40,103 nucleotides of DNA from Minisyncoccota bacterium. Its GTDB lineage: Bacteria > Patescibacteriota > Minisyncoccia > Phycocordibacterales > Zambryskibacteraceae. The translations under genes and the position numbers were made by a program. Below the pieces are notes generated by a model. The model was not told the DNA's origin, did no database searches, and worked only from the letters and a program-made list of their open reading frames with translations. This document shows positions 1-40,103 of the stretch, in pieces; position 1 is the first letter of the stretch, and the number at the start of each line of letters is the position of its first letter. The stretch lies in contig JANWHY010000006.1 of NCBI GenBank assembly GCA_025450175.1, positions 1 through 40,103 on the forward strand. Direction: 5' to 3'.

Positions 1-295
1 CCTTACCGTTGTGAACGATGCGGAAAGGATGCTTCATGCCGGGAGCAAGTAGATCATTTTCACGATCTATCTGTTCTGGCTCAGCTGGTAACTCATCCTG
101 GTGGACATGAGTCGAGTAGAACTCGACTCTCTCCGCTAGGGGAAGTTTGAATTTGAGACCCGGCGAGAGTACTCGTCGGAATTTCCCAAACCGGAAGACG
201 GCGCCGATCGATCCTGTCTCGACAGTTAGCACCGACAGGACAAAGAGCTCTATGGTGCAGACGACGAGAAGAAAGACCAAAAACCACAGATTCAT
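1..295 (-). CDS. SPFH/Band 7 (stomatin-prohibitin-like) membrane protein, cut by window edge
   Basis: The 98 visible codons open with a hydrophobic N-terminal anchor (about residues 2-24). A Band 7 opening follows, with VFRFGKF, then VLSPGLKFKLPLAERV, then VHQDELPAEPEQIDR. SPFH proteins form large oligomeric scaffolds on the membrane and often partner with proteases; the partner here is unknown. The ATG at 295 is supported by an AGGAG Shine-Dalgarno at 303-307 and a consensus promoter at 340-368. The frame is open to position 1, so the C-terminal part lies outside the window. The fold call rests on the conserved N-terminal pattern only; an HflK/HflC-like paralogue is an alternative. Confidence 0.75.
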   Translation of the reverse strand, partial: MNLWFLVFLLVVCTIELFVLSVLTVETGSIGAVFRFGKFRRVLSPGLKFKLPLAERVEFYSTHVHQDELPAEPEQIDRENDLLAPGMKHPFRIVHNGK

Positions 296-339
296 TCCTC
301 TTCTCCTATATATTGGTGTGTGATGAACGTTCTGACCGT

Positions 340-368
340 ATTATATGAGGTAAAAGTAATCTTGTCAA
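340..368 (-). promoter_or_regulatory. Consensus sigma70-type promoter of the SPFH gene
   Basis: On the minus strand TTGACA (363-368) is followed by a 17-nt spacer and TATAAT (340-345), a perfect match to the vegetative consensus. Transcription would start near 333, giving a leader of about 38 nt that contains the AGGAG site. Confidence 0.85.
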
Positions 369-431
369 GCGTTTGTTGTAAATCATCCAATCATATTCGC
401 CTCGTCCCTCGTAGCTTTAGCGAAGTGGAGT

Positions 432-437
432 TATAAT
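432..437 (+). promoter_or_regulatory. -10 box abutting the FAD oxidoreductase start (leaderless)
   Basis: TATAAT ends 6 nt before the ATG at 444, so the predicted transcription start falls on or next to the A of the start codon. There is no Shine-Dalgarno and no clear -35. Confidence 0.6.
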
Positions 438-443
438 TCGTAT

Positions 444-1814
444 ATGGAAAATCGTTCTCCCTGGATTCATCAGCTCAATCACAAAAGGACTATAGAGACT
501 CTGCACAGTGATATCGAAACCGATATCGCGATCGTAGGTGCGGGTATTGCCGGAGTTTCTACCGCATTTTTTTTGCTCAAACATACAGACAAGAAGGTGG
601 TGATACTTGAGGGCTTCAAGCTCGCACATGGTGCGACAGGACACAACGCTGGGCAGATTGCAGGCTACTTCGAGCGGCCCTTCCGCGAGATTGTAAACGA
701 GTTTGGACTAGACATGGCCTGCCTTGCTCACAAGGATCTCGAATATGCTTGGGAACTTCTAGACGAGATGTATACCGAGGCAGGACTCGATATCCCGCTG
801 GTGCGTCTCACTAGCTTCTCTGGTCTCTCTACCCAAGAGCAGATCCTGGGACATCTCGAGAACAACTTCTTACGTCGCTCGGGGGGACTCTACACTCGCA
901 CCATGGAGATACTTGAGACAGTCGACTTCCTCGATGAGATCCCGGAGAAGTACCACGATCTCTTCACCCTTGTGCCGAGAGAAGAGATTGCTCTTAAGCT
1001 TGAGACCTTCGACTCACAATACATCGCCGTACTCTCGGGGCAGAAAGGGGTAGTGAACTCTGCACTCTTTTGTCAGGAGGTCACAGCATATCTATTATCG
1101 AAGTATAAAGACCGACTCTCTCTATATGAGCATTCTCCTGTAGCTAAAGTGGTGTTGAAAGATGACAAGGTCATCCTCGACGTCATCAAGCATACGCTCA
1201 CGTGCGACAAGGTGATCCTCTGTACTAATGGGTTTGGGAACTTCGACATCATCTCTCCCTCTGGTCTCGCTATCGATACGCGCTTCCACCATAACTTAAG
1301 TGGGGTAGTGGCCTTCATGTCGGGCTACCTCGAGCCACACACTGGGACACCTGCAGTGCTAAGTTACTATCAGCGTAATGCCCCTGGCCTTACCGACAAT
1401 CCTGGTGATCCTTACTTCTATGTTACTCGTCGCTCATACGAGTACGAGGAGAAGGCACTCCACAATCTTGTCTCTGTCGGTGGTCCCGACTTTGCGCTCG
1501 AAGAGCACGCTAAGTACAGCCGCGATCTAGAATTCTCTACCACAGCTAAGGCACAACTAGACGAGTTCGTAAGTCGTACTTACGACAAGACTCTCGAGAA
1601 GGACTACGCCTTCATGTGGCATGGCGTCATGGGCTACACTAGGAATCTCCTACGTATGATAGGTCCCGATCCCGACCACTCTCATCTCCTATACAACCTG
1701 GGCTGTAATGGAGTAGGGATCCTTACCTCGATCTTTGGAGGGTATAAGGTGGCACGGATGATCAAGGGAGATAAGTTCCTCCCATCAATCTTCGATATAC
1801 CGAAGAGGATCTAG
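444..1814 (+). CDS. FAD-dependent oxidoreductase, DAO (D-amino acid oxidase/glycine oxidase-like) family
   Basis: The 456-residue protein has an N-terminal Rossmann dinucleotide motif, VGAGIAGVSTAFFLL (GxGxxG at residues 32-37), an acidic ribose-binding position in VVILEG, and the HGATGHNAGQI segment typical of DAO enzymes. The C-terminal part (YAFMWHGVMGYTRN, then LGCNGVGI) matches the second FAD-contacting region. Such enzymes oxidise amines or amino acids with FAD; the substrate cannot be told from sequence. It is convergent with the pterin dehydratase, sharing the CTAG at 1811-1814 as overlapping stop codons. The start is supported by a TATAAT six bases upstream. Confidence 0.85.
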   Translation: MENRSPWIHQLNHKRTIETLHSDIETDIAIVGAGIAGVSTAFFLLKHTDKKVVILEGFKLAHGATGHNAGQIAGYFERPFREIVNEFGLDMACLAHKDLEYAWELLDEMYTEAGLDIPLVRLTSFSGLSTQEQILGHLENNFLRRSGGLYTRTMEILETVDFLDEIPEKYHDLFTLVPREEIALKLETFDSQYIAVLSGQKGVVNSALFCQEVTAYLLSKYKDRLSLYEHSPVAKVVLKDDKVILDVIKHTLTCDKVILCTNGFGNFDIISPSGLAIDTRFHHNLSGVVAFMSGYLEPHTGTPAVLSYYQRNAPGLTDNPGDPYFYVTRRSYEYEEKALHNLVSVGGPDFALEEHAKYSRDLEFSTTAKAQLDEFVSRTYDKTLEKDYAFMWHGVMGYTRNLLRMIGPDPDHSHLLYNLGCNGVGILTSIFGGYKVARMIKGDKFLPSIFDIPKRI

Positions 1815-2140
1815 TTTCTCAAAAGTTCGTCAATCTTTGCCGCGAGGATAAAGTCATTTTCTGATAGGCCACCAATAGCATGGGTCGTAAGCTCGATTCT
1901 CACTTTCTTATAATCAAATATAGATATGTTGGGGTGGTGGTCCTCGGCTTCGGCAATCTCACCGACCTTGTTTACAAATTGCAGAGCTTCGCGAAAGTTT
2001 TTGAATATGAGCACCTTCTCGATACGTTTATCGTCTTCGATAGTCCACTGGTCTACTTCGTGAGCTAGAGCCTGGCTCTCCTTCGCTCCTAAGGGCTTAG
2101 CGCCTCCCTCACAAGGTTGGCAGTGTTTATGCTTTAACAT
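1811..2140 (-). CDS. phhB: 4a-hydroxytetrahydrobiopterin dehydratase (pterin-4-alpha-carbinolamine dehydratase)
   Basis: The 109-residue protein matches the PCD/DCoH family over its whole length. It has the EDHHPNISI active-site segment (His68, His69), a later TTH (His87) and GLSENDFILAAKID with Asp96. The enzyme dehydrates 4a-hydroxytetrahydropterin so that it can be recycled. The ATG at 2140 is preferred because GGAG lies about 7 nt upstream; a GTG at 2152 in the same frame is the alternative. The 5' end overlaps the end of the LOG gene by 14 nt, so the two are probably co-transcribed. No aromatic amino acid hydroxylase is visible, so its physiological partner is unclear. Confidence 0.88.
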   Translation of the reverse strand: MLKHKHCQPCEGGAKPLGAKESQALAHEVDQWTIEDDKRIEKVLIFKNFREALQFVNKVGEIAEAEDHHPNISIFDYKKVRIELTTHAIGGLSENDFILAAKIDELLRN

Positions 2141-2804
2141 TCTCTGCTCCACTAATGTCGGTGTGGAAGGGGAGACTTACGCGTACTGGGGTCTCCTTAA
2201 TAATTTTTATGATCTGGTCGTGATCGTCGACAATCTGGAAGAGGGTAGCATCTTGGGCTTCTATAGTGCCACGCGCGAGGAGTGTCTCTTTTATAAATAT
2301 CTCAACCTTAGACCAGTATTCTGATCCAACACATATAAGAGGTACGCCGGCAATCTTCTTGGTTTGTATGAGTGTAAGGAGTTCGAAGAACTCGTCCAAA
2401 GTTCCGTAACCGCCAGGGTAGAAGATGAAGGCTTCTGCCGAGAAGGAGAGGCACACCTTTCTCACGAAGAAGTAATATGCCGAGAAGGAGGAGGAGATGT
2501 ACTTGTTGGTGATCTGGCCGTCTGGGAGGCGAATCAAGAGTCCCAAGGACTGCCCACCCGATTCATAGGCACCGCGATTGGCCCCTTCCATAATACCCGG
2601 GCCTCCTCCAGAGATCACGGCATAGTCGAGCTCTTTAACAATCTGTGTGGCGAGTTTCCTAGCATCGGTATAATAAGGATTATCTTCTTTGAACTGGCTT
2701 GAGCCGAAGAAGGTCACAGACTTAGGGTAATCTTCGAGGAAGCCGAACCCTTCAGTAAACTCTTTGGTTATTTCATGTACCCGCTCCGATGTTGCTTCTT
2801 TCAT
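2127..2804 (-). CDS. LOG-family nucleoside 5'-monophosphate phosphoribohydrolase (TIGR00730 type)
   Basis: The 225-residue protein carries both signatures of the LOG/lysine-decarboxylase-like family: [12 protein letters not shown] (residues 65-76) and PGGYGTLDE (130-138). These bind the nucleotide phosphate and hold the catalytic Arg/Glu. Family members release the base from AMP or cytokinin-type monophosphates. In bacteria the role is probably nucleotide salvage or housekeeping; older annotations as lysine decarboxylase are misleading. It is first in a two-gene minus-strand unit with the pterin dehydratase. The start is supported by a TATATT box at 2811-2816, six bases before the ATG. Confidence 0.88.
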
Positions 2805-2810
2805 GAAGCC

Positions 2811-2816
2811 AATATA
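2811..2816 (-). promoter_or_regulatory. -10 box abutting the LOG gene start
   Basis: TATATT on the minus strand lies 6 nt from the ATG at 2804, with no Shine-Dalgarno. The divergent FKBP gene has its own -10-like TATAAA at 2834-2839, so the two promoters share about 40 bp. Confidence 0.5.
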
Positions 2817-2833
2817 TCATTATTGTATAGTTT

Positions 2834-2839
2834 TATAAA
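2834..2839 (+). promoter_or_regulatory. -10 box abutting the FKBP gene start
   Basis: TATAAA lies 7 nt upstream of the ATG at 2847, in the geometry expected for a leaderless transcript. Confidence 0.5.
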
Positions 2840-2846
2840 GCAAAAT

Positions 2847-3293
2847 ATGAATAAAAAACAAGGTATTGGAGTTGCTGTAGCAATCTTCATCATTGGCTAC
2901 GTGTTCTTCTCGGATTCTCTCATGAAAATGTTTTTCCCTCGCACTAATAATTCACAAAACACGAATATGACACAGACTTTTACCGCAGTAGATACCAAAG
3001 TGGGTAATGGCCCTATCGCTACTAGTGGCAATGAGCTTACTGTCCACTATGTGGGTACTCTTAGTGATGGCCAAGTCTTCGACAGTTCTAGGACGAGAGG
3101 AACTCCCTTCAAGTTTACCTTAGGTGGCGGCAATGTGATCCGCGGTTGGGATGAGGGCTTAGTAGGTATGCGTGTGGGAGGAGTGAGGAAACTTGTTATA
3201 AGTCCTGAGTATGGTTATGGATCTCAGGCTATAGGACCTATCCCTCCGAACTCCACTCTCTACTTCGAAGTTGAGCTCTTGGATGCCAAATAA
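2847..3293 (+). CDS. Membrane-anchored FKBP-type peptidyl-prolyl cis-trans isomerase
   Basis: The 148-residue protein has one N-terminal membrane segment (about 7-21), a short polar linker, then a complete FKBP domain (about 45-148). Visible family motifs are [37 protein letters not shown] and the C-terminal [13 protein letters not shown]. It should catalyse proline isomerisation outside the membrane and help fold secreted proteins. The frame is open further upstream, but the ATG at 2847 gives a clean signal anchor and is preceded by a -10 box. Its 3' end overlaps the next gene by 11 nt. Confidence 0.9.
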
Positions 3294-3891
3294 TCTGCAT
3301 CACGCCAATCTCCTAGTCGGAAGAGAGGAAGAATCCGAAGCTTATCTCAAGGATCTTCTCGGTGCTCTCAAGTTTAGCCGTGCTAATAATCCGGACTATC
3401 TGGCTTTTCGCCACGAGACTTTTGGTATTACAGAAGCACGCGAGCTCAGGTCGTTAGCCCTTCGCAAAGCCTTCGGTGAGAGGAAGATCTTCTTCATCTC
3501 ATCTAGCCATATAACCCCCGAGGCGCAGAATGCTCTCTTGAAAACCTTCGAGGACCCCACGCCCGATACGCTTTTCTTCTTGCGAGTGCGAGAGGAGGGT
3601 GTCCTATTACCTACGCTCCTATCGCGCATGCAAGTGAAGAAGCTCGGAGTGAGTAGAGAAGCGGGAGAGGATAATTTTTTAGCACTTCCTTACAAAGAGA
3701 GATTAAACTTTGTAAGGAAGTTTGTAGATGCCGAGAAGAATCTGTCTAGCTTCCTCGACGAACTTCTACTCTTAGAAAAAGCGCGGGGTACACGCGATGG
3801 TTTGGAGAAGCTTTACAACATGAGGAAGTTGGTGCGAGACAATACTGCTCTGCCTAGATTGGTTCTGGAACACTTAGCACTAGTGTTATAA
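3283..3891 (+). CDS. holB: Short DNA polymerase III delta-prime-like clamp-loader subunit
   Basis: About 202 residues resemble the AAA+ delta-prime/tau core. [18 protein letters not shown] matches the delta-prime pattern before the sensor region, [16 protein letters not shown] is the conserved 'NALLKTLEEP' segment, and TLLSRMQ is the sensor-like end. No Walker A and no zinc-binding cysteines are present, and the C-terminal collar domain is minimal, so the protein is well under the usual 300+ residues. It probably serves as a structural clamp-loader subunit, as delta-prime does elsewhere. The ATG at 3283 was chosen over an in-frame TTG at 3271 that lies deeper inside the FKBP gene. The stop overlaps the frr -10 box. 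Confidence 0.72.
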
Positions 3892-3892
3892 T
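3887..3892 (+). promoter_or_regulatory. -10 box abutting the frr start and containing the upstream stop codon
   Basis: TATAAT ends 6 nt before the frr ATG at 3899. The TAA inside it (3889-3891) is also the stop codon of the delta-prime-like gene. Confidence 0.6.
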
Positions 3893-3898
3893 GCCGCA

Positions 3899-4411
3899 AT
3901 GAAATACGAAGAAATTCTCGAGTGGTTGCGTAAGGAGTACGCCAGTATAAGAAGCGGACAAGCAAGTCCAGCAGTTCTTGATGGGGTAAAAGTGGATGCC
4001 TACGGTTCGCTAATGCCTATCAATCAGGTTGCCACGGTGACTATTGGTGATCCAAGAACCTTGCGTATTACGCCGTGGGACAAGAGCGTTATTGCTGGGA
4101 TAGATTCTGCTATTAGACAGGCCAATATAGGTGTCTCGGTAGCTGTCGATGGGGAAGGGTTGAGGATTACCTTCCCACAACTTACAGCTGAGAATAGACA
4201 AGTACTTCTCAAACTTGCAAAGACCAAGCTCGAAGAAGCTCGCATAAAGATTAGAAATGAGAGGCAGAAAGTTCTAGATGATATTGCTAAGAAAGAAGTT
4301 GGCGAGGATGAGGAGAAGCGTGCCAAGAACGAACTCCAGAAAGTGGTCGACGAAGCCAACAAAAAGCTCGAAGAACTCTTCGAGAAAAAGGAGGCTGAAC
4401 TCCTAGAATAA
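3899..4411 (+). CDS. frr: Ribosome recycling factor
   Basis: The 170-residue protein has the RRF pattern throughout: RSGQASPAVLDGVKVDAYGS, ATVTIGDPRTLRITPWDKS, LRITFPQLTAENRQ, then the long lysine/glutamate-rich helices of domain I. It splits post-termination 70S ribosomes together with EF-G. It is about 15 residues shorter than the usual 185, with the trimming at the N-terminus, as often seen in reduced genomes. Its stop overlaps the rseP start by one base (TAATG), indicating translational coupling. Confidence 0.95.
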   Translation: MKYEEILEWLRKEYASIRSGQASPAVLDGVKVDAYGSLMPINQVATVTIGDPRTLRITPWDKSVIAGIDSAIRQANIGVSVAVDGEGLRITFPQLTAENRQVLLKLAKTKLEEARIKIRNERQKVLDDIAKKEVGEDEEKRAKNELQKVVDEANKKLEELFEKKEAELLE

Positions 4412-5511
4412 TGTCCATACTTATCTTCTTCATAATATTGTCGGCGCTGGTGATCGTACACGAGTTGGGCCACTTCTTGGTGGCGAAGTACTTTAAGATC
4501 CGAGTGGATGAGTTTGGTCTCGGCTTCCCCCCACGGGCAAAAACACTTTTTCACTGGAAGGGGACTCCATTTACGCTAAATTGGTTACCCTTTGGTGGCT
4601 TTGTAAAAATTTTTGGTGAGAATCCTGAAGATTCGGATTTGAAAGATTCTTCCTCCTTAGATTCCTCAAGTTTTCAGAATAAAAATAGAGGCATACAATC
4701 GGCGGTGTTGGTGGCGGGAGTGGTGGGCAACCTCTTGTTTGCTTGGCTCCTCTTCTCTATCGGATTTATGAGTGGTGTGCCAGCTCCGGTAGGGTATGCA
4801 GAGGGTGTAAGAGATGCCCATGTAGTCATCACAGGGATCTTACACGAGTCTCCTGCGGGTGCGGTGGGGCTAAGATCGGGAGACACTATCCTATCTCTTG
4901 GTCGTGGTGAAGATATCTTTACTATTGGAGAGGATACTATACCAAGCGAAGTTTCAGATTTTATATCTAACTCTCTTAATCCAATAACCTTTGAGATTAA
5001 GAGGGGAGCAAATATTTTTAGTAAAGTAGTTACTCCAAAAGAAGGTATCATCCCAGACAAACCTGCCGTCGGCTTCTCCATGGATCTAGTGGGGATTCTC
5101 CAGTATTCACCGCTCAAGGCTCTTGTAGAAGGGGCGAAGACGACTTGGCAGTTTACGATCCTAATCACCCAGGGGATAGGCAAGTTTGTGGTTGAGGCGG
5201 TTGGGGGTAGGGCGGATCTCTCTCAGGTGACGGGGCCAGTAGGTATAGTGGGGATGGTAGGAGATGTGCGGGTGCTTGGCTTCTCTTATCTCTTATCCTT
5301 CACCGCACTCATTTCTATAAATCTCGCCGTTATAAATCTCTTACCCTTCCCAGCTCTCGATGGTGGGCGGCTACTCTTCGTCGCCATAGAAGCGATCAGG
5401 CGTCGCAGTGTCTCCCCACGCATCTTCAATGCTCTTAACACCGCCGGCTTCGCTCTCCTTCTCCTCCTCATGCTCCTCGTCACCATCCAAGATATTCGGA
5501 ATATTTTGTAA
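4411..5511 (+). CDS. rseP: RseP-like site-2 zinc metalloprotease (M50)
   Basis: The 366-residue intramembrane protease has the zinc site HELGH at residues 17-21 in the first membrane helix. A central helix lies around 95-125, a PDZ domain around 140-215 (SPAGAVGLRSGDTILSL), and the third-ligand motif NLLPFPALDGGRL lies around residue 320. It cleaves membrane-embedded substrates such as anti-sigma factors or leftover signal peptides. The order frr-rseP-proS matches the classical frr-uppS-cdsA-dxr-rseP-proS cluster with the lipid and isoprenoid genes missing. The candidate small RNA on the opposite strand ends at the last bases of this gene. Confidence 0.92.
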   Translation: MSILIFFIILSALVIVHELGHFLVAKYFKIRVDEFGLGFPPRAKTLFHWKGTPFTLNWLPFGGFVKIFGENPEDSDLKDSSSLDSSSFQNKNRGIQSAVLVAGVVGNLLFAWLLFSIGFMSGVPAPVGYAEGVRDAHVVITGILHESPAGAVGLRSGDTILSLGRGEDIFTIGEDTIPSEVSDFISNSLNPITFEIKRGANIFSKVVTPKEGIIPDKPAVGFSMDLVGILQYSPLKALVEGAKTTWQFTILITQGIGKFVVEAVGGRADLSQVTGPVGIVGMVGDVRVLGFSYLLSFTALISINLAVINLLPFPALDGGRLLFVAIEAIRRRSVSPRIFNALNTAGFALLLLLMLLVTIQDIRNIL

Positions 5512-5651
5512 AAGAAAAACCCCGGGGTCCGCCATTGCGGAGTACCGGGGGAGCTCGGATTAACCTCCACGCCTGGGCTCATCTCAGAGAACGCGTGGAT
5601 TAGGTGTGAAGTAGTATGGTAGGGAACTGGACACCCGCCCGTTCCAACCTT
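5511..5651 (-). ncRNA. Candidate structured small RNA (about 140 nt), unclassified
   Basis: On the minus strand a promoter (TTGACT, 17 nt, TAAGAT) is followed by about 140 nt without a convincing reading frame. The segment ends in a strong hairpin (5520-5550, outer CCCCGG/CCGGGG, inner TCCGC/GCGGA) and a T-rich run on that strand (5511-5519), a textbook intrinsic terminator. Two internal hairpins can be drawn: GGUUGGAAC with GUUCCCUACC, and CCACGC with GCGUGG (flanked by ACCU/AGGU). I do not see the SRP RNA GGAA-loop signature, RNase P helices or tmRNA features. A 6S-like RNA cannot be excluded. The 3' end is convergent with rseP and touches its stop codon. Confidence 0.55.
5520..5550 (-). 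terminator. Intrinsic terminator of the candidate small RNA
   Basis: A GC-rich hairpin with a 5'-TTTTTCTTT tail on the minus strand (5519 down to 5511). On the plus strand it follows rseP by 8 nt but has no U-run, so it terminates best on the minus strand. Confidence 0.8.
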
Positions 5652-5657
5652 ATTTAA

Positions 5658-5686
5658 ATCTTAGCATAGTAAGATATAAAAGTCAA
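5658..5686 (-). promoter_or_regulatory. Promoter of the candidate small RNA
   Basis: TTGACT (5681-5686), a 17-nt spacer, and TAAGAT (5658-5663) on the minus strand. Predicted start is near 5651. Confidence 0.65.
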
Positions 5687-5739
5687 GTCTTTTGAAAATA
5701 GCTTTGTTTTTGGACCTAGTTTGGTAGAATATTGCCACT

Positions 5740-6957
5740 ATGCGACAGAGCACACTTTTCTCCAAAACACGCCGGGAGCCGCCTCAAGATGAGGTCTCGA
5801 AGAACGCCATCCTCCTTATCCGCGCCGGTTTTATCAATAAGGAAATGGCTGGGGTTTATGACTTTCTCCCTCTGGGCTTAAGAGTTATTAATAAAATAAT
5901 CGGTATCATCCGAGATGAGATGAATGCTCTTGGTGCTCGCGAGATTCTTATGAGTTCGTTACAAAGAAAAGAACTTTGGGAAAAGCATTTCAACCAAGAC
6001 AGATGGGATGATGCAAAGGTTGATAATTGGTTTAAAACTAAGTTGAAGGATGGGGGAGAACTCGGATTAGGCTTTACCCACGAAGAGCCCATCTCCAATA
6101 TGCTCGAGCAGTTCGTGTCTTCTTACAAAGATCTTCCCTTTGCTGTCTACCAATTCCAAACTAAGTTTAGAAATGAGACCCGGGCTAAGAGCGGCATCAT
6201 GAGGACTCGGGAGTTCATAATGAAAGATCTATACTCCTTCAATATAGATGAGAGTGCTCATCAAGAATTTTATGAAAAGGCAAAAGAATCCTACAAAAAG
6301 ATATTTGAGCGTGTGGGCCTAGGAGACAAAACTTATATTACAAAAGCTTCTGGAGGCACCTTCTCTGAGTTTTCTCATGAATTCCAGACCCTTACTTCTG
6401 CTGGGGAAGACATTATCTATATAACTGATGAAGAGAAGAAGGAAGCTATTAACAAAGAGATTGGAGGAGAGTCAGATGGCCGAGAAGAGAAGGCGGTAGA
6501 GGTTGGGAACATCTTTACCCTCGGTACTAAGTTTTCTGACCCACACCTAAAGTTTAAAGATGAGAGTGGGAAGGAGCAACATGTTTTCATGGGTAGTTAT
6601 GGTATTGGCCCAGCACGACTCATGGGCACACTCGCCGAGATCATGTCTGACGACAAGGGTCTTATGTGGCCCGTGGCTGTGGCACCTTTCCAGCTTCACA
6701 TCTTATCTCTTGAGAACGATTCGATGGCTGAAGATATTTATAAGAAGTTAGAAGCCAATGGTATCGAAGTACTTCTAGATGATCGAGATCTACGCGCAGG
6801 GGAGAAGTTTGCCGATGCCGATCTTATCGGTATCCCTTATCAGGTAATTGTCGGGAAGAAGTCCCAAGACAGCGATCTCTTAGAGGTGAAGGAGAGGGCT
6901 ACTGGCGAGACCAAAGAATTAACCTTAGACCAACTTGTTAAAACTATTAAGGGATGA
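5740..6957 (+). CDS. proS: Prolyl-tRNA synthetase lacking the editing (INS) domain
   Basis: The 405-residue class II synthetase has the N-terminal catalytic core (AGFINKEMAGVYDFLPLGLRV, motif 2 around FRNETRAKSGIMRTREFIMKD, motif 3 around GSYGIGPARLMG) and the C-terminal anticodon-binding domain (FQLHILSL to the end). The roughly 180-residue insertion domain that hydrolyses Ala-tRNA(Pro) in typical bacterial ProRS is replaced by a short link near residues 225-250, so cis editing is probably absent. TAGAAT with an upstream TGG (extended -10) lies 9 nt before the ATG. The stop overlaps mreB (ATGA), tying it to the cell-shape operon. Confidence 0.93.
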   Translation: MRQSTLFSKTRREPPQDEVSKNAILLIRAGFINKEMAGVYDFLPLGLRVINKIIGIIRDEMNALGAREILMSSLQRKELWEKHFNQDRWDDAKVDNWFKTKLKDGGELGLGFTHEEPISNMLEQFVSSYKDLPFAVYQFQTKFRNETRAKSGIMRTREFIMKDLYSFNIDESAHQEFYEKAKESYKKIFERVGLGDKTYITKASGGTFSEFSHEFQTLTSAGEDIIYITDEEKKEAINKEIGGESDGREEKAVEVGNIFTLGTKFSDPHLKFKDESGKEQHVFMGSYGIGPARLMGTLAEIMSDDKGLMWPVAVAPFQLHILSLENDSMAEDIYKKLEANGIEVLLDDRDLRAGEKFADADLIGIPYQVIVGKKSQDSDLLEVKERATGETKELTLDQLVKTIKG

Positions 6958-8018
6958 AGTTTTTTGGCTTAGAAAGGTTCCGCAATCTTCTACAACACGA
7001 TATTGGTATTGATCTTGGGACGGCGAACACCCTGGTATACCTGCGGGGTAAGGGCATCATCATCAACGAGCCTTCCGTTGTAGCTATCAACCAGAAGACG
7101 GGGCAGGTAGTGGCTATTGGCACTGAGGCCAAGGCCATGCTTGGCCGCACTCCGGGCCATATCTTGGCGGTGAAGCCCTTGGTCGAAGGAGTTATCTCCG
7201 ACTTCGAGACTACTGAGGAGATGATTAGCTATCTTCTCAATAAGGCCACTAGTGGGACCCAAAAGATTTTTAGTCCTCGAGTAGTGGTGGGGGTACCATC
7301 GAACATTACCAATGTTGAGATCCGCGCAGTGAGAGATGCCGCTCGCAATGCTGGGGCCGGAGAGGTACACATTGTGGAGGAGCCGATGGCGGCCGCCATC
7401 GGCATGCGTCTTCCCATACATGACCCAGTGGGGAACATGGTCATAGACATTGGTGGTGGTACCTCAGACATTGCGGTGATCTCGCTCTCCGGAGTAGTGC
7501 GCTCTCGCAATCTTCGTATTGCTGGAGACAAGTTCAATGCCGACATCATCGCTCATGTGAGGAACCAGTTTAAGGTTCTTTTGGGAGAGAAGACTGCCGA
7601 ACATGTGAAGACTACTATCGGCTCGGTCTTACCAACGCATGCACCCCTTGAGATGCCAGTGCGCGGACGCGACTTGGTAAGCGGTCTTCCTAAAGAGATT
7701 ATCCTTACCGACAACGACATCCGCGACGCTCTCTCTCCGTCGATAGAGAGTTTGATAGAGGGGATTGTAGAAGTGCTCGAGGCCACACCTCCCGATATCT
7801 TAGGCGACATAATGTATCGAGGAGTATATCTTGCCGGTGGTGGTGCCTTGGTTAAGGGCCTTCCAGAACTTATCGAGAACCACATCAACATGCCTGTACA
7901 CGTGGCGGCTGATCCTCTAACTGCTGTAGCTAGAGGTACTGGTATCATCCTCGAAGATGTAGACAAGTATAGAGAAATTTTAATAGAAAATGAAAGCGAC
8001 CTACCTCCTAAGAAATAG
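6954..8018 (+). CDS. mreB: Rod-shape determining actin homologue MreB
   Basis: The 354-residue protein has the actin-fold ATPase motifs. Phosphate 1 is DLGTANT (residues 20-26), phosphate 2 is IDIGGGTSDIAVIS, and the adenosine motif is LAGGGALVKG, with the bacterial MreB segment VEEPMAAAIG between. It polymerises beneath the membrane and positions the elongation machinery. The ATG lies in the ATGA overlap with proS and the 3' end overlaps mreC by 29 nt, so proS, mreB, mreC, the mreD-like gene and mrdA form one unit. Confidence 0.96.
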   Translation: MKFFGLERFRNLLQHDIGIDLGTANTLVYLRGKGIIINEPSVVAINQKTGQVVAIGTEAKAMLGRTPGHILAVKPLVEGVISDFETTEEMISYLLNKATSGTQKIFSPRVVVGVPSNITNVEIRAVRDAARNAGAGEVHIVEEPMAAAIGMRLPIHDPVGNMVIDIGGGTSDIAVISLSGVVRSRNLRIAGDKFNADIIAHVRNQFKVLLGEKTAEHVKTTIGSVLPTHAPLEMPVRGRDLVSGLPKEIILTDNDIRDALSPSIESLIEGIVEVLEATPPDILGDIMYRGVYLAGGGALVKGLPELIENHINMPVHVAADPLTAVARGTGIILEDVDKYREILIENESDLPPKK

Positions 8019-8772
8019 ATCTAGGCAAGCCTCCGCGAGGAAAGTCTTTCTCCTCGTGGGTATCCTTCTCATTGGAGTAATAGTCTTCTCGATCCTGCGT
8101 GGTCCCATTATCCGCGCGGTCTCTCCTCTCTGGCTTGCTGAAAATGTAGTTAGTGGATCACTCGGGAAGATCGTTATGCATTTCCAATCCCAAAAGGTTT
8201 TAATGGAGAAGAATATCAATCTAGAGAATCAAGTTATCTCACTAGAGGCCCACGTGGCACTACTCGAGCGCTATGAGAATGAGCGCGTCTCTCTCTTAGA
8301 ACTCTTGAGGGGTAAGGGTAGTGGCACAGCACTAGCCGCCGGCGTCCTTACTCACCCGCCACAGTCTCCATACGATGTGATAGTTATCGATGTGGGTTCT
8401 AATCAGGCTGTGCATGTCGGCGAGAGGGTCTTCTTGCCCGAAGGAGCTCTTATCGGGAGGGTGGTAGAAGTGCTCGCTAGTGAGTCGAAGGTGAAGCTTT
8501 TCAGTGCCAGTGGAGAAGAGACCAATGCCGTCCTTGAGCGGGGTAGTTTCCCGGTAGTGCTTAGCGGCTCGGGAGGAGGCAACTTCATGGTAAAGGTCAC
8601 TCGCGATACGGAGGTGGTGAAAGGTGATGCAATCCTTTCTCCCAATGTCGATAGCCGACTCTTGGCTATCGTCGAAGAGGTGAATCTGAAGTCGACTGAT
8701 TCCTTCAAGGAAGTGTTGGCGCGCTCTCCGGCGAACATTTTTACTATCCGATTTGTTTACGTAACACCATGA
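7990..8772 (+). CDS. mreC: Rod-shape determining protein MreC
   Basis: The 260-residue protein has a short basic cytoplasmic tail, one membrane helix (about 20-45), a coiled coil (about 65-100) and the two-lobed beta-barrel MreC domain (GVLTHPPQSPYDVIVIDVG, then AVHVGERVFLPEGALIGRVVEV). It links the MreB filament to PBP2 outside the membrane. The gene begins inside mreB and ends in an ATGA overlap with the next gene. Confidence 0.93.
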   Translation: MKATYLLRNRSRQASARKVFLLVGILLIGVIVFSILRGPIIRAVSPLWLAENVVSGSLGKIVMHFQSQKVLMEKNINLENQVISLEAHVALLERYENERVSLLELLRGKGSGTALAAGVLTHPPQSPYDVIVIDVGSNQAVHVGERVFLPEGALIGRVVEVLASESKVKLFSASGEETNAVLERGSFPVVLSGSGGGNFMVKVTRDTEVVKGDAILSPNVDSRLLAIVEEVNLKSTDSFKEVLARSPANIFTIRFVYVTP

Positions 8773-9032
8773 CGAGAAGAGTTATAAGTTACGGAGCCCT
8801 CTTCCTCTTAATCATAGTCGCGCCTTATTGGCTCTATCTCGGAGCTCTTTTCGTGGCTGTACTCATCTTCCCTTTATATTGGGAGGCTATTATATTTGCT
8901 ATATTGATCAACACCCTATACTCCGCTAATTCTGGAATACTCGCGGCACTTACAGCCCCTCTTCTCCTCGTGACCTTAGGAATGCTCATTCTTCTACTAC
9001 CGATCAAAAGTTATTTAAGAACCAATGCTTAG
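8769..9032 (+). CDS. Very short membrane protein in the mreD position
   Basis: The 87 residues are almost entirely hydrophobic, with about three membrane helices (roughly 8-24, 25-50, 54-79) and a basic tail. Position between mreC and the PBP2 gene, with 4-nt and 8-nt overlaps, is that of mreD, but MreD is usually about 160 residues with five or six helices. This is either a reduced MreD or an unrelated small subunit that replaced it. Sequence alone does not settle which. Confidence 0.6.
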   Translation: MTRRVISYGALFLLIIVAPYWLYLGALFVAVLIFPLYWEAIIFAILINTLYSANSGILAALTAPLLLVTLGMLILLLPIKSYLRTNA

Positions 9033-10725
9033 GAAACTACATCGCTCAATAAGAAAACACTTCGGGACTAAGAATTACGATATCAATCCGGAAGATATTT
9101 TCCTCGATGCGACGAACCTCCCAGGCTTCGAAGCTAGTCGCTTCGAAGGTAGGATTGAGCAGCCCATGGGTGAGACTGCCTTCAAACTTCTTAAGATTGT
9201 GCTCTTGTTACTTGTCGTGGGACTTGCCCTCAAACTTTCGGTGTTAGGTATATATCGTGGAGAGGCTTTCACCCAGATCTCGGAGAACAATCGTCTTGAG
9301 CACACTCTCATCTTCGCTAATCGCGGGGTCATCTTGGATAGGAATGGTGTAGAGCTTGCCACTAATATGCTTAAGAAGGAGGGTGATGACTTCGCATCCC
9401 GTCACTACGCACCTATTGATGGCATCGCTCATGTAGTGGGTTACCTCAAGTATCCGCTGGCGGATAAGGCAGGGCACTACTATGAAGAGTTCTACAAAGG
9501 TCGGGATGGTGTGGAGCTTGCTTACGATGATCTACTCAAAGGTAGAAACGGCATAATACTCCGAGAGACGGATGCTCTAGGTAATATCACTTCCGAGTCT
9601 GTAGTAGATAAGCCAGTAGATGGTGCGCCGCTCACTCTCTCTATCGATGCCTCCTTGACGGCCGAGTTGTACAAGGCTATTAAGAGTCTTGCGACTGAGA
9701 GAGGCTTCGTCGGCGGGGCCGGGGTTATGCTTGATGTAAATACAGGTGAGGTCGTGGCCCTGACAAGTTATCCAGAATACAACTCCAATGTTTTAGTAGA
9801 AGGTTCGGACAAAGAAGCGATTAGGACCTGGCTCACGAGCGACTCGAAGACCTTCCTTAACCGTGCGATTGGTGGACTCTATACTCCAGGCTCGGTAGTG
9901 AAGCCTATATTGGCCCTTGCCGCACTTAACGAGAAGATCATCTCGCCGGAGAAAAAGATTTTAAGCACTGGATCTATAAGAGTGGAGAATCCTTATGATA
10001 AAAGTAAGCCCTCAATCTTCAAAGACTGGAAGGCTCATGGCTGGACAGACATGAGAGAGGCACTGGCGGTATCTTCTGACACATACTTCTATGCTATTAG
10101 TGGCGGATATGAGGATCAGATTGGTCTCGGTATCAATAGGATTGATAAGTACTTCGAAGAGTTCGGCTTGAAGGAGGCTACTGGGATCGAACTTTTGGGC
10201 GAGGTGAGGGGGGTTGTGCCCACACCCGAGTGGAAGAAGGAGAAGTTCGATGGCGATATATGGCGACTGGGAGATACCTATATTACTGGTATTGGGCAGT
10301 ATGGTACTCAGGTCACTCCTATCAATGTTGCTCGCTTCATCGCTGCTATTGCCAATGGCGGGAGACTTCTTACTCCTTCGCTTCTTGTGGGTGGTAAGGG
10401 TGAGGTAGAGCGCACGCTCGAGTTTAGCCAGAGTGATCTAGCAATAGTCCGAGAAGGTATGAGAGGAGGAGTGACTCACGGGACCTCTGTGGGCTTGAAT
10501 GTGCCGTATGTAAAGGCTGCTGCCAAGACCGGTACGGCTGAGATTGGCTCGGGTAAGAAGTATGTGCACTCCTGGACTGTTGGCTTCTTCCCAGTGGAAA
10601 ACCCTCGTTACGCCTGGGCTCTAGTGATGGAGAAGGGGCCTAGTACCAACACCTTCGGTGCTACAGCCGTCATGAGGCAGGTCTTCGACTGGATGTCTCT
10701 CAATACCCCAGAGTACTTCAATTAG
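9025..10725 (+). CDS. mrdA: Penicillin-binding protein 2, elongasome transpeptidase
   Basis: The 566-residue class B PBP has one N-terminal membrane helix (about 52-72), a dimerisation/pedestal domain and a transpeptidase domain. The three active-site motifs are SVVK (290-293), SSD (350-352, the SxD form seen in PBP2) and KTG (501-503). It cross-links peptidoglycan during side-wall growth. The usual partner rodA is not in the window, so it must lie elsewhere if present. It closes the proS-mre unit. Confidence 0.94.
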   Translation: MLRKLHRSIRKHFGTKNYDINPEDIFLDATNLPGFEASRFEGRIEQPMGETAFKLLKIVLLLLVVGLALKLSVLGIYRGEAFTQISENNRLEHTLIFANRGVILDRNGVELATNMLKKEGDDFASRHYAPIDGIAHVVGYLKYPLADKAGHYYEEFYKGRDGVELAYDDLLKGRNGIILRETDALGNITSESVVDKPVDGAPLTLSIDASLTAELYKAIKSLATERGFVGGAGVMLDVNTGEVVALTSYPEYNSNVLVEGSDKEAIRTWLTSDSKTFLNRAIGGLYTPGSVVKPILALAALNEKIISPEKKILSTGSIRVENPYDKSKPSIFKDWKAHGWTDMREALAVSSDTYFYAISGGYEDQIGLGINRIDKYFEEFGLKEATGIELLGEVRGVVPTPEWKKEKFDGDIWRLGDTYITGIGQYGTQVTPINVARFIAAIANGGRLLTPSLLVGGKGEVERTLEFSQSDLAIVREGMRGGVTHGTSVGLNVPYVKAAAKTGTAEIGSGKKYVHSWTVGFFPVENPRYAWALVMEKGPSTNTFGATAVMRQVFDWMSLNTPEYFN

Positions 10726-10738
10726 CTTAAAGCATTAA

Positions 10739-10767
10739 TTGCCAATCTGGGCCAAATAGACTATAAT
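10739..10767 (+). promoter_or_regulatory. Promoter of greA
   Basis: TTGCCA (10739-10744), a 17-nt spacer, and TATAAT (10762-10767). The start near 10774 gives a 12-nt leader with no Shine-Dalgarno. Confidence 0.7.
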
Positions 10768-10785
10768 ACTCGCCAACAAACTTAC

Positions 10786-11250
10786 ATGCCCGAAGAGGAC
10801 TACCTGACGAAAGAGAAGTTCACCGAGCTCACCAAGGAACTTGAGCATCTAAAAACTATTAAAAGGAAGGAGGTGGCAGAAGCCCTGGAGTATGCCAAGA
10901 CCCTGGGCGACCTTTCTGAAAATCAAGAATACCAAGAGGCTCGTGACAGCCAAGCTATCCTTGAGGATAGGATCCTCCGGTTGGAAGGGATTCTGAAGTC
11001 AGCGAAGATTGTCTCAGCCCAGAGTTCGAGCACAGTCTCTGTAGGTTCAGTGATCAACTTGGAGAAAGTGTCTGATAAGACCAAGAAGTCTTACACTATG
11101 GTAGGTTCCGAAGAGGCCGATGCAAGTAACGGCAAAATTTCTATAAAATCTCCTTTGGGTATGGCCGCTATGGGTAAGGGTAAGGGTGAGACCTTCTCCT
11201 TCAGTAGTCCGGCGGGCCAAATGTCTTACAAGATTCTTGATATCAACTAA
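10786..11250 (+). CDS. greA: Transcription elongation factor GreA
   Basis: The 154-residue protein has the N-terminal antiparallel coiled coil with the catalytic-tip region GDLSENQEYQEARD (about residues 42-55). The C-terminal FKBP-like domain runs from GSVINLEKV to the end and includes ISIKSPLGMAAMGK. GreA stimulates cleavage of backtracked RNA by RNA polymerase. It directly precedes lysS, a pairing seen in many bacteria, though lysS has its own -10 box. Confidence 0.95.
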   Translation: MPEEDYLTKEKFTELTKELEHLKTIKRKEVAEALEYAKTLGDLSENQEYQEARDSQAILEDRILRLEGILKSAKIVSAQSSSTVSVGSVINLEKVSDKTKKSYTMVGSEEADASNGKISIKSPLGMAAMGKGKGETFSFSSPAGQMSYKILDIN

Positions 11251-11261
11251 GAGCCGCGTGC

Positions 11262-11267
11262 TAGAAT
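11262..11267 (+). promoter_or_regulatory. -10 box abutting the lysS start
   Basis: TAGAAT ends 6 nt before the ATG at 11274, in leaderless geometry. AGGA lies 1 nt from the ATG, too close to act as a Shine-Dalgarno. Confidence 0.5.
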
Positions 11268-11273
11268 TTAGGA

Positions 11274-12815
11274 ATGACATCTGTAGATAGAGGTGGCAAC
11301 TATTGGGCCTCCAATATTAAAGACCAAATCCTCTCCAAATATCCGGATCAAGAACTTTATACTACTGCCGCTGGCATTAGCCCTTCAGGGGTAGTGCACT
11401 TTGGTAATTTCCGCGACGTGGTCACCGCCCATCTCGTGCGCGAAGAGTTGAAAAAGGCGGACAAGAACACTCAGCTCATCTTCTCCTGGGATAACTTCGA
11501 CCGCTTCCGCAAAGTGCCTGTCGGAGTTCCAGAATCTTTCGCCGAACATATTGGTAAAGCATTAAGCAAGATTCCTGATCCATTAGGAGAACTCTCTTCA
11601 TATGCAGAGAGGTTCCAACAACCTTTTATAGAAGCGATGCAGAAGCTAGGTATCGAGATAGAGTACAGAGATCAGACCCGAGCCTACGAGAGTGGTATAT
11701 ATGACCAAGCGATCTTCGAGGCTTTGGCTAAGCGTCACGAGATTGCCGATATTCTCTTATCCTTTATGACGGATAAGGCGAAGGGAGAGAAGGGGATTGA
11801 CGAGATAGCTTATCGTGAGAATTATTATCCTATCTCTGTCTACTCAAGATTTACTGGGAAGGATGCAACCCGAGTTTTAAATTATGATGGCAAATCTTCC
11901 ATTACCTATCTATGTGCTGAGACTAAGAAGGAAGAAACTGTGGATTTATCAAAAGAGCATATCGCCAAGTTAGCTTGGAAGGTGGATTGGCCCATGCGTT
12001 GGAGGCACGAACAAGTAATCTTCGAACCTGGTGGACACGATCATGCTTCTCCGGGGTCGAGCTTCGATGTGGGTTCCGTGATTTCTCGTCGGATCTTTGA
12101 CAGGGAGCCGCCTCTCTTTGTGGAGTATAAATTCGTAGGTATCCAAGGCCTAGGCTCCAAGATGTCTGGATCTAAGGGCAATGCCGTCTCGCCCCTCGAG
12201 CTCTTAGAGGTATACGAGCCGGATGTACTCAAGTGGCTCTACTTCCGCAAGTCTCCGGATCAAGAGTTTGAACTCGCTTTTAATACTGAGATCTATCGCC
12301 AGTATGATGAGTACGATAAGGAGGTAGGGCAAGAAGAGTCGACCATACCTTTCAGACAAGCTGTTGGCTTCGGCCAGGTATTGCAGTGGCAAGTCGATAA
12401 GGTTAAAAAGGTTCTAGATGCTACTGGAGCCCAATATAGTGAGGAGAGTATCGCGCGTAGATTGCCACTTGCTCGCAATTGGCTCACGAAGTATAACCCC
12501 GGTGAGATGATCACTCTCAACTCATCTGTTAATCATGGATATGCTCTACAAATGAGTGTGGAGAGACAAGAGCAAGTTAGAAAACTTGCTCGAGGGTTAC
12601 AAGATATGAAAGATGCTTTGGTAAAAGAGTTAGAAGAATTTGTATATGGGATCCCTAAGTCTCCAGAGTTAAGCGAACAGGATTTAAAGAAGAAACAACG
12701 AGAATTCTTCAAAGATGTTTACAATCTGCTTATTAACAAGGACACTGGTCCGCGCCTTGGCACCTTCCTCTGGGCTCTAGACAGGGAAGAAGCGATAAAA
12801 CTTTTAGGTATTTAA
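11274..12815 (+). CDS. lysS: Class I lysyl-tRNA synthetase (archaeal type)
   Basis: The 513-residue enzyme has class I signatures, not the class II fold used by most bacteria for lysine. The HIGH-like motif is VHFGN (residues 41-45) after SPSG, and the KMSKS-like motif is KMSGS (296-300) followed by KGN. The central segment EPGGHDHASPGSSFD is also typical of class I LysRS. It charges tRNA-Lys; one such tRNA (CUU) is at 26135-26207. Class I LysRS is common in archaea, spirochaetes and CPR bacteria, which fits the taxonomic reading. Confidence 0.93.
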   Translation: MTSVDRGGNYWASNIKDQILSKYPDQELYTTAAGISPSGVVHFGNFRDVVTAHLVREELKKADKNTQLIFSWDNFDRFRKVPVGVPESFAEHIGKALSKIPDPLGELSSYAERFQQPFIEAMQKLGIEIEYRDQTRAYESGIYDQAIFEALAKRHEIADILLSFMTDKAKGEKGIDEIAYRENYYPISVYSRFTGKDATRVLNYDGKSSITYLCAETKKEETVDLSKEHIAKLAWKVDWPMRWRHEQVIFEPGGHDHASPGSSFDVGSVISRRIFDREPPLFVEYKFVGIQGLGSKMSGSKGNAVSPLELLEVYEPDVLKWLYFRKSPDQEFELAFNTEIYRQYDEYDKEVGQEESTIPFRQAVGFGQVLQWQVDKVKKVLDATGAQYSEESIARRLPLARNWLTKYNPGEMITLNSSVNHGYALQMSVERQEQVRKLARGLQDMKDALVKELEEFVYGIPKSPELSEQDLKKKQREFFKDVYNLLINKDTGPRLGTFLWALDREEAIKLLGI

Positions 12816-12818
12816 ATC

Positions 12819-14039
12819 TTATTTTCGCTCCTTGATCTCACGTTTGAGTTTGGAGGTGAGGTCTTCAACACTCATCTGGCCGAGTTTGTCGCCAGAACGG
12901 CTCTCAAGAGTTACCTTATCTTCTGCAACTTCTTTATCGCCGATTACTAGAGCGTAAGGTACTTTCTCCTTTTTGAAATTGGCAATCTTCTTGCCCAAGC
13001 TCTCATTACTTTCATCAACCTCGGCTCGTATGTTGTCTACTTTTAAATCTTTCAAAACTTTTTGTGCATATTCGAAGTGAGCTTCGCCTATTGGAAGTAC
13101 TTTTACCTGAACAGGGGAGAGCCAGAGTGGGAGCTTGCCTTCGAAGTGTTCCAAGAGTACGGCCGTGCATCTCTCTATGGATCCAGTAATAGCAGAATGG
13201 ATCATGACAATACGCTCCTTCTCTCCCTGTTCATTGATACAAGTGAGGTCGAACCTGTCTGGCATGTTCATGTCGAGTTGTATGGTGGCCACTTGCCACT
13301 CTCGCCCTGCGGCATTAGACGCCATAAAGTCGAGCTTAGGACCATATAGCGCCGCTTCACCCGCTCCTTCGATGAAGTCTGCCCTTCGCTCCTCGGCAAT
13401 CTCTCTCAAGGCGCTCTCGGCATGATCCCAGATCTCTTTTGTACCCAAATATTTTTCTGGAGTTTCTGGATCTCGGAAGGAGAGTCTCACTCGCAGGATA
13501 AAGCCGAAAGTACTATAGAACTTGTCGACAATGTCCCAGATCTTCAAGAATTCTTCTTTGATCTGATTCGTACGACAGAATACATGGGCATCATCTTGAG
13601 TAATAGAGAGTACTCGAGTAAGTCCTCCCAGCTCGCCAGACTGCTCGTCGCGATAGACCATAGTGGTCTCGGCATAGCACTGAGGCATCTCTCTATACGA
13701 ATGGGGTTTCCTGGCGAATATCTGTGTGTGGTGGGGGCAGTTCATGGGCTTCAGAGCATACTCCTTGCCCTCTCTCGAATTAATCCGGAATAGATCCTCG
13801 GCAAACTTCTCCCAATGGCCCGAAGTGTTGTAGAGATCTCTCTTGGTGATGTGGGGGATAGTAACCCTCTCGTATCCATGAGGAGCTCTTAACTCCTGGA
13901 CGAAGTTATCTAGCTCCTGACGTACCACTGTGCCCTTAGGAGTCCACATGGGTAGCCCAGGGCCCACAAGATCGGAGAAGACAAAGAGGTCGAGCTCTTG
14001 CCCGATACGTCTATGATCGTTTTGTTCCAGTTCTGACAT
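12819..14039 (-). CDS. thrS: Threonyl-tRNA synthetase lacking the TGS and editing domains
   Basis: The 406-residue protein begins at DHRRIGQELDLF, the first residues of the class II catalytic core. It has motif 1 (GPGLPMWTPKG), motif 2 (YRDEQSGELGGLTR), motif 3 (GSIERCTAVLLEHF), zinc ligands in MNCPHH (Cys101) and DDAHVFC (His152), and a C-terminal anticodon-binding domain. The usual N-terminal TGS and Ser-tRNA editing domains (about 240 residues) are missing. Upstream sequence holds no coding remnant, and TACTAT lies 7 nt before the ATG, so the short start looks genuine. Serine misacylation would need a separate editing protein or be tolerated. Confidence 0.92.
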   Translation of the reverse strand: MSELEQNDHRRIGQELDLFVFSDLVGPGLPMWTPKGTVVRQELDNFVQELRAPHGYERVTIPHITKRDLYNTSGHWEKFAEDLFRINSREGKEYALKPMNCPHHTQIFARKPHSYREMPQCYAETTMVYRDEQSGELGGLTRVLSITQDDAHVFCRTNQIKEEFLKIWDIVDKFYSTFGFILRVRLSFRDPETPEKYLGTKEIWDHAESALREIAEERRADFIEGAGEAALYGPKLDFMASNAAGREWQVATIQLDMNMPDRFDLTCINEQGEKERIVMIHSAITGSIERCTAVLLEHFEGKLPLWLSPVQVKVLPIGEAHFEYAQKVLKDLKVDNIRAEVDESNESLGKKIANFKKEKVPYALVIGDKEVAEDKVTLESRSGDKLGQMSVEDLTSKLKREIKERK

Positions 14040-14046
14040 GTAGAAA

Positions 14047-14052
14047 ATAGTA
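14047..14052 (-). promoter_or_regulatory. -10 box abutting the thrS start
   Basis: TACTAT on the minus strand lies 7 nt from the ATG at 14039. This supports the short catalytic-core start of ThrRS. Confidence 0.5.
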
Positions 14053-14087
14053 ACAGAAAACTTATCTAATTAAATCCCAACCCACCC

Positions 14088-14116
14088 TTGACTTTACTTA
14101 GGTTTAGTAGTAGTAC
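14088..14116 (+). promoter_or_regulatory. Probable promoter of the 29-residue ORF
   Basis: TTGACT (14088-14093), a 17-nt spacer, and TAGTAC (14111-14116). The -10 match is weak (3 of 6), but placement upstream of a good Shine-Dalgarno is right. Confidence 0.45.
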
Positions 14117-14134
14117 TAACGCCGGGAGGGTTCT

Positions 14135-14224
14135 ATGCTGCACGCTGTACCTCTGTTCCTGGGTCTTTGGGTGCCGATCATGCTTCTGGCTATCAGTTTG
14201 GGGGCCTTTGCCAAGCACGCCTAA
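14135..14224 (+). CDS. Small hydrophobic membrane miniprotein (29 aa)
   Basis: ATG at 14135, stop TAA at 14222-14224. The peptide has a single hydrophobic stretch from about residue 5 to 26 (starting VPLFLGLWVPIMLLAISLGA) with a short polar tail ending KHA. Support for it being a gene: GGAGGG 4 nt upstream of the ATG, a TTGACT-type promoter at 14088, and a perfect 10-bp hairpin 8 nt after the stop. It lies alone between the divergent thrS start and the convergent dnaE end. I do not recognise a family. Small membrane peptides may be regulators of larger membrane proteins or toxin-like; neither is shown here. Confidence 0.55.
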   Translation: MLHAVPLFLGLWVPIMLLAISLGAFAKHA

Positions 14225-14232
14225 GGATAAGA

Positions 14233-14258
14233 ATCGCCGCATCTCACGATGCGGCGAT
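14233..14258. terminator. Shared hairpin between the 29-aa ORF and dnaE
   Basis: A perfect 10-bp stem (ATCGCCGCAT/ATGCGGCGAT) with a 6-nt loop. It lies 8 nt after the plus-strand stop and 6 nt after the dnaE stop on the minus strand. The following T-runs are weak on both sides. Confidence 0.65.
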
Positions 14259-14264
14259 TTATAG

Positions 14265-17200
14265 TTATAACGCCTTAATCTTCTCAGCGATGAAGGAGGT
14301 CTCGCCATTACGTCTAGAGACTCTTCCCTTGATAGCAATACAGAGGTCCGATTGGACGAATTGTCTAAACTCCTCAAGTATCCTGGGGAAGATCGCTACC
14401 TCTATTGCTCCTGAGAGGTCCGCCAATTTCATAAAGACCATCCGCTCATTGTTCTTTGTCAGGACATCGCGAGCCTCTTCTACTAATCCGGCAATGACTG
14501 TTTCTGTCTCTGCCCTTAGCTCTCCAAGTTTCGATATACTAGTCTTAATCTGAAGTAACTTATCTTTGTGGCCTTCAAGGGGGTGCCCGGAGATGTAGAG
14601 ACCCAAGAGCTCTTTCTCCCACGCGAGTCTGTCCTTGTCGCTTATGGTCGCGGCTGGAGTGAGGCGCAAGACTGGCAAGGTTGAAGTGTTTTCCATAAGG
14701 CCGAAAAGAGATTCTTGATTGTCTGGGGTACTAACTCTTTCTTTGTGATAAGCAAGTAAGTTTTCTAGATTGGCGAGGAGGACACCTCTCTCTCCAAACT
14801 CATCCATGGCACCAGACTTGATAAGGGCTTCTAAGGACTTTTTATTTAAATTCTTATCTTTGATGCGGTCGAGGAAGTCTGGTAGGTCTTTGAACTTGCC
14901 CCCACGCTTTCTCTCGGCAGTGATGGAGCTCGATATACCTTGGCCGAAGTTCTTGATCGTGGTGAGACCGAAGCGGATTTTGTAAACCCGCTTATCACTC
15001 TTGTCAGTAGGGAATTTAATTACAGAGAACTGGGAGAAGCTCTCATTTACCGACGGAGGTAAGACTTCTATCCCCATCCGCTTACACTCATGAATCATTA
15101 CTCCAATCCTCTCTACATCTCCAGACTCGGCGGTAAGAACGGAGGACATATAAATCTCGGGGAAGTTCACCTTGAGATAGGCCGTTACATAAGCTATATG
15201 TCCGTAACTTGCCGCGTGAGCCTTGTTGAAGCCGTATCCCTGGAATGGCACAAATAAGTCCCACAATGCTTCGGCCTTCTCCTTACTCATACCACCTCGC
15301 ATCTGGCAACCCTCGACGAACATAATGTGTTGCTTCTTCATCTCTTCGGGAATCTTCTTACCTATAGCTTTGCGGAATTTGTCTACCTCACCCCACGTGT
15401 AGCCCGCTACTTCTATGGCAGTCATTAGCAGATCATCTTGATATACAAGTACGCCGTAAGTAGGTTCTAAAAAGTTTTTCATCTTGGGATGCATGAAGGT
15501 GATGGGTTTATTACCATTCTTTCGGGCAATATATTCCCGAATGTTGTCCATAGGCCCTGGACGATAGAGAGCGACCATCACGTTTATGTCATGGATCGAT
15601 GTCGGTTTGAGTTCCATAAGAGACTTGGTCATGCCATCACCGTTTAGTTGGAAAGTGCCTTCGGTCTCGCCGCGAGCTAACATCTCAAAAGTTTTCTTAT
15701 CATCTGTCGGAATATCTTCGAAGCTAATCTCTCTGTCCTCAATCTTCTTGATACGCTCCAAGGTGTCAGCGATGATAGAAAGGTTACGTATACCTAGAAG
15801 GTCGAACTTAAGCAATCCCACAGTCATGTCTCCTCCCGCATTAGGGTCTAGAGTGTACATGTCGTACTGGGTAATAACCTTTTCCTCTCCCTTAGTGTCA
15901 TACTGTAGGGGCGTATATTCTGTCAGTAATTTAGGTGCTATCACGACACCGGCCGCGTGTACCGAGACGTGTCTTGCATTGCCCTCAATCTTTTTGGCCA
16001 TGTCTATAATAGTCTTGGCAGTCTGGTCTTCCTCATAAAGCTTCTTCAACTCTGGACTCTCCTTCATCGCTCGGTTGAGAGTCATGGGGAAGCCTTGGGC
16101 ACCTATGGGTATGAGTTTGGCTATAAGGTCCCCAGTAGAGTAGGGGAAGTTCATGGCCCGTGCGATATCCCGCACAGCGCCACGAGCCATCATGGTACCG
16201 AAGGTCCCAATCTGAGCGACATGGTCGGTGCCATACTTTTGCCTGGCGTATTCAATAAGTTCATCTCGTCTATTGTCTGCGATGTCTAGGTCGATATCTG
16301 GGGGCGAGGGCCGGTCAGGATTAAGGAAACGTTCGAAAGGCAGGTCAAACTCGAGCGGGTTCACGGTAGTAATACCAGATAGATATGAGACGAGCGAGCC
16401 AGCCACAGAACCTCTGGTGTTTGTCAGTATGCCGTGCTCATGGGCGTAGCGAAGAAGATCGGAGACCACGAGAAGATAATTCTCGAAACCTTTAGCGTGA
16501 ATAATCTTGAGCTCGTATTCCAGGCGCGCCATAATCTCAGGAGTCTTCTCAAGGCCTCGTTTCTCCAGACCGTCGAATAAGATCTTTCTCAAGGCTTCAT
16601 CGGGAGTTTGGCCATTCGGGACCTCAATATCTGGGAAAATCCATTGGCCGAGTTCAATCTCCAGATTACACATATCTGCAATCTTGGCCGTATTTGCTAT
16701 AGCCTCTTTGTTATCCTTGTAGTCTCTTAAGGCTTCTGAGGTCGTGCGGAAGTGGAGATCCTCATCTCCATTAAGTGTTCCTCGGCCTAAGTGCTCTTGG
16801 ATCGACAAGACTGTGTCCAAGGCTTGTCTATCTTCAGGCTCTAGATAATGGACATCATATATTGCTAGAGTGTTCTCGAGATAAAACTTTTCTTTGAAAA
16901 TTTCTCTATAATACTTCTCCTCCTTTGCTATGGCGATCAATCCCTCATTATATTTTTCTAGAAGTTCTCGGTCGAGGCGTGGCTTGTAGTAGAATCCTTC
17001 AAGGTATGATGCGGTGACTAGCTTGAGCAGATTTTTATAGCCGGTCTCATTTTCGGCCAAGAGTACAAGCCTAGTTCGTTCGTTGTCGATCCGAGCCTCT
17101 TTGTCATGTCGAGTTCTCGTAGCGACATAGAAGTCTACTCCAATAATTGGTTTGACGTCGTGCTCTTTGCATTCTTTATAAAACTCTATGGCGCCATAGA

Positions 17201-17333
17201 GGTTGCCCGAATCCGTGAGAGCTAGAGACTTCATGCCAGAGATTCGAGCCTTTTTCACGAGGTCGGGGATCTTGGGCAAGGCCTCGAGTAGAGAGTAGTG
17301 AGAGTGGACACGAAGATGTGTAAACCTGGACAT
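14265..17333 (-). CDS. dnaE: DNA polymerase III alpha subunit, shortened
   Basis: The 1022-residue replicative polymerase opens with a PHP domain (LRVHSHYSLLEALPK), followed by the C-family catalytic core with PDIDLDI (Asp346, Asp348 and Asp350 region) and a third acidic site in LLKFDLLGIRN. Helix-hairpin-helix and OB domains follow (TVIAGLVEEARDVLTKNNERM). Two reductions stand out. The PHP domain loses a block between GLIAIAKEEKYYREIFKEKFYLE and DVHYLEPED, removing usual metal ligands, and the protein ends at the OB fold without the tau-binding tail of E. coli DnaE (1160 residues). Proofreading by PHP is therefore unlikely. It is divergent from rnhB with interlocked promoters. Confidence 0.95.
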   Translation of the reverse strand: MSRFTHLRVHSHYSLLEALPKIPDLVKKARISGMKSLALTDSGNLYGAIEFYKECKEHDVKPIIGVDFYVATRTRHDKEARIDNERTRLVLLAENETGYKNLLKLVTASYLEGFYYKPRLDRELLEKYNEGLIAIAKEEKYYREIFKEKFYLENTLAIYDVHYLEPEDRQALDTVLSIQEHLGRGTLNGDEDLHFRTTSEALRDYKDNKEAIANTAKIADMCNLEIELGQWIFPDIEVPNGQTPDEALRKILFDGLEKRGLEKTPEIMARLEYELKIIHAKGFENYLLVVSDLLRYAHEHGILTNTRGSVAGSLVSYLSGITTVNPLEFDLPFERFLNPDRPSPPDIDLDIADNRRDELIEYARQKYGTDHVAQIGTFGTMMARGAVRDIARAMNFPYSTGDLIAKLIPIGAQGFPMTLNRAMKESPELKKLYEEDQTAKTIIDMAKKIEGNARHVSVHAAGVVIAPKLLTEYTPLQYDTKGEEKVITQYDMYTLDPNAGGDMTVGLLKFDLLGIRNLSIIADTLERIKKIEDREISFEDIPTDDKKTFEMLARGETEGTFQLNGDGMTKSLMELKPTSIHDINVMVALYRPGPMDNIREYIARKNGNKPITFMHPKMKNFLEPTYGVLVYQDDLLMTAIEVAGYTWGEVDKFRKAIGKKIPEEMKKQHIMFVEGCQMRGGMSKEKAEALWDLFVPFQGYGFNKAHAASYGHIAYVTAYLKVNFPEIYMSSVLTAESGDVERIGVMIHECKRMGIEVLPPSVNESFSQFSVIKFPTDKSDKRVYKIRFGLTTIKNFGQGISSSITAERKRGGKFKDLPDFLDRIKDKNLNKKSLEALIKSGAMDEFGERGVLLANLENLLAYHKERVSTPDNQESLFGLMENTSTLPVLRLTPAATISDKDRLAWEKELLGLYISGHPLEGHKDKLLQIKTSISKLGELRAETETVIAGLVEEARDVLTKNNERMVFMKLADLSGAIEVAIFPRILEEFRQFVQSDLCIAIKGRVSRRNGETSFIAEKIKAL

Positions 17334-17342
17334 GTTGAGAGC

Positions 17343-17357
17343 ATTATAGGATATAAT
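17343..17357. promoter_or_regulatory. Interlocked divergent -10 boxes of dnaE and rnhB
   Basis: The dnaE -10 (TATAAT on the minus strand, 17343-17348) and the rnhB -10 (TATAAT on the plus strand, 17352-17357) are 3 bp apart. RNA polymerase bound at one should block the other. rnhB also has AGGAGGT at 17358-17364, just at or before its predicted transcription start. Confidence 0.6.
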
Positions 17358-17369
17358 AGGAGGTAACGC

Positions 17370-17957
17370 ATGAGTTATGTCGTAGGGATAGACGAGGCTG
17401 GTCGCGGTCCTGTAGCTGGGCCAGTTGCGGTTGGCTTAGTCAAGATCCCTCTCGACTTCAACCGGAACTTTTTCAAAAGCATACGAGACTCTAAACAGCT
17501 TACTGTGAGCGATAGGGAGTTGTGGTTTGAGCTAGCACTAGAGGCCAAGAGGCTTGGTCGACTCGACTTCACCGTCGCACTCATCTCCGAGAAGGTTATA
17601 GATAAGAAGGGGATTGCTCACGCCATTCGCCTTGGGATCAAGAGGGGATTGAAGGCCCTTGATATACCATTAGACTCTCAAATATTTTTGGACGGGGGGA
17701 TCAAGGCCCCACAAGAGTTTGTACATCAGATGACAGTGGTAAAAGGGGATGAGAAGATCCCTGTCGTATCCCTTGCCTCCATCATGGCTAAGGTCACTCG
17801 TGATAGGAAGATGGTAAGGCTTTCTAAAAAGTTCCCAGAATTTAGCTTCGATATACATAAGGGCTATGGTACTCTCCTCCACCGCCAAGCTATCCAGAAA
17901 TACGGCTTAACAACAATCCACAGGCAGAGTTTTTTAAGTAAGTTGACAAAGGCCTAA
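17370..17957 (+). CDS. rnhB: Ribonuclease HII
   Basis: The 195-residue protein has GIDEAGRGPVAGPVAVG at residues 6-22, with the first catalytic Asp and Glu. It continues with SKQLT, a DGG acidic site (FLDGGIK) and ASIMAKVTRD, then the substrate-recognition region KGYGTLLHRQAI. It removes RNA from RNA-DNA hybrids, including misincorporated ribonucleotides. The ATG at 17370 follows AGGAGGT by 5 nt, one of the few core genes here with a strong Shine-Dalgarno. The Nudix gene's -35 lies inside its last codons. Confidence 0.95.
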   Translation: MSYVVGIDEAGRGPVAGPVAVGLVKIPLDFNRNFFKSIRDSKQLTVSDRELWFELALEAKRLGRLDFTVALISEKVIDKKGIAHAIRLGIKRGLKALDIPLDSQIFLDGGIKAPQEFVHQMTVVKGDEKIPVVSLASIMAKVTRDRKMVRLSKKFPEFSFDIHKGYGTLLHRQAIQKYGLTTIHRQSFLSKLTKA

Positions 17958-17972
17958 CAACTGTAGTATAAT
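17943..17972 (+). promoter_or_regulatory. Promoter of the Nudix gene
   Basis: TTGACA (17943-17948), an 18-nt spacer, and TATAAT (17967-17972). The -35 overlaps the end of rnhB (stop 17955-17957 lies in the spacer). AGAGG at 17979-17983 is a plausible Shine-Dalgarno. Confidence 0.75.
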
Positions 17973-17989
17973 AAGAGTAGAGGTGTGCA

Positions 17990-18442
17990 ATGGCTGAGGC
18001 TGATGAAATAAGTGGTTGTTTCGTCGGCATAATCATTGTTGACGAATATTCTTGGGTGGTACCCAAATTTCTGGTGGTGCTCGCCGAGTGGAATGGTAAC
18101 CCACCACAACACAAATTTCCTGGCGGAATGCACAAGACTACCGACCGGGACTTCGAGGCAACTGCCCGAAGAGAGCTACAGGATGAGACTGGGTTCAGGA
18201 TCAGACAAGGAGTTGTACTCACGGTTTTCGATAACTACAAAATCGAGGACCAGCGGAAGTACTTCTTCCTCGTCAAGAAGAGCAAGTGTCGTGGCAAGCT
18301 TCGGTCGACCCCCGTTCCAGATGGAGACTCTGTCATTCTCGAATTCAAGTGGCTTACATATGAAGAGTTAGAACGGGACCTTCTTTGGAAACACCAACCC
18401 CCGTTGACCAAGCTCAAGGAACAGATCAAAGGCCTTAAGTGA
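17990..18442 (+). CDS. Nudix hydrolase
   Basis: The 150-residue protein has a Nudix box near residues 45-70 (PGGMHKTTDRDF, then ARRELQDETGF). The core RExxExxG is RELQDETG, with Asp in place of the first Glu of EE, and the upstream Glu of the motif is not at its usual place. It probably hydrolyses a nucleoside diphosphate derivative; the substrate is unknown and the altered metal site may change activity. It stands as an independent unit with a promoter, a Shine-Dalgarno and a terminator whose stem includes its last codons. Confidence 0.8.
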   Translation: MAEADEISGCFVGIIIVDEYSWVVPKFLVVLAEWNGNPPQHKFPGGMHKTTDRDFEATARRELQDETGFRIRQGVVLTVFDNYKIEDQRKYFFLVKKSKCRGKLRSTPVPDGDSVILEFKWLTYEELERDLLWKHQPPLTKLKEQIKGLK

Positions 18443-18472
18443 GACTTCCCAGCTCTCCCTTAAGGCCTTTTC
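18428..18472 (+). terminator. Intrinsic terminator overlapping the end of the Nudix gene
   Basis: A 12-bp stem (18428-18439 with 18459-18470, AAAGGCCTTAAG/CTTAAGGCCTTT), with the stop codon TGA in the loop at 18440-18442, followed by TC and an AT-rich run. The last four sense codons form the left arm. Confidence 0.75.
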
Positions 18473-18489
18473 AATTGCTTAAAATCTGG

Positions 18490-18495
18490 TAAAGT
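18490..18495 (+). promoter_or_regulatory. Extended -10 box abutting rpmF
   Basis: TAAAGT preceded by TGG, ending 6 nt before the ATG at 18502. It begins 20 nt after the Nudix terminator stem, so rpmF restarts transcription there. Confidence 0.5.
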
Positions 18496-18501
18496 AGTGC
18501 C

Positions 18502-18723
18502 ATGGTAGTACGAATGCGACACACCCGAGGGCATACTAGGAATAGGCGCTCTCACCACGCGCTGGCTAAACCTGCTGTTTCTAAGGATGAGGCGGGTAAT
18601 GTGCACTTAAGGCATCGAGTCTCAAGTGTGACCGGTATGTATCGTGGTCGTAAGGTTATAGACCATGCTGCCAAACTTGAGAAGCGGGCTAAGCGGGCCA
18701 AGTCTAGCGAGACTGCACGATAA
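18502..18723 (+). CDS. rpmF: Ribosomal protein bL32
   Basis: The 73-residue basic protein has the L32 opening [17 protein letters not shown] (the usual form has RRRxRRxHxxL), followed by [21 protein letters not shown], which matches the 'CP.CG...HRVC..CGYY.GR.V' region without the four zinc cysteines. It is therefore the cysteine-free L32 form. Its place before nusB-rnc-smc resembles the rpmF-rnc-smc neighbourhood common in bacteria. An alternative start at the Met of MRHT (18514) would remove four residues. Confidence 0.88.
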
Positions 18724-18754
18724 ATTTTAGTAAAAATAGCTCTTTCTGCTCTTT

Positions 18755-19690
18755 ATGTCACAAAGACATTTATCTAGATCCATAGTTCTCCAAACTCTTT
18801 TCGAATGGGATTTCCCAGAGAAGGATTCTGGAGAGAGCTATGACATTTACAAAATCTTCGAGAAAAATATTTTAGAGTTTGCTCCAGGCTCGAGCGATCG
18901 ACCTTTTATGGAGAAGCTTCTGAGGAAGATACTTGAGAAGCAACCCGAACTCGACACTCTTATAACCAAAGCCGCTCCCGACTGGCCTCTCGATAAAATC
19001 TCGGTCGTTGATAGAAACATTTTGCGTATTGGTCTTTGCGAACTTTTGTTTGCGGATAGGAAGGAGGTCCCTCCCAAGGTCGCTATCAACGAAGCTATCG
19101 AGCTTGCCAAGACCTTCGGCGGTGATACTTCGGGTAGATTTGTAAACGGAGTCTTAGGCGCTATCTACAAGGAGATGGGTGAGCCGGGTAAGAATGATAC
19201 TCCGAAGCCTAAGAAGAAATATGGTGATATACCCCTCGACAAGTTGCCGGTGGAGCGTCTCGCGGGAGCTGTTGTGTATGCTCGCCATGAAAGGGATATT
19301 TATCTTGCTCTCGTTCATGATGTTTTCGGTCATTGGACCCTGGCTAAGGGGAAGATTGGCGATAACCCTAAGATTAAAGATGAGACTGCAGAAGAAGGTC
19401 TCGTACGCGAGGTGCAAGAAGAGTTGGGGATTCCGGTCAAGATCATAGAGCCCTTGGGAGATAACTCTTACTCCACATATCATCCTGATAAAGGCAAAAT
19501 TCTTAAGAAAGTTTCTTACTACTTAGCAGAAGGTCCCTTCCAGGAGCTTACTCTTGAGAAGAAGGAAGAGAAGGGGGGGCTCGATGATGTGCGCTGGTTT
19601 AAGCTTGCGGATATCCTTGACCTAAACTTTTATGATGATATTCTGCCGATTGTAACTAAGGCCATCACTAAGCTGGCCGAAGGCAAATAA
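18755..19690 (+). CDS. nusB: NusB antitermination factor fused to a Nudix hydrolase domain
   Basis: In the 311-residue protein, residues 1-140 are a complete NusB domain (SRSIVLQTLFEWDF at the start, VVDRNILRIGLCELLF, VAINEAIELAKTFGGD and GRFVNGVLGAI). A charged linker (145-158, DTPKPKKKYGD) leads to a Nudix domain (165-305) with a box at about 199-226 ending REVQEELGI, an intact RExxEExG core. The spacing before the first box Glu is two residues longer than usual. NusB acts in rRNA antitermination and processing; the Nudix part resembles diadenosine-polyphosphate/RNA-cap-type hydrolases. The reading frame is continuous with no stop between domains. rnc begins on the next base. Confidence 0.88.
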   Translation: MSQRHLSRSIVLQTLFEWDFPEKDSGESYDIYKIFEKNILEFAPGSSDRPFMEKLLRKILEKQPELDTLITKAAPDWPLDKISVVDRNILRIGLCELLFADRKEVPPKVAINEAIELAKTFGGDTSGRFVNGVLGAIYKEMGEPGKNDTPKPKKKYGDIPLDKLPVERLAGAVVYARHERDIYLALVHDVFGHWTLAKGKIGDNPKIKDETAEEGLVREVQEELGIPVKIIEPLGDNSYSTYHPDKGKILKKVSYYLAEGPFQELTLEKKEEKGGLDDVRWFKLADILDLNFYDDILPIVTKAITKLAEGK

Positions 19691-20380
19691 ATGGATTTTA
19701 GTAAATTCGAAGAGAAGACGGGTGTGAGCTTTAAGGATAAGGCGCTTTTGAAACAGGCCTTTACTCATCGTTCGTACCTCAATGAGAACAGAGATCTCAA
19801 ACTCGAGCACAACGAGCGACTCGAGTTTCTTGGTGATGCAGTACTTGAACTAGTTATTACAGATTTCCTATTTAATAAACTTAAAAGTTCAAGCGAAGGA
19901 GAACTGACTGCTATTCGTTCGGCTCTCGTAAATGCCGATACTTGTGCTGCTGTGGCTGAGAGGCTTGGAGCTAATGAGTTTCTCTTACTCTCCAAGGGAG
20001 AGGCCAAGGATATGGGAAGAGCCAGACAGTTTATCTTAGCGAATACCTTGGAGGCGGTGATTGGGGCTATTTATATTGATCGTGGGTTAGAAGAGGCACA
20101 GAAGTTTATCCTCGACCATATTGCGCCACTTGCGGACAACATAATTGCCGATAAGAAGTGGATCGATGCTAAGAGTTCACTTCAAGAGAAGGCTCAAGAA
20201 GAAGTGAGTATCACTCCTGTTTATAAAACTCTGCGAGAATCAGGACCGGATCACGACAAGCACTTCGTGGTAGGAGTCTTTGTAGGAGAGGTGAAGTATG
20301 GAGAAGGCGATGGCAAGAGTAAGCAAGATGCCGAGCAATCTGCCGCCCGCAATGCTCTAGAATCCAAGGGTTGGAAATAG
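19691..20380 (+). CDS. rnc: Ribonuclease III
   Basis: The 229-residue protein has the catalytic signature HNERLEFLGDAVLELV (about residues 37-52), a second acidic site in ANTLEAVIGAIYIDRG, and a C-terminal double-strand RNA-binding domain ending with SKQDAEQSAARNALESKGWK. It cuts double-stranded RNA, including rRNA precursors, which suits its position directly after the NusB gene (no intergenic base). Confidence 0.96.
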   Translation: MDFSKFEEKTGVSFKDKALLKQAFTHRSYLNENRDLKLEHNERLEFLGDAVLELVITDFLFNKLKSSSEGELTAIRSALVNADTCAAVAERLGANEFLLLSKGEAKDMGRARQFILANTLEAVIGAIYIDRGLEEAQKFILDHIAPLADNIIADKKWIDAKSSLQEKAQEEVSITPVYKTLRESGPDHDKHFVVGVFVGEVKYGEGDGKSKQDAEQSAARNALESKGWK

Positions 20381-20411
20381 TAAGTGTGTAGGGTGGTCTC
20401 TCCTTTTTTGA

Positions 20412-20417
20412 TAAAAT
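20412..20417 (+). promoter_or_regulatory. -10 box upstream of the SMC-like gene
   Basis: TAAAAT ends 8 nt before the ATG at 20426, with no Shine-Dalgarno. Confidence 0.45.
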
Positions 20418-20425
20418 AGATATTA

Positions 20426-22537
20426 ATGTATCTCAAATCCATAACCCTTTCTGGCTTCAAGTCTTTTGCGAAAAAGAGCGATTTGGAATTTGATGCACCT
20501 ATCTCAGCTATCGTGGGACCCAATGGCTCGGGTAAGAGTAATGTGGCCGAAGCCTTCCGCTTCGTCTTGGGGGAGCAGTCTATCAAGAGTATGCGTGGCA
20601 AGCGCGGAGAAGATCTTATCTGGAACGGTTCGACCAATGAACCTCGCTCCAGTCGTGCGGCGGTAAAAGTGTCTTTCGATAATTCTAAAAAAGTTTTTGA
20701 CCTCGACTTCTCCGAAGTGACGATCGAGCGCGTGGTCTATCGAGACGGTGAGAATGAATATTTGATCAATGGTAGTAAGGTCAGGCTCAAGGATATTATC
20801 GAACTTCTGGCTAAGGCAGGGCTTGGTGCCTCGGGCCACCACATCATCTCTCAAGGTGAGGCAGATAGGATCCTCTCAGCTAACCCTAAAGAGCGTAAGG
20901 CGATGGTCGAAGATGCTCTGGGTCTGCGCCTGTATCAATACAAGAGACAAGAGAGCGAGAAGAAGCTAAATAAAACTTTTGAGAACATTGCTCAGGTCCA
21001 AGCTCTAAGGAAGGAGATTGCCCCGCACCTTCGCTTCCTCGAGAAGCAAGTTGAGAAGGTAGAGAAAGCCGAGAATATGCGCGAAGAACTTCTGGAGAAG
21101 GCGCGAGAATACTTCAAGCGCGAGGAGATTTATATAGAATTCCACGATAAGCACCTCAAGAAGGAGCGTGAGCCACTAGAGAAGGAGCTTCTTAAACTTG
21201 CTAGAGAGTCGAGTGATGCGAAGCGGGTCCTTGAGCTTGAGAGTGGATTGGCTCTTGTGCAGAAAGAGCGAGATGAGTGCACTCGGGAACTAGGTAAGAT
21301 CGAGGCATTAATTGGCGCGGAGGAGAATGTTATAAAGCAAGAAGAGAAGCTTGCTCTCTCTGACGAGCTTAAGACTATTAGGTTGAAGGAGGTTGAAGAT
21401 CTGTATCAAGAAGTGAGTATATTCTCGGAAGTGGAGAAGATCATTGAGAGGTTAAAAAGCTTTATCCAAGAGAGGAAGCATTACAAAGATTCGAGATCGA
21501 TAGAAGCCGCTCAAGAGAAGATAAAGGAGTATAAAAAGCGCCAGAGCGAGCTCGAGGCCAAGGTGCTGAAAGCGAGAGAGAAGGAGAAGGAGATTAGCGA
21601 GGCCGAGATAAGTATCTTCCGCCTCAAGTCTCTTGAGAATGAGCTCATATCGAAGTTAAACCTTCTCAAATCTCGCGAAGAGAACTCTGCACTTCTGAAG
21701 GAGGAGTTGAGACGAGAACTTGTCGAGGTGGGGCACTTGGTGGGTACTGCACTTCTTGGCTCTAAGGAATTTTCTATCGAACCCGAGGAGGCACTAGTGG
21801 AAGAGAGAGATAAACAAGAAGAGCGTAAGCGTGTGATAAGTAAGTTGAAAATTCGCTTAGAAGATTCTGGTTTCTCAGGCCTAGAGGAGGTGGCAAAAGA
21901 GTACAAGGAGACCAAGGATCGAGACACATTCCTGGAGCGAGAGCTCGGCGATCTCGAAACTTCGGCGAAGAGTCTCGAAGAACTTATTGGTGACCTCGAA
22001 GAACGGCTTGCGACCGAGTTCTCCCTCGGGATCAAGAAGATTAATCAAGAGTTCGACAAGCTCTTTACCACTATGTTCGGTGGGGGAGAAGCCGCTCTAA
22101 CATTGACGGAAGAAAAGAAGAGAGATGTTGATGAGCTTGAAGAAGGTTCTGAAGATCTGGAAACGAGTGATGCGAAAACGGAAGAGGGATTGGAGATCAA
22201 GATAAACATCCCGAGGAAGAAGATTAAGAGTCTGGTGATGCTCTCGGGCGGTGAGAGGGCCCTTACTTCTATTGCTCTTATCTTCGCTATATCTCAGGTG
22301 AATCCGCCACCTTTTGTCATCCTCGACGAGACCGATGCGGCTCTCGACGAATCAAATTCAAAAAAGTATGGAGATCTAGTTGAGACTCTATCTAATAAAT
22401 CTCAACTAATTCTCATCACGCATAATAGAGAGACCATGAGCCGCGCAGGTGTGATCTACGGCGTGACTATGGGTGCAAATGGCGTCTCTAAGCTTCTCTC
22501 TATCTCCTTTGATGCTGCGGTAGCGGTAGCTAAATAG
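20426..22537 (+). CDS. SMC-like ATPase with short coiled coil and no recognisable hinge
   Basis: The 703-residue protein has an SMC N-terminal head (LSGFKSFAKKSDLEF, Walker A GPNGSGKS at 31-38, Q-loop region GLGASGHHIISQGEAD). A coiled coil of about 380 residues follows (165-545). The C-terminal head has signature LSGGERAL from 606, Walker B FVILDETDAAL around 630-640, and an ITHNRETM switch. The heads are SMC-type rather than Rad50 or RecN, and the position after rnc is that of smc. Normal SMC has about 1170 residues and a roughly 180-residue hinge. I see neither hinge glycines nor a CxxC zinc hook at the middle (about 340-360), so dimerisation may differ. Confidence 0.85.
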   Translation: MYLKSITLSGFKSFAKKSDLEFDAPISAIVGPNGSGKSNVAEAFRFVLGEQSIKSMRGKRGEDLIWNGSTNEPRSSRAAVKVSFDNSKKVFDLDFSEVTIERVVYRDGENEYLINGSKVRLKDIIELLAKAGLGASGHHIISQGEADRILSANPKERKAMVEDALGLRLYQYKRQESEKKLNKTFENIAQVQALRKEIAPHLRFLEKQVEKVEKAENMREELLEKAREYFKREEIYIEFHDKHLKKEREPLEKELLKLARESSDAKRVLELESGLALVQKERDECTRELGKIEALIGAEENVIKQEEKLALSDELKTIRLKEVEDLYQEVSIFSEVEKIIERLKSFIQERKHYKDSRSIEAAQEKIKEYKKRQSELEAKVLKAREKEKEISEAEISIFRLKSLENELISKLNLLKSREENSALLKEELRRELVEVGHLVGTALLGSKEFSIEPEEALVEERDKQEERKRVISKLKIRLEDSGFSGLEEVAKEYKETKDRDTFLERELGDLETSAKSLEELIGDLEERLATEFSLGIKKINQEFDKLFTTMFGGGEAALTLTEEKKRDVDELEEGSEDLETSDAKTEEGLEIKINIPRKKIKSLVMLSGGERALTSIALIFAISQVNPPPFVILDETDAALDESNSKKYGDLVETLSNKSQLILITHNRETMSRAGVIYGVTMGANGVSKLLSISFDAAVAVAK

Positions 22538-22540
22538 GAA

Positions 22541-22567
22541 AGGCGGTCGTTCTCACAACGACCGCCT
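22541..22567. terminator. Shared terminator hairpin between the SMC-like gene and the convergent membrane protein gene
   Basis: A perfect 11-bp stem (AGGCGGTCGTT/AACGACCGCCT) with a 5-nt loop, 3 nt after the SMC-like stop and 10 nt after the stop of the 22578 gene. The minus-strand tail is TTCCTATTT. Confidence 0.7.
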
Positions 22568-22577
22568 CATTTGAAGA

Positions 22578-23000
22578 TCAGGCAGATTTTTTCCAGGCGC
22601 TTTTGCGGATGGTGTAAGGAAACCAACTCTGTGGAATTTCCATCCAGGTTGCTCCGTTGGTGTCTATATCTCCAGCGCCATAGAATCCACCCGGAACAGG
22701 TACACCAGGTATCCGGAGTGGGGGGTGTTTATCGACGGGAAGCTTGTGAATGTAGCACCGGTGCGTTCCGCAAGTTGTGGATCCAGAAAGTCCATTACCT
22801 GGTCCGCGGAAACTGATACTGTTTCCGTGGACTGAGAGAACTTCTGTGATCAGGTTGTTTCTGTACGATATATCACCGGGCTTCACCACAAGAACAATGT
22901 CACCTGGTTTGAGTGGTTCTGATGGCACAAGCGAACGATGTATCCGCCACACCAGAGCAAGAGTTCCAAGAACCACGAGTAAAATCCAGTTTTGAACCAC
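22578..23000 (-). CDS. Membrane-anchored protein of unknown function (140 aa)
   Basis: An N-terminal membrane helix (about residues 4-21) is followed by a beta-rich, glycine/proline-rich domain with PSEPLKPGDIVLVV, KPGDISYRNNL and RGPGNG. The pattern 'GD.VLV...' recalls the core of S26 signal peptidases, but the catalytic Ser-Met and Lys are not present, so I do not call it a peptidase. Start GTG at 23000 is chosen because GGAGG (23007-23011) lies 6 nt upstream; a TTG at 23015 would place that site inside the gene. Its probable promoter abuts the operator at 23051-23076, so it may be controlled by the TrpR-like repressor. Confidence 0.6.
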   Translation of the reverse strand: MVQNWILLVVLGTLALVWRIHRSLVPSEPLKPGDIVLVVKPGDISYRNNLITEVLSVHGNSISFRGPGNGLSGSTTCGTHRCYIHKLPVDKHPPLRIPGVPVPGGFYGAGDIDTNGATWMEIPQSWFPYTIRKSAWKKSA

Positions 23001-23050
23001 TGCGCACCTCCACAAAGAAGCCTACTAAAATTAAAAAACTTTTCAACTCC

Positions 23051-23076
23051 TTACACTTCGATATATCGAGGTATAA
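23051..23076. promoter_or_regulatory. Palindromic operator, copy 1, overlapping the TrpR-like gene's -10
   Basis: A 26-bp near-palindrome with arms TTACAC/GTATAA around the central TCGATATATCGA. Its right end overlaps the TATAAT at 23072-23077 of the TrpR-like gene. On the other side it ends 4 nt from TTGAAA, the likely -35 of the divergent 22578-23000 gene. 25 of 26 bases match copy 2. Confidence 0.8.
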
Positions 23077-23077
23077 T
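23072..23077 (+). promoter_or_regulatory. -10 box of the TrpR-like gene
   Basis: TATAAT, predicted start about 4-5 nt before the ATG at 23089. Its first five bases lie inside the operator palindrome. Confidence 0.65.
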
Positions 23078-23088
23078 AATTAAGTACC

Positions 23089-23520
23089 ATGCCTCATATA
23101 TCTAAGAAAAAGTTGGAGCCGGATCTTTTAGAGGGTTTGTTGAGTCAATTGATCGGTGTCTTTAAGGTAGCTAGCAAGCAAAATACTCTATCTGTATTTA
23201 CCGAAGAATTATTTACCTCAACCGAGAAAATTATGTTTGCTAAACGTTTAGCTGCAATCCTTATGCTAAATAGAGGAGTTCCCCAACATGTTATATCCGA
23301 AAAGTTAAAGATGAGTTCATCTACGATTTCTAAACTTTCCCTAGAAATAGAGGTAGGGAAGTATAATAGTATTGTCTCTGTAACAAAAAGTAGAAGCGAG
23401 AAAATAATTAATGCTGTACTTGATGAGATATTAGAATTTCTGCCTAGACCTTTTGGTCGGTATCGTAGGCGTTTTCCTAGTATCTATAAGGACAGTTCTA
23501 AAAATCCTTATTTAAAATAG
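23089..23520 (+). CDS. TrpR/YerC-family transcriptional repressor
   Basis: The 143-residue protein has the Trp-repressor-like all-helical region (about 12-95): FTEELFTSTEKIMFAKRLAA, then a helix-turn-helix with GVPQHVISEKLKMSSSTISK. TrpR has the equivalent 'ML...GTPDERxAL...LG.S..TISR' layout. A basic tail follows (RPFGRYRRRFPS). Ligand residues cannot be judged, so tryptophan control is not implied. It is flanked on both sides by nearly identical palindromes, one covering its own -10, which points to autorepression and control of the divergent membrane-protein gene. Composition is AT-richer than neighbouring core genes. Confidence 0.8.
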   Translation: MPHISKKKLEPDLLEGLLSQLIGVFKVASKQNTLSVFTEELFTSTEKIMFAKRLAAILMLNRGVPQHVISEKLKMSSSTISKLSLEIEVGKYNSIVSVTKSRSEKIINAVLDEILEFLPRPFGRYRRRFPSIYKDSSKNPYLK

Positions 23521-23526
23521 AGTCTC

Positions 23527-23552
23527 TTACACTTCGATATATCGAGGTGTAA
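23527..23552. promoter_or_regulatory. Palindromic operator, copy 2, just after the TrpR-like gene
   Basis: Arms TTACAC/GTGTAA around TCGATATATCGA, with one mismatched pair between them, starting 7 nt after the stop codon. Differs from copy 1 at one base. The palindrome extends outward to CTC..GAG with gaps. No T-run follows, so it is not a good terminator; two operators flanking one gene would allow DNA looping. Confidence 0.7.
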
Positions 23553-23562
23553 GAAAGAGTTC

Positions 23563-23588
23563 GCCCCGGCGCTTGTGGGCGCCGGGGC
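23563..23588. terminator. GC hairpin between the TrpR-like gene and the convergent 108-aa gene
   Basis: A perfect 10-bp stem GCCCCGGCGC/GCGCCGGGGC with a 6-nt loop. It lies 4 nt after the minus-strand gene's stop and about 43 nt after the TrpR-like stop. The minus-strand tail is GAACTCTTTCTT. Confidence 0.65.
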
Positions 23589-23592
23589 TCGG

Positions 23593-23919
23593 TCAATCAT
23601 TATCTATTGCTCCACCAGACTCGTAGCCACGGTTGAAAGCGTTTGAAGAAACTAGGGAGAAGGCTTGTGCAAGTTGCTCCTTGTTCATTCTATCGAAGAC
23701 GACCTGAACCTTGGGATAAAGTCGTCTTTTCTCCTTCTGACTACTTGTTGGTCCTTTGCCGAACTCGAAGTCACCGAGTTCGGCAAACTTTTTGTCAGCG
23801 AAGCGCCATTTACCGGCAACAGTGTCGGTGGTTATGACCTCTTTAGTTCTTCGAATGACATCGCCAAGTGAAAGTACGTCACTGTACGTTATATCCTTCA
23901 CCCAGGCTAACAATTCCAT
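23593..23919 (-). CDS. Orphan protein of unknown function (108 aa)
   Basis: I do not recognise a family. The protein is soluble and mixed-charge, with a helical C-terminal part (FDRMNKEQLAQAFSLVSSNA) and an acidic end (GGAIDND). Gene status is supported by GGAAGG at 23926-23931, a TTGACT/TAAGAT promoter lying partly in the end of rnr, and a strong hairpin 4 nt after the stop. It is convergent with the TrpR-like gene, with operator copy 2 between them. Confidence 0.6.
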   Translation of the reverse strand: MELLAWVKDITYSDVLSLGDVIRRTKEVITTDTVAGKWRFADKKFAELGDFEFGKGPTSSQKEKRRLYPKVQVVFDRMNKEQLAQAFSLVSSNAFNRGYESGGAIDND

Positions 23920-23953
23920 CTAGCACCTTCCTTTTGAATACGTTTCTCGTGCT

Positions 23954-23981
23954 ATCTTAGCCACAAGGGAGAGGAAGTCAA
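23954..23981 (-). promoter_or_regulatory. Promoter of the 108-aa orphan gene
   Basis: TTGACT (23976-23981), a 16-nt spacer, and TAAGAT (23954-23959) on the minus strand, beginning 2 nt after the rnr stop. Confidence 0.65.
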
Positions 23982-23982
23982 T

Positions 23983-25896
23983 TTATATAAAAGCGAAATC
24001 TAAGGTCTTGCGTTCTGGATCAGAAGCCACAAGCTTCACGCGGACCTTGTCACCGAGAGAGTATCTCTTGCCTTTCTTGCCGACGATAGCATAGTTCTTC
24101 TGATCGAGTTCGTAGAAATCATCTTTCATATCGCGAAGCTTGACCATACCCTCCGCCTTGGTATTGGCCTCCTCGACATATACACCCCATTCGGAAACTC
24201 CAGAGACTGTAGCATCGAACTCTTCTCCAATGTGTTCTTGCATGTATTCAACCTGCTTGTATTTGACGGAGTTCCTCTCGGCCTCGGCGGCTTCGATCTC
24301 GCGCTCGGTGGACTCACTACACAGCCTCTGATATTTGAGGATCTCATCTTGCTCTATCTTACCCTTGGTGAGGAAGCGGTAGAGCAGGCGGTGCACCATC
24401 AGGTCGGGATATCGTCTGATAGGAGAGGTGAAGTGGGTGTAGTAAGCGAAGGCGAGACCAAAGTGGCCAAGGTTAGTCGTAGAGTAAATAGCCTTAGACA
24501 TAGCTCTTACGGCCGCAGTTTTTATAAGCATTTCTGTTGGACTACCTTCCACCTGTCTTAGCATCTTGGCAATATCTTCTCCAGTCGTCTCTCCTTTATT
24601 ATTCTTGAGCTCGAAGCCGAGGGCCTTAACGAAGGTAGCGAGGTTGATAATCTTCTCTCGATCTGGAGCATCGTGGATACGGTAGACGAAGGCCGAGCGA
24701 GAGTCCTTGGCTCCTGCTGCATGCATGTAGGTAGCCACTTCGCGATTTGCAAGTAGCATAAAGTCCTCAATTAGCTTGTGGGTGTCCTTCCTCTCTTTCT
24801 TATAAACCTTGATTGGCTTACCGAGATCGTCGAGTACAAATTTTACTTCCTCGGTCTCGAAGTCGATGGCCCCTTTCTTAAACTTCTCTACTCGGAGTTT
24901 CTTGGCTAGTTCGTTTAAAGTATTGAGTTCTTCGAGGAAGATACCACTCTTATTGTCGAGGATCTCTTGAGCTTCTTCGTAAGAAAATCTTTTGTCCGAC
25001 TCTATTAGGGTCTTACCAAACCAGCGTTCTTTAACTTGCGCATTTTTGTCCATAACGAAAACAGCTGAGAAGGCGTATTTTGGTTCGTTAGGGTTAAGGG
25101 AGCAGAGATCATTAGATAGGACCTCAGGGAGCATGGGGATGGTGCGATCTACCAGGTATACCGAGGTGCCACGCTTCTCGGCTTCTTTGTCTAGTGCTGT
25201 CTTCTCGACGACGAAGTGAGAGACATCGGCAATGTGGACGCCAACCTCGTAGTCTCCATTATCAAGTGTGCGGAGAGAGATAGCATCGTCGAAGTCCTTG
25301 GCATCTGCGGGGTCGATGGTAAAGGTGGTTATGGAACTGAAGTCTTTGCGATCCTTGAGCTTATCTTCTTTTGCATACTTCTCCTTCCACATATGAGCTT
25401 CTTCTTCTACCTCAGGAGGGAACTCGACTTCGAAGCCGGACTCGTAGACGATACCGAGCATCTCGGTGTTGTGCTCGCCAGCCTTACCTATCACTCTCAC
25501 TACTTCTCCTGTAGGACTCTTAGCTGAATCCTTCCAGGCAGTAATCTTGGCTTGAGCCTTGTCTCCAGGCTTAGCTCCATTAAGCTTCTCTTCCGGGATG
25601 AAGATATCTCGATACATCCGCTTGTCGTCGGGGACTAAGAAAAATTTCTCACCATCTCCTTCGAGTACCCCCACAAAGGCTGTCTTGTGGCGCTCTATGA
25701 TCTCTGTGACCTCTCCCTGCTTTCTACCCATCTCCTCAAAACCAAGATCTTTCACCTTCACTCTATCTAGGTTGAGGGCGGTCTTGATTCTCTCTGGTTG
25801 GATCTCTAGGTCTTGCTCTCTTTCCGGTACAGCGAAGTAGCCGACACCCTTGCCGGTTACCTTGATCGTCCCTTCAAATATATTTTCTTCTGTCAT
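23983..25896 (-). CDS. rnr: Ribonuclease R (RNB-family 3'-5' exoribonuclease)
   Basis: The 637-residue protein has N-terminal cold-shock-type domains (GKGVGYFAVPERE onward) and an RNB catalytic domain whose acidic metal cluster is DPADAKDFDDAIS (about residues 195-208). HIADVSHFV, FTSPIRRYPDLMVHR and a C-terminal S1 domain follow (FDATVSGVSEWGVYVEEA). It lacks the N-terminal helix-turn-helix and the long basic tail of E. coli RNase R. It degrades structured RNA and takes part in rRNA and tRNA quality control. It lies 14 nt downstream of tRNA-Leu(UAG) on the same strand and may be co-transcribed with the tRNAs. Confidence 0.94.
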   Translation of the reverse strand: MTEENIFEGTIKVTGKGVGYFAVPEREQDLEIQPERIKTALNLDRVKVKDLGFEEMGRKQGEVTEIIERHKTAFVGVLEGDGEKFFLVPDDKRMYRDIFIPEEKLNGAKPGDKAQAKITAWKDSAKSPTGEVVRVIGKAGEHNTEMLGIVYESGFEVEFPPEVEEEAHMWKEKYAKEDKLKDRKDFSSITTFTIDPADAKDFDDAISLRTLDNGDYEVGVHIADVSHFVVEKTALDKEAEKRGTSVYLVDRTIPMLPEVLSNDLCSLNPNEPKYAFSAVFVMDKNAQVKERWFGKTLIESDKRFSYEEAQEILDNKSGIFLEELNTLNELAKKLRVEKFKKGAIDFETEEVKFVLDDLGKPIKVYKKERKDTHKLIEDFMLLANREVATYMHAAGAKDSRSAFVYRIHDAPDREKIINLATFVKALGFELKNNKGETTGEDIAKMLRQVEGSPTEMLIKTAAVRAMSKAIYSTTNLGHFGLAFAYYTHFTSPIRRYPDLMVHRLLYRFLTKGKIEQDEILKYQRLCSESTEREIEAAEAERNSVKYKQVEYMQEHIGEEFDATVSGVSEWGVYVEEANTKAEGMVKLRDMKDDFYELDQKNYAIVGKKGKRYSLGDKVRVKLVASDPERKTLDFAFI

Positions 25897-25910
25897 TATT
25901 TAAGATTCTG

Positions 25911-25991
25911 TGGGCGAGAGAGGACTTGAACCTCCACTCCTTGCGGAACTAGGTCCTAAACCTAGCGCGTATACCATTTCGCCACTCGCCC
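25911..25991 (-). tRNA. tRNA-Leu(UAG)
   Basis: Acceptor GGGCGAG/CTCGCCC, anticodon loop TTTAGGA on a CTAGG/CCTAG stem, long variable arm and TTCAAGT T-loop. Anticodon UAG reads CUN. CCA is not encoded. Confidence 0.95.
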
Positions 25992-26006
25992 CTAAGCGCT
26001 ATTACG

Positions 26007-26133
26007 CTTGTGCGCCCAGAGGGAATGAACAGCTGGGAAACCCACGGTTTTCCCAAACCTTCCTCCACGGGAGAGAATTCTCCTCTCCCGACCCCACTCC
26101 TGTTCGATTCCCTCTGGGGAAGGCAAAAGCCTT
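26007..26133 (-). repeat. tRNA-3'-linked palindromic element, copy A (at tRNA-Lys)
   Basis: Read on the minus strand, the tRNA-Lys gene is followed by a small spacer hairpin (26120-26133), an inverted copy of the tRNA T-arm and acceptor (26107-26118), an 81-nt core (26027-26107), then a direct copy of the tRNA 3' end (26007-26026, a 20-nt exact repeat of 26131-26150). The outer arms pair over 18 bp with one bulged base. Inside are two hairpins, 26068-26090 (CGGGAGAG/CTCTCCCG) and 26034-26055 (TGGGAAA/TTTCCCA), giving a three-way junction. The core matches copy B at 75 of 81 positions. No coding potential is seen. Confidence 0.85.
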
Positions 26134-26134
26134 G

Positions 26135-26207
26135 TGCGCCCAGAGGGAATCGAACCCCCGACCATCTCCTTAAGAGGGAGCTGCTCTACCGGCTGAGCTA
26201 TGGGCGC
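26135..26207 (-). tRNA. tRNA-Lys(CUU)
   Basis: Acceptor GCGCCCA/TGGGCGC, D-stem GCTC/GAGC, anticodon loop CTCTTAA, T-loop TTCGATT. The 27-43 pair is a G-A mismatch; otherwise canonical. Discriminator A; CCA not encoded. The 3' end is duplicated downstream by the element at 26007-26133. Confidence 0.93.
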
Positions 26208-26213
26208 TTACAA

Positions 26214-26226
26214 GAATACAGTATTC
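26214..26226. repeat. Short perfect inverted repeat between divergent tRNA units
   Basis: GAATAC-A-GTATTC, in the 53-nt gap between tRNA-Lys (minus) and tRNA-Cys (plus). It overlaps a possible minus-strand -10 (TATTCT). Could be a control site or chance. Confidence 0.4.
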
Positions 26227-26260
26227 CAAAAAAATCAATTATGGTAAAGTGTTTTTCATT

Positions 26261-26332
26261 GGCGTAGTGGCGAAGTGGAAACGCTTCAGTCTGCAAAACT
26301 GACATGCGCGGGTTCGATTCCCGCCTACGCCT
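26261..26332 (+). tRNA. tRNA-Cys(GCA)
   Basis: Acceptor GGCGTAG/CTACGCC, anticodon loop CTGCAAA on a TCAGT/ACTGA stem, T-loop TTCGATT, discriminator T as usual for Cys. A TAAAGT with upstream TGG (extended -10, 26245-26250) lies 10 nt before it. Confidence 0.95.
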
Positions 26333-26334
26333 CG

Positions 26335-26418
26335 GCCCGGGTGGCGAAATAGGTATACGCGCAAGACTTAAAATTTTGTGATCGCAAGATCGTGTGGGTT
26401 CGATTCCCACCCCGGGCA
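26335..26418 (+). tRNA. tRNA-Leu(UAA)
   Basis: Acceptor GCCCGGG/CCCGGGC, anticodon loop CTTAAAA, long variable arm with GATCGCAAGATC, T-loop TTCGATT. Begins 2 nt after tRNA-Cys, so the two are one transcript. Confidence 0.95.
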
Positions 26419-26425
26419 CAAAAAT

Positions 26426-26460
26426 AAAAATCATGAGACATTGTATGTCTCATGATTTTT
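26426..26460. terminator. Bidirectional intrinsic terminator
   Basis: A perfect 15-bp stem (AAAAATCATGAGACA and its complement) with a 5-nt loop and T-runs on both strands. It ends the Cys-Leu tRNA unit (plus) and the PG-binding protein gene (minus). Confidence 0.9.
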
Positions 26461-26483
26461 ATTTCTTGAGTTTAATCCAATGA

Positions 26484-27131
26484 CTATTTGGTGCGGAAGG
26501 TTTCTGGCCAAGTGACCCTCTCATTACCAGAAGCATCTCGGACATAGACAACGTAGTTGTAAGTAGTGCTTGGTTGTAGATTAGTCAGGGATGCTTGGTG
26601 AGTGGTGCGTAGATCACTGTGGACTAAGAAACTTGTTCCAGAGACATGAACAGATCCATTTACATCCCCTTCGGTTAAAGCAATTGAGGAAGTACTATAG
26701 TAGATTATTGCAGCAGTATTCTTGCTTGTAGTCCAATTGATAGTAGCTTCTGTGTTTGAGGTGCTCACAATTACCGAGTAGATGAATGGGGTGGTTCTAT
26801 CTGAACCAACTGTACTACCACTGTTCATCTGCGCGTTGATAACTGGAAGAGTGGCTGGTCCGATACGACCAACAGCAGAGATGTTGTTGCGGGTCTGGAA
26901 TCTTCTCACAGCTCCTTGAGTAAGGGCTCCGAAGTATCCAGTCACTAATCCTTCTGGATAAAGGCTTGAGTCTAGAGCCAAGAAGGTTTGGAGAGCGGAG
27001 ACGTCCGTTCCTGTAGAACCCACTTCAAGTTGACGAGTTAGTGTATAAGCCTCTGCAAATAGAGGGGTGCCTAATACCACTATTGCTAGCGTGGCAAAAA
27101 CTCCCTTCAGAAATTTTGGGTTTTTAATCAT
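26484..27131 (-). CDS. Secreted peptidoglycan-binding protein with a fibronectin type III-like domain
   Basis: The 215-residue protein has a signal peptide (basic start, hydrophobic 10-25, FAEA cleavage region). A PG_binding_1 domain follows (about 33-95): LEVGSTGTDVSALQTFL, then YFGALTQGAVRRFQ and VGRIGPATL. Residues 110-215 form a fibronectin type III-like beta domain with NTEATINWTTSKNTAAIIYY and LTNLQPSTTYNYVVYVRDASGN. This layout is common among exported CPR proteins and suggests attachment to the wall or to a host surface. The following 148 nt (27132-27279) hold no gene that I can support. Confidence 0.88.
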   Translation of the reverse strand: MIKNPKFLKGVFATLAIVVLGTPLFAEAYTLTRQLEVGSTGTDVSALQTFLALDSSLYPEGLVTGYFGALTQGAVRRFQTRNNISAVGRIGPATLPVINAQMNSGSTVGSDRTTPFIYSVIVSTSNTEATINWTTSKNTAAIIYYSTSSIALTEGDVNGSVHVSGTSFLVHSDLRTTHQASLTNLQPSTTYNYVVYVRDASGNERVTWPETFRTK

Positions 27132-27279
27132 GTTATTGTTTACTAATAATTTTTTCTTACAATCTGGCCTCTTTCCTTTTGAGGGAATTTACAAAAACAA
27201 AAAAGAGGGGATTCACAAAGATTGAGAGAGAACCTAATCTTACACTGCCAACATGAAGACTTAATGAAACTTGGTAGGG

Positions 27280-27350
27280 TGCGGGTAGCGAGAATCGAAC
27301 TCGCGTCTCAACCTTGGGAAGGTCGCATTCTGCCACTAAACCATACCCGC
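27280..27350 (-). tRNA. tRNA-Gly(CCC)
   Basis: Acceptor GCGGGTA/TACCCGC, anticodon stem CGACC/GGTTG with loop TTCCCAA, T-loop TTCGATT. Lies 16 nt downstream of rbfA on the same strand, so it may be the tail of the infB-rbfA transcript. Confidence 0.93.
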
Positions 27351-27366
27351 AATTTTACTTATCTTA

Positions 27367-27690
27367 CTACTCAATATTTATCTCATCCAACCTCTGTCTG
27401 TTGCGCTCGCCGAAGTCGATCTTAAAGTCGATATGAGGGACGAAGCCGATACGAGAGTTGTCTCGTACATACATTTTAAACTCTGGAGTCTTACGCTCGA
27501 GGAACTTAAGAGCGGTCTCTTGCTCCTTATCGGGTAGTGTGGTGAAAAATATTTTTGCTTCTTTGCCAGTAGGGGAGATCTCAACTCGAGTGATAGTGAT
27601 CAAAGAAGCCTTTGTGGCATTATCGCGCACGAACTCTGCCGCAAGTCTGTGTAATATTTCCGAAGTTCTCTCTCGCTTTATTTCTCTCAT
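27367..27690 (-). CDS. rbfA: Ribosome-binding factor A
   Basis: The 107-residue protein has the KH-like RbfA pattern: RERTSEILHRLAAEF, ITITRVEISPTGKEAKIFF, and the closing IGFVPHIDFKIDFGERN (family 'RHTPELRF..D'). It helps mature the 30S subunit and its 16S 5' end. The ATG begins one base after the infB stop, giving a coupled pair. Confidence 0.92.
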   Translation of the reverse strand: MREIKRERTSEILHRLAAEFVRDNATKASLITITRVEISPTGKEAKIFFTTLPDKEQETALKFLERKTPEFKMYVRDNSRIGFVPHIDFKIDFGERNRQRLDEINIE

Positions 27691-29205
27691 TTATTTCGTT
27701 ACCACCTCTACTGACTCCAGGATATCTCCAGGCGCAATCTCAAACTTCGACTCAATCATGGCACCAAATTCTAAGCCTTCGTTGATAGACTCTGCAGCAA
27801 TCTTCGACTGTTGGAGCTCCTTCACTTTACCGGTACCGATGAAGGTATCCCGCCTATTAATCTTGACCACTGAGCCTTTCTTGAGGGTGCCTGTGAGGAC
27901 CTTGCCTCCCAAGACTTGTTTGCCCTTAGCGGTACTAAAGATCTTCAACACTTTAGTCGAACTCAAGATCTCTTCTACTTGGACCCTTGGCTCCTTATCT
28001 TCGAGCACCTTCTTCACTGTATCTGTGAGTTCGTAGATGATGTTGAAGTTTAAAATAGTGATGCCAGAGCGTTCTGCCAAGGCCTTGGCTTGTATATCAG
28101 TTTTGACATTGAAGCCGATAATATTTATACCCGGGATAGTTATGACATTCTTTATATCATTCTCATTTATAACTCCGATTCCGGAGAAGATGATCTTGGG
28201 CACAATTCTTTCTTTAGAAAGTTTTAGAATCTCGGCCTTAATAGCTTCAAGGCTCCCGGCAGTATCTGTCTTCAATAATATGGGTAGGGAAGTTATGTTG
28301 TCATTCATATCTCCACTTTGACTTTTCACTTGTGCACCTTGAGTTTTAGAGTATGCGATCGCCTCATCCTTCTTGAGGAAGGTTCTAAACTCGCTTCCAA
28401 TCTCGGGCATTTGGTCCCATCCTACGATCTGCACGGGGCTCGAGAAGGTGAGCTCTTCTACCATATTACTTTCGGCATCGAGCATGAAGCGTATGGGGCT
28501 AGTAGCGCCACTGGTAGCGGCCACTAGACCCGTGCGCACTGTGCCATCCTTTATGATCCCGACGCTCACTATCCCTCTTTTGGAGTCATGTCTGGTCTCA
28601 ATGATAGTGCCGGACCCGAGAGACTCGGTGTCCCCGGTCTTCTCATCAAGCGCGGCAAGAAGTGTAACCATGTCCAAGAAGTCATCCACTCCTGTGCCCT
28701 TCACTCCAGAGACTTCCACGACTGGAGTACTACCTCCGTAACCCTCTACCAGGATTCCATGTTCGGCAAGACCCGACTTGGTCCGCTCTATGTCTGCTGT
28801 CGGCTTATCGATCTTCGTTATGACCACCACTAGAGGTAGTCCGCACTCTGTAATATGTTTTAGTACCTCGAGAGTTTGAGGTTTGACACCATCTTCGGCA
28901 CTGACGATGAGTGCGGCGATGTCTGCCACGTTGGCACAACGAGTGCGGATGCTCGAGAAAGCCTCATGACCGGGAGTATCGAGTAGAGTAATGCGTATAC
29001 TCTCTCCTTCTTTTGTCCTGTGAGTGATCTCGTAGGCACTTGGGTGTTGAGTGATACCGCCCGCTTCGCCCGCTGTGACATTGCTCTTACGGATGTAGTC
29101 GATGAGAGTCGACTTGCCATGATCGATGTGACCAAGAATAGCCACCACCGGCGGGCGGGTCGTCCCCACTTTCACCTCTTTTGTTTTAGTAGATAATTGA
29201 GTCAT
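27691..29205 (-). CDS. infB: Translation initiation factor IF-2, minimal form
   Basis: The 504-residue protein begins almost at the G domain. G1 is GHIDHGKS (25-32; Ser where Thr is usual), switch II is DTPGHEAFSS, the NKxD equivalent is TKID, and GGITQHPSAYEI is the IF-2 signature. Domains II, III and IV (the fMet-tRNA-binding barrel) follow to the end. The long N-terminal region of typical bacterial IF-2 (700-900 residues) is absent. It delivers initiator tRNA and promotes subunit joining. Divergent from the cysteine desulfurase gene. Confidence 0.95.
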   Translation of the reverse strand: MTQLSTKTKEVKVGTTRPPVVAILGHIDHGKSTLIDYIRKSNVTAGEAGGITQHPSAYEITHRTKEGESIRITLLDTPGHEAFSSIRTRCANVADIAALIVSAEDGVKPQTLEVLKHITECGLPLVVVITKIDKPTADIERTKSGLAEHGILVEGYGGSTPVVEVSGVKGTGVDDFLDMVTLLAALDEKTGDTESLGSGTIIETRHDSKRGIVSVGIIKDGTVRTGLVAATSGATSPIRFMLDAESNMVEELTFSSPVQIVGWDQMPEIGSEFRTFLKKDEAIAYSKTQGAQVKSQSGDMNDNITSLPILLKTDTAGSLEAIKAEILKLSKERIVPKIIFSGIGVINENDIKNVITIPGINIIGFNVKTDIQAKALAERSGITILNFNIIYELTDTVKKVLEDKEPRVQVEEILSSTKVLKIFSTAKGKQVLGGKVLTGTLKKGSVVKINRRDTFIGTGKVKELQQSKIAAESINEGLEFGAMIESKFEIAPGDILESVEVVTK

Positions 29206-29239
29206 GGACCATTACCATACCATAAAAAGCCAAAATATG

Positions 29240-29245
29240 TATAAT
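29240..29245 (+). promoter_or_regulatory. -10 box abutting the cysteine desulfurase start
   Basis: TATAAT ends 7 nt before the ATG at 29253, with no Shine-Dalgarno. Confidence 0.55.
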
Positions 29246-29252
29246 TCTCGCC

Positions 29253-30470
29253 ATGTCTTGGTTTAAGGAAAAAAGAATATTTCTAGATTATGCCTCCGCC
29301 ACTCCGACTCTTCCGGAGGTTAAAAGGGTAATGGAGAAGTATCTTGTCGAGTACTTCTACAATCCCTCCGCTATATACGAAGAGGGTCTCACGGTGAAGA
29401 GAGTAGTAGAGAAGCACCGCCTGCGTATCGCCAAGCTCTTAGGTATACAAAGTGAGGGCCTTGTCTTCACCTCTAGTGGTACAGAGGCCAACAACCTAGC
29501 AATCCTTGGCACCTTTGCCAAAAGTCTCGAGAAGGTGAGGCACCCGCATGTCATCGTCTCTGCTATAGAACATCCATCTATCATTGCCTGTGCTGAAGAA
29601 GTGGTAAGGCGTGGGGGAGAGATGAGTATACTCAAGGTAGACGAGTCTGGGTTAGTCTCTCCCGCAGAGCTCGCGAAACTTATTAAGAAGAATACGGTGT
29701 TGGTATCGGTCGCTTTGGCTAATCATGAGGTGGGTACCATACAGCCTGTAGCAAAGCTTGGCCGAGTCATACGCAAGTATCGCAAGACTCATGGGATATC
29801 TTACCCCTATCTCCACACAGATGTGGCAGCAGGAGCAAACTTCTTACCTCTCTACATGGAGTCTCTACAGGCAGACCTTATGACGCTCGATGGGGGAAAG
29901 ATTTATGGTCCTAAGGGTGTCGGATTACTTGCAACGAGAGGTATAGTAGAGATTGGTCCAATAATCTTCGGTGGAGATCAAGAGGGAGGAAGACGTGCTG
30001 GCACTATTAATCCAGGCCTTATCGCTGGGATAACTCTTGCCCTTGAGAGAGCTGAGAGTGATAGAGAGAAGGAGAGTAAGCGTCTCCAAGGATATCGGAA
30101 AAGTTTTGTAGACTACATCGCTAAGAAGTTGTCTCAAGCTTCTGTAAACGGCTCTGAGACTTCTCATCTTCCCAATATTATTAGCATTGGAGTACCAGGG
30201 ACTCTAGCGGAGTTTGTCGTGATCAAGCTAGATCGCGCGGGGGTGGCCGTCTCTACAGGTGCCGGGTGTTCTCTCGATGGTCGAGTAAGTGGCTCACCCG
30301 TGATTCGCGCCTTGGGAAAAGAGCCCGCCCGACTGAACGGTGTCAGCCGTTCGGGCGGGGATTTGGCAGAGGCGACAGTGCGCATCTCCATGGGTCGCTA
30401 CACAACTTGGCGCGAGGTAGAAAAAGCCGCCGAAATTTTTTGTAAAGTGGTCAAAAGTGTGATAAAATAG
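29253..30470 (+). CDS. Cysteine desulfurase (IscS/NifS type) with an in-frame palindromic insertion
   Basis: The 405-residue class V aminotransferase starts FLDYASATPTLPEV and has SSGTEANNLAI, ASAIEHPSI, and the PLP lysine K216 in LDGGKIYGPKG (the usual preceding His is Gly). The sulfur-accepting loop is TGAGCS with Cys339. It supplies sulfur for Fe-S clusters and tRNA thiolation. Near the C-terminus, between IRALG and TVRISMGR, lies an extra block EPARLNGVSRSGGD encoded by a large hairpin (30324-30359). No iscU is adjacent. Lone desulfurases of this kind may serve tRNA modification; not proven here. Confidence 0.9.
   Translation: MSWFKEKRIFLDYASATPTLPEVKRVMEKYLVEYFYNPSAIYEEGLTVKRVVEKHRLRIAKLLGIQSEGLVFTSSGTEANNLAILGTFAKSLEKVRHPHVIVSAIEHPSIIACAEEVVRRGGEMSILKVDESGLVSPAELAKLIKKNTVLVSVALANHEVGTIQPVAKLGRVIRKYRKTHGISYPYLHTDVAAGANFLPLYMESLQADLMTLDGGKIYGPKGVGLLATRGIVEIGPIIFGGDQEGGRRAGTINPGLIAGITLALERAESDREKESKRLQGYRKSFVDYIAKKLSQASVNGSETSHLPNIISIGVPGTLAEFVVIKLDRAGVAVSTGAGCSLDGRVSGSPVIRALGKEPARLNGVSRSGGDLAEATVRISMGRYTTWREVEKAAEIFCKVVKSVIK
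30324..30359. repeat. In-frame palindrome inside the cysteine desulfurase gene
   Basis: CCCGCCC/GGGCGGG outer and GAACGG/CCGTTC inner stems around a 6-nt loop, with a 4-nt bulge. It is translated as part of EPARLNGVSRSGGD in a position where homologues have only a few residues, suggesting insertion of a repeat without frameshift. Confidence 0.7.
30440..30468 (+). promoter_or_regulatory. Promoter of the clpB gene
   Basis: TTGTAA (30440-30445), a 17-nt spacer, and TAAAAT (30463-30468), which lies across the desulfurase stop and 7 nt before the ATG at 30476. No CIRCE-type inverted repeat is seen. Confidence 0.6.
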
Positions 30471-30475
30471 GGCAA

Positions 30476-33184
30476 ATGCAGCCTTTTAACCACTTCACTA
30501 CCAAAGCTAAAGACGTCATCCGCAAAGCTCATGAGCTTGCTATTGAACGCGGGCAAAACCATGTCAGCCCCATGCATCTTCTGGCGGCACTTCTCTTGGC
30601 TGATGAGAGTATGCCGGTATCAATCTTAGACAAGATGGATATCGACACCATCCTTCTTTCTGACTCTGTTATCGACGCCATCGAGGCACCGGAGGCCGGG
30701 CAAACCGTCTCACCTTCTTATCAAATTTATCTTACTCCCGAGCTTGCTCACACTATCGAGTCTTCAAGTAAGATTGCCCAGTCGCTCGGAGATGAGTTTG
30801 TCTCCACTGAGCATCTCTTCATCGCCATCCTCGATGTCCCAGGAGAAGCACGAGACATTCTGGTGAAATTTAGAATTAACAAGGACACTGTCTTGAAGGT
30901 ACTTGATGAGTTAAGGAAGACTGCCCCTGTAGAACCAAAGGAGGTCAAGAAGTATAAGTCACTTTCTAAGTACACACGCTCACTTACCCAGCTTGCTAAG
31001 GCCAACAAGCTCGACCCTGTCATCGGTCGTGAGACTGAGGTGTCCCGTATGATCCAGATCCTCTCTCGCAGGACGAAGAACAACCCTATACTCATCGGTG
31101 AAGCTGGTGTAGGTAAGACCGCTATTGCTGAGGGCTTGGCTCTACGTATGGCCTCAGGCAATGTGCCAGAATCTCTTCGAGACAAGGAGCTTGTATCTCT
31201 AGACATCGGGCTCCTGATAGCTGGAACAAAGTACAGAGGAGAGTTCGAAGAGCGGTTGAAAAATATTATTAAGGAGATCGAGAAGTCGGAAGGTAAGATT
31301 ATCCTCTTTATCGATGAGATCCATACTATCGTTGGTGCAGGTGCCGCTGAAGGCTCGATGGATGCCTCCAATATGTTGAAGCCGCCTCTTGCCAGAGGAG
31401 AGCTCCGTGCTATTGGTGCTACTACTCTTCGAGAGTATCAGAAACATATCGAGAAGGATCCCGCTCTCACTCGCCGCTTCCAACCTGTACATGTCCAAGA
31501 GCCTTCTTTAGATGATGCTATGACCATCCTCCGCGGTCTTAAGGAGCGCTATGAGCTCTACCATGGTGTGCGTATTACCGATGATGCTATACAGGCGGCG
31601 GTAAGTCTCTCTGCTCGCTATATTACCGATCGCTTCTTACCCGATAAGGCTGTCGACTTAATAGATGAGGCGGCATCCTTCCTCAAGATCTCTCTTGAGA
31701 ATATGCCTCCTGTTCTACAAGATGCTCACTCCAAGGTGGTGAAGCTCGAGATCGAGCGAGAAGCCCTGAGGAAGGAAGTTAAGAACCCCAAGGTTAAGAC
31801 TCGTCTCAAGGAGATTGAGAAGGAGATTGCCGACCTGCGCGAGAAGACTTCTGAGATCGAACTCAAGTGGAAGAACGAGAAGGAGACTGTAGGAGAGATC
31901 AAAGATATTAAGAAGAATCTTGAGACATTACGTCTCGAGGCCGAAGCCGCGGAGGCTCACTCAGACCTCTCTCGCGCCGCAGAACTCCGCTACTCCAAGA
32001 TTCCTAACCTTGAGAAAGATCTAGACGCGAAGTCTAAGCGCTTGAAGAAGCTCCAGAGCTCCCGAAGCATTCTCAAAGAAGAGATTACTGCTCCTGACAT
32101 TGCTCAAGTGGTCAGTCGTTGGACGGGTGTGCCTGTCGCCCGCATGCTGGAGGAAGAGGCTGAGAAGCTCTCGAGGATGGAAGAGTTCTTGAAAGAGAGG
32201 ATTGTCGGCCAAGATGAGGCGGTTAAGAAGATTTCTGACACCGTCAAGCGCTCACGCGCTGGGATCTCGGACCCACATCGCCCTATCGGGTCCTTCATCT
32301 TCCTTGGCCCGACTGGAGTAGGTAAGACCGAGCTTACCAAGGCTCTGGCAGAGTTTATGTTCGATGATGAGAAGGCTCTGATAAGAGTAGATATGTCCGA
32401 GCTTATGGAGAAGCATGCGGTCTCTAAGCTTATCGGTGCTCCTCCGGGTTATGTAGGCTTCGAAGAGGGTTCGAGCTTCGCTGAGTCAGTGCGTCACCGC
32501 CCTTACTCGGTCATACTTTTCGATGAGATAGAGAAGGCCCATCCAGAAGTCTTCAACGTGCTTCTCCAGATTCTCGACAATGGTCGTCTGACCGACGCTA
32601 AGGGTAGGTTAGTCAATTTCAAAAACACGGTCATCATCATGACCTCCAACATTGGTGCTACCTATATTGATAAGATGCAGACTATCGGCTTTTCCAAGGG
32701 TGAGAAGGAGAGTTATGACGATGTAAAGGAGAAAGTTCTTGGCGCTCTTAAGGATCACTTCCGTCCTGAGTTCATCAACCGACTCGATGACATCATCGTC
32801 TTCGATGTACTCTCCAAAGAAGCTATTAAGAAAATTGTTAACATCCAAATTGAGATTGTGAAAAAGCGTTTGGAAGAGAAGGAGATCACTCTAGAGGTAG
32901 CTGATGGAGTTGCCGAGCTTCTCTCGAAAGAAGGTTATACCCCGCAATACGGCGCTCGACCGCTCAAGCGTCTCATCCAGGATAAAATTTTAAATCCAGT
33001 AGCCTCAATGATGATCACCAATAAAGTGCTCTCTGGTGGTACGGTGCTCGTAGATGTGAAGCCTGCCCGATCAGATGACTCTGGTCGTTCTGGTGGGAAT
33101 AAGGAGATCGTCTTCGACGTCCGACGCGGTCGCCGCTCTGGGTCGGTAAATACCTTCTCGACTCACAAAGGGGTTTTGAAATAG
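30476..33184 (+). CDS. clpB: ClpB-type AAA+ disaggregase carrying a ClpP-loop-like IGF motif
   Basis: The 902-residue Hsp100 protein has Clp N-domain repeats (about 1-150), AAA1 with Walker A GEAGVGKT (208-215) and [13 protein letters not shown], a long middle domain (about 425-535) with WKNEKE and [18 protein letters not shown] typical of ClpB, and AAA2 with Walker A GPTGVGKT (611-618) and [11 protein letters not shown]. ClpB refolds aggregates with DnaK and normally lacks a ClpP contact. Here the loop after [12 protein letters not shown] reads [14 protein letters not shown], with IGF at 737-739, where ClpC has VGF. The protein may therefore be a ClpB/ClpC intermediate able to feed ClpP. A glycine/serine-rich tail ends it. 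Confidence 0.9.
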
Positions 33185-33212
33185 TTCGGCTTCGCTCACT
33201 TTTATAAGAAGA

Positions 33213-33235
33213 CCGCCGCGCAATGTGCGCGGCGG
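33213..33235. terminator. GC hairpin downstream of clpB
   Basis: A 9-bp stem CCGCCGCGC/GCGCGGCGG with a 5-nt loop, 28 nt after the clpB stop. The minus-strand side is followed by TCTTCTTATAAAA. The next 148 nt (33236-33383) hold no gene that I can support, though small stems exist on the minus strand (GGACG/CGTCC). Confidence 0.6.
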
Positions 33236-33383
33236 GTAGGCAGAAACTCTAGGACAGAGTTTGATTAAAGGTGGGGAGATGTTCTCTTTTTCCAAAATCG
33301 GCTCCCGACTATGGACGCTGCCCTCGTCCGAAAGAACACCTAAAATAAGTTTAATACAAATTTTGTTTTTACAAATCCCCAGT

Positions 33384-33539
33384 TGTGCGCCGGGAGGGAT
33401 AGAACATCTGGGAAACCCACGGTTTTCCCAATTCTTCCTCCACGGGAGAGGATGTTCCTCTCCCGACCCCACTCCTGTTCGAATCCTTTCCGGCAGTTTG
33501 CAAAAAGCCGAGCTACAAGAGCTCGAACTTTTTTACAAA
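33384..33539 (-). repeat. tRNA-3'-linked palindromic element, copy B (at tRNA-Tyr)
   Basis: Same layout as copy A but with arms from tRNA-Tyr. On the minus strand, tRNA-Tyr is followed by a 43-nt spacer hairpin (33497-33539, with CGAGCT/AGCTCG inside), an inverted near-copy of the tRNA T-arm/acceptor (about 33479-33493), the core (33402-33482), and a direct copy of the tRNA 3' end (33384-33400, a 17-nt exact repeat of 33540-33556). The core hairpin CGGGAGAGG/CCTCTCCCG is one pair longer than in copy A. The outer stem is about 16 bp with an internal loop and two G-T pairs. Confidence 0.85.
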
Positions 33540-33541
33540 TG

Positions 33542-33625
33542 TGCGCCGGGAGGGATTCGAACCCCCGTAGGCCATAGGCCGGCACGTTTACAGCGTGCTA
33601 CGATTGACCACTCCGTCACCGACGC
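33542..33625 (-). tRNA. tRNA-Tyr(GUA)
   Basis: Acceptor GCGTCGG/CCGGCGC with one T-G pair, anticodon loop CTGTAAA on GCACG/CGTGC, long variable arm (CGGCCTATGGCC), T-loop TTCGAAT. Discriminator A, CCA not encoded. Confidence 0.95.
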
Positions 33626-33682
33626 GTAGGTACAAATCTAACAGTTTTTCTCAGCTATTTCCACTTAGTTTATAAAAACTTA

Positions 33683-33710
33683 CCCCAGTTCCGACATGGC
33701 GGAACTGGGG
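33683..33710 (-). terminator. Intrinsic terminator of the 51-aa ORF
   Basis: An 11-bp stem CCCCAGTTCCG/CGGAACTGGGG with a 6-nt loop, 4 nt after the stop on the minus strand, followed by TAAGTTTTTATAAAC. Confidence 0.8.
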
Positions 33711-33714
33711 GTGG

Positions 33715-33870
33715 TTAGGACTTGTCATCCTTAGGTTGAGGAGGATTGGGTTCTGTTGTTTGCGTATGAGGTGCTAATTGAGCCCCCTTCGCCTTCTGTC
33801 GCTCATGCCAACCCTTTAGGGTCACTTGATGGATGTAGTCGTATTGTCCCCTAGATACCTCGTATGCCAT
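33715..33870 (-). CDS. Small orphan protein (51 aa)
   Basis: ATG at 33870, stop TAA at 33715-33717. The peptide begins MAYEVSRGQYDYIHQV, continues with a basic segment (GWHERQKAKG), and ends in a disordered Pro/Gln/Asp-rich tail. I do not recognise it. Three signals make it a likely gene: AGGAG 5 nt upstream, a TTGCAA/TATAAT promoter at 33889-33916, and an intrinsic terminator 4 nt after the stop. It lies between tRNA-Tyr and the divergent rpmG. Confidence 0.6.
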   Translation of the reverse strand: MAYEVSRGQYDYIHQVTLKGWHERQKAKGAQLAPHTQTTEPNPPQPKDDKS

Positions 33871-33888
33871 GGGTACTCCTAAAGAAGG

Positions 33889-33916
33889 ATTATATAAATA
33901 AATGTAATTCTTGCAA
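33889..33916 (-). promoter_or_regulatory. Promoter of the 51-aa ORF
   Basis: TTGCAA (33911-33916), a 16-nt spacer, and TATAAT (33889-33894) on the minus strand. Confidence 0.7.
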
Positions 33917-33948
33917 AATATAAATTTTCAGGTATTCTAGTCTTCGTA

Positions 33949-34152
33949 ATGGGATCACAAATTCATCTAATCAAGCTAGTCTCCGTAGGGGACGAGAAGG
34001 GTGTGGGCAAGGGCCACACTTATTACTCACGCAAGAACAAGAAGTCCGTCGAGAGAAAAATCGAGGTCAAGAAGTATAACCCTATAGCTCGTAAGCACAC
34101 TATCTATAAGGAGAAGAAGGCCTACCCCCGTCGCTCGCGAGCGACAGGGTAA
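33949..34152 (+). CDS. rpmG: Ribosomal protein bL33 with a palindrome-encoded tail
   Basis: The 67-residue protein shows the L33 pattern: IKLVSVGDEKGVGKGHTYYSRKNKKSVERKIEVKKYNPIARKHTIYKEKK in cysteine-free form (quoted in part: HTYYSRKNKK and KKYNPIARKHTIYKE). After YKEKKAY the last eight residues (PRRSRATG) are encoded by a 29-nt palindrome that also contains part of the stop codon, so the normal end has been replaced. In many bacteria rpmG is followed by tRNA-Trp, secE and nusG; here a GIY-YIG gene comes before the tRNA and secE is not found. Confidence 0.85.
   Translation: MGSQIHLIKLVSVGDEKGVGKGHTYYSRKNKKSVERKIEVKKYNPIARKHTIYKEKKAYPRRSRATG
34123..34151. repeat. Palindrome forming the C-terminal codons of rpmG
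   Basis: A perfect 16-nt centre GTCGCTCGCGAGCGAC (34130-34145) with outer TACCC/GGGTA arms; the outer arm reaches into the TAA stop. Confidence 0.7.
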
Positions 34153-34174
34153 GGTTGTGTTGTATGATTGGTGA

Positions 34175-34435
34175 ATGTTTTATGTGTATATATTGAAAAA
34201 TAGGAAAGTGGGTAAATTATATATTGGTTACACTAAGGATTTAAGACGGAGGTTAAAAGAGCATAAATATGGAAGAGTGCGTACTACTAGAATATTTGGA
34301 AAGGATGTTGAGTTAATTTATTACGAGGCGTACAAAGATCAACAAGATGCTGAAGACAGAGAAAGGAGTTTTAAAAAATCAGGTTCTGTATATAATGGGC
34401 TTGTTAAGAGAATAAAAAGAAGTAAGGGCGATTAG
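34175..34435 (+). CDS. GIY-YIG nuclease domain protein (UPF0213/YhbQ-like)
   Basis: The 86-residue single-domain protein has YVYILKN for the GIY half, LYIGYT for the YIG half, the catalytic Arg in DLRRRLKEHKYG, and the closing acidic region (AEDRERSFKKSG). Stand-alone members are small DNA nucleases of uncertain role, and the family is common in CPR genomes. It is clearly AT-richer than its neighbours. The stop TAG (34433-34435) lies inside tRNA-Trp, overlapping it by 10 nt. The TTTATGTG start region has no clear Shine-Dalgarno. Confidence 0.88.
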   Translation: MFYVYILKNRKVGKLYIGYTKDLRRRLKEHKYGRVRTTRIFGKDVELIYYEAYKDQQDAEDRERSFKKSGSVYNGLVKRIKRSKGD

Positions 34436-34496
34436 TTAAGTGGCATAACTTCGGTCTCCAAAACCGATGTCCGAGGTTCGATTCCTCGATCGCCCG
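34426..34496 (+). tRNA. tRNA-Trp(CCA)
   Basis: Acceptor GGGCGAT/ATCGCCC, anticodon loop CTCCAAA on TCGGT/ACCGA, T-loop TTCGATT, discriminator G. Its first 10 nt are also the last codons of the GIY-YIG gene. Confidence 0.95.
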
Positions 34497-34563
34497 CCTT
34501 AAGACTTTTTTATCGGTGACCCGAAGCCCTTGATTTGTGCTTATTTAAATATTGAAACTCCTG

Positions 34564-34569
34564 TACAAT
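34564..34569 (+). promoter_or_regulatory. -10 box abutting the 217-aa membrane protein start
   Basis: TACAAT ends 6 nt before the ATG at 34576, with no Shine-Dalgarno. Confidence 0.5.
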
Positions 34570-34575
34570 TAATAC

Positions 34576-35229
34576 ATGGAATTCTGGCGTAAAGTTTTGC
34601 TGATTATCCTAGTAATATTAACTTTTGGTGCGGCATTTAATGATGGATTTAGTGGATGGCTTTTATCAATTCTATTTTTAGGATTACTCTACCATCTTCT
34701 ACCATACAAGAGAGTTTACAAATTAATATTTATCCCAGTTATTTTTGCATTAATTTTTTTCATATCCAGTTATAAAACTCAGTCATCAATAGTTTATCCG
34801 GTCATTGGCCAGAAAGTAGTTGTATTAGAGGACTTGCCATTATGGGGTCTGGATAACCATCGTCTATATCACCAATACTATTTTGATGATCTGAAAAGCA
34901 GAACTCTTCAGCGCGAGAATAGGAATATCGAGATAAAAGACATAGATCATATTAAGGCTGGTTCAATTTTCAATGTAAATAGAGTTGAAATACATAATGC
35001 CGACCTTGGAGTTCAGTATTACTATATATTTTCTAATGATACTGAAGAATTTTCTGTAAGTGAGCACGAATTAGATGGAGATGGCGAAATTATAGAAGTG
35101 AGACATGATGCCTTTTGTACAAAAGTTGAATGGGAATTTTGTAACAAGGTTAATTTAAATGATGATGTAAGATACCCGCAACCTGACCCTATGCGTAAAA
35201 TTTTTAGATTATTGGCTTCATTGCCTTAA
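34576..35229 (+). CDS. Membrane protein of unknown function (217 aa)
   Basis: The N-terminal third has three hydrophobic segments (about 6-20, 25-43, 50-66). A polar domain of about 150 residues follows with VIGQKVVVLEDLP, LGVQYYYIFSNDTEE and two cysteines near CTKVEWEFC. I recognise no family. The gene is AT-rich and uses TTA/ATT codons far more than neighbouring core genes, like the nearby GIY-YIG gene, suggesting recent acquisition. It occupies the place where secE would be expected after rpmG and tRNA-Trp, but it is not SecE (too long, wrong topology). Confidence 0.65.
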   Translation: MEFWRKVLLIILVILTFGAAFNDGFSGWLLSILFLGLLYHLLPYKRVYKLIFIPVIFALIFFISSYKTQSSIVYPVIGQKVVVLEDLPLWGLDNHRLYHQYYFDDLKSRTLQRENRNIEIKDIDHIKAGSIFNVNRVEIHNADLGVQYYYIFSNDTEEFSVSEHELDGDGEIIEVRHDAFCTKVEWEFCNKVNLNDDVRYPQPDPMRKIFRLLASLP

Positions 35230-35253
35230 TTTAAGAGTGAGACCTGGAGGCAT

Positions 35254-35337
35254 ATGAAAGCCCTCAAAAAATGTTCTAAAATACCCTTACAAGGCCTCAC
35301 TTACAGGGTACTTAACCTGAGTGGCCCGCATATATAA
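35254..35337 (+). CDS. Possible 27-aa peptide
   Basis: ATG at 35254, TAA at 35335-35337; a basic peptide beginning MKALKKCSKIPLQG. GGAGG lies only 3 nt before the ATG, which is tight, and no convincing promoter is seen. A GC hairpin follows 6 nt after the stop but is shared with the convergent gene. May be chance. Confidence 0.25.
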   Translation: MKALKKCSKIPLQGLTYRVLNLSGPHI

Positions 35338-35343
35338 AGTTCG

Positions 35344-35367
35344 CGCCCAGCATGGATGTGCTGGGCG
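35344..35367. terminator. GC hairpin at the end of the 120-aa orphan gene
   Basis: A 9-bp stem CGCCCAGCA/TGCTGGGCG with a 6-nt loop, 9 nt after the minus-strand stop at 35377; the tail is CGAACTTTATAT. Confidence 0.65.
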
Positions 35368-35376
35368 GCGAAGGTG

Positions 35377-35739
35377 CTAATTGACGGAGAGTTCGAGAGG
35401 AGTTCCTCGCGCTGGTTCCATACGACTTTCTCGGTAACGCTGCGCAATAATTCTATTGAACGCCCGTAGTTCACTGAGCACCCTTACACGGTCGAGAGTC
35501 GGAGGGAAAGAAAGACGTCTTGCGATGCGAAGGAAATTGGGGAGGCGCTTGACAACTTCCTTCGCAGAGATGCCTTCCCACTCACTCCCTGTCAAATGAG
35601 ATAGATGGTCTCGGAGAAGATACCAACCACTCTCACTCATCCAGAGGAATGGTTTGTTAATCTCCTGTCGCTTTGCAAAGGTTTCCAAGTAGCGAATCAC
35701 ACTTTCTGTGAGGGATGGGCGAGCAGTTCTTGTGTGCAT
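35377..35739 (-). CDS. Orphan basic protein of unknown function (120 aa)
   Basis: Mostly helical and Arg-rich, with segments SVIRYLETFAKRQEINKPF, SGWYLLRDHLSHLTG and RVRVLSELRAFNRIIAQRY. I recognise no family. AGGAG (35747-35751) lies 7 nt before the ATG, and an extended -10 (TGG then TATAGT, 35765-35773) overlaps the miaA stop. A strong hairpin follows the gene. It shares the promoter/Shine-Dalgarno/hairpin style with the other orphan genes in the window. Confidence 0.6.
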   Translation of the reverse strand: MHTRTARPSLTESVIRYLETFAKRQEINKPFLWMSESGWYLLRDHLSHLTGSEWEGISAKEVVKRLPNFLRIARRLSFPPTLDRVRVLSELRAFNRIIAQRYRESRMEPARGTPLELSVN

Positions 35740-35764
35740 CGAAATTCTCCTAATTCCGGAAAAG

Positions 35765-35773
35765 ACTATACCA
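35765..35773 (-). promoter_or_regulatory. Extended -10 promoter of the 120-aa orphan gene
   Basis: TGG followed by TATAGT on the minus strand, starting at the end of miaA. The -35 is poor, as expected for an extended -10 promoter. Confidence 0.5.
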
Positions 35774-36683
35774 CACTTCTTACATATTTTTCTACCTTCT
35801 TATATTCCTCAGATTTGAACCCTTCGACTGAGCTCATGGTAAACCACTTAATTTTCTTATTTCTTTTAAACCAAGTCATCTGCCGCTTGGCGTATTGGCG
35901 GATTTCTACATTTAGCTTTTCTACGAGCTCATTCTTATTAATTCTATTCTGTAAGTAGAGTGCTAAGTATCGGTATTCTAATCCGAGCTCCTGCATCCTG
36001 CGGTAGGAGAGCCGCTTTTGCTTGAGGAGCTGCTTAGCTTCTCGTATCATCCCCGGAATCCTTTTCACCAACCTTTTATAAATTCTTTTATCCAAATCTT
36101 TTGGTTTTAATCCAACATAAACAAATCTATTCTCTAATTCGCGCGAATTAGCCGATAGTGTGGTGGGTGTAGGCACGTGACCAAGAGCTTCGACAATTTC
36201 CAATGCTCTTACTAGGCGTACTTTGTTATCCTTATCAATCGTCTTGGCTCTCATCGGATCTTTTTTCTTCAGTAATTTAAATAACTTCTCCTTATCGAGT
36301 TTCTCTAGCTTCTTTCTTAATAACTTATTAGGTGGAACTTCGGGTATAGAGATCTTGCCTGTCAAAGTGTCTATATACAATCCCGTACCGCCCACAACTA
36401 TTGGAAGAGCTTTATGAGCTTCAATAGCTTTGAGAGTTTGTCTAGCTTGAGATACAAAATCACTTACATTAAATTGCTTTTTTGGATCAGCTACATCTAG
36501 GAGGTGGTGGGGGATACCATGCATTTCTCTCTTCGTAACTTTGCCTGTACCAATATTCAACCCTTTGTAAACTTGGCGCGAGTCGGCAGAGATAATCTCT
36601 CCACCAAGTTTCCTAGCAAGTCTTACTGCCAACTCGCTTTTGCCTGAGGCGGTAGGTCCAACTATGACTAAAACTCTTTTCAT
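35766..36683 (-). CDS. miaA: tRNA dimethylallyltransferase
   Basis: The 305-residue protein has P-loop GPTASGKS (residues 9-16), ISADSRQVYKGLNIGTGK, GIPHHLLDVADP, VVGGTGLYIDTL and the C-terminal tRNA-contact part ending QMTWFKRNKKIKWF. It adds an isopentenyl group to A37 of tRNAs with A36-A37-A38. Five tRNAs in this window fit (Leu UAA and CAA, Cys, Trp, Tyr). The frame is open upstream through the tRNA-Leu gene, but the ATG at 36683 gives the true N-terminus MKRVLVIVGPTASGKS. It begins 5 nt after tRNA-Leu(CAA), one of its own likely substrates. Confidence 0.95.
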   Translation of the reverse strand: MKRVLVIVGPTASGKSELAVRLARKLGGEIISADSRQVYKGLNIGTGKVTKREMHGIPHHLLDVADPKKQFNVSDFVSQARQTLKAIEAHKALPIVVGGTGLYIDTLTGKISIPEVPPNKLLRKKLEKLDKEKLFKLLKKKDPMRAKTIDKDNKVRLVRALEIVEALGHVPTPTTLSANSRELENRFVYVGLKPKDLDKRIYKRLVKRIPGMIREAKQLLKQKRLSYRRMQELGLEYRYLALYLQNRINKNELVEKLNVEIRQYAKRQMTWFKRNKKIKWFTMSSVEGFKSEEYKKVEKYVRSVV

Positions 36684-36688
36684 TTCTG

Positions 36689-36769
36689 TGCCGGAGAGAG
36701 GACTCGAACCTCCACCTCTTGCGAGACACGATTTTGAGTCGTGCGCGTCTACCATTCCGCCACTCCGGC
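36689..36769 (-). tRNA. tRNA-Leu(CAA)
   Basis: Acceptor GCCGGAG/CTCCGGC, anticodon loop CTCAAAA on CACGA/TCGTG, long variable arm, T-loop TTCGAGT, discriminator A. Directly upstream of miaA on the same strand. Confidence 0.95.
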
Positions 36770-36801
36770 GATGGGCATTAGAATAACACAAAAATATTGG
36801 A

Positions 36802-36807
36802 TATAAT
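36802..36807 (+). promoter_or_regulatory. -10 box abutting the parB start
   Basis: TATAAT ends 6 nt before the ATG at 36814, with no Shine-Dalgarno. Confidence 0.55.
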
Positions 36808-36813
36808 AAGTGT

Positions 36814-37761
36814 ATGTCTCGATTCTATAACGACTCTGTCTTCTGGGTTGAGGTCGACAAGATTAAGCCGAATCCATATCAGCCGCGGCGCGAGTTCGAC
36901 GAAGTGCATCTTAAGAGTCTTGCGGACTCTATCCGCCAATATGGAGTGCTCCAGGCTCTTGTTGTCACGCGTAAGGAGGTAGAGAAGGGTGATGGTGGTC
37001 TCGGCGTAGAGTATGAGCTTGTCGCGGGTGAGAGACGTCTCCGAGCGTCCAAACTTGCGGGTTTACTCCAAGTGCCAGTGCTCATTCGCACAGGCGAGGA
37101 GACAGACCTGATAAAGCTTGAGCTCGCGATCATCGAGAACATCCAGCGCGAGGATCTCAATCCTGTCGATCGCGCTCGAGCCTTCGAGCGCCTGAGTAAG
37201 GAGTTCAACTTCAAGCACCACGAGATAGGCAAGAAGGTGGGCAAGAGTCGTGAGTATGTGTCGAACTCTGTGCGTATACTAACCCTGCCAGAGGCCATGC
37301 TCAATGCGCTCTCAGACAACAAGATTACCGAGGGCCACACTAGACCTCTTATGATGCTCGTAGATCGTCCTCAAGAGCAGGAAACGCTCTTTAAAGAGAT
37401 TATGGCAAAGAAGCTCAACGTGAGAGAGGCAGAGAGTATCGCACGACACATCGCCGTCGAGCGAGCGAGGAAGATAATAGATAATGAGATCATCGAAATT
37501 GAAAACCAGTTTAAGGAGAAGTTGGGAAGCCGCGTGAGGATAGAAAAGAGGGATGAGGGGGGTCGAGTGACTATAGACTTCTTCAACAAGGACGACTTAC
37601 GTGCGCTCCTCGAGCGGATTGCGAGAGAGGGGGAGACCGTATCTACTGAAACTTTGATAAAAAATATTGAACCTCTAACTGAGGAGGAACAAATTCTTGC
37701 CGAAGATGAGACGAAGAATGACGATGAGTCTCTTTACTCCATCGCCAATTTCTCTATTTAG
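36814..37761 (+). CDS. parB: Chromosome-partitioning protein ParB (CTPase clamp)
   Basis: The 315-residue protein has the ParB N-terminal domain: KIKPNPYQPRREF, SLADSIRQYGVLQALVV and the CTP-binding GERRLRASK, then ELAIIENIQREDLNPVDRA. The central helix-turn-helix HEIGKKVGKSREYVSNSVR binds parS, and a C-terminal dimer domain follows. Together with SMC it organises the origin region. parA is not adjacent and I saw no canonical parS in the window. The stop overlaps the topA stop by 8 bp (convergent). Confidence 0.93.
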   Translation: MSRFYNDSVFWVEVDKIKPNPYQPRREFDEVHLKSLADSIRQYGVLQALVVTRKEVEKGDGGLGVEYELVAGERRLRASKLAGLLQVPVLIRTGEETDLIKLELAIIENIQREDLNPVDRARAFERLSKEFNFKHHEIGKKVGKSREYVSNSVRILTLPEAMLNALSDNKITEGHTRPLMMLVDRPQEQETLFKEIMAKKLNVREAESIARHIAVERARKIIDNEIIEIENQFKEKLGSRVRIEKRDEGGRVTIDFFNKDDLRALLERIAREGETVSTETLIKNIEPLTEEEQILAEDETKNDDESLYSIANFSI

Positions 37762-39946
37762 CTTTTTCCTGCCTGCCGGCAGGCAGGTCTAACTTATGGG
37801 GATTATGGTTGGGACAAAGTTTGTCTGAACATCTTTCTGGAATAGTCTTCGTGCCATCCATCATTAGAGAGCCGCATAGTTTGCAGATCTCACCTGTGGG
37901 TTTGGCCTTTATCGCATAGCGACAGTCAGGATAGTTGGTACATGAGTAGAAGACGCCGAAGCGGCCGCGACGCTCGGACATAAAACCTTTCTTACATACG
38001 GGACAGCCGACTCCAGTCGAGTTGGCGCGGGCTTGCTCCTCATCCTTCTTTACAAACTTACACTTGGGATAGCGTGCACATGCGGTGAAGAATCCGAACT
38101 TGCCTTCGCGTGTTACGAGATTTCCCTTGCCACACTTGGGGCAGAGCTCTCCTGTGTCCTTGGGTCCTTCGAGCTCCTTACCTTCTATGGTGCGAGCACC
38201 TTGGCACTCGGGGAACTTCTCACAAGATAAGAACTTTCCACCCTTGCCGAGCTTAATGATCATCCCGGCTCCACAGACAGGACACTTGTGCTCTGGATCA
38301 GCCTTGCCAAGATTGGTCTGCTTCTCCACCTTCTCCTTATCTCGCACATCTTTGTGGAAGGGTGTGTAGAAGTCGGAAAGAGTTTTCTTATATGTGCGAT
38401 CGCCTTGGGCTATATCATCGAGCTTGTTCTCCATATCTGCAGTGAAGGAGTCTGAGATATAAGTAGGGAAGTGTTCTTCTAAGAAATTAGATACGACCTC
38501 GCCAGTATCGGTGGGATGGAGAGCCTTGTTGATCTTATCTATATAGTTGCGGTCTTCGAGGGTCTTAATAATAGAAGCGTAGGTGGATGGTCGGCCGATG
38601 CCGCGCTTCTCTAGCTCTTTGACTAGACCGGCTTCGGAGTAACGGGCGGGAGGTTGAGTCTCCTTCTCTTCAGAATTCATATCCAGGAGTTTCAGCGACT
38701 CGCCAATAGTTAATGTAGGAAGAAGGACATCCTCACTCGCGGCTCGGGGATCGGCCTTGAGCCAGCCGTCGAAAAGTATTCGAGATCCGTTTAACCAGAA
38801 ATCTGGTATGGAACTCTTCTCGATGTTTGATACAACCTTAGTTCTCATGATCTCTGCCGACTGCATTTGGCTCGAGACTGTCCTCTGCCAGATGAGTTGG
38901 TAAAGTTTCTGTTCTTGCTCATTTGCTCCAGCACGCTCTAGATTGATATGGGTAGGGCGTATAGCTTCATGAGCTTCTTGAGCATTCTTGGACTTCTTGG
39001 CGTAGACGTGAGATTCGAAATACTTCTCACCATACTTACTCTTCACAAGCTTCTCAATATCTTTGCGCGCCGCCGCTCCCAAGTTGGTCGAGTCGGTACG
39101 CATGTAGGTGATGTGCCCAGCTTCATAGAGCTTTTGAGCTAAGCTCATCGTGCGACTAGGAGCAAGACCGAGGCGTGAACTTGCGTATTGGTGGAGAGTA
39201 GAGGTGATGAAGGGTGCGCGAGGTGAGCGAGCGACTTTAGTCTCCTTAATATCCGTGATAGACCAAGAACCTTGCTTACCTTCCTCCAATATTTTCTCCA
39301 CCTCAGTTTTATCTGTCGGCTCTTTAGAACAGACGAAGTCGAGCTGGTGTCTGCCATTATCCTCAAGCTTGGCAGTAATAGTCCAGAAGGTTTCTGGCTT
39401 GAAGGCGCGGATCTCACGCTCGCGCTCCATGATGATGCGGAGTGCGGGGGATTGTACTCGGCCCGCTGAGAGTCCGTAACGGACCTTCTTCCATATAAGT
39501 CCGGAGAGGTCGTAACCCACGAGACGGTCGAGCACGCGGCGTGCCTCCTGGGCTTCGCGTAAGTGTGTATCTATAGAGCGTGGGTGCTCCAGGGCTTCTT
39601 CTACTGCCTCCTTTGTAATCTCATGGAAGACTATGCGCTTAGGGTCTTTTAGACCAACGGCCTCGCTGACGTGCCAGGCAATAGCTTCTCCCTCACGGTC
39701 GGGGTCGGTAGCGAGAATCACCTCGTCTGATTTGTGAGCGAGCCTCTTAATCTCACTAATAACTTTCTCCTTACCCTTCACCACGGTGTAAGAGGGCACG
39801 AAGCCAGCTTCGAGATCTATGGCATCTTTGTTCGATTTTGGTAAATCACGTATGTGTCCCACCGATGCTACGACTTTGAAATCCTTTCCAAGATATTTCT
39901 CAATAGTCTTCGCTTTCGAGGGAGACTCTACAATTAATAATTTCAT
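37754..39946 (-). CDS. topA: DNA topoisomerase I with four C-terminal zinc ribbons and an LPAGRQ tail
   Basis: The 730-residue type IA enzyme begins MKLLIVESPSKAKTIEKYLG (Toprim domain, acidic ATDPDREGEAIAW). It has the catalytic tyrosine in HITYMRTDST, GRVQSPALRII and QPPARYSEAGLVKELEKRGIGRPSTYA. After about residue 580 come zinc ribbons with CPVCGAG, CPKCGKG, CPVCKKG and CKLCGSL. The ATG at 39946 is chosen because the upstream frame runs through a hairpin and carries no homology. The last residues (LPAGRQEKAK) include six encoded by a 20-bp perfect palindrome. Confidence 0.96.
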   Translation of the reverse strand: MKLLIVESPSKAKTIEKYLGKDFKVVASVGHIRDLPKSNKDAIDLEAGFVPSYTVVKGKEKVISEIKRLAHKSDEVILATDPDREGEAIAWHVSEAVGLKDPKRIVFHEITKEAVEEALEHPRSIDTHLREAQEARRVLDRLVGYDLSGLIWKKVRYGLSAGRVQSPALRIIMEREREIRAFKPETFWTITAKLEDNGRHQLDFVCSKEPTDKTEVEKILEEGKQGSWSITDIKETKVARSPRAPFITSTLHQYASSRLGLAPSRTMSLAQKLYEAGHITYMRTDSTNLGAAARKDIEKLVKSKYGEKYFESHVYAKKSKNAQEAHEAIRPTHINLERAGANEQEQKLYQLIWQRTVSSQMQSAEIMRTKVVSNIEKSSIPDFWLNGSRILFDGWLKADPRAASEDVLLPTLTIGESLKLLDMNSEEKETQPPARYSEAGLVKELEKRGIGRPSTYASIIKTLEDRNYIDKINKALHPTDTGEVVSNFLEEHFPTYISDSFTADMENKLDDIAQGDRTYKKTLSDFYTPFHKDVRDKEKVEKQTNLGKADPEHKCPVCGAGMIIKLGKGGKFLSCEKFPECQGARTIEGKELEGPKDTGELCPKCGKGNLVTREGKFGFFTACARYPKCKFVKKDEEQARANSTGVGCPVCKKGFMSERRGRFGVFYSCTNYPDCRYAIKAKPTGEICKLCGSLMMDGTKTIPERCSDKLCPNHNPHKLDLPAGRQEKAK
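37768..37787. repeat. Perfect 20-bp palindrome encoding LPAGRQ in topA
   Basis: CCTGCCTGCC/GGCAGGCAGG, close to the 3' end of topA and read in frame. From memory, LPAGRQ-encoding palindromes of this type recur in proteins of CPR and other groundwater genomes. Confidence 0.8.
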
Positions 39947-40013
39947 TGTATTGAAGTACACAAATACTATAGATACATTTTTATTGCAAATTTCCGAGTA
40001 AGTTAAAGACAAA

Positions 40014-40103
40014 TTAAAGCGGCGCTGCGTGGGTACGCAGCGCCGCGGAGGCGAGCCTCTCTTCGAAGAGTCCCGTCTCGATGAGGTACTCAACCCGACG
40101 ACG
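40014..40103 (-). CDS. Possible C-terminal fragment of an edge-cut gene
   Basis: One minus-strand frame is open from the window edge to a TAA at 40014-40016 and reads plausibly (RVEYLIETGLFEERLA). The final codons lie inside the hairpin at 40019-40046. Only 29 residues are visible and another frame is also open, so the call is tentative. Confidence 0.25.
   Translation of the reverse strand, partial: RRRVEYLIETGLFEERLASAALRTHAAPL
40019..40046. terminator. Strong GC hairpin upstream of topA
   Basis: A perfect 12-bp stem GCGGCGCTGCGT/ACGCAGCGCCGC with a 4-nt loop. The minus-strand tail is TTTAATTTGTCTTT, suited to terminating a gene that enters from the right edge. Confidence 0.7.

Follow-up and report, generated by a model that had tools for sequence, protein, structure and literature searches.

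A family of small non-coding elements at the 3' ends of patescibacterial genes, with a core that may fold as triple-helical single-stranded DNA

A small element located behind a tRNA-Lys gene of a Minisyncoccota bacterium belongs to a large family of short non-coding cassettes that occupy gene 3' ends in Patescibacteria (CPR) and whose core would, with a probability of about one half, act as folded single-stranded DNA (ssDNA). The members of this family have a common layout, a core of two hairpins with covarying third strands, arms that follow the adjacent gene and cores that follow the genome, and their occurrence in related species is patchy. The core may act as folded ssDNA and the cassette may be mobile. 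The setting is among the smallest genomes known, the host genome comprising 442 kb (12 contigs, 96% complete), and the window, that is the whole stretch of DNA that was analyzed, has a length of 40,103 nucleotides.

Layout and extent of the family

On the minus strand, positions 26007-26207 of the window read as proposed in the original prediction, with an intact tRNA gene followed by inverted and direct copies of its own end. The tRNA-Lys(ctt) gene (26134..26207) runs without a break into X2, its 3' end from the T-loop on (GTTCGATTCCCTCTGGGCGCACAAG, 26131..26155), which is followed by a spacer (26120..26130) completing the short hairpin AAGGC TTTT GCCTT and by X', an inverted copy of the tRNA T-arm and acceptor 3' strand (CCCCAGAGGGAATCGAAC, 26102..26119). 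In the core, triplex hairpin 1 is made up of a proposed third strand that mirrors the purine strand of the hairpin (AGGAGTGGG, 26093..26101), a GTC loop (26090-26092) and the duplex GGGAGAGGA ... TTCTCTCCC (26069..26089). Triplex hairpin 2 includes the proposed third strand GGAAGG (26058..26063), placed within a conserved GTGGAGGAAGG, and the TGGGAAAACC GTG GGTTTCCCA region with a conserved ACCGTGGG (26034..26055). The sequence GTTC joins the core to X1, a direct repeat of the tRNA 3' end on the downstream side (26007..26030). All these parts lie on the minus strand, where the element proper spans 26007-26130, and the general order runs from the gene body and its end X2, often through a terminator, to the inverted copy X', the core and a further copy of the gene end, X1.

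The 20-nt exact direct repeat (ATTCCCTCTGGGCGCACAAG, at 26007-26026 and 26131-26150) was recovered, and the claimed pairing of the arms over 18 bp with one bulge was reproduced by the predicted fold of the element (MFE -64.5 kcal/mol vs -46.9 +/- 3.9 for shuffled sequences, z -4.6). This arm-closing pairing is one of two possible pairings, and in the family as a whole the other is the stronger. The alternative that had been envisaged for read-through RNA appears in the MFE structure of the joined transcript, in which the inverted arm is placed on the tRNA instead and the freed direct copy (X1) is predicted to bind the 5' acceptor strand of the tRNA. The spacer hairpin is likewise present after tRNA-Lys, but in many other copies a terminator-like hairpin is found. 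Elements are non-coding and about 130-200 bp in size; that of tRNA-Lys contains no integrase, as had been noted, its ~130 nt leaving no room for such a gene.

A second core occurs in the window after tRNA-Tyr(gta) (33541..33625, minus strand as are all parts of this copy) and shows 89% identity to the first across 104 nt (33383-33486). A terminator-like hairpin (33498..33538) separates the gene from X' (GCCGGAAAGGATTCGAAC, 33477..33494), which tracks tRNA-Tyr, and is followed by a core with both hairpins (33406..33476) and by X1 (GTTCTATCCCTCCCGGCGCACA, 33384..33405), so that the arms of this copy fit tRNA-Tyr and not tRNA-Lys. A third copy, located after tRNA-Asp elsewhere in the host genome, has the arms of tRNA-Asp and a compensatory change in hairpin 2, and a truncated copy lies ~490 nt behind tRNA-Gln.

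The covariance model suggested in the original prediction was built from the Lys, Tyr and Asp copies of the host genome and gave matches in 25 of 61 related genomes. It also matched 33 of 380 genomes from across the phylum, among them members of other classes. An independent scan by pattern, covering 84,980 species, found at least 118 loci; among the matches listed, the named records are all Patescibacteria and the rest are bacterial metagenome-assembled genomes. More than 160 distinct relatives are thus known across Patescibacteria. The exact core pattern did not occur in viral contigs (IMG/VR), and Rfam gave no match to the element at the gathering score (window) or at E up to 1 (five loci). 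A limited search of open-licence papers likewise found no published description of an element with this layout, in agreement with the statement that no such family was known.

The same layout also accommodates other cores. A second core class, CGAAAGCCGGAG-hairpin-GAGGCGGGGTCGC-...-GTGACCGA, is likewise located between X' and X1 behind tRNAs (loci L073, L057, L068, L114, L051 and L290, and after tRNA-Lys in genomes G015, G014 and G009, loci L238, L241 and L248), which indicates that the gene-end layout serves unrelated-looking cores; one of these loci, L068, is an array at a single tRNA-Ile with two units of different core class. Seven further cores (L083, L096, L123, L143, L167, L179, L180) lie immediately 5' of an ATG, have a common GCGACTNACTNNNTANTACCACTATG and no clear X2, and may form a distinct subclass directed at another target.

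Arms that follow the gene and cores that follow the genome

The placement of the elements was examined in 121 copies collected by core pattern alone. A position 3' of tRNAs, on the same strand and within 150 nt, was confirmed for 67 of them, which are preceded by 32 kinds of tRNA, and a tRNA on the opposite strand was found upstream of a single core (1/121); many others, however, lie at the ends of protein genes. When the arms were compared with the 13-nt T-stem/acceptor strands of all tRNAs, X1 matched that of the adjacent tRNA best in 57 of 64 cases, as expected if the arms track the neighbouring gene, and X' did so in 31 of 64. Pairing between X' and X2 is strong (54/67 above the 99th percentile of controls) and that between X' and X1 is weak (16/67). 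For 10 of 31 cores the most similar other core belonged to the same genome (permuted mean 1.6, maximum 8), and for 4 of 31 it belonged to a tRNA for the same amino acid (p 0.17); both the arm and the core tests are simple permutations that leave phylogeny aside. Arms that belong to the adjacent gene, together with nearest cores from the same genome, indicate that the core is tied to the genome and the arms to the gene.

The insertion is flanked by a direct repeat of the tRNA 3' end, as in integrative elements of tyrosine recombinases. Copies at tRNAs have X1 identical to X2 across 13/13 nt in 40 of 63 cases, and where X1 differs it never pairs better than X2 with the tRNA body; changes in X1 usually weaken this pairing and look like decay. 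Identity of X1 and X2 extends 0-10 nt past the tRNA end in 60 of 63 copies, which rules out a long target-site duplication as a general rule. An arm copied from the mature CCA-ended tRNA was also rejected, X1 showing no CCA enrichment, and the layout is unchanged in distant classes, whose tRNA genes have an encoded CCA. Some copies have no clear X2 or X1, and in two (L051, L065) the direct repeat extends into the spacer or the core start.

Many cores occur at protein-gene 3' ends with the arms of that gene, and therefore the view of the element as specific to tRNAs is wrong. Targets include rpsI (S9), rpmG (L33) and rplL (L7/L12), names that rest on C-terminal peptides, supplemented by PF00380 in the case of rpsI from 30 genomes; the candidate list holds a few spurious reading frames over tRNA (e.g., L070). 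At these genes X' corresponds to the last codons inverted, and X1 spells the same C-terminus in other codons. When X1 was compared with X2 in 21 elements, 62 synonymous and 22 non-synonymous codon changes were counted, 66 of the 106 base differences fall at third positions, and several serine and arginine codons switch family. The predominance of synonymous differences suggests that both ends have been translated over a long time. That X1 might be the native end displaced by a foreign X2 was considered and is doubtful for rpsI, because X1 often has His where the 26 rpsI ends listed have Gln, Ala or Lys.

Other arrangements were observed at rpsI 3' ends. Two loci, L206 and L209 (the latter being rpsI of the host genome), are long core-less palindromes composed of the last codons, a terminator and the codons inverted, the former a perfect inverted repeat with more than 30 bp in each arm. 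Downstream of the X1 of an rpsI element, at L098, lies an inverted copy of that same X1 (GGAGTAAACGATAA ctgc TTATCGTTTACTCC), which looks like the beginning of another round.

Third-strand covariation in the core

Both core hairpins covary, with 95.2% of cells paired and a covariation score of 0.442 compared with 0.150 for shuffled alignments and at most 0.128 for slid versions, in an alignment that was fitted to the structure of the covariance model. G-U pairs are rare (5 of 728 helix-1 cells). In an anchored alignment comprising 168 cores, each hairpin is accompanied by a third purine strand that covaries with it, giving the triplets G.GC, A.AT, T.AT and T.CG. Upstream of hairpin 1, past the GTC loop, the sequence is a mirror of the hairpin purine strand and reads A.AT, G.GC and T.AT; at position 5 of this hairpin the third-strand letter is equal in 160 of 167 cores, 103 being expected. 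For hairpin 2 it is the strand after GTGNNGGA that covaries, one position showing G.GC in 76 cores, A.AT in 36 and T.CG in 27. In the purine motif, T reads a C-G pair.

Canonical triplets account for 93% (hairpin 1) and 91% (hairpin 2) of cells in register, and out of register for 36-46% in hairpin 1 and 21-48% in hairpin 2, except for 76% at shift -1. At the four variable positions 608 of 672 cells are canonical, a value that exceeds the maximum of 1000 shuffles (419; mean 378), so that the core pattern is not due to chance, in statistics that do not take phylogeny into account. Hairpin 1 of the tRNA-Lys copy has room for nine triplet layers, and a divergent class B core, of which one copy was read fully, has the same mirror design (AAAGGGG-TGGT-GGGGAAA-gta-TTTCCCC).

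As a sequence pattern, the core therefore has the antiparallel third purine strand and the G.GC, A.AT and T.AT triplets of the purine motif. Antiparallel G.GC and A(T).AT triplets define the purine motif of bacterial intrastrand triplexes, which form in bacterial ssDNA, arrest polymerases and have been linked to instability; a related motif of Escherichia coli gave no triplex signal as a duplex or in vivo (Holder et al., 2015; PMC4666352). The same paper, citing Semerad and Maher (1994), reports purine-motif triplexes to be impossible in RNA. The DNA-type triplet code and the scarcity of G-U cells make DNA a likelier acting molecule than RNA, and the core is apparently built to fold as single-stranded triple-helical DNA, as judged from covariation. 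In a limited literature search, evolutionary evidence for a DNA triplex through third-strand covariation seems not to have been reported before.

Mobility, proposed mechanism and relation to known systems

In related genomes of the genus with a syntenic tRNA-Lys(ctt)-tRNA-Leu(tag) pair the two genes are mostly separated by 2-41 nt and the element is absent, and two related genomes carry a different insertion at this place; absence in other species could be due to loss, and this cross-species comparison revealed no insertion or excision event directly. As to the enzymes, neither the host genome (G000) nor G042, which carries 8 copies of the element, has a match to the Y1 transposase typical of IS200/IS605 or REP-type elements (PF01797, Y1_Tnp) or to the reverse transcriptase of group II introns and retroelements (PF00078, RVT_1), the latter showing no visible association with element presence among 61 genomes. 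PF00589 has one match in the host, a Xer-like tyrosine recombinase, and occurs in nearly all genomes searched in visibly similar counts with and without element copies. For lack of association, a reverse transcriptase, a Y1 transposase and an additional integrase were each discarded as agents of movement.

The three small GIY-YIG nuclease genes of the host genome all adjoin tRNA genes (Trp, Gln and one on contig C7; window 34175-34381(+), G000:C10:17490-17711(-) and G000:C7:33213-33416(-), respectively). The gene on C10 is flanked, like a cargo, by tRNA-Gln on one side and on the other by a truncated element with an X' that fits tRNA-Gln, and similar neighbours occur in genomes G004 and G035. 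As a co-occurrence clue these nucleases are uninformative because they are present in 61 of 61 genomes searched.

Two meanings had originally been suggested for the element, a small end-capturing unit and a trailer RNA, of which the first is retained: capture of gene ends as direct and inverted copies agrees with arms that track the gene and a core common to different genes. In the proposed mechanism the core would act as ssDNA (lagging strand, repair or uptake) and would fold into two intrastrand purine-motif triplex hairpins. Insertion of the cassette at a gene end would leave the gene intact, since one copy of the end would remain joined to the body, and its loss would join the body to X1, with the gene again intact, which would explain why X1 retains the same peptide or tRNA strand. 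It is proposed with low confidence that the arms would arise when the end of the target is copied on insertion, e.g., through template switching at a triplex-stalled fork with X' annealing across the junction. Among the candidates for this copying, template switching at a stalled fork ranks first, followed by the action of a recombinase on folded ssDNA and then by an RNA process resembling that of an intron; a single scheme hardly fits both the X1 identical to X2 that is usual in tRNAs and the recoded X1 of protein genes.

An unlikely alternative is a cassette of the integron type driven by Xer, in which X'-core-X1 would be a folded ssDNA site and a tyrosine recombinase would move circles of X2, spacer, X' and core. 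The layout fits a cassette with an imperfect hairpin site, arrays exist (L068), X1/X2 identity ends near the tRNA end, one recombinase is found in nearly all genomes searched, and integron integrases are reported to act on pairs of DNA partners of which one is single-stranded and the other double-stranded (PMC4792948). A site-specific recombinase alone, however, cannot re-tailor arms of 13-20 nt to each target, no crossover motif common to T-loops and protein-gene ends was seen, and the PF00589 counts do not distinguish genomes with copies from those without.

Swapping of ends at the RNA level, in the manner of an intron, is unlikely. X' would serve as an internal guide, pairing ~8 nt on each side of the junction (body end plus X2) and then with X1, and the core RNA would help to join the body to X1, so that spliced and unspliced forms would give the same product. 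This agrees with the complementarity of X' across the junction in both tRNA and protein genes, with an X1 that is in frame and re-encodes the same peptide, with the joined-transcript MFE structure, in which the tRNA 5' strand pairs with X1 and X' with X2, and with an element orientation that follows the gene, but the third-strand code is that of the DNA purine motif, helix 1 is poor in G-U pairs and many copies have terminators between gene and core. The core is also far smaller than known self-splicing introns.

It is also improbable that the elements are an artefact of replication, whereby a polymerase-stalling triplex repeat like BoxC would passively gather nearby copies by template switching, its mobility unselected. 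Triplex motifs of bacteria have been associated with instability and with stalled replication (PMC4666352), and a core-less perfect gene-end palindrome (L206) and truncated copies (L209, L010) exist; against this, the layout is consistent, orientation is fixed and placement at gene ends is kept in many species, X1 is recoded and the core is common to different genes of one genome. A cis-acting trailer RNA controlling tRNA folding or the processing of the adjacent tRNA or mRNA is very unlikely, for although the same-strand position 3' of genes, the covarying hairpins and the antisense arm would suit it, unrelated genes including protein genes are served, the same gene in close relatives has no element, terminators intervene, Rfam gives no match, G-U pairs are rare and the third strands follow a triplet code that is reported to be impossible in RNA (PMC4666352).

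For the ssDNA cassette, a yet bolder reading is put forward tentatively, namely that it constitutes an undescribed class of mobile unit in CPR, with two triple-helical hairpins, arms re-tailored for each gene, and a gene that works both with the cassette and after its loss. If true, it would unite two features that are not known to occur together, an intrastrand DNA triplex that is clearly constrained in evolution and a mobile unit copying the end of its target rather than recognizing a fixed site, and the recoded gene ends would offer a direct test of the natural use of inserted and excised states.

Among the closest known systems is the TM_ECO/BoxC motif, which is also a G-rich, multi-copy purine-motif triplex of one strand with a 3-nt loop between two purine strands and is tied to local variability. 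Its consensus, CCCTCNCCC-N3-6-GGGNGAGGG-N3-GGGNGAGGG with the pyrimidine strand first, is not that of the CPR core, where the order is third strand, purine strand and pyrimidine strand; TM_ECO belongs to class II whereas the CPR core has two hairpins, the first with its third strand 5' (class I). TM_ECO is intergenic, without strand bias and without reported flanking copies of gene ends, in contrast to the CPR elements, which have such copies and lie at gene ends in one orientation (PMC4666352). Integron cassettes with their attC sites are likewise small units with an imperfect folded ssDNA site and possible arrays, but the CPR arms belong to the neighbouring gene rather than being fixed core sites, and the elements lie where tRNA and ribosomal-protein genes end. 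Integrative elements at the 3' ends of tRNAs and other genes also keep the gene whole through a duplicated end, identity stopping near the tRNA end; the CPR element differs in having no integrase, an extra inverted copy and one core type for many targets. Finally, MITEs and REP/BIME are similarly short, dispersed, palindromic and non-coding and would need enzymes acting in trans, but in the CPR family the terminal arms vary with the target, in a host genome with no match to a REP-type Y1 transposase.

Follow-up and report, generated by a model that had tools for sequence, protein, structure and literature searches.

The locus behind the tRNA-Tyr gene of this contig, which belongs to an ultra-small Parcubacteria-type bacterium, raises the question of how a short folded sequence can stay constant while its flanks match the end of the neighbouring gene, and what kind of unit is organised in this way. 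The window, that is, the whole stretch of 40,103 nucleotides that was analysed, contains two copies, A and B. Copy B spans 33384-33556 in the minus-strand sense, behind tRNA-Tyr(GTA) (33541..33625, minus strand; ARAGORN and Rfam RF00005), and the element measures about 155 letters. Along the minus strand, the tRNA 3′ end is followed by a hairpin spacer, an antisense arm, the core and a sense arm. The gene-side copy of a 17-nt direct repeat (33540..33556, minus strand, the tRNA-Tyr end plus 1 nt) leads into a spacer made of a terminator-like hairpin and a T-run (33498..33539, minus strand; TTTGTAAAAAAGTTCGAGCTC TTGTA GCTCGGCTTTTTGCAAA). The left arm (33478..33496, minus strand), which nearly matches the tRNA-Tyr 3′ end in antisense, was delimited from the sequence and from family statistics, and overlaps the right end of the core by a few bases. 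The conserved core, in the limits set by the earlier note, occupies 33402..33482 (minus strand; match to model R1 at 33405-33476) and includes hairpin H1 (33443..33465, minus strand; CGGGAGAGGA ACA TCCTCTCCCG), which is an inverted repeat and corresponds to covarying helix 1, and hairpin H3 (33409..33430, minus strand; TGGGAAAACC GTG GGTTTCCCA), which corresponds to covarying helix 2. The right arm (33384..33400, minus strand) repeats the tRNA-Tyr 3′ end once more in sense orientation. Base-by-base comparison bore out the exact 17-nt repeat that had been claimed, 33384-33400 being equal to 33540-33556 (TGTGCGCCGGGAGGGAT), and the inverted near-copy is present as well, with 16 of 18 positions agreeing between the minus-strand GCCGGAAAGGATTCGAAC and the complement of tRNA-Tyr GCCGGGAGGGATTCGAAC.

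Copy A has the same layout behind tRNA-Lys(CTT) (26134..26207; ARAGORN and Rfam), also on the minus strand. It comprises a gene-side direct repeat (26133..26149, TGTGCGCCCAGAGGGAA), a left antisense arm (26103..26118, CCCAGAGGGAATCGAAC; sequence and the arm statistics of the family, where this locus is L002), a core (26027..26107, found by model match and by base-by-base comparison with copy B) and a right sense arm (26009..26025). The two 81-nt cores (33402-33482 and 26027-26107) are identical at 75 of 81 positions without a gap, as announced, and all six differences lie at 33407, 33432, 33433, 33451, 33454 and 33455. The first hairpin does have a longer pairing in copy B than in copy A. The description of the arms held in part: they match tRNA-Tyr, but they are not unlike those of copy A, since TGTGCGCCGGGAGGGAT and TGTGCGCCCAGAGGGAA agree at 14 of 17 positions, and the BLAST alignment of A and B extends across the arms (93/104). 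The arms are alike because the 3′ ends of tRNA-Lys and tRNA-Tyr are similar; at three differing arm positions, each copy agrees with its own tRNA. With arms that are mostly alike, the pair alone therefore proves little, and a wider survey carries the argument. Chance is ruled out as the source of the likeness between A and B by the genome-wide family.

The genome of the window (442 kb, 12 contigs) contains four matches to the core, at tRNA-Tyr, tRNA-Lys, tRNA-Asp and tRNA-Gln, the last one being a truncated core about 480 bp beyond the tRNA. A covariance model of the core, built from 27 relatives, detected it in 112 of the 297 genomes that represent the order (Parcubacteria-type Patescibacteria) and in 31 of 379 genomes across the phylum, with up to 20 copies in one genome. 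The named hosts are Kaiser-, Taylor-, Nomura-, Zambryski-, Yonath- and Wolfebacteria, together with similar Parcubacteria-type MAGs. The core had no match in Rfam 15 at gathering or permissive thresholds, and viral or plasmid carriers were found neither in IMG/VR (exact pattern) nor in INPHARED or PLSDB (blastn). Larger cargo-bearing versions with a distant right repeat were also looked for, and no case was convincing.

The core behaves as a structure under constraint, in agreement with the proposal that its fold is kept while its sequence drifts. In 109 aligned cores, an alignment that was fitted to the model and is thus biased towards structure, the helices are 97.0% paired versus 86.2% after shuffling; two-sided changes number 206 versus 66, 11 pairs have changed on both sides, and the covariation score is 0.303 versus 0.117 (reached in 0 of 500 shuffles) and at most 0.12 when the alignment is slid. 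A free MAFFT alignment of 27 cores recovered the same helices with compensatory changes. G-U pairs outnumber A-C combinations in the core helices (36 versus 9), which indicates that the folding strand is the sense strand of the host gene, as RNA or as single-stranded DNA. On its own, the copy B region folds more stably than its shuffles (z of -2.3 as RNA and -3.6 as DNA); in its single-sequence predicted fold the ideal arrangement is not cleanly visible.

Where do these cores lie? Among 204 unique elements in the loci fetched, 136 begin 20-118 nt past a tRNA or tmRNA gene of the same strand, and a tRNA host on the opposite strand occurred once. The tRNA hosts cover nearly every tRNA type. Elements outside tRNAs follow genes that include rpsI (S9), rpmG (L33) and hppA, or lie in antisense at the start of rnhA, murD and glycosyltransferase-like genes, these protein names being our own reading of the translations; the antisense elements at the 5′ ends of the latter genes (L053, L057, L064, L131, L231) duplicate the gene start. 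Some elements have no recognised host gene. Three such cores (L109, L110 and L124, in G165 and G205) lie by contig ends and adjoin GC-rich repeated sequence. Genome G104 contains free-standing relatives of the core (L091, L093, L095, L096, L098) that are not beside tRNAs and have GCCACGGCC-type hairpins in place of gene-end arms; two of these copies are nearly identical. For tRNA-linked elements, the arms are specific to the host: the antisense left arm matches its own tRNA with a score of at least 12 in 72% of cases versus 2.4% for other tRNAs, and the sense right arm does so in 55% versus 0.2%. At the right junction, the T-loop motif GTTCRA is altered to GTGARA in 52 of 136 elements versus 1 of 136 host genes. 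Direct repeats flank the elements at the end of the target gene, as they do in tyrosine-integrase integrative elements. A hairpin separates gene and core in 105 of the 136 tRNA-linked elements, accompanied by a T-run in 80, and with a terminator-like hairpin usually in this position, ordinary transcription of the core is doubtful.

The survey also bore out the proposal, made from two copies, that the arms vary with the host gene and the core stays: cores that are 91-98% alike carry different arms. In particular, L001 (Tyr) and L002 (Lys) of the window genome and L005 (Ser) of another genus have cores that are about 91-93% identical, and several cores of rpmG elements reach 94-98% identity to those of tRNA elements. 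The idea of separate target-specific lineages was rejected; the clustering of the cores does not follow the host gene. At L286, from another order of the same class, near-identical cores lie behind tRNA-His and tRNA-Arg, and the right junction of the tRNA-Arg unit runs from ACGGGTTCGAGTCC, as in tRNA-His, into the Arg-specific TCCCGGGG, which places the change of target inside the T-loop block that both tRNAs have in common. The same locus (L286:1440-1928, G361) shows exact 163-bp tandem units of the whole element behind tRNA-Arg, followed by a partial third unit. Moreover, two different cores can be stacked in tandem at one tRNA. The second core type (CGAANGCCGGAG ... GAGGCNGGGTCG ... GTGACC before GATTCC) is unrelated to the first, has the same layout behind tRNAs and also occurs in tandem with it; its pattern matched 36 times in 32 of 297 genomes, and the reversed control pattern 0 times. 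This second structured core, in the gene-end layout and often stacked with the first, was seen at L277 and L289-L318. Since two unrelated cores have one layout, the layout belongs to the way of inserting rather than to a single sequence.

We then asked whether the repeats arrive with the core. The 13 tRNA-Tyr loci of the genus include two with this core, one with a complete core of the second type and one with an antisense arm at a contig end; the remaining nine are empty, with no core and with no direct or inverted copy clearly above background. This comparison put the insertion claim of the earlier note at risk, and the claim came through: empty sites lack the repeats, which therefore do not predate the core but arrive together with it. 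The origin of the arms is less simple. That ends are rebuilt from the target at insertion holds when the target gene changes, but the ends are not always freshly duplicated on the spot. Indeed, in rpmG, hppA and rnhA both copies of the gene end are in frame and their differences are mostly synonymous, while about 80% would be nonsynonymous if changes were random. This excess indicates that one of the copies was shaped as a functional gene end in another lineage and arrived with the element. The rpsI copies gave no usable comparison, the alignment being too short or out of register. Two elements stacked at a single tRNA (L040) have unrelated terminators. The hppA element is present in two species of one genus (L104 in G037 and L334 in G120); inside each genome the two gene-end copies agree over their first 38 nt or so, this stretch differs between the genomes, and the distal part differs almost only at synonymous positions. 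This pattern points to recombination or conversion beside the core, an incomplete explanation. The matching of the arms is probably also favoured by selection for pairing close to the core.

Taken together, these features describe units of about 110-230 bp that read, in the sense of the host gene, as gene 3′ end, terminator-like hairpin, antisense gene end, core and second sense gene end. They stand at gene ends, mostly on the strand of the gene, can form exact tandem arrays and are absent, with both repeats, from most sister sites. We propose that copy B belongs to a large Patescibacteria family of tiny, gene-less, non-autonomous integrative elements that are moved by a recombinase acting in trans, a reading to which we give a probability of roughly 45%. 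The unit seems to bring along a gene end, in many cases with a terminator; insertion would thus leave the gene working and displace the old end rightwards. Strand exchange probably takes place inside the gene-end homology, which for tRNAs would be in the T loop, and new tRNA targets appear to be reached through the common T-loop block. The excised form may be a small circle or a single strand; its sense and antisense arms would pair into a double-stranded copy of the target with the core as a cap. The folded strand could, however, be RNA instead of single-stranded DNA. In CTXphi attP(+), two inverted sites on single-stranded DNA pair into a hairpin that is used by Xer recombinases (PMC3089051). 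By analogy, a recombinase provided in trans, either the host Xer or an unseen helper, would join this folded structure to the end of the gene. A circle derived from another tRNA would, on simple integration, leave a chimeric tRNA, and target switching thus needs a second step; the simplest guess for the rewriting of the antisense arm on a change of target is template switching when the junction is completed. Besides the need for a second step and the unclear predicted fold of copy B, several points speak against this trans-mobilised element: no element carries an integrase, the one widespread Xer-type protein occurs with or without elements, the targets have no common sequence that a single recombinase could read, and a single fixed crossover does not account for the identity of about 38 nt in hppA.

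Template switching during replication might also build the whole unit with no dedicated enzyme, both arms being rebuilt from the local target. The nascent strand would fold back on the terminator hairpin and copy the gene end as antisense, then jump through T-loop microhomology (GATTCGAAC) into a distant element, copy the core and jump back to the T loop. Such a route would explain the single long palindrome that, in many elements (L039, L019, L014, L018, L044), runs through gene end, terminator and left arm, as well as the identical 68-nt duplication of L030, terminator included; it also fits with the lack of an associated enzyme and with the homology that tRNA T loops have in common. We nevertheless hold it to be unlikely. 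The unrelated terminators of stacked units (L040) and the synonymous differences between protein-gene repeats indicate parts that were imported rather than copied locally, rpsI, rpmG and hppA have no common T-loop homology, and a conserved, covarying core is left without a reason.

Which enzyme could move the elements? No integrase or other gene lies inside the unit, which is too short for a gene. The association tests compared at most 26 genomes, so that a weak association could escape them. The only recombinase encoded in nearly every genome is one Xer-type protein, which is present with or without elements and shows no correlation. Among the integrase loci examined, none was within about 7 kb of a core, and extra integrases were not associated with the elements. 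Y1 transposases occur in 14 of 26 genomes regardless of elements, do not correlate with copy number and are absent from the window genome. A small GIY-YIG endonuclease-like ORF lies between tRNA-Gln and the truncated core of the window genome (L004:1672-1920, minus strand); GIY-YIG proteins were rejected as mobilisers, with no enrichment near cores. These searches also bear on insertion guided by RNA or single-stranded DNA, in which the core would be a scaffold for a protein and the arms a base-pairing guide that is refreshed from each new site. This mechanism suits a scaffold that stays the same while its arms vary and pair with the target, and also the range of targets (all tRNAs, tmRNA, ribosomal and other genes) that offers no common protein-binding sequence. 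The folded strand is the host-sense one, and the GTGARA at the right junction (52/136 versus 1/136) is expected if an intact match must be destroyed. However, the TnpB-type nuclease (PF07282) that defines TnpB omegaRNA systems was found in 0 of 26 genomes, and reverse transcriptase, the mark of retroelements such as retrons and group II introns, in 6 of 26, mostly not the element-rich ones, and not in the window genome; there was no Rfam match and no candidate protein, and the terminator-like hairpin that usually precedes the core makes its ordinary transcription doubtful. Guided insertion is accordingly improbable. We would regard with the same reserve a self-reprogramming integrative element, with at least two unrelated cores, whose target-copied, guide-like arms would direct the next insertion through a candidate RNA- or ssDNA-guided machine of Patescibacteria.

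That small circles enter by natural transformation and integrate by ordinary Campbell-type homologous recombination, without any site-specific enzyme, is very unlikely: this route would suit the imperfect gene-end homologies of 20-97 nt, the conversion-like identity of about 38 nt in hppA and the exact tandem units, but homology is often below 20 nt, and the fixed T-loop junction, the inverted arm and the conserved covarying core are left unexplained. We give as little credence to a host regulatory RNA, a conserved 3′ structure modulating the processing or termination of tRNA and ribosomal-protein transcripts, which the covariation, the strand bias and the position behind tRNA, tmRNA and ribosomal-protein genes would favour, for the core is patchy in the genus (2 of 13 tRNA-Tyr sites), follows genes that differ by genome, lies behind a terminator, occurs in tandem copies and occupies gene starts (rnhA, murD) in antisense.

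How do elements mobilised in trans compare with known systems? Integration at gene ends is known as a general idea: rpsI, rpmG and tRNA 3′ ends are sites of the tyrosine integrases of streptococcal ICEs (PMC4701971). The Patescibacteria elements resemble tyrosine-integrase ICEs, IMEs and prophages in their target genes, in the duplicated gene end that forms att-like repeats, in the restoration of the gene end and in stacking. Unlike these, they are gene-less, have no integrase, measure 110-230 bp, include the target sequence in inverted orientation as well and use one core for dozens of unrelated targets. With CTXphi attP(+) and other Xer-exploiting elements they have in common two inverted target copies, which could anneal within one strand to give a double-stranded attachment site; in contrast to CTXphi and IMEX, they insert at the ends of tRNA, tmRNA and protein genes instead of dif, carry no phage genes, and have arms that vary by copy. 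A folded imperfect palindrome, variable paired arms and the use of one strand recall the attC sites of integrons, but there are no GTTRRRY/RYYYAAC boxes (the arms have ATCGAAC and GTGAGAT or GTTCRA) and no cassette gene, and the arms equal the neighbouring host gene. MITEs, REP/RAYT sequences and the repeats of IS200/IS605 are likewise short, gene-less, hairpin-rich and present in many copies, whereas the terminal sequences here are not constant and follow the host gene. Every known kind considered misses at least one of the defining features tested, and no description of such elements was found in the literature searched, which was limited to open-licence papers. As far as these tools show, a micro-element that has no gene, keeps one folded core and bears arms which are copies of the host gene is new.

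If the interpretation is right, few integrative elements described so far would be smaller, and these occur in about one in three genomes sampled from a bacterial order that is large and mostly uncultured; by supplying the gene end, they would insert harmlessly beside essential genes. The design of a constant core with target-copied arms is absent from the families tested here, and the machinery behind the elements could be a new programmable insertion system. On the plain reading, as trans-mobilised att-site parasites, they would still serve as markers for tracing how Patescibacteria recombine and exchange genes.
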